Below, piece after piece: positions 1-44,571 of a stretch of DNA of 44,571 nucleotides (its first letter is position 1; each line of letters opens with the position of its first letter). Source of the stretch: Bacteroidota bacterium (lineage in GTDB: Bacteria > Bacteroidota > Bacteroidia > Bacteroidales > SZUA-534). A program made the position numbers and the translations under genes. Where the stretch lies: positions 1-44,571 of the forward strand of contig QKGS01000073.1 of the NCBI GenBank assembly GCA_003250355.1, written 5' to 3'. The notes below the pieces were generated by a model. The model did not search any database. It was not told the origin of the DNA and worked only from the letters and a program-made list of their open reading frames with translations.

Positions 1-465
1 GATATAATTGACCCGGAATTTGATGTTAAATATTCTTTACATTTTGGAAAATACGATACTGTATTTTCATTGAATGTTGTAGAGCATATAAAGGACGACT
101 CATTGGCCATCAGTAATTGCAAAAAATTCCTTAAAGATGGAGGTGCCCTTATAATTTTGGTGCCGGCATACAAATGGCTATATAATAAATTTGATTCCGA
201 ACTTGGTCATTACAGACGTTATACAAAAAAGCAATTAAGCTCTGTATTTGAAAATGCTGACTTAAATATTATTCATAAGCAATACTTCAATTTTGCCGGA
301 ATAGTTGGTTGGTTTTTATCAGGGACAATACTCAAAAAGAAAACAATCCCTGAAGGGCAAATGAGGCTTTTTGATATATTTATACCATTGGTTAAATTTA
401 TCGACAAAATTATTTGCTATAGGATTGGATTATCTGTATTAATGATTGGAAATAAATATGATTAA
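1..465 (+). CDS. SAM-dependent methyltransferase, 3' part
   Basis: The reading frame is open from the first base, so the gene begins outside the window; 154 residues are visible. The segment FSLNVVEHIKDD fits the motif following the SAM-binding strand of class I methyltransferases (Methyltransf_11/23 type). The later VPAYKWLYNKFD and GHYRRYTKKQL segments are typical of the small methyltransferases that sit beside glycosyltransferases in Bacteroidota polysaccharide clusters. The acceptor substrate cannot be read from this part. The stop codon overlaps the ATG of the next membrane protein (ATGATTAA), which indicates translational coupling and one operon. An ATG at 70 is internal to the motif and is not the true start. 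Confidence 0.75.
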   Translation, partial: DIIDPEFDVKYSLHFGKYDTVFSLNVVEHIKDDSLAISNCKKFLKDGGALIILVPAYKWLYNKFDSELGHYRRYTKKQLSSVFENADLNIIHKQYFNFAGIVGWFLSGTILKKKTIPEGQMRLFDIFIPLVKFIDKIICYRIGLSVLMIGNKYD

Positions 466-2095
466 GATTTATTTTTCAAAGGTATCTAATTCATTACCAT
501 TCTTATTAGGCCTTACAACAGGATTACTTTTTTTTACTCTACAAATTAACGGTATAAGATTTGAATATTTCCCGGGCGATTGTGGCGATGGTCATTTTAA
601 TCTTTATCTGTTAGAACATACTTATAGGTTTTTTACCGGAAAAATACATGGTTTTTGGAATGCTCCGTTTATGTATCCCGAACCAAATATTATTGCTTAT
701 TCTGATAATCTTTTAGGTTCGGCTCCAATATATTCTTTTTTTAGATTACTGGGACTTGATCAGTTTAATGCTTACCAAGGCTGGGTTGTAGTATTGAGTA
801 TTTTGAATTATTCTTTTGCCTACTTATTTATTTCTAAAATTTCCAACAATAAATATGCAGCAGTTATAGGAGCAATGGTTTTTGCTTTTTCAATAGCCTT
901 ACAGTCTCAGATAACACACGTGCAAACATTCCCTCGTTTCCCTATACCTTTAGCTTTTTTAATGGCTGTTTACTTTTTTGAAACACTCAAACCTAAATAT
1001 TTATTCATCACCATACTATTCCTTGTTTACCAAATATACTGTGGCATTTATTTGGGATTTTTACTTGCAATACCCTTGAGCATTTTTTTAATTATCACAT
1101 TTATCGCTAAATGGAAAAGTATTAAGAAAGTATTTAGTTTGAACTGGCTTGCAAAGATAATTGGGGGCACAATAATAAATGCAGGGATTCTTTTGCCACT
1201 AATGATTCCATATTCTAAAAGGGCCAGTTACACTTCGTGGGAAGCATATAACTCAATATTACATTCTGTCCCAACTATACGTTCGTTTTTTTTTAGTAAG
1301 CATGGTTCTTTTTTTTGGGATTTCATGGACACGCTAGCTATTGATATACCTGCGTCATGGGATCATCAGATTTTTATGGGAGGAATTACTACTCTAGCGG
1401 TTTTAGTATGCATTATAATATTCATAAACCGAATTATTACACGAAAGAAAAAACTATTTGCCAATAAGTATATCTTCCCATTAATACTATCAGGTCTTAT
1501 TACACTTATTCTTTATTTGAGGATAAAAAATGATTCACTATATTTTTTAATTTACTTTTTACCGGGATATAGTGCAATAAAAGCCACAACAAGAATTATT
1601 AATATTGAACTTATTTATGCAGCTATGGCAACAGCTTTTTTGGTATTGACTGTAATAAAAAAGTTTCAAAGATATAGTATGCCAATATTTATCGCTTTTC
1701 TTCTACTTTTTGTACTTGATAATTACATTAAGCCAGAAACAGTATACAGGTCACTTGTTTCAAAAAGTCAGGCAGAAATAATCCCTTTATCAAATACTTT
1801 TGACTTGATTCCTGATGGAGCTGTAATATCATATGAACCAATAAATAAAGAAAAAGGAGGAGCTGACTATAATATTGATGCAATGTTGGCTAGTCAATAT
1901 TCTAATAATATAGTCTTGAATGGTTATACTTCAACATGTCCGGGGGCATATATCGACTATTGGAATAATCCTAATGAAGAATCAAGGAACAAATGGTTAA
2001 GCAGTATGCTTATTGAAGATGTTGATTCAATATATGTAGTTACAGGTAAAAACGAATTTTACAAAACAGCAATTCTAAAAAATAGACCTAATTAG
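458..2095 (+). CDS. Multi-spanning GT-C-like membrane protein
   Basis: This 545-residue protein has about 12 hydrophobic segments and ends in a soluble tail of roughly 110 residues. After the first membrane segment comes GDCGDGHFN with Asp41 and Asp44, an acidic first-loop motif as in GT-C (polyprenyl-phosphate-sugar dependent) glycosyltransferases, followed by FWNAPFMYPEPN. The fold call is inference; donor and acceptor are unknown. I chose the ATG at 458 over an in-frame TTG at 446, because the ATG overlaps the upstream stop in the usual coupled arrangement. The next similar gene starts 5 bases after its stop. It probably adds sugars to, or handles, a lipid-linked glycan at the periplasmic face of the inner membrane. 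Confidence 0.6.
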   Translation: MIKIYFSKVSNSLPFLLGLTTGLLFFTLQINGIRFEYFPGDCGDGHFNLYLLEHTYRFFTGKIHGFWNAPFMYPEPNIIAYSDNLLGSAPIYSFFRLLGLDQFNAYQGWVVVLSILNYSFAYLFISKISNNKYAAVIGAMVFAFSIALQSQITHVQTFPRFPIPLAFLMAVYFFETLKPKYLFITILFLVYQIYCGIYLGFLLAIPLSIFLIITFIAKWKSIKKVFSLNWLAKIIGGTIINAGILLPLMIPYSKRASYTSWEAYNSILHSVPTIRSFFFSKHGSFFWDFMDTLAIDIPASWDHQIFMGGITTLAVLVCIIIFINRIITRKKKLFANKYIFPLILSGLITLILYLRIKNDSLYFLIYFLPGYSAIKATTRIINIELIYAAMATAFLVLTVIKKFQRYSMPIFIAFLLLFVLDNYIKPETVYRSLVSKSQAEIIPLSNTFDLIPDGAVISYEPINKEKGGADYNIDAMLASQYSNNIVLNGYTSTCPGAYIDYWNNPNEESRNKWLSSMLIEDVDSIYVVTGKNEFYKTAILKNRPN

Positions 2096-2100
2096 CCAAT

Positions 2101-3834
2101 ATGATTAAACTCTTACAGTTTATGAAAAGTATATTGCCGGAGTCAATTATTATTTTAATTGTAATCCTTTGTATTAGATATTTTATTGGATTTGGGGATG
2201 TGGTTATTGGAGCGGATGGATGCGGGTACTACGATTATTTACCATCGTGCTTTATTCACCATGATTTAATTAGGAAAGACTTAAAAAGTGATATAGATTC
2301 ATTGAAATTTGAAAGAATTAATAATGTTGGAGGTGGGGCTTATTCAAACTATGGGTCACATATAGTTAATAAATACCCTGTTGGAACAGCATTACTTCAA
2401 ATGCCTTTCTTTTTTATCGCAAGAGTATTTGCAACGGCAGATAACAGTTATAGTGATGGATTCCAAAAACAATATCAAAAAGCTATTCAAATAGCAACTT
2501 TTTTTTATTTGTTTTGTGGATTATTATTTCTTAGAAAATTATTGCATTTATATGACATAAAAGCTTATATTATCATTTTTTGCCAGTCTATGATTGCTTT
2601 AGCTACATCGGTTATGGCATACTCTTCATATGATGCTAGTTTTAGTCATATCTACTCTTTTTTTTCAATAACTGCATTTTTGTATTTATCCAGGCTCTAT
2701 TTTAAAACAAATAGGAACTCATCTTTTATTTTAATGTGTGCATTATTAGGTTTGGCTATTATTATAAGGAATATTAATATTTTGATAGTTCTTTTCTTAC
2801 CTTTTATTGCCCGCGACTATATGAATTTTATTTATGGGATTCGAAGCCTTATGAAGTCTTATAATAAAACAATCTTGGGTTTATTTGTTTTTGGGGTAAT
2901 TATTTTCATTCAGATTCTTGTCTGGTACTTGCAAACCGGAGACTTTTTTATCTATTCATATCAAGGAGAATCTTTTGACTTTAGTAATCCACACTTCTTA
3001 AAAATATTGTTTAGTTATAGAAAAGGTTTATATGTATATACTCCTATTATCTTTCTAGCGTCATTAAGTGTCTTCTTTTTATTAAAGAATAAAAGATATT
3101 TTGAGTTTTTTTCTTGGGTCGGCTTTTTTTCAATACTTACTTACATACTTTCGTCATGGTGGTCATGGTATTATGGTTGTAGTTATGGACAAAGAGTATA
3201 TATAGATTATTATGCAATATTCTTTATTCCATTTGCAATTTTTTTGAATGAGGTGAAGTTTTCAAAATTTGTAATGATTATATCATTACCTTTTATACCT
3301 ATTAGTATTATTCAGACATATCAGTATAAGAATTATATACTTCATATGATTGATATGGATAAAGATAAGTTTTGGACTGTTTTCCTCAGAACCCATGACC
3401 AGTATAGAGGGTTAGTATGGAAAAACAATGTTGATACAAACAATTATATGCTTGCCGATGATATATATATTCCGCACATTCAGCTTAATGAAGAAAAAAG
3501 CGATTGTGTTTATATTTTTAAGAATGAAGATATCCCTGATTTAAGTAAAATAACACTAATACAGGTTGAAGCAGAGAATGATTACAATCCTTCATCTGAA
3601 TTAGAAATAATTATTATGATTAATCGTATTTCTGATGGTCACGTTTTTACTTATATACATAAGTACTTTATTCATCTGAATCAAAATGGGTTAAAAAACT
3701 ATCATAAGGGAAAATGTGATTTTATAGTTGATCCGGTAATTAGCAGTGATGACTTGGAAATTAAAGTAGTATTAAAAAATAATGGGACACAATCTCAAAT
3801 AAATAATTTGAAGATTAATTTTTTTGCAAAATAG
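2101..3834 (+). CDS. Multi-spanning GT-C-like membrane protein with C-terminal soluble domain
   Basis: This 577-residue protein has about 10 membrane segments up to residue ~425. Its first loop carries GADGCGYYDYLP with Asp39, the acidic residue position expected of GT-C glycosyltransferases. Residues ~440-577 are soluble, rich in alternating hydrophobic residues and probably beta-structured, as in the periplasmic domains appended to such enzymes. It follows the preceding membrane gene by 5 bases and probably shares its transcript and pathway (surface glycan or glycolipid assembly). No specific family was recognised, so the function is an inference from topology and context. Confidence 0.55.
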   Translation: MIKLLQFMKSILPESIIILIVILCIRYFIGFGDVVIGADGCGYYDYLPSCFIHHDLIRKDLKSDIDSLKFERINNVGGGAYSNYGSHIVNKYPVGTALLQMPFFFIARVFATADNSYSDGFQKQYQKAIQIATFFYLFCGLLFLRKLLHLYDIKAYIIIFCQSMIALATSVMAYSSYDASFSHIYSFFSITAFLYLSRLYFKTNRNSSFILMCALLGLAIIIRNINILIVLFLPFIARDYMNFIYGIRSLMKSYNKTILGLFVFGVIIFIQILVWYLQTGDFFIYSYQGESFDFSNPHFLKILFSYRKGLYVYTPIIFLASLSVFFLLKNKRYFEFFSWVGFFSILTYILSSWWSWYYGCSYGQRVYIDYYAIFFIPFAIFLNEVKFSKFVMIISLPFIPISIIQTYQYKNYILHMIDMDKDKFWTVFLRTHDQYRGLVWKNNVDTNNYMLADDIYIPHIQLNEEKSDCVYIFKNEDIPDLSKITLIQVEAENDYNPSSELEIIIMINRISDGHVFTYIHKYFIHLNQNGLKNYHKGKCDFIVDPVISSDDLEIKVVLKNNGTQSQINNLKINFFAK

Positions 3835-4283
3835 CACTTTGATCCGAAAGTTTTACATTTTAATTAAAAAAGTCCTGTAATCCTTTATTTATAGCTGGTG
3901 AATTGTTTATTTTCGGATAAAGCTGTCTGTAAGCTAAATCTACAAATTAATCGTAAGTCTTATACTTACTGCACCCTTTATCTGTTTTATAGGTATTGGT
4001 ACAGCTTTCAAATATCCAACGAGGTACTAATTAAATATTTTTTCGAATTACTGGTTTATTGGTATTTTTGTTTCACCTGAAGAATCCCATATTTTTTTAT
4101 TTTCATGGTAAAAACAAAAAAATAGATTCTCCGGGCTTTAAAAAATATAAACTTTAGGTTGAAAGTACTTTGTATAAAAAGGAGCAATCAGTATACTCCG
4201 GAAAATTATATGGCTAGAGAGTGTGATATAAGTTTATCCGCACTTAATAGCACAGTGCTTGGAACTTGGAAATTGAAATAGCA
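3835..4283. other. Intergenic gap with one imperfect hairpin
   Basis: About 450 bases lie between the membrane-protein operon and the flavin reductase. I see one imperfect inverted repeat at 4081-4130 (AGAATC...TATTTTTTT paired with AAAAAAATA...GATTCT), which may end transcription of the upstream operon. A 60-codon open frame at 3898-4080 has low-complexity Y/F/C-rich composition and no recognisable feature, so it is not called. No RNA gene was recognised. Confidence 0.5.
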
Positions 4284-4877
4284 ATGCCCAAAACACAATG
4301 GAAACCCGGAACCATGGTTTACCCGGTGCCGGCAGTAATGGTAACTTGTGGTAATAAGCCTGAAAACTATAATATTATAACAATAGCATGGACAGGAACT
4401 ATAAACTCCGATCCACCTATGTGCTATATTTCGGTTCGTAAAAGCAGACACTCTCACAAATTGATTAAAGACACCGGCGAATTTGTCATAAACCTTACAA
4501 CAAAAGAACTGGCAAAAGCCACCGATTGGTGTGGTGTAAAATCGGGTAAAAATGTAGATAAGTTCAAAGAAATGAATCTTACTCCGGTTAAAGCATCAAT
4601 AGTATCGGCTCCTATGATAAAGGAATCGCCAATAAACATCGAGTGTAAAGTTACAGAAGTAAAAGAACTCGGAACTCATGATATGTTTTTGGCAGAAGTA
4701 GTTGCTGTTCATGCCGACAATAAATACATAGACCCAAAAACCGATTCATTCAATCTTTCAAAAGCAATGCCCATTGCATATTCTCATGGCCACTATTATG
4801 AATTGGGAACGAGAATAGGAAAGTTTGGCTGGAGCGTGATGAAAAATAAAACCAAGCGCAAGAATAAAAAACATTAG
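4284..4877 (+). CDS. Flavin reductase family protein (FMN-binding split barrel)
   Basis: The 197-residue product starts MPKTQWKPGTMVYPVPAVM and continues through NIITIAWTGTINSDPPMCYISVR, the characteristic opening of Flavin_Reduct (PF01613) proteins that bind FMN in a split beta-barrel. Members reduce flavin with NAD(P)H or act as FMN-containing oxidoreductases; the partner here is unknown. I prefer the ATG at 4284 to an in-frame TTG at 4266, because related proteins begin a few residues before WKPGT. The last ~12 residues are Lys/Arg-rich. The gene is monocistronic and converges with the symporter gene; no terminator hairpin was seen in the 50-base convergence. Confidence 0.85.
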   Translation: MPKTQWKPGTMVYPVPAVMVTCGNKPENYNIITIAWTGTINSDPPMCYISVRKSRHSHKLIKDTGEFVINLTTKELAKATDWCGVKSGKNVDKFKEMNLTPVKASIVSAPMIKESPINIECKVTEVKELGTHDMFLAEVVAVHADNKYIDPKTDSFNLSKAMPIAYSHGHYYELGTRIGKFGWSVMKNKTKRKNKKH

Positions 4878-4927
4878 AAGTATTTATTCGTATTTTTTTA
4901 GAACTGAGGATGCTATAAAAGTATTAT

Positions 4928-6625
4928 CTAACTTGGAAATTCTTCCCTAAAATCGTCCCAATACTTTTTTATAGTACTCTTAACCTCTTTATGCAAACAC
5001 AATAATCCTAAAAGGTTAGGAATAGTCATTAGCACAATTGTAATAAGCGATATTGACCATATAATAGTAGTATCGGTAAATGCAGCAAGAAAGAAACCTA
5101 CTACATAAACTACCTGGTAATAAACAACCGATTTAATGCCAAATAAAAAAGTCATAGCTCTGCTCCCATAATACGACCACGATATTGCGGTAGAAAATGC
5201 AAACAACAACAAACCTATTGAAACTATATATTGTCCAAAATTACCAAACAAGCTACTCTTAAAAGCTTCGGCTGTTAATGGTGCGCTATGAAGCAATGAT
5301 TTGCCCGAAAAAGTAAGATACTCACTGCCTATATATTTACCTTCTTTAATATCAATTATTCCCGAATACACAGCCTCATTTAAGTACACCTTAATCCCTT
5401 CTGCAACCGATCGTGAATGCATAATTGTAACTCCTTCACTATCTATTACTCCATTTACACAATTCAGGTTACCTGTAAAAAGCTCTACTTTTTTCTCTCC
5501 ACTCAGGTGTTGAAACAATATATTTTTGTCATTATCATTATCTTGAGAATAATTACCATTCAAAACTTCCATATCAACAAAATGAAACTCATTTTCAAAC
5601 TTCTTTGTCCATACCCCCGATGATAATAACACTAAACCGGTAAGAGTACATATAATAATAGTATCAATAAATGGCTCAAGTATTGCCACCATTCCTTCTG
5701 AAACAGGCTCATGAGCTCTGGCTGCAGCGTGAGCTATTGGAGCCGACCCTTGCCCTGCCTCATTTGAAAATAATCCGCGCCCAACCCCTTTCTGTACCGC
5801 AAAAGAAAATGATGCTCCTAAAAAACCTCCAATTGCAGATGTACCGTCAAACACATCAGTAAATATTGATGCAAATGCAGGTAATATATTATTGTAATTA
5901 TATAAAATAACAGCAAGTGCACCTACAATATATATTATTGCCATAATAGGTACCAGCCTCGATGTTACTTTTGCTATTCGCTTAATACCTCCTACAACAA
6001 CTAACCCAAGCAATAGTGCTAAAACAGCACCTGTTAATATTTTATTAATCCCAAATGTTGAAAATAAAGCATTCGATATACTGTTAATTTGAGGCAAACA
6101 TCCGGTACCAAATGTTGATAACAATGTTCCTAATGCAAATAATATACCAAGAATATGACCTGTTTTTATAGTTTTGCCACTCTTTGTAGTAATATTTAGC
6201 CGCTTTTTCATATAATACATTGGACCGCCGGCAACTGTACCATCAGATGTGATAATGCGGTACTTATGCGAAAGTGTTACCTCAACAAACTTAGTAGTCA
6301 TACCCAAAAGTGCTGTTACAAGCATCCAAAACAGAGCTGCCGGCCCACCCAAATGAATTGCCAAAGCAACACCGGCAATATTTCCGGTACCAACAGTTCC
6401 CGAAAGTGCCGTAGCCAATGCCTGAAAATGTGAAGTATCGCCCTCATCTCCTTGCTTATCATACTTGCCTTTTACAATCCTGATAGCATGATTAAAATAC
6501 CTGAATTGTGGAAATCCTAAGTAAATAGTAAAAAAAATTCCTACACCAAGCAATAAAACTATAAACCATGTATGGCTACCTAAATAACTATCGAGGAATA
6601 ATAAAAAATTGTTAAGCTTTTGCAT
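4928..6625 (-). CDS. AGCS family sodium:alanine/glycine symporter with large loop insertion
   Basis: This inner-membrane importer couples Na+ to alanine or glycine uptake. The diagnostic AGCS segments are present: [22 protein letters not shown] and [20 protein letters not shown]. The 565-residue protein is about 100 residues longer than the usual ~450-480 because residues ~341-448 form a hydrophilic, beta-rich insertion between two membrane helices. I start it at the ATG at 6625 ([10 protein letters not shown]). An upstream in-frame ATG at 6718 would translate through the ppdK terminator hairpin (6682-6707) and is rejected. It lies downstream of ppdK in the same direction but beyond that terminator, so it probably has its own promoter. 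Confidence 0.85.
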
Positions 6626-6681
6626 AAATTGTTTAGTTGGTAATGTGGTTGCAAAATAGGGAGATTTATTTAAATACAAAA

Positions 6682-6707
6682 AAAGCCTTCCACTATGGGA
6701 AGGCTTT
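6682..6707 (-). terminator. Intrinsic terminator of ppdK
   Basis: A perfect 10-bp stem AAAGCCTTCC / GGAAGGCTTT with a 6-base loop is followed, in the minus-strand direction, by a T tract. It lies 25 bases past the ppdK stop codon. It also shows that the upstream in-frame ATG of the symporter gene cannot be the real start. Confidence 0.85.
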
Positions 6708-6731
6708 CTAACATTCATAATATTGAGTTTT

Positions 6732-9452
6732 TTAACTCATACTCTGCCTTATACTTGCCTGAGCAGCTGCCAAACGAGCTATTGGGATTCTAAAAGGAGA
6801 ACAGCTAACATAGTTCATACCGGCTCTTACACAAAATTCAACAGAACTTGGCTCTCCTCCATGTTCACCACAAATACCAACTTTCAAAATTGGGTTTGTA
6901 GAGCGTCCTTTTTGTATGCCGGTGGTTATCAACTGACCTACCCCTTCCTGATCAAGAACCTGGAATGGGTCATTTTTCAATATCCCTTTTTGTAAATATA
7001 CAGGTAAAAACTTTCCGGCATCGTCGCGCGAATAACCAAATGTCATTTGGGTTAAGTCGTTAGTACCAAATGAGAAGAACTCAGCCACTTCGGCTATTTC
7101 GTCGGCAGTTAATGCTGCTCTGGGTATCTCTATCATAGTACCAACCATATAGTCTATTCTTTTACCCTTTTCGGCAAATACAATATCGGCAACACTTCGA
7201 ACAATTTTCTCCTGCATTTTAAGTTCTTTTACTGTTCCAATAAGAGGGATCATTATTTCAGGGAAGGTAGGTTTGCCTTCGGCTTTTAACTCAAGAGCTG
7301 CTTCAAGAATTGCCCGTGTTTGCATCTCGGTTATTTCCGGATATGTATTTCCTAATCGGCAACCGCGGTGACCAAGCATAGGGTTAAACTCGTGTAAATC
7401 TTCCACTTTAGCCTTTATTTCCTCAACAGTAATACCCATTTCCTTAGCCATTGCTTTTTGGTTATCTTCCTCGTGAGGAACAAATTCATGCAAAGGAGGG
7501 TCTAACAAACGTACAGTAACCGGGAAACCAATCATTGTGTTAAATACATCTTTAAAATCCTGACGCTGAATTGGCAACAGTTTATCAAGAGCAGCGCGTC
7601 GTCCGGCTTCATCATTTGCAAGAATCATTTCACGCATACGCACCAAACGCTCTCCTTCAAAAAACATATGCTCAGTACGGCATAAACCTATACCCTGCGC
7701 TCCAAACTCACGAGCCACTTTTGCATCTCGCTCTGTTTCAGCATTTGTACGAACATCTATTTTTCTATACTTATCGGCTAAATCCATAATAGCTCCAAAG
7801 TCGCCACTAAGTTCGGGGTCAATGGTTTTTATTTTCCCTTCGTACACATCGCCGGTAGAACCATTGAGCGACACCCAATCGCCTTCTTTGAGTAACACTC
7901 CGCGAGCTTTCATGGTTCGTGCTTTTGCATCAATTACAATTTCACCTGCACCCGACACACAACACTTACCCATACCGCGGGCAACTACTGCAGCATGCGA
8001 TGTCATACCACCTCGGGCTGTCAATATACCTTTGGCTATATCCATACCTTCAAGGTCTTCGGGCGATGTTTCAATACGTGCAAGTATAGTAGCAGGGAAT
8101 TTCGATGCTTCATCGGCATGAAAAACCAACTGCCCCGTTGCTGCTCCGGGTGAAGCCGGCAAACCGGTAGCAAGCACCTTTGCCTTTACTATTGCATCAA
8201 TATCGAATACAGGGTGCAGAAGCTCGTCTAACTTATTGGGTTCCATACGAAGTATTGCTTCTTTTTCGGTAATTAACCCTTCTTTTATCATATCGTTGGC
8301 AATTTTTACCATTGCAGCAGCGGTACGTTTACCTGTTCTTGTCTGAAGCATCCAAAGCTTACCATCTTGTATTGTAAACTCCAAATCCTGCATAGCTCTG
8401 AAGTATTTTTCAAGCTTATCTTGCGTTTCATATAATTCTTTGTAAACAATAGGCATAGCCTCCTCTAATGAAGGATATTTTGAGGCTCTCTCCTGTTCTG
8501 AAACCTGTGCAAGCTGAGCCCAGCGCAACGAACCTTCTTTAGTAATTTGCTGTGGTGTACGAACTCCCGCTACTACATCTTCGCCCTGTGCATTTATTAA
8601 ATACTCACCGTTAAATACATTTTCACCGGTTGCTGCGTCGCGTGTAAAAGCTACACCCGTACCTGAATTGTCGCCCATATTACCAAAAACCATAGCCTGA
8701 ACATTTACTGCTGTTCCCCATTCGGCCGGTATCTGGTTAATTTGACGATAATATATAGCTCGAGGGTTCATCCAACTGTCAAATACTGCACAAACAGCAC
8801 CCCAAAGCTGCTCCCATGGGTCAACAGGAAAATCTTTACCTGTCGCTTTTTTAACAGCTGCCTTAAATTTTAAAACTAGTTCCTTTAAATCATCAACTCC
8901 AAGGTCAGTATCTTCCTTTACCCCTTTTTTCTCTTTTATCTCCTCCATTATTTCCTCAAAAGGGTCACTATCTTCTTTCGATTCGGGCTTCATTCCCAAT
9001 ACTACATCGCCATACATTTGCACAAATCGACGGTATGAATCCCATGCAAACCGAGGATTCCCCGATTTTTTTGCAATAGCTTCTACTGCAAAATCGTTCA
9101 TACCAAGATTTAATACAGTATCCATCATACCGGGCATTGAAACACGGGCTCCTGAACGTACCGACATAAGTAAAGGATTATCAGACGAACCAAATCCCAT
9201 TCCCATTACCCCTTCCACTTTTTTCATGGCCGACTCAACCTCTCCTTTTATAAGCCCTATTACTCTCTCTTTGCCTACTTCATTGTACTCAGTACATACT
9301 TCTGTAGTAATAGTAAAACCGGCAGGTACAGGAACTCCTATAAGATTCATTTCCGCAAGGTTTGCCCCTTTGCCTCCCAAAAGGTTTTTCATGTCAGACT
9401 TACCTTCAGCTTTACCGTCACCGAATGTATAAACACGTTTTTTCTGCATCAT
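6732..9452 (-). CDS. ppdK: Pyruvate, phosphate dikinase
   Basis: The enzyme interconverts pyruvate + ATP + Pi and phosphoenolpyruvate + AMP + PPi in the cytosol. At 906 residues it has the normal family length. Visible parts in order: the ATP-grasp start ([20 protein letters not shown]), the swivelling phosphohistidine domain [15 protein letters not shown] with catalytic His486, and the C-terminal TIM barrel with GICGEHGG (Cys861) and [19 protein letters not shown]. All key residues are present. The start [11 protein letters not shown] is the usual one. It is transcribed alone, ending at a strong hairpin, and supports gluconeogenic or PPi-linked glycolytic flux typical of fermentative Bacteroidota. 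Confidence 0.97.
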
Positions 9453-9655
9453 AATGAATAGTTTTTATAATTTGTTAATAATTTGAATGTCGCTACATGG
9501 TTGAGTTTTTTAATACTTCCTTTAAATATACAATTATTTCATTGATATAAAAACCATAATTTGGCAATATTTATTTAACAGTAATTAGCTTTATTGGTCA
9601 TAAAATAAAATTTACTGACAATTAAAATGTATATACTGCGTTTAATTATTTGTAT

Positions 9656-9663
9656 TAATTTTG
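9656..9663 (+). promoter_or_regulatory. -7 promoter element of the lipoprotein gene
   Basis: TAATTTTG is an exact match to the Bacteroidota -7 consensus TAnnTTTG, 43 bases before the lipoprotein ATG. I found no good TTTG -33 box at the expected 19-21-base spacing, so the call is tentative. Confidence 0.4.
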
Positions 9664-9706
9664 ATGCTACTATAACTTAATTTTAAAACATTTAAAAAGT
9701 ATAAAA

Positions 9707-10546
9707 ATGAGACTCATAGCAATTATCTGTACAGCAGCAGTGCTTTTATCATCGTGTCAACAAAACAAGAAGTCGCTTGAACAAGAGAGACTAAAAAGCG
9801 ACAGTTTACAAAACCTTTTAATACAGAAAGATTCATCACTATTTGTGTTAGTAAATACAATGACTTCAATTGAAGAGAACCTTGAAGCTATTAAAGTAAA
9901 GGAGAACATAATATCGGCTATTGCAATTGACAACTTTGAAACTGCGGTAAACAAAGAAGAAAAAATTACAAATGACATAAATGCCATTTATGACCTTCTT
10001 GAGGATAATAAAAGAAAAGTAATGGAACTTGAAAAGCAGCTTAAAAAATCGCGTGTTAATGAGAAACAATTAAAAAATACTATTGCTTCACTAAACCAAA
10101 GAATTTTGGAAAAAGATGCCGAAATACTTGAACTGCAACAAAAGCTTTCGGAAATGAATATTGAAATAGTTGGATTAAATGACCGTATTGAAACTCTTCA
10201 ACAAATAGATGCTGAAAACAAAGGAATAATTGAAGTAAAAGACCAAAGTTTACAAACTGCCTACTTTGTAATTGGTACTGCAAAAGAGCTTAAAGAAGCC
10301 GGGGTTTTGGAAGATAAACTTATTAAAAAAGATATAAACAAAGACTTTAATAAAGAGTATTTTACTCAAATAAATATACTTACCGACACTATAATTAATT
10401 TCAGCAACAGAAAAGTAGAGATACTTAGCGTTCACCCTTCCGGCTCTTATGAATTAGTAGGCGAAGAGATAATTGAGTCTATAAAAATTAAAGACCCTTG
10501 GAATTTTTGGAGTGCATCGAAATACCTGGTTGTAGTAGTTAAATAG
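9707..10546 (+). CDS. Coiled-coil lipoprotein
   Basis: The 279-residue product begins with a lipoprotein signal peptide (MRLIAIICTAAVLLSSCQQN); the lipobox LSSC places the lipidated Cys at residue 17. Residues ~20-185 are strongly heptad-like and charged (many K/E/L/I), consistent with a long coiled coil. The last ~90 residues look globular and include TDTIINFSNRKVEILSVHP and the near-terminal FWSASKYLVVVV. It probably sits on the periplasmic side of the inner or outer membrane as a spacer or scaffold. I recognise no specific family. Separate -7 elements before it and before the next gene suggest it is monocistronic. Confidence 0.7.
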   Translation: MRLIAIICTAAVLLSSCQQNKKSLEQERLKSDSLQNLLIQKDSSLFVLVNTMTSIEENLEAIKVKENIISAIAIDNFETAVNKEEKITNDINAIYDLLEDNKRKVMELEKQLKKSRVNEKQLKNTIASLNQRILEKDAEILELQQKLSEMNIEIVGLNDRIETLQQIDAENKGIIEVKDQSLQTAYFVIGTAKELKEAGVLEDKLIKKDINKDFNKEYFTQINILTDTIINFSNRKVEILSVHPSGSYELVGEEIIESIKIKDPWNFWSASKYLVVVVK

Positions 10547-10564
10547 CAGGTTTACAATTATTTA

Positions 10565-10596
10565 TTTGCCTTTAACAAAAAAGTAGCATAACTTTA
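10565..10596 (+). promoter_or_regulatory. Bacteroidota-type promoter of the methylase-like gene
   Basis: A TTTG -33 box (10565-10568) is separated by 20 bases from TAACTTTA (10589-10596), which matches seven of eight positions of TAnnTTTG when n is counted as free. The expected start is near 10603, giving a leader of about 27 bases. Confidence 0.55.
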
Positions 10597-10629
10597 AAGT
10601 GTTAGTTTTTAATAATAACAGGGTTTTAC

Positions 10630-11652
10630 ATGATACCTAACATAGAAAATATAAATGTAAATTCTTTTGAACGATACATTGAACCTCTTGTTGGAGCCGG
10701 TAAAACCCTGTTGTCGTTTAATCCAAGTATATCGTGTTTTTTGAATGAACCTGAAGCCGACTCATACAAATTTTTCAAAAATATTGACAACCCCGATTTA
10801 GTTAAAGAGCTTGAGCTAATATCGAATAACTGGCATTTGCTTAAAGCGTTTTGCAATATATCGGTTGGTGAGATATATATGGTTTACTCCGACTTCTGCA
10901 ATGGTATAATATCGGCCGACGATATTAACTTTATGATACGTGCCATACTTATGGTTAATATGGAAGACGATTCATACCATTCGCTAATAGGAAAAAACTT
11001 TGCAGTAAGCTTCGATATGCTTTCCAATAGTTGGGTTCAATGTATTGAAAATACAATTATTAAACTGAAAAGTGACGGTGTATTAAGTGCTGAAAAACCC
11101 GACAATGAATTCAAAAATAAAATTGAAGTATCACTAAAAAAAGGGTTGTTTAAACATTTGGTGAACCTTATAAACCTGCAAAACACAGGGCTTATTGAAT
11201 GCCTTGAAGATAACAAAAGGCTGGCTACACTATATTTTCTGAAATGTTGCAGTAAAGAAAAACAATTGATTTTCGATAAGGAGAGTAATTTGAAAATACA
11301 ATTCGACAGTAACAATAACTGTTCAAATAATTTCACCAATTGCTACAAAATGTTTTTCAATGGAAATATCAGCAAACTAAATATACGCAGTATTGAAAAT
11401 ATGAGTATTGCTGAATTTATTAAAAGCATTAACCCTACCCGTAACGATGTTGTAGTGATAAATACACTGAACAGACAACTATCGGATAAAAGAAATAGTA
11501 TCAGCAAATTAATACTGATGGAGCTATTTCAAAACTATATCTCAAATTATGTAATAGTTACCGGCGACAGCAGTTTTGCAAATGAAATAACTAAAACAGA
11601 AGGCTTCTCTTCCCAAGAATCAGAAAGTTATTACATTATCAAAAATTTTTGA
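10630..11652 (+). CDS. Degenerate D12-class DNA adenine methylase-like protein
   Basis: The 340-residue protein shows the layout of D12 (Dam-type) N6-adenine methyltransferases. Motif I is YIEPLVGAGKTLLSF (residues 16-30; Dam has FVEPFVGSG), followed by FLNEPEADSYKFFKNI where Dam has the ADIN...LYN segment. A helical region comes next, then LYFLKCC...LIFDKESNLKIQFD (201-226), in the position of the family's LIRFN-x-GEFNVPFG. The end resembles the family's terminal strand (NYVIVTGDSSFANEI). The catalytic motif IV DPPY is replaced by INTL in DVVVINTLNRQL (residues 273-284), so methyl transfer is unlikely. Homology is inferred by eye. It may be a DNA- or SAM-binding pseudo-enzyme. No cognate restriction gene is nearby. 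Confidence 0.6.
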   Translation: MIPNIENINVNSFERYIEPLVGAGKTLLSFNPSISCFLNEPEADSYKFFKNIDNPDLVKELELISNNWHLLKAFCNISVGEIYMVYSDFCNGIISADDINFMIRAILMVNMEDDSYHSLIGKNFAVSFDMLSNSWVQCIENTIIKLKSDGVLSAEKPDNEFKNKIEVSLKKGLFKHLVNLINLQNTGLIECLEDNKRLATLYFLKCCSKEKQLIFDKESNLKIQFDSNNNCSNNFTNCYKMFFNGNISKLNIRSIENMSIAEFIKSINPTRNDVVVINTLNRQLSDKRNSISKLILMELFQNYISNYVIVTGDSSFANEITKTEGFSSQESESYYIIKNF

Positions 11653-11746
11653 CCCATATTCCACCTTTACCGATTATTTATTCAAATAATTACTTATACC
11701 TGTTTAATATCAACATTTTGGGGGTTCATTAGTTTTATATTACATA

Positions 11747-11754
11747 TATCTTTG
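11747..11754 (+). promoter_or_regulatory. -7 promoter element of the exchanger gene
   Basis: TATCTTTG matches TAnnTTTG exactly, 55 bases before the exchanger ATG. The nearest upstream TTTG (11717-11720) is 26 bases away, longer than the usual spacing. Confidence 0.4.
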
Positions 11755-11809
11755 TAAAAGCGGCTTAAGCTGCATTTGTTAATGCTTTTGTTTTTATAAA
11801 ACAGTTTGT

Positions 11810-13396
11810 ATGAATCTATTATTGAATGAATATTTTGTATTGTTTTTAATAATATGCATAGGCTTTATTATTGGAAACATTAAAATAAAAGGGATATCGC
11901 TCGACATATCTGCAATAATATTTGTGGCTTTATTATTTGGACATTTTGGCATTTCTATTTCCAATGTAACCGGAAAAATTGGTTTGGTTCTATTTATTTA
12001 TACTATTGGTATTCAGGCCGGACCCGGTTTTTTCGATTCATTTAAAGACCAAGGCAAAAAACTGGCAATACTTGCATTTATTGTTATACTTTCCGCATCA
12101 CTATTAACTCTGCTATCATCGTTAATATTTGGGATAGAAACACCTGTAGCTATTGGCTTATTATCGGGTGCACTTACCAGTACTCCCGGGTTGGCCGCAG
12201 CTATTGAAACTACAAAATCACCATTGGTATCAATAGGTTACGGTATTGCGTATCCATTTGGAGTAATAGGGGTTATACTGTTTGTGAAATTGTACCCCAA
12301 AATTTTCAAAATAAATATAAAAGCAAGCGAAGATGACTATATAACTAAAACACAATCGTGCTATGAAGAAATAACTACACAAAACTATATAGTAGAGAAT
12401 GAAAAGGTAATAGATAAAACCATTGGTGAACTACGTATAAGAGGAATTACAAATGCCGTAATATCAAGAGTTCTACACGAAGGTACCCCTATAACTCCGG
12501 AACCCGATACTGTACTGAGAAAGGGTGATTTAATTAAAGCTGTAGGAACTATTGAAGCTTTAAGGCGAATAAAACTGCTAATAGGCAATGAAACCGAAGC
12601 CGACATTCCTCTTGACAGAAATCATGAAGTTCAATCGGTATTAGTTACCAACAAAGAAGTAGTGGGCAAGCATTTAGGTGAGTACAATCTAAGAGGCAAC
12701 TACCATGCTACTATTACCAGGATACGCCGTAGCGGCATTGACCTTACCCCCAACCCGGAATTAAAAATACAAATGGGAGACAAGGTTATGGTAGCATGCT
12801 CAAAAGAAAATATGAAACAGGTTATTACTCTATTTGGCAATAACGACACAAAACTATCAGATACTGACTTTTTCCCTGTTGCTGCAGGAATTGTTCTTGG
12901 TGTTCTTTTAGGACGATTATCTATTTCATTTGGTAATGCATTCTCATTCAATTTAGGGATAACAGGTGGTATTCTTATAGTAGCTATATTATTGGGACGT
13001 GTTGGTAAAACAGGTAAAATACTATGGACTATGTCAGGTTCTGCAAACCAGCTAATGAGGCAATTGGGGCTTATGTTATTCCTTGCCAATGTTGGTACGA
13101 GTGCCGGCGCTACCCTTGTTGAAACATTCAGGGAATATGGTATTCAGTTATTTCTAATAGGAGCAATAATTACTATTGTACCAATGCTTGCAGCAACGCT
13201 TATATCACAACTTGTATTTAAAATAAACTTTTTATCGATACTTGGTGCCGTAACAGGTTCTATGACAAGTTCTCCGGGATTGGCAGCTGCCGATTCCATG
13301 ACCGATACCAATGCACCCTCGGTTGCGTATGCTACGGTTTATCCTATTGCCATGGTTCTACTTATAGTATGTATTCAGGTGTTGGGATTATTATAA
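11810..13396 (+). CDS. AspT/YidE/YbjL-family transporter with two RCK_C domains
   Basis: The 528-residue protein has the duplicated membrane halves of the YidE/AspT family. Each half ends in a related signature: LTSTPGLAAAIETT...GIAYPFGVIG and GSMTSSPGLAAADSMT...ATVYPIAMV. Two cytosolic TrkA-C (RCK_C) modules lie between them (~200-285 and ~285-370), each with a V(I/V)xKT...LRxGN/GI-like core. AspT members exchange aspartate for alanine across the inner membrane; many YidE/YbjL relatives have no proven substrate, so the substrate is unknown. The length is normal. An alanine symporter and aspartate ammonia-lyase elsewhere in the window make amino-acid exchange plausible but do not prove it. 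Its stop lies one base from the convergent amylase stop. Confidence 0.85.
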   Translation: MNLLLNEYFVLFLIICIGFIIGNIKIKGISLDISAIIFVALLFGHFGISISNVTGKIGLVLFIYTIGIQAGPGFFDSFKDQGKKLAILAFIVILSASLLTLLSSLIFGIETPVAIGLLSGALTSTPGLAAAIETTKSPLVSIGYGIAYPFGVIGVILFVKLYPKIFKINIKASEDDYITKTQSCYEEITTQNYIVENEKVIDKTIGELRIRGITNAVISRVLHEGTPITPEPDTVLRKGDLIKAVGTIEALRRIKLLIGNETEADIPLDRNHEVQSVLVTNKEVVGKHLGEYNLRGNYHATITRIRRSGIDLTPNPELKIQMGDKVMVACSKENMKQVITLFGNNDTKLSDTDFFPVAAGIVLGVLLGRLSISFGNAFSFNLGITGGILIVAILLGRVGKTGKILWTMSGSANQLMRQLGLMLFLANVGTSAGATLVETFREYGIQLFLIGAIITIVPMLAATLISQLVFKINFLSILGAVTGSMTSSPGLAAADSMTDTNAPSVAYATVYPIAMVLLIVCIQVLGLL

Positions 13397-13397
13397 T

Positions 13398-14555
13398 TTA
13401 ACTCCTGTATTTTTTCACTAGCCCTTTAAAGCCTGACACAAATTCGCTATTAATATTATCCCAATCAAATGGTTCACGAACAAGTAAATCGGAATATGGG
13501 TTTGAAAAACAAACGGGTATCTTATTATAGGAGCAATTTTCAGTTCCATTGTATATCACAACAGGGTTATCCATAGCCAATAAAACTTCAAACGCCTCTA
13601 ACAGCAAATGAACCTTTCCCCTGCAATGACGCAAAAATCTATCCATATCGTGATTGTCGAGAAAAGTTACCATTTTGTAATCATCAGGAATATTAGCCAT
13701 ATGCAATTTTATTTTTCTCTTAACTTCATTCCCGGTTAATAGCTTTCTACGCTTATGCACCGCTTCTGTCAATATCCAATTCATTACAAAATCAAGTGCA
13801 CCATCCATTTTGCCATAATATTCAAGCTGTATATCTTCTTGCAATACTCCGATTCTTCTTCTTTCTGCTTTGTTTTTTATCCCTAATGTTTTAAAATGCT
13901 TTGTGTTGATGCCACAAGCCCATGCTTCACCAAACAATACTGCATTAGGATATGCTTTTGAGATTTGTTTATGAAATTCATTCCAAAATGTATGTGGCGG
14001 CCCTATTACATGGTCTATTCTGAACCCCGATATTCCTAACGATAACCAATGCTTTGCAACATCAATCATATATTCACGGGTTTCTTTGTTTCTCAAATTT
14101 AACTTTGGCAACTCTTTAAAGTCAAGAAAACTCAGATAATCTTCCTTTTTATCCCAAATAAACCATTTGTAATATTTACTGCTTGGGTTATTGTAAGCAT
14201 CGGTAAAAAAAGGATGATATTTTGAACAATGATTAGGTACAAAATCGGCAATTATTTCTATCTTCAGTTTATTGGCTTCTGCAATAAGTATTTTTAAGTC
14301 ATGTAAAGTTCCAAACCGAGGTTCTACTTTCTTAAAATCGGTAATATGATAACCATGATAAGCCGATGTTTCATAAAATGGTGAAAGCCAAATTGCATTT
14401 ACTCCTAAGTGCTTTATATAATCAAGTCTTTCAATTACTCCACTAATATTACCACCAATAAATCCATTATGATTATTTGTGCTTTTAAAACCATTGAACC
14501 GGTCTATAAACACATGATAAATTACAGCTTTATTGAACCATTGCTTACTACTCAT
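13398..14555 (-). CDS. GH13 alpha-amylase family glycosidase
   Basis: The four GH13 conserved regions are visible in this 385-residue protein: DFVPNHCS (region I), GFRIDHVIG (II, nucleophile Asp181), GEAW (III, acid/base Glu210) and FLDNHDMDR (IV, Asp303). It opens directly with the barrel (WFNKAVIYHVFIDRFNGF), has no signal peptide and lacks most of the usual C-terminal beta domain, so it is a compact cytosolic maltodextrin-type enzyme. I use the ATG at 14555; an in-frame ATG at 14579 adds eight residues but would span the TATCTTTA promoter-like element. Expected role: cleavage of alpha-1,4-glucan oligosaccharides. It is divergent from the efflux pump and convergent with the exchanger. Confidence 0.85.
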   Translation of the reverse strand: MSSKQWFNKAVIYHVFIDRFNGFKSTNNHNGFIGGNISGVIERLDYIKHLGVNAIWLSPFYETSAYHGYHITDFKKVEPRFGTLHDLKILIAEANKLKIEIIADFVPNHCSKYHPFFTDAYNNPSSKYYKWFIWDKKEDYLSFLDFKELPKLNLRNKETREYMIDVAKHWLSLGISGFRIDHVIGPPHTFWNEFHKQISKAYPNAVLFGEAWACGINTKHFKTLGIKNKAERRRIGVLQEDIQLEYYGKMDGALDFVMNWILTEAVHKRRKLLTGNEVKRKIKLHMANIPDDYKMVTFLDNHDMDRFLRHCRGKVHLLLEAFEVLLAMDNPVVIYNGTENCSYNKIPVCFSNPYSDLLVREPFDWDNINSEFVSGFKGLVKKYRS

Positions 14556-14559
14556 ACTA

Positions 14560-14567
14560 TAAAGATA
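14560..14567 (-). promoter_or_regulatory. Possible -7 element abutting the amylase start
   Basis: On the minus strand this reads TATCTTTA, one base from TAnnTTTG, and ends 4 bases before the amylase ATG. If it is real, the transcript would be nearly leaderless. No -33 TTTG was found. Confidence 0.3.
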
Positions 14568-14615
14568 CGGTAAAAACATAAATGGAATACTTAACTATGA
14601 AATACATTTTTCTTA

Positions 14616-14623
14616 TAATTTTG
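14616..14623 (+). promoter_or_regulatory. Possible -7 element abutting the efflux-pump start
   Basis: TAATTTTG matches TAnnTTTG exactly and ends 6 bases before the chosen ATG at 14630, implying a leaderless or nearly leaderless transcript. No TTTG -33 box was seen at the right spacing. It also argues against the earlier in-frame ATG at 14582. Confidence 0.4.
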
Positions 14624-14629
14624 CAAACC

Positions 14630-15835
14630 ATGAGCATATCAAGAACAAACAGGTATTTTATATTAATACTTACCATAATGCTTGCCGGAATGGTAGCATT
14701 ATCACCATTTGCAATCGACACCTATTTGGTTGCAATGCCTTCTATGGCAAAATATTTCGGAGTAGAAATAAACCTTATAGAACTAACTATAACCTTGTAT
14801 TTTTTAGGATTGGCATTTGGCAACTTTTTCGGAGGTCCGTTGTCCGATTCATTCGGTCGCAAAACAATTGCCCTTACAGGTATTGCTTTATATGCTGGGT
14901 CGGCTATACTTATTGCCTTCTCATCAAAAATTGAGCATATAATTATACTTAGAGTATTTCAGGCTTTTGGAGGGGGATTTGCTACTGTTACTTCAAATGT
15001 GTTTGTGCGCGACTGGTTTGAAGGTAAGCAAGTAGCACGCTTTATTACTATTATTGGAATGATAATGATGCTTGCGCCGCTTGTAGCTCCGGTAGTTGGA
15101 GCATTCCTGCTACACTGGTCGGGTTGGCAAAGCATATTTATTTTTCTTTCCATTTTTGCAGCAATATGGTTTATTGCGTTCTATTTTCTTATTCCCGAAT
15201 CAAGAGATAGTTCTCTTATTACACGCCACATAACAATTAACCAAATATTGGCAAAATACAAGGAGTTTTTTGCTCACAAGCAGTCGGTTATTCTACTTTT
15301 TTCCATAAGCTTCTCTATGGCCGGACTTTATATTTTCTTGTCCGACGCATCATTTATATATATCGAATACTTTAAAATTGACTCTGAAGTATTCCCTCTT
15401 TTCTTTTGTGCAAATGTTGTTGCAAATGTTATATTATCGCTTGCAAACACTTATCTGTTAAGAATATATAGGCCTGAACAAATATTAAAAACCGGACTTT
15501 ATATGCAACTATGCGCAGGTATTATGCTTTTAGCAAATGTTTGGTTCTTTACTCCAAACCTATGGGTAATTTTTACCGGTATCGCTTTATATATTGGGTC
15601 ACTGGGTTTTATTTTTGGAAATGGAACTGCGGTAATACTAAACTATAATCCCAGGGTAAGTGGTTCTGCAAATGCAACTATAGGGGTAACACGTTTTGTT
15701 CTCAGCTCTATAATTGGAAGCTTAATAGCAATATTTCATTCCGGTAATCTAATACCTTCTTGTACTATAATATTTTTATGCACTTTATTGGCTAATGGTC
15801 TATACTTTTGTGTTAGTAAAAAAGCTGCAAGATAA
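14630..15835 (+). CDS. Bcr/CflA family MFS drug efflux transporter
   Basis: This is a 12-helix major-facilitator protein of 401 residues. SPFAIDTYLVAMP (25-37) is the Bcr/CflA helix-1 motif with its acidic residue. GPLSDSFGRK (69-78) is MFS motif A, and the helix 4-5 region (LRVFQAFGGG, MMLAPLVAPVVGAFL) is typical of the drug:H+ antiporter-1 subfamily. It probably exports small toxic compounds using proton motive force; the substrates are unknown. I chose the ATG at 14630 because the extra 16 residues from 14582 would span a promoter-like TAATTTTG and lie outside the usual family start. It is divergent from the amylase gene across 74 bases. Confidence 0.87.
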   Translation: MSISRTNRYFILILTIMLAGMVALSPFAIDTYLVAMPSMAKYFGVEINLIELTITLYFLGLAFGNFFGGPLSDSFGRKTIALTGIALYAGSAILIAFSSKIEHIIILRVFQAFGGGFATVTSNVFVRDWFEGKQVARFITIIGMIMMLAPLVAPVVGAFLLHWSGWQSIFIFLSIFAAIWFIAFYFLIPESRDSSLITRHITINQILAKYKEFFAHKQSVILLFSISFSMAGLYIFLSDASFIYIEYFKIDSEVFPLFFCANVVANVILSLANTYLLRIYRPEQILKTGLYMQLCAGIMLLANVWFFTPNLWVIFTGIALYIGSLGFIFGNGTAVILNYNPRVSGSANATIGVTRFVLSSIIGSLIAIFHSGNLIPSCTIIFLCTLLANGLYFCVSKKAAR

Positions 15836-15865
15836 TTTTTAGCAATCTGTCTTTTTACCTGCATA

Positions 15866-15897
15866 CAATATCTTTCAAATTATATACTTAGATATTG
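15866..15897. terminator. Weak hairpin between convergent genes
   Basis: CAATATCT and AGATATTG form an inverted repeat with a 16-base loop, midway between the efflux-pump stop and the yidD stop. It has no clear T tract, so the terminator call is tentative. Confidence 0.3.
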
Positions 15898-15915
15898 TTC
15901 CCCAAATAAAACACA

Positions 15916-16197
15916 TTACTTTCTCCGTTTTTGCGCTTCAGGCTTTTTCCATGTGAAATTATCTTTAGCGGGAACAGGGTCGTACCCATATCCACCCCAT
16001 TGATGGCACGATAATATTCTACGTAACCCTAAGAACAATCCTTTTGCCGGGCCATGTTTTTTTAATGCATCAACTGCATAATGAGAGCATGTTGGGGTAT
16101 ATCGGCAGGCATTGGGTAACCATGGCGATATTGCCAACTGATAAAATTTAACAGGTATAATTAGAATCCAGCTAAGTATTTTTATCAACAATACCAT
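15916..16197 (-). CDS. yidD: Membrane protein insertion efficiency factor YidD
   Basis: The 93-residue protein has the whole YidD signature: an amphipathic N-terminus ([21 protein letters not shown]), then [19 protein letters not shown] and [20 protein letters not shown]. YidD is a small inner-membrane-associated protein that helps YidC-dependent insertion. In many bacteria it lies between rnpA and yidC; here neither is adjacent. Instead its ATG overlaps the stop codon of a 53-codon ORF by one base (TAATG), so its translation is probably coupled to that ORF. Confidence 0.93.
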
Positions 16198-16358
16198 TAA
16201 TACTCTTCAATATAATCGTTAAACCCATTGTTTTCAGTAGGTTCCACATCGGTAATTTCCGGAACTTCGTTTAGTTCATATGCATTTGACAAATAGCTGT
16301 CTGATGCATAATAGCCATAGTCAGACTCCATATCGGGGCCGGTTAAATAAGTATTCAT
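16197..16358 (-). CDS. Small acidic protein translationally coupled to yidD
   Basis: This 53-residue open frame begins [20 protein letters not shown] and ends NDYIEEY. It is strongly acidic (about 12 Asp/Glu, with no Lys or Arg), rich in Tyr and Asn, and has no membrane segment or signal peptide. Its stop shares a base with the yidD ATG (TAATG), the classic termination-reinitiation overlap. Just upstream is TAAATTTT (16367-16374), a seven-of-eight match to a -7 element. The overlap supports real translation; the function is unknown. It could act on the YidD/YidC insertion machinery or simply be a leader peptide. Confidence 0.55.
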
Positions 16359-16430
16359 AACGTCAAAAAATTTAGAATGTATAAATGAACGGTTTTATAA
16401 TTTAACGTTATAAGGAGGCAAAAGGTTGCA

Positions 16431-17306
16431 TTACTTTCTTACTTTTTTTGAAAAATGAACCATATATATGCCGGAAATAACCACTCCACCTCCTACTATT
16501 TGACGTATTGATAAAACTTCATTGAGCAAATAATATGCAACTGTCGAAGCTATTAAAGGCTGAAGTAATAGTGTGGGCGATACTATTGATGCCGGTATTT
16601 TGCCCTGAGAATAATTTAACAAAAACCATGCTCCTGCATGAAAAACAGTACCCATAAGTATAAATAAACTCCATGTATAGTTACTGTATCCGGTAAATGG
16701 CAATTTTAGTATAAAAACAAATAAAGCCAGAAATATAGTTGTGGTAAATGTAAATACAAACAAATATGGAATAGTATCAAGATATGTTCTCCCTTTTTGT
16801 GTTAAAAGCATAAATGTGGCATAAAACATACCTGCCAACATTCCAAAAACTAACCCCATAAACATACCATTGGCTGAATAGTAATCATTGATTACCAATA
16901 ATGATATACCTGTTAATGATACTATTAATCCTATCCAGAAGAGTATACCCTGTCGCTCTTTGAAAAAAACAACAGCTCCTAACCCAACCCAAAGTGAAGC
17001 CATATTTCCCGTAAGGGTAGGCATTGCTACATTCGACATCATAATTCCGGTAGTCCAAAATGACATATCAAAAGACATACATAACCCTGCTACTATTGCT
17101 ATTAACAATCCTTTTTTTGAAAGAGTTCTGTAATTACCTTTTATTGATATTATAAATGGCACCACAAGTATTAAAGTTCCGAATACAAACCTATAAAATG
17201 ATGTAACTACACCCGGCGCACCGGCGGCCTTAATCAAAACCGGATTGAACCCTATTGCTATGGCTCCGGCAAATAGAGCCGCATAATGCTTTTGAATTTT
17301 ACCCAT
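16431..17306 (-). CDS. DMT superfamily (EamA) transporter
   Basis: The 291-residue protein has ten membrane helices in two EamA repeats: GAIAIGFNPVLIKAAGAPGVVTSFYRFVFGTLIL opens the first and GMLAGMFYATFMLLTQ the second, ending with a short basic tail (FSKKVRK). Members export or import small metabolites such as amino acids; the substrate is not readable. It starts 6 bases after the aspartate ammonia-lyase stop, so the two form an operon, which makes an amino-acid or dicarboxylate-related substrate plausible (inference). Confidence 0.85.
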   Translation of the reverse strand: MGKIQKHYAALFAGAIAIGFNPVLIKAAGAPGVVTSFYRFVFGTLILVVPFIISIKGNYRTLSKKGLLIAIVAGLCMSFDMSFWTTGIMMSNVAMPTLTGNMASLWVGLGAVVFFKERQGILFWIGLIVSLTGISLLVINDYYSANGMFMGLVFGMLAGMFYATFMLLTQKGRTYLDTIPYLFVFTFTTTIFLALFVFILKLPFTGYSNYTWSLFILMGTVFHAGAWFLLNYSQGKIPASIVSPTLLLQPLIASTVAYYLLNEVLSIRQIVGGGVVISGIYMVHFSKKVRK

Positions 17307-17312
17307 AAAGGA

Positions 17313-18746
17313 TTATATATCTTTTAATGAAAAACCTTTCTGCAAAAATAACGCAGGCTTCATTATCTCCTTTATTCTTTCCTCAGAAAGCAATGCAAGT
17401 TTGCTGTTTGCTTCAAATACCGACAATTTCTCATTTTTCATAAAAAAAACCATCTCTTCAACCTTATTGTAACCAATATATGGTACAAGTACCGTACATA
17501 TAGCCGGCGACATATAAAATTCTTTCTCGGAACGCTCTATATCAACCGAAAGGCCGGTAATCATATTATTGTCAAGTGTTCTATTCATGCTTATAAGCAA
17601 CTCAAGCGTTTCAAGTATTGCATTACCTATTACCGGCAAATAAGCATTTAGCTCAAACTGCCCCTGACCACACATATTACTCACTAGCATATCGTTAGAA
17701 TATATTTTATGCGATGCTGAAATAATATACTCCGCTATCACCGGGTTCACTTTTCCCGGCATTATTGAACTACCCTTTTGTTTTGCGGGTATTTTTAAGC
17801 TTTCACATGAAATATCAGCTGCCAATAAACGAAGGTCGTTTGCTATTTTTTCGAGATTTACAGCATGTGCTTTAAGTATTGCATGAACCTCAACATAAGA
17901 ATCGAGATTTGATGTATTATCAGTCAAATTTTCATTTTGAGTAACAGGCAATCCGGTTAATCGTTTTAATTCCGGTACTACTTCCATAATAAAATATCGG
18001 GGAATAGTTACACCGGTACCTATTGCTCCGCCTCCTAAATTAACTGTTTTTATACGTTCAAAGCACTTTGATATTCGCCACCAGTCGCGCGATAATGCAT
18101 CGTTATAATTGCTAAAAAGCATTCCATAAGTTGATGGTACAGCCTGTTGCAATTGTGTATAACCCATTCGCGGCACATTGCGATACATTTTTTCCTTTGC
18201 TTCTATCTTTTCTCTAAGATTGTTTACCGACTCTTCAAGCTCATTTAAAAGCTTCATTATTGCAACCTTCAAAGCTGTAGGAATAACATCATTTGTCGAC
18301 TGAAAACAGTTTGCATCTTCAACAGGGTCAATATCGCTATAACAACCTGCTTCTAAACCTTTTTTTAATAATGCTGCATTAGCTATTATTTCATTAATGT
18401 TCATATTAATACTTGTACCTGCACCACCCTGAACAGCAGGTATTATAAAATTATCGAAATATTTACCATCTACTACATCTACTGCAGCTTGCTTCAATAA
18501 TTCCAAATTACTAAATGAAGGAACATTTAAATGAATAATTTTTTGAGGATACTTTTGTTCTGCAGCTTTCTTAAACTTTTCAATTATATTATAACATGCC
18601 AACTTTACTATTCCAACCGCCATATACCAATTGCGATTAAATACCGATGAATTGAAAAAATTTTCTTTTGCTCTTGCCGATTGTATCCCATATAAGGCTT
18701 CTGACGGTAGTTGTATTTCGCCTATATTATCGTGTTCTATTCTCAT
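17313..18746 (-). CDS. aspA: Aspartate ammonia-lyase
   Basis: The enzyme converts L-aspartate to fumarate and ammonia. The 477-residue protein has the full fumarase/aspartase layout: RIEHDNIGEIQLPSEALYGIQSARAKENF at the start, GGAGTSINMNINEI, FQSTNDVIPTA, and the flexible catalytic signature GSSIMPGKVNP. The EHD...GE opening and YGIQ-RA-ENF favour aspartase over fumarase. In anaerobic Bacteroidota it feeds fumarate respiration. It is the first gene of an operon with an EamA transporter. Its own -7 element (TACTTTTG, 18770-18777) lies downstream of a strong terminator, so it is insulated from the preceding transcript. Confidence 0.88.
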   Translation of the reverse strand: MRIEHDNIGEIQLPSEALYGIQSARAKENFFNSSVFNRNWYMAVGIVKLACYNIIEKFKKAAEQKYPQKIIHLNVPSFSNLELLKQAAVDVVDGKYFDNFIIPAVQGGAGTSINMNINEIIANAALLKKGLEAGCYSDIDPVEDANCFQSTNDVIPTALKVAIMKLLNELEESVNNLREKIEAKEKMYRNVPRMGYTQLQQAVPSTYGMLFSNYNDALSRDWWRISKCFERIKTVNLGGGAIGTGVTIPRYFIMEVVPELKRLTGLPVTQNENLTDNTSNLDSYVEVHAILKAHAVNLEKIANDLRLLAADISCESLKIPAKQKGSSIMPGKVNPVIAEYIISASHKIYSNDMLVSNMCGQGQFELNAYLPVIGNAILETLELLISMNRTLDNNMITGLSVDIERSEKEFYMSPAICTVLVPYIGYNKVEEMVFFMKNEKLSVFEANSKLALLSEERIKEIMKPALFLQKGFSLKDI

Positions 18747-18769
18747 AATTGCATTTCTGTTGTTGCAAA

Positions 18770-18777
18770 CAAAAGTA
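18770..18777 (-). promoter_or_regulatory. -7 promoter element of aspA
   Basis: On the minus strand this is TACTTTTG, an exact TAnnTTTG match 23 bases before the aspA ATG. The T tract of the upstream terminator (18793-18800) lies 19 bases further up and could supply a TTTT -33 box. Confidence 0.5.
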
Positions 18778-18792
18778 ACTCTAATTTAGGGT

Positions 18793-18836
18793 AAAAAAAA
18801 AGAGGTTGCCGTAGGGGGGGGGAGTTAGGCAACCTC
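18793..18836 (-). terminator. Strong intrinsic terminator upstream of aspA
   Basis: Arms GAGGTTGCC (18802-18810) and GGCAACCTC (18828-18836) form a perfect 9-bp stem. In the minus direction it is followed by eight or nine T. The 17-base loop contains a run of nine G on the plus strand (C on the transcript). It is oriented to stop a minus-strand transcript arising in the gap before aspA, not aspA itself. Confidence 0.8.
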
Positions 18837-19290
18837 GTATTAACTATTTATTAATATGAGAACAAATTAAGCTGTGTTTTCACTTTTCAAATGTATATTC
18901 TAATAGTTACACATTCAAACCTCTTTTGATTAACAATTTTGAAAGCAATATTGTTATACTCAATTGATACTGTTTTAAAACACTATCATGTATATATAAT
19001 TTACATTGCAAACTATTGGGATAAACTCTTATAACCTAATAATGAGTTGAATAATTGAATTTTCTGTCACTAATCAACGTCTATTAAATATGGTTGCATT
19101 AGTTTTTGAAATTTAATATTGAGTTTTGACCAATTTGGCAAAAATAATGACAAACGTTAATATACGCTGGTTGCTATATTGCTAAAAAATGGTAACAAAA
19201 AATTGTAATGCAATTAGTAAATTAAGAACCTTTAAACAATGAAACTACTTATTTCAATAGTTAATAAAACAAGTGTTTATGTTTTTAATA
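18802..19290 (-). ncRNA. Candidate non-coding transcript between rlmN and aspA
   Basis: An exact TAAATTTG -7 element (19296-19303, minus) with a TTTT at -33 spacing predicts a start near 19290. The transcript would end at the strong terminator at 18802-18836, about 490 bases later. No open frame above 60 codons lies within. The interior is very AT-rich, without the GC-rich helices of tmRNA, RNase P or SRP RNA, and I recognised none of these. It could be a regulatory RNA, an RNA with short peptides, or the remains of a gene. Existence is inferred only from the promoter-terminator pair. Confidence 0.3.
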
Positions 19291-19297
19291 CGAGGCA
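18834..19297. repeat. 11-bp inverted repeats bounding a 460-bp AT-rich segment
   Basis: CCTCGTATTAA at 18834-18844 is repeated in inverse orientation as TTAATACGAGG at 19285-19295, and both are flanked outside by CAA. This could be the terminal repeats and 3-bp target duplication of a small non-autonomous element. Alternatively it is a long-range pairing between the ends of the candidate transcript. Without other copies this cannot be decided. Confidence 0.3.
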
Positions 19298-19325
19298 AAT
19301 TTACGCTCACTTTTTCAACTTAAAA
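19296..19325 (-). promoter_or_regulatory. Promoter of the candidate non-coding transcript
   Basis: The minus strand reads TAAATTTG at 19303-19296, an exact -7 match, with TTTT about 18 bases further upstream (three of four -33 bases). Confidence 0.4.
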
Positions 19326-19410
19326 TACTTTTAATTTTTTTTTGCGTAAAAAATTTTTCTTGGCTCAAAATACAAAAACACAAAGCCTTTAATATCAATT
19401 AATTATCTTT

Positions 19411-19427
19411 ATGCAAACGATTTGCAT
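19411..19427. promoter_or_regulatory. LacI-type operator, site 1
   Basis: ATGCAAACGATTTGCAT has perfect 7-bp arms around a CGA centre, the shape of a LacI/GalR-family operator (central CG with flanking TGCAAA/TTTGCA). It lies next to a TAAGTTTA promoter-like element on the minus strand. Confidence 0.5.
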
Positions 19428-19470
19428 AAACTTATAAAAAAATACCCCTTAAATTATCTTATTGGCAGTT

Positions 19471-19486
19471 ATGCTACCGTTTGCAT
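19471..19486. promoter_or_regulatory. LacI-type operator, site 2
   Basis: ATGCTACCGTTTGCAT is a less perfect version of the same palindrome, keeping the ATGC...CG...GCAT core. Confidence 0.4.
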
Positions 19487-19490
19487 TGAA

Positions 19491-19506
19491 TTGCAACCGT
19501 TTGCAT
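19491..19506. promoter_or_regulatory. LacI-type operator, site 3
   Basis: TTGCAACCGTTTGCAT keeps the TGCAA-CG-TTGCA symmetry. It starts 20 bases after the start of site 2, about two helical turns, so both sites face the same side of the DNA. Confidence 0.45.
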
Positions 19507-19510
19507 GAAT

Positions 19511-19533
19511 GTTTTGGAATATTATTCCAAAAC
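19511..19533. repeat. Perfect 10-bp palindrome
   Basis: GTTTTGGAAT and ATTCCAAAAC form a perfect inverted repeat around ATT, just after operator site 3. There is no T tract on either side, so it is more likely a protein-binding site or cruciform than a terminator. Confidence 0.45.
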
Positions 19534-19615
19534 AAAACAAAGGGGTGAAATTTTGTGGTTTTTTATTCTATTATCCGACTAAAAAAGATAATATAAGTGG
19601 TTTTTATATTTTTTA

Positions 19616-19631
19616 ATGCAAACGCTTGCAT
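19616..19631. promoter_or_regulatory. LacI-type operator, site 4
   Basis: ATGCAAACGCTTGCAT is the best match to the shared consensus ATGCAAaCGnTTGCAT. It lies 10 bases beyond the rlmN stop codon. No LacI-family gene is present in the window. Confidence 0.5.
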
Positions 19632-19641
19632 AGATATTACT

Positions 19642-20661
19642 TTATTTACTCTCACTAGTTGAAAGAAGCCCGCAGGCTGCAAATATATCTTGCCCTCTTG
19701 AAGCTCTTACCGTGGTAAGAATCCCTTTAGCATTCAAAGAATCCTTAAATAGTTGTATTTTATTAATATCCGAACCTTTTAGTCGTGAATTTGGAATAGG
19801 ATGAAAAGCAATAAGGTTTATACGACATTTTATCCCTTTTAGAATTTTGGCAAGCTCATTAATATGCTCCTGAGAATCATTTACACCTTCAAACATTATA
19901 TATTCAAATGATACTCTACGCTGTAATCCAAAATCGAAAGAGCGTATTTCATTAAGAACATCAATGAGAGGGTATGCTTTCTGAACCGGCATTAACTCTT
20001 GTCGCTCATTATGGAACGGGGTATGCATACTAATGGCTAAATGGCAGTTGCTTTTTGTGAGAAACTCTTTCATGCCCGGAATTATACCAATACTTGATAC
20101 TGTTATACGCTTTGGGCTCATGGAGTATCCCCAATCCGATGTTAATATTTCAAGGCTTTTTAGAACTTGTTCAATATTATCGAACGGTTCACCCATACCC
20201 ATATATACAATATTCGACACTTCGGTAAACTCATCAATACTTCGTATTTGGTTTATTATTTCGCCGGCTGTAAGGTTTTCATGAAACCCCTGGCGTGCTG
20301 TCATGCAAAACTCACACCCCATTTTACAACCAACCTGCGACGAAACACATACTGTTACACGCTCTTTGTCGGGTATCATGGCGGTTTCTATTGAGTAACC
20401 TAAATGTACAGGAAATAAATATTTTTTAGTCCCATCAATGCTTTCCTGAACTTTTACCGGTTTCGATAATCCAAAGTCATACTTGCTTTTAAGTATTTCC
20501 CTGTTCTTTGCAGAAATATTTGTCATATCATCAATTGATGATATTTCATGTTTATAAAGCCATTGTGTTATTTGTTTTGCAGTAAACTTTGGCATTCCAA
20601 TGTCCTGAACTATTGCTATAATCTCGTTTAGAGTTTTTCCAAATAACACTTCTCTTACCAT
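19642..20661 (-). CDS. rlmN: 23S rRNA (A2503-C2)/tRNA (A37-C2) methyltransferase RlmN
   Basis: This radical-SAM enzyme methylates C2 of A2503 in 23S rRNA and A37 in some tRNAs. The 339-residue protein has the [4Fe-4S] motif CKMGCEFC (Cys112, Cys116, Cys119), the second catalytic pair Cys105 and Cys330 (in GQDIFAACG), YMGMGEPFDN, and the family tail TTVRASRG. All catalytic cysteines are present and the length is normal. An exact -7 element (20688-20695) precedes the start by about 27 bases. The strong terminator at 20744-20774 insulates it from ilvC. Confidence 0.96.
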   Translation of the reverse strand: MVREVLFGKTLNEIIAIVQDIGMPKFTAKQITQWLYKHEISSIDDMTNISAKNREILKSKYDFGLSKPVKVQESIDGTKKYLFPVHLGYSIETAMIPDKERVTVCVSSQVGCKMGCEFCMTARQGFHENLTAGEIINQIRSIDEFTEVSNIVYMGMGEPFDNIEQVLKSLEILTSDWGYSMSPKRITVSSIGIIPGMKEFLTKSNCHLAISMHTPFHNERQELMPVQKAYPLIDVLNEIRSFDFGLQRRVSFEYIMFEGVNDSQEHINELAKILKGIKCRINLIAFHPIPNSRLKGSDINKIQLFKDSLNAKGILTTVRASRGQDIFAACGLLSTSESK

Positions 20662-20687
20662 TACTACTTATTTACAATTATAAACTG

Positions 20688-20695
20688 CAAATTTA
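20688..20695 (-). promoter_or_regulatory. -7 promoter element of rlmN
   Basis: The minus strand reads TAAATTTG, an exact consensus match, with GTTG 21 bases upstream as a possible -33 box. The predicted leader is about 20 bases. Confidence 0.5.
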
Positions 20696-20743
20696 CTTAC
20701 TAATTCTTAATTACTTCAACAATATTTTTGCTATTAAGAAATA

Positions 20744-20774
20744 AAACACCGGAAGTGTACGGCTTCCGGTGTTT
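20744..20774 (-). terminator. Strong hairpin terminator upstream of rlmN
   Basis: Arms AAACACCGGAAG and CTTCCGGTGTTT form a perfect 12-bp stem with a 7-base loop, followed on the minus strand by TTATTTCTTAA. It lies upstream of the rlmN promoter, so it ends ilvC read-through or a separate short RNA. The plus side also has a short T stretch, so bidirectional use is possible. Confidence 0.75.
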
Positions 20775-20780
20775 ATTTTA

Positions 20781-20823
20781 TGGGCTTTACGGCTTAAGGG
20801 CCTATTCGGGAATTTCACCCGAA
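20781..20823 (-). promoter_or_regulatory. Hairpin with FMN-riboswitch-like sequence
   Basis: On the minus strand, TTCGGGTGAAATTCCCGAA forms a 6-bp hairpin containing GGGTGAAATTCCCGA, identical to a conserved hairpin of the RFN element; TAAAGCCC follows about 15 bases later, as in RFN. The rest of the RFN core (GCCGACAGT, GGATGGGAGAAGG and the closing P1) is not seen, and no riboflavin gene is near. It is either a relic, an unrelated small RNA ending at 20744-20774, or chance. Confidence 0.25.
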
Positions 20824-20984
20824 AATGTTTGTTTAGCTTAGCTTATTTGGTTTTAAGCTGTTATTAAGTTACTTAAAAAGGTGATGCAAAACAACCGTAA
20901 AACGACGGATATGATTATAAAGTTGATTAATGTAATATTTTTGTTTATTAAACATAAAAGTATAAAATACCCTTATAAATTATA

Positions 20985-21018
20985 CAAAAAGAAAACCGCC
21001 ACCCAAAGGGGAGCGGTT
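20985..21018 (-). terminator. Intrinsic terminator of ilvC
   Basis: AACCGC (20994-20999) pairs with GCGGTT (21013-21018), with an inner CCC/GGG helix. The minus-strand continuation is TTTTCTTTTT. It lies 72 bases past the ilvC stop. Confidence 0.75.
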
Positions 21019-21089
21019 CTAATATTGTTAGCGTAATAAGATACTGATATTTCACTACTCATATCTCTCTACTCATAGTTTCTGTACTA

Positions 21090-22565
21090 TTATATAATAG
21101 CTTCCATAGCAGTCATAGCTTCACGTAAATCGGCACCTACGTACTCAATAGGGTGATTACGGATAACATAGTTAACAGCAATTAAAGTTTTGTTATCAAC
21201 TCCATTGCCCATTCCTGCGTCGTATTTTTTTCCAATTACATTTGTGTCAATTTTCTTCATAAAGTCAGCTAACAATGGCTTACATGCATGATCGAACAAA
21301 TAACAACCGTACTCAGCAGTATCGGAAATTACACGATTCATTTCAAATAGTTTTTTACGTGCAATAGTATTTGCAATAAGCGGAGTTTCGTGTAATGACT
21401 CATAGTAAGCCGACTCGCCAATAATACCTGCTTCAGTCATAGTTTCAAAAGCTAGCTCAACACCGGCTTTAACCATTGCCACCATTAATACGCCATTGTC
21501 GAAGTACTCTTGCTCAGAAATTTCAACATTACCTGCAGGAGTTTTTTCAAAGTTAGTTTCACCGGTAGCTGCACGCCATGTTAATAGGTTTTTATCATCG
21601 TTAGCCCAATCTTCCATCATAACGCGAGAGAACTCGCCACTCATAATATCATCTTGATGTTTTTGGAATAATGGACGCATAATTCCTTTTAGCTCTTCAG
21701 CGAGTTCAAAAGCCTTAATTTTAGCAGGGTTGCTTAAACGATCCATCATGTTAGTAATACCGCCATGTTTAAGAGCCTCGGTGATAGTTTCCCATCCATA
21801 CTGAATTAATTTTGAAGCATAACCGGCATCAATACCTTTCTCAACCATTTTGTCGAAACAAAGGATAGAACCTGTTTGCAAAAGACCACAAAGGATAGTT
21901 TGTTCACCCATGAGGTCAGACTTAACCTCTGCAACGAAAGATGAATGAAGTACACCTGCACGGTCGCCACCTGTAGCAGCAGCATAAGCTTTTGCTTGCT
22001 CGAATCCTTTACCTTCAGGATCGTTCTCGGGGTGAACTGCAATAAGTGTAGGTACGCCGAAACCACGCTTGTACTCTTCACGTACTTCTGAACCGGGTGA
22101 TTTTGGAGCAACCATTATTACTGTTAAGTCTTTACGTATTTGCATTCCCTCTTCAACAATGTTGAAACCATGAGAGTATGATAATGTAGCACCTTTTTTC
22201 ATTAAAGGCATTACAGCGCTTACTACAGCGGTGTGCTGCTTATCGGGAGTAAGGTTTATTACTAAGTCGGCAGAAGGGATTAACTCCTCGTATGTACCAA
22301 CTTTGAAATTGTTTTCTTTTGCATTTTTATACGACTGACGCTGCTCTTTTATAGCCTCGGCACGCAATGCGTAAGAAATATCAAGGCCTGAGTCGCGCAT
22401 ATTTAAACCCTGGTTCAAACCTTGTGCACCACAACCTACAATCACAATTTTTTTACCTTCTAAAGCTTTTACTCCATCTGCAAATTCTGTATTGTCCATG
22501 AATTCACAAACGCCTAATTGATTTAATTGCTCACGAAGTGGCAATGTGTTAAAATAATTACCCAT
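21090..22565 (-). CDS. ilvC: Ketol-acid reductoisomerase (class II)
   Basis: The enzyme performs the Mg2+-dependent alkyl migration and NADPH reduction of acetolactate and acetohydroxybutyrate in valine, leucine and isoleucine synthesis. At 491 residues it is the long class II form, with a duplicated C-terminal knotted domain, rather than the ~330-residue class I form. Visible features are the Rossmann motif [19 protein letters not shown], the PDKQHTAV segment, [20 protein letters not shown], and the metal-binding [11 protein letters not shown]. Other ilv/leu genes are absent, so it is a stand-alone gene with its own terminator. The start [13 protein letters not shown] is the usual class II start. 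Confidence 0.96.
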
Positions 22566-22853
22566 TTTGTATTTTATTTAGATTATTAGACTTTTAGATA
22601 TGAGTATTGAGCAAAAACTCAACTATTCATTGCTAAACATTTTAACGGGTGCAAATAAACAACAAATAGACGTAATAATAGAATGAAAAATATATGTTTT
22701 TTAGGTATTTTTCATGGATTAATTGATTTGCAAGTTTTTATTGATCATTTATTATTGCTAGAAAATATTTTATAACAAGCTGATTTTACACTTAATAAAA
22801 CATACGTAACAAAGATTTGCATTTAGGGAAATATCATACACTCTAAAGTGTCA

Positions 22854-23738
22854 CTATACTTTTTTACGATACTCTGCAGGGGTAATTCCTACAACTTTTT
22901 TGAAGAATTTGGTAAAATAGCTTTGATCGGCAAATGACATATAATCTGCTATTTCGGTTACTGTCATATCGGAATGAATAAGTAAACGCTTTGTTTCCAA
23001 AATAACTTTATCGTGAATTATCTGATTTGAGGTTTTTCCGGTAACTTTTCTAACAACTTGTGTCAAATGATTTGGGGTAATATTCATTATATCGGCATAC
23101 TGTTTTATTGAAAAATTATTCCTATAATTATCTTCAATTAATAACAGCAAGCTCTTCACTATAAGATTGCTGCGGCTATTTCCGCTATTTGTATTTCCAA
23201 GAGGGTATAAATTATTACAGGTTTGCAAAATAAGATCGAGCAATGAACGTATAATATCATCTTGATTAGAATGGGAATTTATTAATTCTTTTACCCCCCT
23301 TTCGAATAGTGTTTTGAGGAAGGATACATCATCTGTATTATTTAGCAGCAGCGGAGGGGTACTTTGCTCTACAGAAAAGAAGAATGGCAACTCAAGCAGT
23401 TTGTTTTTATTTGCCTGCCCCAGTAAATAAAATTCTGCGGTAAAAAGCAGAATATAACCGTCGATGTCGTGTGAAAGCTTTAACTTATGAGCTTGCCCCG
23501 GCGACATAAAGAAAACACACGGTGGCCTTATTTCATATTCATTGCTGTCGATAATGTGTATACCCGAACCCTGATTTAAAAATAAAACTTCATAAAAATC
23601 GTGTCGGTGCGGATATGCTACTTCAAAGTGCCTGCGTGCATCGAACACTTCAACACGATACATTTTACTGCGTGTTTCCGGTGTTGAAAATTCACCAAGA
23701 CTGTAGGTTGGTATGTTTTTATTTGGCTTTTGCTGCAT
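22854..23738 (-). CDS. AraC family transcriptional regulator
   Basis: The 294-residue protein has an N-terminal cupin-like sensor (HRHDFYEVLFLNQGSGIHIID around residues 41-62, then MSPGQAHKL). It ends in a C-terminal pair of helix-turn-helix motifs: QYADIMNITPNHLTQVVRKVTG and VTEIADYMSFADQSYFTKFFKKVVGITPAEYRKK. The ligand is unknown. It is flanked by ilvC (same strand, 288 bases away) and the RAYT locus, so no target is obvious. Cupin-AraC proteins of this type often regulate sugar or efflux genes or their own. Confidence 0.88.
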   Translation of the reverse strand: MQQKPNKNIPTYSLGEFSTPETRSKMYRVEVFDARRHFEVAYPHRHDFYEVLFLNQGSGIHIIDSNEYEIRPPCVFFMSPGQAHKLKLSHDIDGYILLFTAEFYLLGQANKNKLLELPFFFSVEQSTPPLLLNNTDDVSFLKTLFERGVKELINSHSNQDDIIRSLLDLILQTCNNLYPLGNTNSGNSRSNLIVKSLLLLIEDNYRNNFSIKQYADIMNITPNHLTQVVRKVTGKTSNQIIHDKVILETKRLLIHSDMTVTEIADYMSFADQSYFTKFFKKVVGITPAEYRKKV

Positions 23739-23776
23739 TATGTTTTTGTTTAAAAACGCAAAATAATAGGCATGAT

Positions 23777-23870
23777 TGCAATATATATCTTGCTTTATGC
23801 GAGACGCAATATCTTGCTTTATGCGAGACGCAATATCTTGCTTTATGCGAGACGCAATATCTTGCGTCTC
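23777..23870. repeat. Tandem 24-bp REP-derived repeats
   Basis: The unit GAGACGCAATATCTTGC + TTTATGC occurs at 23801-23824 and 23825-23848. A diverged copy lies at 23777-23800, and a final copy at 23849-23870 completes a perfect palindrome with 9-bp arms (GAGACGCAA / TTGCGTCTC). There are no unique spacers, so this is not a CRISPR array. The array lies immediately 3' of the RAYT gene, whose stop codon falls on its edge. Confidence 0.85.
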
Positions 23871-24571
23871 TACGTATTATTAAATTTGTCGGTTTTCCAT
23901 TTTTTGGGATTGCAATTTATATAATTTCTTATTGTATCAAACGATATTTCGTTTCTAATAATGTGATCATGATATCGTGACTGCCATTGAAATTCATGGT
24001 TATTATTGCGTGCACATTTTGTAACACCAATTTTATAACCTCGTATTATTGATGCCAAATTACGTGATTGCGGACCAAAACGGTTTTTGGATTTGGTTAA
24101 ATGTAGATACGCAATATTTTGCGTATCTATATTGGCATTAACATTGGCGGTGGTGGGAGACGCAATATCTTGCGTATCTACATTCGCATTAACTTTGACA
24201 TTGGCGGTGATGGGAGACGCAATATCTTGCGTATCTACATTCGCATTAACTTTGACATTGGCGGTGGTGGGAGACGCAATATCTTGCGTCTCTACGGGTT
24301 TGTCTATAATTATTATTCCGTGGATATGGTTTGGCATAACCACAAATGCATCTAATAATACAAACGGGAAATGTTTGGGTATTTCAAACCAACATGCCCA
24401 TGCATATTTTCCAATTTCTGACAATATCATTTTTCTATCGGCAATTTCTCCAAAATAATGATTTCTTCCATGTGTGCATATTGTAATAAAATATGGTGCA
24501 TTATGTCCATAATCCCAACTTTGGAGTCTGCATGATTGTATACGATATTTGTGATTATATTTTTCAGGCAT
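23870..24571 (-). CDS. REP-associated tyrosine transposase (RAYT) with in-frame REP repeats
   Basis: RAYTs are Y1/HUH single-strand nucleases that process REP palindromes. The 233-residue protein shows FITICTHGRNHYFG, the HUH motif VVMPNHIHGIIII (His82, His84), and the C-terminal WQSRYHDHIIRNE...FDTIRNYINCNPKKW with likely catalytic Tyr217. Residues ~93-155 are an insertion of 19-residue repeats (core VDTQDIASP-TANVKVNAN). Each repeat is encoded by a REP palindrome plus a spacer, and the total length is about 65 residues above the normal ~165-180. The stop codon TAG overlaps the first bases of the 3' REP array. All catalytic residues are intact, so activity is possible. Confidence 0.88.
   Translation of the reverse strand: MPEKYNHKYRIQSCRLQSWDYGHNAPYFITICTHGRNHYFGEIADRKMILSEIGKYAWACWFEIPKHFPFVLLDAFVVMPNHIHGIIIIDKPVETQDIASPTTANVKVNANVDTQDIASPITANVKVNANVDTQDIASPTTANVNANIDTQNIAYLHLTKSKNRFGPQSRNLASIIRGYKIGVTKCARNNNHEFQWQSRYHDHIIRNEISFDTIRNYINCNPKKWKTDKFNNT
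24104..24292. repeat. Four REP palindromes inside the RAYT gene, 57-bp period
   Basis: Palindromes lie at 24104-24129 (arms TAGATACGCAA / TTGCGTATCTA), 24157-24178, 24214-24235 and 24271-24292 (arms GAGACGCAA / TTGCGTCTC). The last three are exactly 57 bases apart, including a conserved spacer. Since 57 is divisible by three, every copy keeps the RAYT frame and reads ETQDIAS or DTQDIAS. Confidence 0.9.
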
Positions 24572-24630
24572 ATTTGTTTGTTTGCGGGTTAAAATACTAA
24601 TCTACAATAATCTGTTGAATTATGATTTAC

Positions 24631-24638
24631 TATCTTTG
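24631..24638 (+). promoter_or_regulatory. -7 element abutting the ABC ATPase start
   Basis: TATCTTTG matches TAnnTTTG exactly and ends 5 bases before the ATG at 24644, implying a leaderless transcript. No TTTG -33 box at standard spacing. Confidence 0.4.
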
Positions 24639-24643
24639 CTGAT

Positions 24644-25897
24644 ATGGAGCATAATAATTACAAACATACAGCCCTTAACGGCTCGCAACTTGCGTTAACT
24701 ACAACTTTTTTCAAGAATATATTAAGTGGCAATTCGCCTGAATATTTTCCTGAACTGGTTGGCAAAAAAGGTGCACTATTTTCAAATATCACTCTTACCA
24801 AGTTTATTGAGGAAGAAGTAAGCCACGATGCTTTTGACTTATCAATTGAAGAACACCGCAGTATAAGAACATTTTCAAGCGGAGAACAAAAGAAAGCTCT
24901 CCTTAAGCATTTGCTAAAAAGCAACCCCGATTTTCTAATTGTTGATAACCCATTCGACGCCCTTGATGTGGAAAGTGTGGCAAATTTAAAAGAACAACTT
25001 ACAAAGCTATCGGATGAAATGCCAATAATTCAAGTTTTTAAACGTAGAGATGACTTGTTGCCGTTTATTTCGTATGCAATGTATATTGAAAATAACAAAG
25101 TAATATTTAACGATACTATTGAGGCATTTATCACAATGTTTGAAACCGGAGACCCATTTAAGTTAAATGGCAATATCCCCGCTCCTATTGAAGAATACCA
25201 AATTGATTCTAATGAATTAGTAAAATTTGAAAATGTAAATGTTTCTTATGATAACCGAAAAATAATAACTGATATAAACTGGATTATCAAACGTGGCGAG
25301 TTTTGGCAATTAAAAGGGCCTAATGGCTCAGGAAAAACCACTATGCTTACCATGATAAATGGCGATAATCCAAAGGCATTTGGCGAAAGCATTTATTTGT
25401 TTGGACGCAAAAAGGGGACGGGTGAAAATGTATGGCAGATAAAAAAGCAAATTGGTTATTTTACCCCCTCAATGATGGAGCTTTTTAAAGGTCGGCATTC
25501 GGCATTGAGCATGATTGTATCAGGATTGGTTGACAGTATTGGGCTATACAAGAAAGCCTCAGAACTACAATTACACAAGGCAGAAGAGTGGTTGAAATTA
25601 ATAGGGTTGGATGAAAAGAAAAACAGAGTATTTATTGACTTGTCGCAAGTAGAACGGAGGCTTATACTTATAGCTCGTGCTATGATAAAACACCCTCCAT
25701 TACTTATTCTCGATGAGCCATCGACCGGTTTAGATGATTACAGCACTTCAATGCTCTCGGTATTGATTAACAAAATGGCCAAGGAAAGCTCTACTGCAAT
25801 TTTATATGTGTCGCACAGAACTGAACCCGATTTGAAGCCTGAAAAAATATTTCAATTAACACCGGGTGAGGATGGTTCAGTAGGGAGTGTTTTATAA
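24644..25897 (+). CDS. ModF-like double ABC ATPase with complementary degenerate halves
   Basis: The 417-residue protein contains two ABC ATPase halves and no membrane segment, as in ModF/PhrA-type proteins. The first half (1-~165) lacks a Walker A, but has a good signature FSSGEQ (77-82) and a Walker B in which the catalytic Glu is Asn (IVDNP, Asn102). The second half (~190-410) has Walker A GPNGSGKTT (225-233), Walker B LLILDEP (Glu358) and switch His391, but a poor signature DLSQVE (332-337). Only the composite site of second-half Walker A with first-half signature should hydrolyse ATP. The substrate and partner are unknown; no molybdate transporter genes are nearby. Confidence 0.75.
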   Translation: MEHNNYKHTALNGSQLALTTTFFKNILSGNSPEYFPELVGKKGALFSNITLTKFIEEEVSHDAFDLSIEEHRSIRTFSSGEQKKALLKHLLKSNPDFLIVDNPFDALDVESVANLKEQLTKLSDEMPIIQVFKRRDDLLPFISYAMYIENNKVIFNDTIEAFITMFETGDPFKLNGNIPAPIEEYQIDSNELVKFENVNVSYDNRKIITDINWIIKRGEFWQLKGPNGSGKTTMLTMINGDNPKAFGESIYLFGRKKGTGENVWQIKKQIGYFTPSMMELFKGRHSALSMIVSGLVDSIGLYKKASELQLHKAEEWLKLIGLDEKKNRVFIDLSQVERRLILIARAMIKHPPLLILDEPSTGLDDYSTSMLSVLINKMAKESSTAILYVSHRTEPDLKPEKIFQLTPGEDGSVGSVL

Positions 25898-26046
25898 GTT
25901 GAAAGTGACTCGGTCACCAGTAGGCAGTAGCAAAATGATTTAACTTGGCGACACAACTAAATATCTAATTAAAAGCTTTTTTGTTTTTTGTTAGGTAAAG
26001 TATATACCTAAACCTCTAAGGTTGTTTATTACTTGATTATAATGAT

Positions 26047-26076
26047 AAAACCCGCCTCTGAAGGAGTGCGGGTTTT
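26047..26076. terminator. Bidirectional-type terminator
   Basis: AAAACCCGC and GCGGGTTTT form a 9-bp stem with an inner CTC/GAG helix. T runs lie on both strands. It stands between the convergent ABC ATPase (150 bases past its stop) and helicase (101 bases past its stop) and could serve both. Confidence 0.75.
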
Positions 26077-26176
26077 ACAACTTAACCAAACTAAACCTAT
26101 GAAAAAATTTTTTGCGTTATAATATATAACTTACAATATCTGTGCCAAATATGTTTTTTTACCCAAAAATAATTAG

Positions 26177-28477
26177 TTAAAGTATTTTTACTTTTGCAAA
26201 CCTCAACAATAATTTTTTCTCTCCAAATTGCTGAAAGAATATAATTGCCTTTTTGTTATCTCCGTCGCCTTCAATTTTTAATACTCTCCCTTGCCCGAAT
26301 TGTGCGTGTTCAATATTCATGCCCGACTGTAATTTACGTGCATCGTCGGCTTCAAAATCGGTATTTGCAGCTGAGCTCATTTGGTGAAGCTTCCTGCTTG
26401 CCGAAAGCTTTGTCCCTAGTTGAACCGGTTTTTTAAAGCCTCCCTGTTTGATTATTCTCGACTCATTATCTGGAGCGGTATCCCAGTTTGAGCTATTCAT
26501 AGAAGAGCGCTCAAACATTGATTTTTGACCCAAATACTGAGAATCTATTTCCCTGATAAACCTACTGGGAACCGTATTGGTTGGGGTTCCGAATTTGTAT
26601 CGTGAACGGCAGAACGATAATGTTGCTTTCTTCTCGGCTCTTGTAATAGCAACATAAAACAAACGGCGCTCCTCCTCTAGTTCACTTTGTGTATTCGACG
26701 ACATAGCCGATGGAAATAACTCTTCTTCCAATCCTACAATATATACATGAGGAAATTCAAGCCCCTTTGCAGAGTGAATTGTCATCATTGTTATCCTGTT
26801 TTTCTCGTCAGGATTATCGCTATCCTGATCGGTAAGTAAAGCTACATTTTCAAGAAAGCTACTTAGTTTTGCAGGGTTACCTTCCACATAATTTGTAGTA
26901 GCAAAATCGCGTATACCATTAAGAAGCTCTTCAACGTTTTCGAACCGTGTACGCTCTTCAATAGTGTTTCCGTTCTGAAGGTCTTTTAGTAAACCTGACT
27001 CCACTGCAACAAGACGAGCCATATCGTAAGCATCGTTTTTATCTTTTAGTGCCTGAAATCCCGATATTAGCTCAACAAACCCCATAATTTTATTAATTGT
27101 CCCTTTGTTAAAACCGGTGTTATACTTGTCTAAATGTTTAGCAATACTCCACATACTGGTATTAAAATGGTTAGCAGCAGCTTCAATTTTATTTAGTGTT
27201 GTTGCTCCAATTCCCCTTACCGGATAATTAATAACCCTTTTAAAGGCTTCTCCGTCGTTAGGGTTTATTACCATTCGAAAATATGCTATCATATCTTTCA
27301 CCTCCTTGCGCTGATAAAACGATAAGCCTCCATATATTTTATAAGGAAAATTACGCTTTCGCAATGCTTCTTCAAAAATACGGCTTTGCATATTGGTGCG
27401 ATACAGAATAGCAAAGTCTTTAAATTCAAGCCTGTTAGCTGCAATTTGGTCAAATATGTCGTTTACAATAAGATAGCCTTCTTCTTTATCGGTATAAGCA
27501 TCTATTACGTTAATTTTTTCGCCCTGTTCGTTTTCACTAAATACAACTTTCGGAATCTGCTTTTCGTTTTTCTTTATAAGGCTATTTGCTGCATCGACTA
27601 TTGTTTGTGTTGAGCGATAATTTTGCTCAAGCTTAAAGAGTTTATGCTGAGGATAATCGTTTTTAAAATTGAGAATATTTTCAATTTTAGCACCGCGAAA
27701 CGAATAAATACTTTGCGCATCGTCGCCAACTACACATATATTCTGATGTAACATTCCCAGTTTTTTTACTATCAAATACTGGGCAAAGTTTGTATCCTGA
27801 TACTCATCGACAAGAATGTATTTAAACTTGTCTTGGTATTTACTAAGTATATCGGGGTGGTCGCGGAACAGAATATTTGTATAAAGGAGTAAGTCGTCGA
27901 AATCCATTGCACCCGACTGAATACAACGGTGAGTGTAAAGTTCAAATATTCTGAATATTTCGGGACGTTTCGATGCTCTGTCGGTCTCCTGAGCAGCAGC
28001 ATTGTTTTTATAGCTTTGCGAAGTTATCAGGTTGTTTTTAGCCATTGATATTCTTGCCTGAACACCGGCCGGTTTATAAACAGAGTCGTCGAGGTTGAGT
28101 TCCTTAATTATTGACTTTATAAGGTTTCGAGAATCCTGCGAATCGTAAATGGTAAAGTCGGCAGGAAAACCTATTTTTTCGGCTTCAAAACGGAGTATTT
28201 TGCTGAAAATAGAGTGAAAAGTTCCCATCCATAAGCTTGCTGAAAGGTCGGATCCAACTACTGAAGCTATACGCTCTTTCATTTCGCGTGCAGCCTTATT
28301 GGTAAATGTAAGAGCAAGTATTTTGTAAGGAGGCACCCCCGATGCCAGCAAATAAGCTATTCTATATGTTAATACCCTTGTTTTTCCGGAACCTGCTCCT
28401 GCTACAACTAATGTTGGCCCATCTTTCGATATTACAGCGTTTTTCTGTACCTCGTTTAATTGATTTAAGTAATTCAT
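26177..28477 (-). CDS. pcrA: UvrD/PcrA family superfamily-1 DNA helicase
   Basis: This is a 3'-5' DNA helicase for repair and replication-fork maintenance. The 766-residue protein has all SF1A motifs: LNEVQKNAV (Q motif), AGAGSGKTRVLTYRI (Walker A), LVDEYQDTN (motif II), VVGDDAQSIYSFRGA (III), QNYRSTQ (IV), TIHSAKGLEFPHVYIVGLEE (V) and YVAITRAEKK (VI). The C-terminal IEHAQFGQGRVLKIEGDGD is the Tudor-like tail that in PcrA/UvrD contacts RNA polymerase. Length and start are normal. An exact -7 element (28500-28507) lies 23 bases upstream. Confidence 0.95.
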   Translation of the reverse strand: MNYLNQLNEVQKNAVISKDGPTLVVAGAGSGKTRVLTYRIAYLLASGVPPYKILALTFTNKAAREMKERIASVVGSDLSASLWMGTFHSIFSKILRFEAEKIGFPADFTIYDSQDSRNLIKSIIKELNLDDSVYKPAGVQARISMAKNNLITSQSYKNNAAAQETDRASKRPEIFRIFELYTHRCIQSGAMDFDDLLLYTNILFRDHPDILSKYQDKFKYILVDEYQDTNFAQYLIVKKLGMLHQNICVVGDDAQSIYSFRGAKIENILNFKNDYPQHKLFKLEQNYRSTQTIVDAANSLIKKNEKQIPKVVFSENEQGEKINVIDAYTDKEEGYLIVNDIFDQIAANRLEFKDFAILYRTNMQSRIFEEALRKRNFPYKIYGGLSFYQRKEVKDMIAYFRMVINPNDGEAFKRVINYPVRGIGATTLNKIEAAANHFNTSMWSIAKHLDKYNTGFNKGTINKIMGFVELISGFQALKDKNDAYDMARLVAVESGLLKDLQNGNTIEERTRFENVEELLNGIRDFATTNYVEGNPAKLSSFLENVALLTDQDSDNPDEKNRITMMTIHSAKGLEFPHVYIVGLEEELFPSAMSSNTQSELEEERRLFYVAITRAEKKATLSFCRSRYKFGTPTNTVPSRFIREIDSQYLGQKSMFERSSMNSSNWDTAPDNESRIIKQGGFKKPVQLGTKLSASRKLHQMSSAANTDFEADDARKLQSGMNIEHAQFGQGRVLKIEGDGDNKKAIIFFQQFGEKKLLLRFAKVKIL

Positions 28478-28499
28478 TGCCTCATTTTTACGAAAATGG

Positions 28500-28507
28500 C
28501 AAAAGTA
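28500..28507 (-). promoter_or_regulatory. -7 promoter element of the helicase gene
   Basis: The minus strand reads TACTTTTG, an exact TAnnTTTG match 23 bases upstream of the ATG, identical to the aspA element. No clear -33 TTTG. Confidence 0.45.
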
Positions 28508-28604
28508 CTAAAAAAGAAGTATAATAAGAATTGGTAACTTTTTCCATATTTTATAATATTGCAAGCTTTTATAAGTTATATTACTTATCAGGTAAATTTT
28601 AATA

Positions 28605-30053
28605 ATGAGAAACCACTGTTTTAAACTATATTTTTTAATAATATTTTCTTTCTATACTATTTTTACAAATAGTCAGATAATGGTTGACACAACCGGAATT
28701 ACGGCTCGTTACGACACTACCGAATATACCGGAACAGGAGTAACAAACGACCCTGTTTATTTTTTATATACTCCCAACCCTAAGGGGCACGATGTAGGGG
28801 GTAATATTACAGCTACATATAATGGTATTGATAAAATGAATTATAGGTGGTATAAGTTCAATAAGGTAACAAACAAATTTGATAATCTGATATATACCGA
28901 GGATAGTGTAATACAGAGCATATATAGCCTAGCAGTATTTGATACCGGAGGATATAAGGTGATGGTTCAAAATTCGACAGTAACTGACAGTATGTTTGCA
29001 TGGGTGTTTTTCAACAAGTTGAGTATAAGTATTCCGTATGTTATTGAATCGGATTGTGAATTTATGAAGCTTAAAACAAAATTAGATATGGGAACTATAT
29101 TTCCTTATCATAACAGATTCGATAATATGAGTATTTTGTATAAAAAGAACGAATCGGATTCTGTAACCATTAAATGGAGTGCTTCGGAAAGTTATAAACA
29201 TAAAATACCTGAAGCAGTAGAGCCAACGCTAATACCCCCTCCTACCGAACCTGTAAAATACACTATTACAGTAACCGATAAATTTGGAAAATCGTCCAAA
29301 AGCTATATTGAGATTGATGAAGATGAACCTGTTGATAAACTTGGGTATCCTTATTTACGCGCAGTAAAAGCTGACTTTGAAGCTTCAAGAGCTTTAACCG
29401 ATTCACTTAATAACGAAACCGATACTACCGGGCAAGCTCCGTTGAACGTACAGTTTATAAACAAAAGTAAAAATGCGGAATTGTACCGATGGGTATTTTA
29501 CAATCAGGTAGACAGAAAAAATGACCGGTATAATGCAGATACTGTTTTATACACATATAATACCGTAACACCAACCGATTCAATTACGTACACATTCCCT
29601 GCCTCATACGATGTTCTGTTAGGGGCTTATGGCCCTATTTATACTAATGCCTTAGGAGACGAATATCGTTGCTACAATGAAATGCTAAAACAAAAACATA
29701 TTGAGGTAGACAGTGTATTTTTACCACAATTTATGAATGTATTTACCCCCGGTAATGGAGATGAGATAAATGACCGATTCTATTTTGTAGATTATCCTTC
29801 GCCGGGTAAAGATAACCCCGATTTTAAACGACCTCGTTCAATAAGCAGTTTTTCAATAAAAATATACAGCCGCTGGGGTACCAAGGTTTATTTTTATGAA
29901 GGCTCAGCCGATGATTGGCAAGGTTGGGACGGCACATCGGGTATTACAAACAGTACTGTAAAAACAGGTGTTTATTATTATCAGGCAATATTTGAAGGTT
30001 ACGACGGTTCATATCATCAAGAACGCCGCGGATTTATTCATGTATTCAGATAA
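28605..30053 (+). CDS. T9SS type B secreted protein (gliding motility-associated C-terminal domain)
   Basis: The 482-residue product starts with a signal peptide (hydrophobic LYFLIIFSFYTIFTNS). A PKD-like fold follows around residue 270 (TGQAPLNVQFINKSKNAELYRWVF). The protein ends in the gliding-type sorting domain: FMNVFTPGNGDEINDRFYF, SFSIKIYSRWGTKVYFYEG, WQGWDGTSG, KTGVYYYQAIFEGYDG and RRGFIHVFR. The domain directs export across the outer membrane by the type IX system. The middle part has no recognised enzyme motif, so it is likely structural or adhesive. It is monocistronic; no T9SS core gene is in the window. Confidence 0.92.
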   Translation: MRNHCFKLYFLIIFSFYTIFTNSQIMVDTTGITARYDTTEYTGTGVTNDPVYFLYTPNPKGHDVGGNITATYNGIDKMNYRWYKFNKVTNKFDNLIYTEDSVIQSIYSLAVFDTGGYKVMVQNSTVTDSMFAWVFFNKLSISIPYVIESDCEFMKLKTKLDMGTIFPYHNRFDNMSILYKKNESDSVTIKWSASESYKHKIPEAVEPTLIPPPTEPVKYTITVTDKFGKSSKSYIEIDEDEPVDKLGYPYLRAVKADFEASRALTDSLNNETDTTGQAPLNVQFINKSKNAELYRWVFYNQVDRKNDRYNADTVLYTYNTVTPTDSITYTFPASYDVLLGAYGPIYTNALGDEYRCYNEMLKQKHIEVDSVFLPQFMNVFTPGNGDEINDRFYFVDYPSPGKDNPDFKRPRSISSFSIKIYSRWGTKVYFYEGSADDWQGWDGTSGITNSTVKTGVYYYQAIFEGYDGSYHQERRGFIHVFR

Positions 30054-30111
30054 AATTTGTGCAGCTCGCTAAATAAGCCATATCATCATATCCTAAATTC
30101 TCAAATTAGCA

Positions 30112-30765
30112 TTAATCAACTATTAAGCCATCTTGCATAGTAACCACACGGTCGGCCATTTTTGCCAAAGTCATATCGTGAGTAACTACTATGAATGTTT
30201 TTCCGAATTTATCTCTAAGGTCAAAGAAAAGTTTGTGCAGTTCTTCTTTATTATGAGTATCGAGATTACCCGATGGTTCATCGGCAAGAATAATATCGGG
30301 GTTGTTAACCAATGAGCGAGCTACTGCTATTCTCTGCTGTTCTCCGCCCGACATTTCCTTTGGTTTATGATCAATACGATGGCTCATATTCAAATACTCT
30401 ATCAACTCTTTGGCTCTTTCTTCGCACTGCTTACGATTTTTATTGGCAATAAGAGCCGGTATAATAACATTTTCCAAAGCTGTAAACTCAGGCAAAAGCT
30501 GGTGACTTTGGAATACAAAACCAAGATTTTGGTTACGAAATTTAGCCAAAGCCTTTTCTTTTAGTTTTGTTATATCAACACCATTAATATTGACAGAACC
30601 CCTGTCGGTTTTTAATAGCGAACCTAATATTTGCAAAAGCGTAGTTTTTCCTGCTCCACTTTTACCAACTATTGAAACTATTTCGCCCTTACCTATTGTC
30701 AGGTTTATCCCTTTGAGTACTTCAACTGTTCCGTACGATTTATGTATGTTGTTTATTTCAATCAT
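30112..30765 (-). CDS. LolD/MacB-type ABC transporter ATP-binding protein
   Basis: The 217-residue ATPase has Walker [12 protein letters not shown], the LolD/FtsE-type segment [18 protein letters not shown], signature [19 protein letters not shown], Walker [13 protein letters not shown] and switch His (VVTHD). This subfamily energises lipoprotein release (LolCDE) or MacB-like mechanotransmission. The permease is not adjacent, so its partner must be elsewhere; in Bacteroidota a lone lolD is common. A 16-bp tandem duplication (30755-30786) spans its start codon and creates a second, out-of-frame ATG. Confidence 0.85.
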
Positions 30766-30794
30766 TAGTTATTTCAATCATTAGTTATTTCAAT
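30755..30794. repeat. 16-bp tandem duplication over the LolD-like start
   Basis: ATTTCAATCATTAGTT occurs at 30755-30770 and 30771-30786, followed by half a third copy. The duplication supplies the last codons (IEITND, stop) of the upstream exchanger remnant and duplicates the start-codon context of the ATPase gene. Confidence 0.85.
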
Positions 30795-31049
30795 AAAAAC
30801 ATTAAATATATAATATATGCCGACATTGCATAAAGCCATTGAGTCGTTATATTTTCTTTTACCCCACACCGTAGTTGCCAACAGCAAAAGAGATATTCCA
30901 AGCATCCACAGCATAACGTTCTCTATTTTTAAGGCTGCAATAATACTTGTAGCCAATTCGGGCACACTGGTTTCAAAAGCTATTATTACTAAAAAATGGC
31001 CACTTACAAACAGTAACCCAAAGCCAATTATGAACAAGAAATAATCCAT
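30774..31049 (-). pseudogene. Shrunken remnant of a CaCA-family (Na+/Ca2+ exchanger) protein
   Basis: The 91-residue frame starts MDYFLFIIGFGLLFVSGHFLV, like helix 1 of CaCA exchangers. It passes directly into AFETSVPELATSIIAALK, which matches the alpha-repeat motif GTSxPELxxSIxAA, with Gly changed to Glu. It ends WMLGISLLLLATTVWGKRKYN...GIYYIFNVF, like the C-terminal helix pair. About 200 of the usual ~310 residues are missing, including most of both alpha repeats. I interpret it as an in-frame internally deleted exchanger. A genuine three-helix mini-protein is possible because the frame remains open. It precedes the LolD-like gene on the same strand. Confidence 0.5.
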
Positions 31050-31097
31050 GAGGCGAAAGTAAAAAATATTATTATTCTTTCAATCGGACTATAAATA

Positions 31098-31128
31098 AAA
31101 AAGCCCTCATGTTTCATGAGAGCTTTTT
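31098..31128 (-). terminator. Intrinsic terminator of secDF
   Basis: AAAAAGC-CTCATG pairs with CATGAG-GCTTTTT around a TTT loop with one mismatch; the minus-strand continuation is T-rich. It lies 34 bases past the secDF stop. Confidence 0.75.
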
Positions 31129-31161
31129 ATAAATATTCTAATATAGAGTTAACTCACTTTT

Positions 31162-34100
31162 TTACTTTTTCTTTTCATCGTCTTTAATTGTATCGTATAC
31201 AATAGGAGTTGCAATGAATAGTGAAGAATATGTACCTACAACTATACCAATAAGCATTGCAAATACAAATCCGCGAATAACTTCGCCACCAAAAATAAAT
31301 ATTGCCAGCAATACTATAATTGTACTAAATGAAGTACTAAAAGTACGACTTAATGTACTGTTTAAAGCATGGTTCATTATTTCACCTCTATTGCGCTTTT
31401 GATACTGAGCAAGATATTCACGAATACGGTCAAATACTATAACTGTATCGTTAATAGAATAACCTACAACAGTAAGTATCGCAGCAATGAACGACTGGTC
31501 AATTGATAGCGAGAAAGGCATAATACTATAGAAAACTGAATAGATACCTAAAATAATTAATACGTCGTGAACCAATGCAGCAACAGCACCAAGGCCAAAC
31601 TGCCAGTTGCGGAAGCGTAATAATATATATAAAAATATTACAATAAGAGCAAACAATACTGAATAAACCGCAGCTGTTTTAATATCAGATGCAATAGTAG
31701 GTCCTACTTTCTCTGAACTCATTCTGTAATCGTTAATAAAATCTTTAAAAGTTGCACCTTCAGGCAGATATTTACCTTCTAACACTGTAAATATTTTTGC
31801 CTCCACTACATCGTCAACATCGGGTTCTTCAAGATATTTTGTTGCAAGAGCCATATCTGCTTCAGATGCTTCTGATTCATTTATTAAATACTTAGTAGTA
31901 ATTTTAATCTGATTGTCGGCACCAAATGTTTTAACTTCAGGAGAACTGCCGAATACAGCAGCAAGGTCGTTCTGTATTTCGGTAGTGCTTACAGGCTCTT
32001 CAAAACGAATTACAAATGTTCTACCTCCGGTAAAATCAACACTTTGGTTTAATCCGCGTGTTACTAACGAACCTATACTGAATACTATTAATATACCTGA
32101 AATAACATAGGCAATTTTTCTTTTCTCAAGGAATTTAATATTTACATTTTTAAATGCACCTTCAGTAAATTTAGTTGCAAATGATGGATTCTTACCGTTA
32201 GTTAATGCTCTTTCAAATATTAATCGGGTAATAAATATAGCCGAGAATAACGATGAAAGGATACCAATACCTAAAGTAACGGCAAAACCGTGAATAGGTC
32301 CTTTACCGAAATATCCTAATATTAATGCTGTTAATAAAGTAGTTACGTTAGAGTCAATAATTGCTGAATAAGCATTTCGGTAACCATCTTTTATAGCAAG
32401 TTTAACACCTTTGCCGGCAGCCATCTCTTCACGTATGCGTTCGTAAATAAGTACGTTAGCATCTACCGACATACCAATAGTAAGAACTATACCTGCTATA
32501 CCCGGTAATGTAAGAACTGCACCTAACGACGCCAATACTCCCATAATAAAGAATACGTTGGTAAGAAGTGCAAGGTTAGCAACTCTACCTGCATAAGAAT
32601 AATAAAACATCATATATGCAAGTACTACTACAAATGCAATGATAAAAGACCAAAGACCTTTTTGAATAGCTTCCTGACCTAATGAAGGACCTACAATTAC
32701 TTCCTGCTCAATACGTGCAGGAGCAGGCATTTTACCTGATTTTAGAATATTTGCAAGGTCTTTTGCCTCTTCTATTGAGAAACCTCCGGTAATAGATGAG
32801 CGACCTCCTTTAATTTCGGTATTTACAGTAGGGTATGAATAAACATAACCGTCGAGTACAATAGCAATACATTTTCCTATGTTCTCTCTTGTTAAGCGAG
32901 CCCATGTTTTAGCACCTTCGGCATTCATGCTCATTGATACCTCAGCATCGCCACGTCCTTGTGCATACTCTTCGCGAGCACCGGTTACCACATCGCCTTC
33001 AAGAGCAGCTCTGCCATCGCGACTTGTAACTTTTATTGCAACAAGTTCAAAGAAGTTACCACCATCATCAACTGATTTTACAGTCCACATTAGTCTCATT
33101 TGACGAGGGAATAAGCTTTTAACCTGAGCCATATTCAAATACTGGTTAACTTTAGCAGTATCTTTAAAGTGGCTGTAACCAATAGCAGCTCCGGGTAGTG
33201 GTTGATTATCTCTCGAAAAACGTGGTTGTAAAACAGAGAATAAAGGGAATTGCTTTGCAATATCCATATTTGCCGAGTCGGCAGCAGTAGAGGTTGTATC
33301 GCTTTCTAACTGGTCTATTAACGACAATTCTGATGAAGCAGTATCGGCATTTTCAAATAATTCAGGTTTTGCCTCTTCTATTATTTCTTCACCTGCCTCT
33401 GCTACAAGAACTTCTTTTGCTTCAAGTATCTCTTTTACTTTATCGTTAGCAGCATATAAGTATTGAACAACTTCAGCATTGTCGTATGTTTCCCAAAATT
33501 CAAGATTAGCAGTTCCCTGAAGTAATTTACGAACCCTCTCCGGGTCTTTAATACCTGGCAACTCTACTAAAATTCTTCCGGTAGTTCCTAAGCGTTGAAT
33601 ATTTGGTTGAGTTACTCCAAAACGGTCGATACGAGTACGCAAAATGTTGAATGAGTTCGAAATTGCACTTTCGGCCTCAGCCTTTAATATTTCAAGAACT
33701 TCTTCGTTTGTTGAATTGAAGTTTACCTTATCTTTTAATTCAATAGTATTGAATATTGCGGCTAAACGTGCATTAGGGTCTAACTCTTCAAAAGCCTGAC
33801 CAAAAAGAGTAACAAAATTAGACTGGCCGTCATTTACCTGCTTTTGCTTTGCTAAAGCTATTGCTTTGTTAAATGTTTCGTCAGTATTGTAATTCGAGAG
33901 CGAACGTATTACATCAATAACTGATATTTCTAACGTTACGTTCATACCACCCTTTAGGTCAAGACCCAGGTTTAGCTCACGTTCTTTTACTTCACGGTAC
34001 GAGAATTTTTTTACCAAAAGGTTATATACCGGTTCCGATGCTAGTGAATCTAAATAAACATTTTTCTTCACTAAATCGCCTTGTGCATATTCATCTGCCT

Positions 34101-34200
34101 TTTTTTCTTCTCTCGATGATATCCATGTAAACGATAGTTGATATAAACAAACTACTGCGAACAGGATAGCAATAAATCTGATAGCTCCTTTGTTTTGCAT
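31162..34200 (-). CDS. secDF: Protein translocase subunit SecDF (fused)
   Basis: The inner-membrane SecDF complex uses proton motive force to complete Sec-dependent export. The 1012-residue fusion contains the SecD half (LGLDLKGGMNVTLEI near residue 77, periplasmic P1 with RTRIDRFGVTQPNIQRLG, five helices with VGPSLGQEAIQKGL and SVDANVLIYERIREE). The SecF half follows (QSVDFTGGRTFVIRF, VGYSINDTVIVFDRIRE, IFGGEVIRGF). It is longer than single-species fusions (~750-850 residues) because of an acidic insertion around residues ~250-310 (many E, D, S), common in Bacteroidota. Its promoter is at 34258-34288. Confidence 0.96.
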   Translation of the reverse strand: MQNKGAIRFIAILFAVVCLYQLSFTWISSREEKKADEYAQGDLVKKNVYLDSLASEPVYNLLVKKFSYREVKERELNLGLDLKGGMNVTLEISVIDVIRSLSNYNTDETFNKAIALAKQKQVNDGQSNFVTLFGQAFEELDPNARLAAIFNTIELKDKVNFNSTNEEVLEILKAEAESAISNSFNILRTRIDRFGVTQPNIQRLGTTGRILVELPGIKDPERVRKLLQGTANLEFWETYDNAEVVQYLYAANDKVKEILEAKEVLVAEAGEEIIEEAKPELFENADTASSELSLIDQLESDTTSTAADSANMDIAKQFPLFSVLQPRFSRDNQPLPGAAIGYSHFKDTAKVNQYLNMAQVKSLFPRQMRLMWTVKSVDDGGNFFELVAIKVTSRDGRAALEGDVVTGAREEYAQGRGDAEVSMSMNAEGAKTWARLTRENIGKCIAIVLDGYVYSYPTVNTEIKGGRSSITGGFSIEEAKDLANILKSGKMPAPARIEQEVIVGPSLGQEAIQKGLWSFIIAFVVVLAYMMFYYSYAGRVANLALLTNVFFIMGVLASLGAVLTLPGIAGIVLTIGMSVDANVLIYERIREEMAAGKGVKLAIKDGYRNAYSAIIDSNVTTLLTALILGYFGKGPIHGFAVTLGIGILSSLFSAIFITRLIFERALTNGKNPSFATKFTEGAFKNVNIKFLEKRKIAYVISGILIVFSIGSLVTRGLNQSVDFTGGRTFVIRFEEPVSTTEIQNDLAAVFGSSPEVKTFGADNQIKITTKYLINESEASEADMALATKYLEEPDVDDVVEAKIFTVLEGKYLPEGATFKDFINDYRMSSEKVGPTIASDIKTAAVYSVLFALIVIFLYILLRFRNWQFGLGAVAALVHDVLIILGIYSVFYSIMPFSLSIDQSFIAAILTVVGYSINDTVIVFDRIREYLAQYQKRNRGEIMNHALNSTLSRTFSTSFSTIIVLLAIFIFGGEVIRGFVFAMLIGIVVGTYSSLFIATPIVYDTIKDDEKKK

Positions 34201-34257
34201 TGTTAATGATTTGTAATGATTTACAATTATTTAATTTCTTAATTTCTTTCAATCGCG

Positions 34258-34288
34258 CAAATATATCGTTTTTCTTTAAAAAGGCAAG
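34258..34288 (-). promoter_or_regulatory. Bacteroidota-type promoter of secDF
   Basis: On the minus strand, CTTG (34288-34285) lies 19 bases before TATATTTG (34265-34258), an exact -7 match with three of four -33 bases. Predicted leader about 50 bases. Confidence 0.55.
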
Positions 34289-34453
34289 ATGTTTTTTCTT
34301 AGTATAAATACGTTACAAACTTAAAACAAAAGAAATTTGCATAAAAATGGGGCAGGTCTGTAACTTTTTACTGCTTATTTACTCAAAGTGTTATAATAGT
34401 TTTATCTCAAACTACGTATATTAGGCAACTTTAAAATATTTGATATTCCAGAT

Positions 34454-35371
34454 ATGAATATATTCAGTATAGAAAATGTAACAAAAACATATTCAGGCCA
34501 TACCGCACTGAATAATGTAAGTATTGATATTCCCGAATCGAAAGTATTTGGTTTATTGGGACCAAATGGTGCAGGAAAAACAACGCTTATACGAATTATA
34601 AATCAAATAACTGCACCCGACAGCGGCACTGTTTTATTTAAAGGGCAACCACTAAAAGCTACCGATGTTGAGCGAATAGGCTATTTGCCCGAAGAGCGCG
34701 GTTTGTATAAAAAAATGAAAGTGGGTGAACAAGCTATTTACCTTGCCCAACTTAAAGGCCTTACTAAAAGTGATGCAACTAAAAGGCTAAAATACTGGTT
34801 CAATAAGTTTGAAATAATGCCATGGTGGCACAGAAAAGTTGAGGAGCTTTCAAAAGGGATGCAGCAAAAAGTTCAGTTTATTGTAACAATATTGCACGAA
34901 CCCGAATTACTTATATTCGATGAACCATTTAGCGGATTTGACCCTATAAATGCCAATATGCTTAAAAATGAGATTTTGGAGCTTAAAAATAAAGGGGCAA
35001 CTGTTATTTTCTCAACTCACAATATGACATCGGTTGAAGAGGTTTGCGACAATATTGCATTAATTAACAATTCTGAAAAAATACTTGAAGGTTCAGTTAC
35101 CGATGTGCGAAATCGTTACAAAGGACACATTTATGAATGTAAATACACCGGGAGCTTTCAATATGTTTTAGAATCGCTTTCGGGCTTTGAAATAGTAGAA
35201 CATTCAGAGCACGAAGCAAATAATTATATAAAGGTATCGCTGCCCGAAAGCATAAACTCAAATAGTCTGATTGAAAAAATTATAAAAAATGGAGAGTTAA
35301 TCTCATTCAATGAGTTTGTTCCTAACATGAATGAAATATTTATAAAAGCAGTAACCGGGGAAAATAAATAA
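34454..35371 (+). CDS. NatA-like ABC exporter ATP-binding protein
   Basis: The 305-residue ATPase has Walker A GLLGPNGAGKTT (33-44), PEERGLYKKMKVGEQ after the Q-loop, signature ELSKGMQQKVQ, Walker B LLIFDEPFSGFDP and switch His (FSTHN). Residues ~225-305 form the extra C-terminal domain (DUF4162-like) of NatA-type exporters. It pairs with the permease that starts 2 bases after its stop. Such pairs export Na+, drugs or peptides; the substrate here is unknown. Confidence 0.88.
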   Translation: MNIFSIENVTKTYSGHTALNNVSIDIPESKVFGLLGPNGAGKTTLIRIINQITAPDSGTVLFKGQPLKATDVERIGYLPEERGLYKKMKVGEQAIYLAQLKGLTKSDATKRLKYWFNKFEIMPWWHRKVEELSKGMQQKVQFIVTILHEPELLIFDEPFSGFDPINANMLKNEILELKNKGATVIFSTHNMTSVEEVCDNIALINNSEKILEGSVTDVRNRYKGHIYECKYTGSFQYVLESLSGFEIVEHSEHEANNYIKVSLPESINSNSLIEKIIKNGELISFNEFVPNMNEIFIKAVTGENK

Positions 35372-35372
35372 T

Positions 35373-36713
35373 ATGAATAAAACTTTTACTATAATAAGCA
35401 GAGAATACACAACCAGAGTGAGAAAGAAGTCGTTCCTGATTATGTGTATAATAGGGCCGCTACTATTTGCCGGTATGATGATAGTACCAACATATATGGC
35501 TCAAATGGAAGATACCGAAATGAAGATTATTGCAGTTGCCGATTCGTCGCATTTGTTTTATGGAGCGTTTCCTGAAACTGAGTATTTAAAATTTGAGTAT
35601 TTACCCAATGCCGACCTTAATAAATACAAAAATGAGTTTCACAACAGTCGCTATTATGCACTTTTATTTATAAGCCATGTAGTGGTTAGCTCACCCAATG
35701 CTGTGCATATGTACAGCAACAAATCGCCGGGGCTTGGTGTACGAATGCATATAGCCAACACTATTGAAAAAAAGCTTGAAAGTGATAAGCTTAAAACATT
35801 TGGCATAACACAGGAAACTCTGAATGCTGTTAAAACTAACATTACAGTACGTTCGGTAAAGCTATCGGAAAGTGGCGATGAAAAAGAGAGTAACTTTACC
35901 CTTGCAATGATAGTGGGCTATGTGGTTGGTTTTCTTATATATTTTACTCTGTTCTTTTCGGGAACTCAGGTTATGCGGGGTGTGATAGAGGAAAAATCGA
36001 ACAGGATTATTGAAGTTATAATTTCATCGGTAAAGCCTTTTCAGTTACTTATGGGTAAAATACTTGGAGTAGGTATGGTTGCATTAACACAATTTGCTAT
36101 TTGGATAGTTCTTACAATTGGAATAAGTGCAATAGTATCGCCAATGTTTATGCCCGATGTTGAAAACCTTAATGAAACTGTGAGGATTCAGGATTTTATG
36201 GATACAGGTAGCTCAATAGCAACCCAACAGGTTGATACCGACTTAATAAACCGGGAACTTACCGGAATGCTATTATCGCTACACAATATTGACTTTGCTG
36301 TAATTATACTATCATTTATATTCTTCTTTTTAGGCGGATACTTCCTTTATGGTTCACTATTTGCTGCGGTAGGTTCAGCAGTTGATGGCGATACTGATAC
36401 TCAACAATTTATGTTACCTGTAACTTTACCGTTAATATTTGCCATATTTGTAATGATAAATACTGTACAAAACCCTGAAAGCGCCCTTACCTACTGGTGC
36501 TCAATTATTCCATTTACATCGCCTATTGTAATGATGGCACGAATACCGTTTGGTGTTCCATATTCCCAGATTTTTTTATCGGCAATGTTGCTTATCATTA
36601 CTTTTATTATATTTACGTGGTTAGCTTCGAAAGTATATCGTACAGGAATACTTATGTACGGCAAAAAACCAAGTTGGAAAGAAATGTACAAATGGATTAA
36701 GTATAAAAACTAA
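35373..36713 (+). CDS. NatB-like ABC exporter permease (ABC-2 type)
   Basis: The 446-residue protein starts MNKTFTIISREYTTRVRKKSFLIM, the standard cytoplasmic start of ABC-2 permeases. One helix follows, then a ~140-residue periplasmic domain, then five helices (MIVGYVVGFLIYFTLFFSG, the signature GVIEEKSNRIIEVIISSVKPFQLLMGKILGVG, and others). A second extracellular stretch (residues ~265-305) interrupts the C-terminal half. It forms the membrane part of the exporter with the preceding ATPase; the 1-base gap implies coupled translation. The Ppx-like gene starts 31 bases later and is probably cotranscribed. Confidence 0.87.
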   Translation: MNKTFTIISREYTTRVRKKSFLIMCIIGPLLFAGMMIVPTYMAQMEDTEMKIIAVADSSHLFYGAFPETEYLKFEYLPNADLNKYKNEFHNSRYYALLFISHVVVSSPNAVHMYSNKSPGLGVRMHIANTIEKKLESDKLKTFGITQETLNAVKTNITVRSVKLSESGDEKESNFTLAMIVGYVVGFLIYFTLFFSGTQVMRGVIEEKSNRIIEVIISSVKPFQLLMGKILGVGMVALTQFAIWIVLTIGISAIVSPMFMPDVENLNETVRIQDFMDTGSSIATQQVDTDLINRELTGMLLSLHNIDFAVIILSFIFFFLGGYFLYGSLFAAVGSAVDGDTDTQQFMLPVTLPLIFAIFVMINTVQNPESALTYWCSIIPFTSPIVMMARIPFGVPYSQIFLSAMLLIITFIIFTWLASKVYRTGILMYGKKPSWKEMYKWIKYKN

Positions 36714-36744
36714 GACATTTCAAAATATTATAAAAATAAACTGC

Positions 36745-37674
36745 ATGAAAATTGGTATAATAGATTTAGGTACAAATACATTTAACCTGTTAATAGCAGA
36801 AATAAAAGAAGACCAGACATTTGAAACATTGCTGAACACCAAATCGGCAGTAATGCTTGGTGAAGAAGGGATAAACGAAGGTTATATATCGGAAAAAGCA
36901 TTAAACAGAGCATATACCGTTTTACGCGGATTCCGACAACTTATTAATGAGTTTAAATGTGAAAAAACTGTTGCATTCGGAACATCGGCAATTCGTTCGG
37001 CTACTAATTCGGGACCCTTTATTAACAAGGTTTCGGAAGAACTAAATATCCAGATAGAGACTATTTCGGGGCAGCAGGAAGCTGAGTATATATACCAGGG
37101 GGTTTCGCAGGCTATTCAGTTTACCGACGACAGTTTTCTGATAATGGATATTGGCGGAGGAAGTATCGAATTTATTATTGCCAACAAAGATATAGTTCTG
37201 TGGAAACAAAGTCTTCAGCTTGGCGGTGCCCGACTACTCGATATGTTTAAACCATCGGACCCTATTAAGCAGGAAGAGATTGATAAACTCATGCACTACT
37301 TAAAACTGGAACTTACCCCATTACGCGAAGCTATAATGCAGTTTCCGGTAACTCGCTTAGTTGGTTCATCGGGAGCATTCGACAGCTATGCTGAAATGAT
37401 ATATTTTGAAAAAACAGGGCTAATGCTCCCAAAATCAACTTTAAGATATTTTATAACCCTTCAGGAATTTAAACAATTGTTGGAAATATTGCTTAAATCG
37501 AACCGTACACAGCGCGACAATATGCCGGGGCTCGACCCTGTTCGTGTTAACACTATTGTAGTGGCTGCCATTTTAACAAAAGCTGTTCTCGATATTACAA
37601 AGGTATCAACCATTATTCAGGCTTCATTTGCATTAAAAGAAGGTGTAGCTGTTAAACTGGCAAAGCATATTTAG
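36745..37674 (+). CDS. Ppx/GppA family phosphatase
   Basis: Ppx/GppA enzymes hydrolyse inorganic polyphosphate or pppGpp. The 309-residue protein covers the sugar-kinase/HSP70-like double domain: IDLGTNTFNLLIAE (phosphate 1), AFGTSAIRSATN, ETISGQQEAEYIYQGV with the catalytic Glu, and DIGGGSIEFI (phosphate 2). It lacks the C-terminal HD domains of the ~510-residue E. coli enzymes, so it is the short form common in Bacteroidota. It is followed by a response regulator after a single base (TAG-T-ATG), suggesting a shared role in stress or phosphate signalling (inference). Confidence 0.88.
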   Translation: MKIGIIDLGTNTFNLLIAEIKEDQTFETLLNTKSAVMLGEEGINEGYISEKALNRAYTVLRGFRQLINEFKCEKTVAFGTSAIRSATNSGPFINKVSEELNIQIETISGQQEAEYIYQGVSQAIQFTDDSFLIMDIGGGSIEFIIANKDIVLWKQSLQLGGARLLDMFKPSDPIKQEEIDKLMHYLKLELTPLREAIMQFPVTRLVGSSGAFDSYAEMIYFEKTGLMLPKSTLRYFITLQEFKQLLEILLKSNRTQRDNMPGLDPVRVNTIVVAAILTKAVLDITKVSTIIQASFALKEGVAVKLAKHI

Positions 37675-37675
37675 T

Positions 37676-38848
37676 ATGGCTAGAGTGTTAGTTGTTGACG
37701 ATGAGCGCAGTATCAGAAATTCATTAAAAGAGATTCTTGAATACGAAAAGCACGAAGTTATTCTTGCCGAAAATGGCACAGAAGCTATTGATACATTGCG
37801 GTCGAACGAATTTGATGTAATGCTTCTTGATATTAAAATGCCGGGCATAGATGGAAACGAAGTACTCGATGAGGTAGTACAATCGTATCCGGGGTTACCT
37901 GTTATTATGATATCGGGGCATGGCAATGTTGATACTGCTGTTGCAGCTATAAAAAAAGGAGCTTACGACTTTATAGAGAAGCCTCTTGACCTGAACCGAT
38001 TGCTTGTTACACTACGCAATGCTATGGACAGAAAAGAACTGGTTCATGAAACCAAAGTATTACGTAAAAAAATAAGTAAAAACTATGAAATGGTTGGCGA
38101 CTCACCTGCTATATCGCAAATAAAAGATATGATAGAGCGAGTAGCACCAACCGATGCCCGTGTACTTATAACAGGCGAAAATGGTACCGGCAAAGAAGTT
38201 GTTGCCAGGTGGTTACACGATAAAAGCCCAAGAGCCGACAAACCTTTTGTTGAGGTTAACTGTGCAGCAATCCCTTCTGAGCTAATTGAAAGCGAATTGT
38301 TTGGACATGAAAAAGGGGCATTTACCTCAGCCAATAAACAACGCAAAGGAAAGTTTGAACAAGCCGACGGAGGTACAATATTCCTCGACGAAATAGGTGA
38401 TATGAGCCTATCGGCACAGGCTAAAGTATTAAGAGCCTTACAAGAAAATAAAATAACAAGGGTAGGTAGCGACAAAGATATAAATGTAGATGTGCGTGTA
38501 CTGGCAGCTACCAATAAGAACCTTAAAGAAGAGATAGAGACAAAACAATTTCGCGAAGACCTTTACCATAGATTAAGTGTAATACTGATTCATGTACCTA
38601 CTCTTAATGAACGCAAAGACGATATTCCCTTACTTGCCGATTATTTTATAACTCAGATATGTAATGAATACGGCGTACCAAAAGTTGAGATTGAAAAAAA
38701 CGCATTGGAAGAACTGCAAAAAATAAACTGGACAGGAAATATACGCGAATTCAGAAATGTAATTGAACGCTTACTAATACTCTGTAATAAAAAAATAGAG
38801 AAAAAAGATGTGGAACTATACGCTCGCCCTTTAGGTGGAGTAGAATAG
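37676..38848 (+). CDS. Sigma-54-type response regulator lacking a DNA-binding domain
   Basis: The 390-residue protein has a receiver domain (VVDDERS, phospho-acceptor Asp52 in LLDIKMPGIDG, Lys in IEKPLD). A full AAA+ domain follows: GENGTGKEVVARWLH Walker A, ELFGHEKGAFTSA, GGTIFLDEIGDM Walker B, and NWTGNIREFRNVIERL. The sigma-54 contact loop reads GAFTSA instead of GAFTGA (Ser218). The protein stops after KDVELYARPLGGVE, without the Fis-type helix-turn-helix of NtrC (~450-470 residues). It therefore probably acts from solution or through a partner. No histidine kinase gene is adjacent. A good terminator follows. Confidence 0.9.
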   Translation: MARVLVVDDERSIRNSLKEILEYEKHEVILAENGTEAIDTLRSNEFDVMLLDIKMPGIDGNEVLDEVVQSYPGLPVIMISGHGNVDTAVAAIKKGAYDFIEKPLDLNRLLVTLRNAMDRKELVHETKVLRKKISKNYEMVGDSPAISQIKDMIERVAPTDARVLITGENGTGKEVVARWLHDKSPRADKPFVEVNCAAIPSELIESELFGHEKGAFTSANKQRKGKFEQADGGTIFLDEIGDMSLSAQAKVLRALQENKITRVGSDKDINVDVRVLAATNKNLKEEIETKQFREDLYHRLSVILIHVPTLNERKDDIPLLADYFITQICNEYGVPKVEIEKNALEELQKINWTGNIREFRNVIERLLILCNKKIEKKDVELYARPLGGVE

Positions 38849-38885
38849 AAGATATTTCGCATAAAAAGCAAGCCACTTTTGGTAC

Positions 38886-38935
38886 AAATGAACACTAATT
38901 AAAATCGCCCTAAGGAAATCAATTAGTGTTCATTT
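38886..38935 (+). terminator. Terminator after the response-regulator gene
   Basis: AAATGAACACTAATT and AATTAGTGTTCATTT form a perfect 15-bp stem with a 20-base loop, followed by a T-rich tail on the plus strand. It closes the exporter-Ppx-regulator transcript. Confidence 0.7.
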
Positions 38936-38976
38936 TTGTCTTTGTTATTTTATGCTAACAACATATAAACTTACTG

Positions 38977-40857
38977 CTATTCCCCTGCCCACCAGTCTGC
39001 TATTTGTTTGTTTGAATATTTTATATCAGAAAATATAGCAGATGCTCCATTCCCTACCGGCGATTGAACACAAAAACCAACTTTCAGAGTATCAATTTTT
39101 TGCAAAGCAAATGATCGAATCAGAAACCACTCTACTCCATTGGCTGAATAATAGAGAGTAAACGAATGGTACTTTAAATTACCGGCTATTTTATAGTACA
39201 CATAGTTAGTATCTACAAGCATTGAGTTACAGTCGTCGGCAATAGTGTTGCAAACTACCGAAACAACACGAGAGTGATTCTGATAATCTTTTTCAAAGCA
39301 AAATTTTGCCCAATGTAATGAGTCGTTGTAAATAATAAGGTCGCCTGCATCCCATTTTGCATCAAAGCTGCATGATATTTTAGCCGACAATACAAAATTT
39401 GAATCGGGAGTGAATAGTAAGCGTGGCGATTTGTTGGTTATATAATTGCCATCGGCAGAACGGAATAGATCGCTTTGAGGAGGAGATGAAAATTGCAACT
39501 CATTGGGTGAATTAATTTTAAAGCTGTCATATTGGTTACTAAACGACATTTGGTAAGGTATGGCATCAATTTTATATGTTTGGCTATAAGAAATAAATGA
39601 AATAGAAAGAAGTATTATTAAAAAGAACCACTTGTTTATTGACAATTTCCTAGGCTTCTCTTCTTTTTGAATATGAATAAATGCAGGTTTAAGGCTTTTG
39701 TTTAATGACGGAATATTTAACCAGGTTAAAGTATGCCATAATTTCTCAAGCGGTCCTTGTTTGAATATTTTGAACCAAATATTGCATAGAACTATAAATA
39801 ACATTACCAGTACAAGGCCTAACAACAAACTGTAAAATATATTTAACTTGTATGCCAATCCTAAACCGTAAGGATAAAACAATAAACCACCGGCAAGAGA
39901 CTGCATTATATAATTTGAAAGACTCATACGCCCATATGAATTAAGAGGTTTGGTTATAATTTTGAATATTTTAGTATATGAAAGTATAACAAATAATGAA
40001 ACCATAGATAGTATTTGAAACAGATTCTTCCATACCTCGGTTAATACTCTTGCTCTGTATATAAATGGCCCTTGCTCCGATTCTAAAGAATAGTGTACAA
40101 CCAGTACTAATGAAAACATAATAAGAGAGGGAATTAATATGAGCATAAACTTCTGTAAATTCTGTTTAGTGTGTTCAAAAATATTAATTCGCCCCAAATA
40201 TAGTCCGAGTGCAAATAAACCAATGGTTTGTAGGATTCTGCCTGTTTGCAACGACCATACAAATGTGCTAATAGCTCCGCTATATGAGTATTTTACCATA
40301 TTAATTACTGAACCGTCGTGAATATAGCCTACAACATTATTCCACAAATTAGCAGTATTTATTACAGGTACTATATATGTACTGTCAATATATGTTCGTA
40401 CGGCATAGTAAACTTCGAGCGGTTGTAACAGAAATATAATTGAGAATATAAGCACTGCTTTATTGCTGAGTTTTCTTATAAAAAACAACGATGGTGACAA
40501 AATAGCGTATATTAATAATATTTCGCCCGGAAACAAAATTGAGTTTATCCAACCAAACCCAAACAATAAAACCATTCGCCATAAAAAGCGAGAGCCAAAA
40601 TCGATCCCCTTACTTGCCTGTTTGGAATATTGCAGGTGAAAAGTAAAACCAAAAAGTAAAGCAAAAATTCCATAAGCTTTACTGCCAAATATAAAGAACA
40701 TGGTATTCCATATATTATTATTCATACTTGCCATTTCAACCGATTGTTGAGCCGCATCGGGATATACATAAAAGTTAAAATGCTCTATACTATGTAATAA
40801 TAGTATACCTATAATTGCAAAACCTCGTAATGCATCTACTGTTTGAATTCTTTTCAT
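38977..40857 (-). CDS. DUF418 (YeiB-like) membrane protein fused to a DUF1349-like secreted domain
   Basis: Residues 1-~390 form a YeiB/DUF418-type multi-helix membrane protein: VDALRGFAIIGILLLHSIEHFNFY, IFALLFGFTFHLQ, and the DUF418 signature NSYGRMSLSNYIMQSL near residue 310. After a basic linker (KPRKLSINK), residues ~408-427 (WFFLIILLSISFISYSQ) look exactly like a Bacteroidota signal peptide ending in SYSQ. Residues ~428-626 resemble DUF1349 (SCSFDAKWDAGDLIIYNDSLHWAKFCFEKD, ending FSDIKYSNKQIADWWAGE), a jelly-roll domain. Together they look like a fusion of two genes in which the second gene's signal peptide became a membrane segment. The activity is unknown; DUF418 proteins resemble membrane acyltransferases. 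Confidence 0.75.
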   Translation of the reverse strand: MKRIQTVDALRGFAIIGILLLHSIEHFNFYVYPDAAQQSVEMASMNNNIWNTMFFIFGSKAYGIFALLFGFTFHLQYSKQASKGIDFGSRFLWRMVLLFGFGWINSILFPGEILLIYAILSPSLFFIRKLSNKAVLIFSIIFLLQPLEVYYAVRTYIDSTYIVPVINTANLWNNVVGYIHDGSVINMVKYSYSGAISTFVWSLQTGRILQTIGLFALGLYLGRINIFEHTKQNLQKFMLILIPSLIMFSLVLVVHYSLESEQGPFIYRARVLTEVWKNLFQILSMVSLFVILSYTKIFKIITKPLNSYGRMSLSNYIMQSLAGGLLFYPYGLGLAYKLNIFYSLLLGLVLVMLFIVLCNIWFKIFKQGPLEKLWHTLTWLNIPSLNKSLKPAFIHIQKEEKPRKLSINKWFFLIILLSISFISYSQTYKIDAIPYQMSFSNQYDSFKINSPNELQFSSPPQSDLFRSADGNYITNKSPRLLFTPDSNFVLSAKISCSFDAKWDAGDLIIYNDSLHWAKFCFEKDYQNHSRVVSVVCNTIADDCNSMLVDTNYVYYKIAGNLKYHSFTLYYSANGVEWFLIRSFALQKIDTLKVGFCVQSPVGNGASAIFSDIKYSNKQIADWWAGE

Positions 40858-41062
40858 ATCGCAATTTTTTTCAGTTTTTAATAATTGATTTTCACACCAT
40901 GCAAGTTATTCATATATTTAGTTCAAATTATGATTTTGCATATTTCAAAAAGTAAACATATATATATTCATATACGATAAATTACTAAACAAATACAAAA
41001 CATTATTTACTTATTATATTCTATATCAACACTATATTAAAATATTTTAAATTCTATTAAAT

Positions 41063-42658
41063 ATGTATATTAGTAAACAAAAAAGTATATTGTTCTTTAT
41101 GTTTTGTTCAGTTCTTTTTATTCATAATACAGTTGGATATTCTCAGAATGAACAAAGCAATAATTATAACGATACTATATACAGGCTTGAAAATTTATTT
41201 AATGAAAGCATTGAACATTGCGACACAAACAGTTCGTTACAATATCTGTTGCAATTGGGAAATATTTATTCGCACCGAGCACTATATGCCAATGCTTATG
41301 AGAACTATTGGAATGCACTACTTATGGCAGAACAATATCACGATTCTATATTGCTATCGCAGGTATATGACGGAATAGGATGGTTATATAGTTTTTATTT
41401 GCGTAACGACGAAGCTTTAGAATACTATAATAAATCGTTAAGGCTGAGAAGGGAACTTGTAAACAGTAACAGAGCTACTCCAAATTTTCTTATATCGGCA
41501 TATTTGAGTTTAACAACGTTTTACAGGGAGTCGGGTAATTTCGATATGAGCAAAATATATATCGACAGTTGTTATTCAATATATTATAGTCATAATGCTA
41601 CACTACAAAACGATGTATATATTAAAGCCGAACTTGCATATTACAACTTAAATATTGGAAAGAACTGGATAGCCATATCGCTGATGAACGAAACCCAAAA
41701 GTGGTTTAGTGAAAACAATCCATCGTATCTTATTATATTATATAAGTTTATGGCCGATGCATATATGGCCGACAATCAATATAACCGAAGTGAGTTCTAC
41801 TATAAACAGGCACTAAACTATGCCAGAAACAGTTCAAATCATACAAATTATATACCTATGATATATGAAAATATGGCGGAACTGTATAAAACTCAGAACA
41901 GATATAAAGAAGCTTATGAAAGTATATCAAAAGCAAAAAAGCACGAATTATTTTTATTTGACAGTCGAAGCCTTAATAACAGACCTTTGCTTGAAATATC
42001 GGATAACTATAAAAAAGAGCTTGAATTACGTAAAGAGCTTATACAGCAACAAAAAATTGAAAAATTGGAACACGATAAGAAAGTTGGTTTTTATGAAAAT
42101 TTATTTCTTTTATCGGTTATGGTTTCTCTTATTGTATTTGGTTTGCTATGGCGACGAGCAATACGGTTAAAACATAAAGCCGACAAGGCAATTGCAATAA
42201 AACAAAAAGAACTGGAAGCTCAGAAAAGCAAGGAGTTGCTTGAGATGAAGAATAAAGAACTTGCATTATCGGCATTGCAGTTGGTTGAGAAAGATAAACA
42301 TTTAGATGAGTTGAAGACAAAACTACTAGAACCTAAGCATTTGCCCGAAAAGGCGGAAATAAGAAAATTGTTTAAAACCGTTTCGGTTAATTATAGTCAT
42401 AACTGGAAGGAATTTGAAGCCCGTTTTGTTGAGGTTAATACAGGGTTTTATACTACTTTAACCAATAAGTTCCCAGAACTTACAAAGGGTGAATTAAAGT
42501 TGTGTGCACTTATTAAATTAAACTTTTCGAGTAAGGAGATGGCTTCATTGCTAGGCTCAGGAGTAGAAAGTATTCATACCTTACGCCACAGGTTGAGAAA
42601 AAAACTTGGTCTTGACCGTTCCGATAATTTAACTCAATTTCTCAATTCTATAGGATAA
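41063..42658 (+). CDS. TPR membrane-bound transcriptional regulator with LuxR-like HTH
   Basis: The 531-residue protein begins with a signal peptide (ILFFMFCSVLFIHNTVGYSQ). About six TPR-like repeats follow in the periplasm (e.g. YANAYENYWNALLMAEQ, NRSEFYYKQALNYARN, RYKEAYESISKAKKHE), then a charged coiled coil and one membrane helix (ENLFLLSVMVSLIVFGLLW, ~345-363). The cytosolic part is a coiled coil (~370-430) and a C-terminal helix-turn-helix: FPELTKGELKLCALIKLNFSSKEMASLLGSGVESIHTLRHRLRKKLGL, LuxR-like. It is a one-component signal transducer from periplasm to DNA; target and signal are unknown. It is followed after 14 bases by the pseudouridine synthase. Confidence 0.85.
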   Translation: MYISKQKSILFFMFCSVLFIHNTVGYSQNEQSNNYNDTIYRLENLFNESIEHCDTNSSLQYLLQLGNIYSHRALYANAYENYWNALLMAEQYHDSILLSQVYDGIGWLYSFYLRNDEALEYYNKSLRLRRELVNSNRATPNFLISAYLSLTTFYRESGNFDMSKIYIDSCYSIYYSHNATLQNDVYIKAELAYYNLNIGKNWIAISLMNETQKWFSENNPSYLIILYKFMADAYMADNQYNRSEFYYKQALNYARNSSNHTNYIPMIYENMAELYKTQNRYKEAYESISKAKKHELFLFDSRSLNNRPLLEISDNYKKELELRKELIQQQKIEKLEHDKKVGFYENLFLLSVMVSLIVFGLLWRRAIRLKHKADKAIAIKQKELEAQKSKELLEMKNKELALSALQLVEKDKHLDELKTKLLEPKHLPEKAEIRKLFKTVSVNYSHNWKEFEARFVEVNTGFYTTLTNKFPELTKGELKLCALIKLNFSSKEMASLLGSGVESIHTLRHRLRKKLGLDRSDNLTQFLNSIG

Positions 42659-42672
42659 TTTACGAATCTGTT

Positions 42673-44304
42673 ATGCAACAAGCCGAATTTATAAGGTTTA
42701 AGGGTGATATCAGCAATATTGCTGTACCTGAAAAGTTTACTAACCCATTCGATTACGAGCCTTGTGAACTAAGTAGAATAGCCGTAGCTGAGTTGCAGCA
42801 ATGCCTTAGCAATAAAAATACAAAAGGTAAAATGTTTGGTGTTTTGGTTGTAAAATCATTAGATGGCGAACTTGGTTATTTGGCTGCTATTTCGGGTAAA
42901 AATGATATTGTATTGCCTGTTGTATTGGTTCCCCCTGTTTTCGATTTATATAACGAGGAAAGCTTTTACACTAAAGGGGAAGCTGAATTAACAGCATTGA
43001 ATAATAATATTGCTGAGTTAGAGAATAGCAATAGATATACAGAGGGTTTGCAAAGGGTAATAAGAATACAGTTTGAGGCGAATACTAAAATAAACAATTT
43101 CAAGAAACATATTAGAGAGGCAAAACTCAAAAGAAAAGAGTTGCGGACTGAAGCAATAAAAACTATGAGCAATGAGTCATTTTTGCAATTCGACAATGAA
43201 CTTACTAAAGAGAGTATGTGGCAAAAAGCTGAACTTACGAGGTTAAAAAGTTATTGGAAGCAAAAGGTTTTGGAAGTTCAGAGCAATTATTATGAGCAAA
43301 TAAAATACATTAATGAGTTAAAAAGCGAGCGGGCAAGAAAATCAGCATTTTTACAAAAAAAGCTGTTTGAGAGTTATTCATTCTTTAATGCCTTAGGTGA
43401 ACAAAGAAATTTGATTGATATTTTTTCAAAAACCGACCAAAAAGTACCACCTTCGGCAGCAGGCGATTGCGCTGCTCCAAAGTTACTGCAATTTGCGTAT
43501 AAGTATAATTATATACCTGTGGCAATGGCAGAGTTTTGGTGGGGATTGCCTCCTGTATCAGAAATACGCCGACATGGACATTATTACCCGGCATGCCGCT
43601 TAAAATGCCAACCTATATTAGGACATATGCTTAAAGGTATAACCATTTACAATAATGAAAAACCTGCGATTGATAATAAGAAAATAACAATAGAAATAGT
43701 ATATGACGATGAGTACATAGCGGTAATAAATAAGCCTGTAGGTTTGTTATCGGTACCCGGTAAAATCGACAATGAGAGCGTTTATAGCTTAATGAAGAAT
43801 ATATACCCTAAAGCTACCGAGCCACTTATTGTTCACAGGCTAGATATGGCTACTTCGGGATTAATGATAATTGCTAAAACTAAAGATGTTCATGAGCATT
43901 TGCAAAAGCAGTTTTTAAATAACACTATACAAAAACGATATGTAGCGATTGTAAACGGATACATTGCCAATAACGAAGGAGTTATTGAACTACCGCTGCG
44001 TGTTGATTTAAACGACCGCCCCCGACAAGTTGTATGTTACGAATATGGCAAGCCGGCAAAAACTATCTGGAGGGTTGTAGAGCGATATGAAGATAAAACA
44101 AAGGTACACTTTTTCCCTGTTACAGGACGTACTCACCAGCTTAGAGTACATTCGGCACACCATTTGGGGCTAAATACTCCAATTGTGGGCGATGAACTAT
44201 ACGGAACAAAGGCTACCCGCTTATGTCTTCACGCCGAAACAATAAAATTTACCCATCCGGTATGGAATAAGAATATAAGTTTTAAGGTTGAAGCTGAGTT
44301 TTAA
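42673..44304 (+). CDS. RluA-family pseudouridine synthase with long N-terminal extension
   Basis: The C-terminal ~215 residues are a RluA-type pseudouridine synthase: IVYDDEYIAVINKPVGLLSVPGK, the catalytic motif VHRLDMATSGLMIIAKT (Asp391), KRYVAIVNG, and VTGRTHQLRVHSAH. The N-terminal ~330 residues hold FTNPFDYEPCELSRIAVAELQ, a long coiled coil (~100-235) and a conserved-looking segment PPSAAGDCAAPKLLQFAYKYNYIPVAMAEFWWG. This architecture is typical of a Bacteroidota/gammaproteobacterial subgroup. The total of 543 residues is about twice that of E. coli RluA. The RNA target is unknown (rRNA or tRNA). The extension probably serves RNA recognition (inference). Confidence 0.88.
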   Translation: MQQAEFIRFKGDISNIAVPEKFTNPFDYEPCELSRIAVAELQQCLSNKNTKGKMFGVLVVKSLDGELGYLAAISGKNDIVLPVVLVPPVFDLYNEESFYTKGEAELTALNNNIAELENSNRYTEGLQRVIRIQFEANTKINNFKKHIREAKLKRKELRTEAIKTMSNESFLQFDNELTKESMWQKAELTRLKSYWKQKVLEVQSNYYEQIKYINELKSERARKSAFLQKKLFESYSFFNALGEQRNLIDIFSKTDQKVPPSAAGDCAAPKLLQFAYKYNYIPVAMAEFWWGLPPVSEIRRHGHYYPACRLKCQPILGHMLKGITIYNNEKPAIDNKKITIEIVYDDEYIAVINKPVGLLSVPGKIDNESVYSLMKNIYPKATEPLIVHRLDMATSGLMIIAKTKDVHEHLQKQFLNNTIQKRYVAIVNGYIANNEGVIELPLRVDLNDRPRQVVCYEYGKPAKTIWRVVERYEDKTKVHFFPVTGRTHQLRVHSAHHLGLNTPIVGDELYGTKATRLCLHAETIKFTHPVWNKNISFKVEAEF

Positions 44305-44403
44305 ACTTTCTAATTTCATATAATAAACAGATTACATAAATAATTATTGCTGTTAAATAAAAGTATTGTAAGTATATTATCTGCGTGTAAGTGTTTATTA
44401 AAA

Positions 44404-44430
44404 AAGCAGTTCTCTTTTAGAAAACTGCTT
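44404..44430. terminator. Terminator between convergent genes
   Basis: AAGCAGTT and AAACTGCTT form an 8-bp stem with a T tract after it on the minus strand (TTTTTT) and a shorter one on the plus strand. It probably serves the T9SS gene on the minus strand and possibly the synthase gene. Confidence 0.6.
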
Positions 44431-44450
44431 TGTAATTATGTCGAAGCATA

Positions 44451-44475
44451 GGGGCTGCAATTCAAATTGCAGCCC
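44451..44475. repeat. GC-rich palindrome, possibly REP-like
   Basis: GGGCTGCAATT and AATTGCAGCCC form an 11-bp inverted repeat with almost no loop and no T tract. It is more like an intergenic REP palindrome than a terminator. Confidence 0.4.
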
Positions 44476-44488
44476 TAATATAATTTTA

Positions 44489-44571
44489 TTATTTCTTAAC
44501 TATTTTCTCAGTAGTAACACTTGCCCCATCATTTACCTGAAGTATATATATACCGGCAGATAACTGACCGA
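44489..44571 (-). CDS. C-terminal end of a T9SS type A sorted protein (partial)
   Basis: Only the last 27 residues are in the window: LSAGIYILQVNDG...TTEKIVKK and a stop. This is the consensus end of the type A T9SS sorting domain (L-x-x-GIY-x-x-x-x-x-x-G, then KI/L-x-K). The protein is therefore exported by the Sec pathway and then the type IX system. The gene extends beyond the right edge, so its function is not visible. Confidence 0.85.
   Translation of the reverse strand, partial: GQLSAGIYILQVNDGASVTTEKIVKK

Follow-up and report, generated by a model that had tools for sequence, protein, structure and literature searches.

The RAYT gene and its linker

The window, the whole 44,571 bp stretch of DNA analysed here, contains a minus-strand gene for a RAYT, or TnpA-REP, protein, the long central linker of which is encoded by DNA holding four in-frame palindromes; a further palindrome lies at the 3' end of the gene, where there is also a short tandem array (Table 1). 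The sequence-only reading had identified the protein as a RAYT, and the assignment holds. It matches the NCBIfam model REP_Tyr_transpos (NF047646) with an E value of 1.6e-14, although at 54 bits it does not reach the curated cutoff of 80 bits. The match consists of two stretches split by the long linker, which weakens the equivalog label and leaves the family reading unaffected. Pfam Y1_Tnp scores 21.2 bits, just under its cutoff of 23. The HUH motif (H82 and H84), W196-Q197 and the catalytic Tyr217 are all invariant in a 58-sequence alignment (A2).

When solved structures were searched by sequence, no match to the protein was found. By fold, the best PDB match identified by Foldseek was the 165-residue chain 4er8_A, an E. 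coli RAYT bound to a REP hairpin (E = 3.2e-05, 13% identity). According to the available text of the recognition work on this enzyme (NAR 2021, PMC8266576), its substrates are single-stranded REP hairpins bearing a GTAG foot; the E. coli REPs have a bulged stem, unlike the near-perfect palindrome of the window. The AlphaFold model of the window protein has a mean pLDDT of 78.6, with core blocks at 96-98 on both sides of the linker. Bounded by a predicted beta strand (residues 82-89) and helix (172-189), the linker itself is predicted to be disordered, with ten-residue pLDDT means of 43-62 over residues 91-170, in keeping with the exposed loop for which the sequence-only reading had proposed to look.

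In the available text of Quentin et al. (2018; PMC6006769), subclass 2.4 of TnpA-REP comprises HuH-Tyr enzymes of Bacteroidetes with a variable insertion between beta3 and alphaC, the motifs NH[IFV]H, WQ and YIxNNP (their Table 1), double-foot REPs flanking the gene and, uniquely to this subclass, REPs placed in frame inside tnpAREP itself, as a rule between HuH and Y, which are suggested to have little effect on activity. The window protein resembles this description closely: it has NHIH, WQ and YINCNP, with one mismatch in the last motif, combines HuH and a single catalytic tyrosine with the Y1-transposase fold, has a predicted-disordered insertion between beta3 and alphaC that differs in length among relatives, and carries REPs in frame between HuH and Y, flanking its gene (23849-23870) and elsewhere in the genome, where 18 of 22 sites lie outside contig C15. 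It is a RAYT of TnpA-REP subclass 2.4, or group 4 of the RAYT groups reportedly defined in work by Bertels, and this identity is close to certain.

Table 1. Coordinates of the RAYT gene and of the repeats inside and beside it
Feature	Position in window	Strand	Evidence
RAYT / TnpA-REP gene, 233 aa	23870-24571	-	ORF; NCBIfam REP_Tyr_transpos; invariant motifs; 4er8_A fold match
REP-bearing linker, about residues 91-170	24060-24300	-	predicted disordered, low pLDDT
Inner REP copy 1, perfect palindrome, coding-strand GTAG foot, reads V-E-T-Q-D-I-A-S	24271-24292	-	DNA fold -10.2 kcal/mol
Inner REP copy 2, one arm GATAC, reads V-D-T-Q-D-I-A-S	24214-24235	-	DNA fold -6.0 kcal/mol
Inner REP copy 3, one arm GATAC, reads V-D-T-Q-D-I-A-S	24157-24178	-	DNA fold -6.0 kcal/mol
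Inner REP copy 4, full GATAC/GTATC palindrome, reads I-D-T-Q-N-I-A	24106-24127	-	DNA fold -10.9 kcal/mol
Downstream REP, GTAG foot contains the TAG stop codon of the gene	23849-23873	-	sequence; stop-in-foot scan
24-bp x 3.4 array, half-palindrome and spacer	23785-23865		repeat finding

REP copies inside and beside the gene

Three palindromes exactly 57 bp apart had been noted from the sequence alone in the RAYT frame between H82/H84 and Y217, and they were found as described, starting at 24157, 24214 and 24271. Copy 4 lies 51 bp from copy 3, and Tandem Repeats Finder reports the array at 24109-24295, with a period of 57, 3.4 copies and a score of 297. Copies 1-4 are translated, with their spacers, as VETQDIASP-TTANVKVNAN, VDTQDIASP-ITANVKVNAN, VDTQDIASP-TTANVNAN and IDTQNIAY. 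Copy 4, earlier described as a diverged fourth palindrome, does exist in frame, but decay alone does not describe it: the sequence is a full GATAC...GTATC palindrome, the single-stranded DNA fold of which is as stable as that of the perfect copy 1, whereas those of copies 2 and 3 are weaker. The GATAC/GTATC variant, searched for in the same genome at zero to one mismatches, was found only in copies 2, 3 and 4, from which we infer that these copies were generated by duplication within the gene and did not enter it repeatedly from elsewhere. In copies 1-3 only the coding strand carries a GTAG foot, the opposite foot reading TGGG. The double-foot pattern GT[AG]G ... C[TC]AC is common among relatives; copy 4 has GTAG on the plus strand and ATAG on the coding strand.

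An array of palindromes had also been placed just after the stop codon. The 24-bp array is present there, but its first REP, the perfect palindrome at the 3' end of the gene, includes the stop codon, the coding strand reading ACG TAG AGA CGC.

The same REP elsewhere in the genome

It can be discounted that the palindrome is confined to this gene, since GACGCAWNNNNWTGCGTC was found at 22 sites in the genome at one mismatch or fewer, against none for a reversed control, with copies outside the gene. Seventeen outside sites were examined, one on C66 being left out: 13 are intergenic; of the remaining four, all in frame, two are close to the C-terminal end of a nitrogenase component 1-like protein and two are in a protein with a Por_Secre_tail domain. 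The earlier premise that REPs are normally intergenic is therefore too strong, the same REP being in frame in two other proteins of the genome. None of the 17 has an exact GTAG foot, and among the 19 sites listed (genome G000, contigs C15, C40, C44, C75 and C92) only the two in the window do; elsewhere the foot is GTAA, GTAC, ATAG or similar. Chance as the origin of the repeats is ruled out by the 22 sites against none in the control, together with the density of linker palindromes relative to shuffled sequence described below. The predicted-disordered linker holds four in-frame copies of a REP family that is found at the 3' end of the gene and elsewhere in the genome.

Two of the outside loci have features of their own. 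On contig C40 (L046, 14000-20500), clusters of the REP family stand between large ORFs, with palindromes at contig positions 15946-18996; the nitrogenase component 1-like protein is a 470 aa ORF of this locus (Pfam Oxidored_nitro, E = 3.3e-105), the C-terminus of which is lengthened in frame by two REPs (IETQDIASHSRTQDIASH). On contig C75 (L048:2275-2826), a presumably secreted protein has the REP in frame within its C-terminal sorting domain (Por_Secre_tail), alongside a third, diverged repeat.

The genome contains five RAYT paralogues. The inner REP of the paralogue on C96 differs from that of the window; elsewhere in the genome it recurs in three exact copies and in one with two mismatches. 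For the C33 and C29 paralogues, a search at two mismatches or fewer located the inner REP in those two genes alone. RAYTs of one genome thus hold different inner REPs.

Palindromes among related genes

Relatives were drawn, among the matches listed, from 198 genomes of the order, 296 of the phylum, earlier relatives and fetched stretches. After removal of 22 loci that repeated others or had no RAYT match, 191 ORF matches yielded a first set of 150 distinct genes with the NHxH and W..Y pattern. A hundred further stretches were taken down the E-value order, passing over short open frames, contig-end rows and duplicates, so that genes near the A1 profile are favoured. The second set, from titled genomes, consists of 79 of the best 80 of at least 490 matches. 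The sets overlap slightly, and merging of identical genes left 226 distinct genes out of 229. Palindromes were required to have arms of at least 9, no more than one mismatch and a loop of at most 6, linker palindromes so defined not necessarily all being REPs; shuffles were first-order Markov samples and not exact dinucleotide shuffles.

A linker palindrome is found in 188 of the 226 distinct relatives (122/150 genes of the first set and 68/79 of the second). Palindrome density in the linkers of the first set is 5.80 per kb, against 0.38 in shuffles, with 0.38 (shuffle 0.49) in the N part and 0.42 (0.55) in the C part of the core. The 300 bp flanks have 1.99 per kb upstream (0.49) and 1.94 per kb downstream (0.34), a palindrome being present within that distance upstream of 59/150 genes and downstream of 66/150. 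The corresponding values for the second set are 6.72 per kb in the linker (0.16), 0.65 in the N part (0.42) and 0.39 in the C part (0.37). A linker density about three times that of the flanks exceeds what insertion tolerance alone would predict, a point in favour of selection.

Relatives do vary in repeat copy number at this position and in linker length, which runs from 13 to 117 aa between the two ends of the quantile list for the 150 genes. In several of the 38 genes without a linker palindrome an eroded remnant persists, for example VKTQHLAS or a doubled RDAMCCVS, and in L283 and L290 there is no trace of a palindrome. L283, from a Bacteroides sp. MAG (JAJBTC010000062.1), is about 55% identical, has a short linker with no insert, and is accompanied by one REP upstream and one downstream, making it a natural empty form. 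These empty relatives and decayed copies imply that the fold does not depend on the insert. Compensation of a missing inner REP by additional flanking REPs was not seen (a REP-like palindrome within 300 bp in 14/36 genes without an inner REP against 70/176 with one; Fisher p = 1.0).

Match between inner and flanking REPs

The inner REP matches a palindrome in its own flank at a similarity of 0.85 or more in 45 of 93 genes, compared with a mean of 2.3 and a maximum of 11 in 10,000 permutations, and in 30 of 53 genes of the second set (permutation mean 3.5, maximum 11); in the other 48/93 and 23/53 genes, no flank palindrome within 900 bp reaches this similarity. Set against the flank of the nearest relative, a gene's own flank is the better match at core identities of 0.40-0.55 (97 better, 41 worse, 6 ties; p = 2e-6) and 0.55-0.70 (76 better, 42 worse, 4 ties; p = 0.002), these pair counts not being fully independent since the surveyed genes are related. 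At core identities of 0.70-0.90 (16:16, 1 tie) and of 0.90 and over (4:4), the own flank is no better. Among remote relatives the match hence goes beyond shared descent, and among close relatives it is indistinguishable from inheritance.

DNA-level conservation, reading phase and tandem growth

In 78 disjoint pairs with core identities of 0.5-0.8, identity at third positions is 0.80 for the REP and 0.48 for the core, the REP value being the higher in 71 pairs; at codons for identical residues the figures are 0.87 (397/454) and 0.53. The shared GAGAC foot adds to this silent-site signal, making the central 14 nt the better measure. These are 0.97 identical at core identities of 0.85-1.0, against 0.52 for linker sequence 17-38 nt outside, and 0.76 against 0.31 for adjacent linker at core identities of 0.6-0.7; the baseline from remote pairs (core identity 0.2-0.4) is 0.37 against 0.27. 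At the DNA level, and at silent sites as well, the REP stands as a conserved island in an otherwise diverging linker. Unrelated DNA in this region of the orthologues, named in the sequence-only reading as a sign of selection on the protein, is not what the relatives have. The island is predicted both by renewal of the REP and by purifying selection upon it.

A reading phase could be assigned to the foot in 157 genes: GTA-GAG in 112, the other open phase in 41 and the TAG phase in 4. Of these last, three prove on translation to be pattern errors, and L245 lacks a TAG at that place. Together with the 2/118 palindromes also called in this phase (phase 2), five of the six such rows look like pattern errors. 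The TAG within the GTAG foot closes one of the three reading frames to the REP, and the two open phases give unrelated peptides (VET..ASL and RDA..VST). A single quick FastTree tree, with support values ignored, implies at least 26 changes of presence and at least 26 of phase, which does not favour a single ancestral insertion in one frame.

Tandem repeats are found in 65 of 226 linkers, compared with 6 of the N and 2 of the C parts. Every one of the 65 has a period divisible by three, and 36 touch an inner palindrome. Arrays parallel to that of the window include five REP copies 75 bp apart in L187 and three 54 bp apart in L085. Paired in-frame repeats in L198 and L192 are, alongside these, independent REP arrays in RAYT linkers.

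Relation to known systems

The sequence-only reading set a RAYT gene with its own in-frame REPs against REPs as normally intergenic substrates; the feature is not new, having already been published by Quentin et al. (2018; PMC6006769). The window gene is a clear example of it with a tandemly amplified insert, and differs from subclass 2.4 as described in that the insert is a 57-bp array with a gene-private GATAC variant. What the survey adds is the unusual commonness of the inner REPs and their preservation at the DNA level, with the survey numbers given above; the match statistics, the silent-site test and the empty relatives come from the present survey and were not found in the available text of PMC6006769. 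Nor was any mention of subclass 2.4, 'Bacteroid' or 'inserted' found in that of PMC8266576, or of 'group 4' or 'within the RAYT' in that of a Genetics 2021 paper (PMC8049555). A search of the literature outside subscription papers turned up no study testing the reason for the persistence of the inner REP.

The GTAG/CGTC REPs described in the available text of Di Nocera et al. (2013; PMC3733652) are similarly translated in frame, in segments that tolerate them and frequently as dimers or clusters, although the genes concerned are those for DNA repair and others and do not include that of the cognate transposase. Palindromic repeats in frame in coding sequences are likewise represented by the Rickettsia palindromic elements (RPE), which are mentioned there. 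In the window, the host gene is that of the RAYT itself. No cognate RAYT is known to be tied to RPE, and the genes that host them are not known to be related to RPE spread.

Origin and persistence of the inner REPs

It is reasonable to regard the gene as carrying its own putative substrate. Given the coding-strand GTAG foot of copies 1-3, the enzyme can probably recognise the inner copies as substrates when they are single-stranded, and the single-stranded DNA predicted to be bound or cleaved by the window RAYT is GTAGAGACGCAAGATATTGCGTCTC.

With moderate confidence, we propose that a REP was gained in a tolerant loop, duplicated by slippage under a reading-frame filter, and kept matched to the specificity of the enzyme by renewal or selection. 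A REP would first have entered the linker, the only part of the gene tolerating an in-frame palindrome. Tandem duplication of the 57-bp unit of REP and spacer would have followed, with replication slippage at the hairpin as its most likely cause and only whole-codon insertions surviving. The GATAC variant would have arisen within the gene and afterwards spread among the inner copies. Across the family, inner REPs may be lost, decay and be replaced by REPs of the enzyme's current specificity, and such replacement would keep the inner REP matched to those flanking the gene. Renewal of this kind in a tolerant loop appears the most likely mechanism, with slightly better than even confidence.

A cis-acting function is a less probable alternative, in which the inner REP would be selected as DNA or mRNA, either as a binding site for autorestraint or as a portable master copy able to found a new REP population. 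The frequency of linker palindromes, present in more genes than are those within 300 bp upstream or downstream, fits with this, as do the silent-site and island conservation and the restriction of the exact GTAG foot to the window's two sites among those listed. Yet 38 genes do without the palindrome, some of them without a trace (L283, L290), those lacking an inner REP are not enriched in flanking palindromes, and renewal by other REPs would be expected to produce the same conservation. That subclass 2.4 genes keep their cognate REP as a master copy or autoregulatory site, such that enzyme and substrate move together and the linker mirrors DNA specificity, is a tentative suggestion.

Neutral decoration alone, with REPs landing wherever they are tolerated and undergoing neither renewal nor upkeep in a merely tolerant linker, is improbable. 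The in-frame copies in the Por_Secre_tail and nitrogenase component 1-like proteins, the eroded copies among relatives and the intragenic REPs known from many unrelated genes (available text of Di Nocera et al. 2013, PMC3733652) are all consistent with it, but the palindrome should then drift with the linker, whereas it is the much better conserved of the two (0.76 against 0.31 identity). Selection for the V-E/D-T-Q-D-I-A-S repeat as a functional peptide, with the palindrome as a by-product, is very improbable and, as a sole cause, largely rejected by the silent-site and island conservation: although the foot is mostly in one phase, silent positions are kept beyond the level of the core, the two phases yield unrelated peptides, the region is predicted to be disordered and L283 has none of the peptide repeat.

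As regards the earlier proposal that the RAYT might cut its own gene and alter its own loop length, the linker arrays indicate that loop length changes in evolution, from which it does not follow that the enzyme is the agent; an enzyme editing its own loop is speculation, and replication slippage is the simpler alternative to it.

If the inner REP tracks specificity, the linker of an uncharacterised subclass 2.4 RAYT would reveal which REP is cognate to the enzyme, the gene being a ready-made record of enzyme-substrate pairing. These genes also offer a clean case for telling DNA-level upkeep of a mobile palindrome from protein selection inside coding sequence.

Further observations

A stop codon within a REP foot is found in 6/150 and 3/78 genes of the two sets, the window included, out of 36 TAG stops. 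The nine of 228 RAYT genes with a TAG stop in the foot of the downstream REP are that of the window (23870-23872), L072, L177, L185, L191, L201, L223, L289 and L291. Elsewhere in the window, at 30753-30794, there is a perfect 16-bp x 2.6 tandem repeat (TTATTTCAATCATTAG) that has no relation to the REP.
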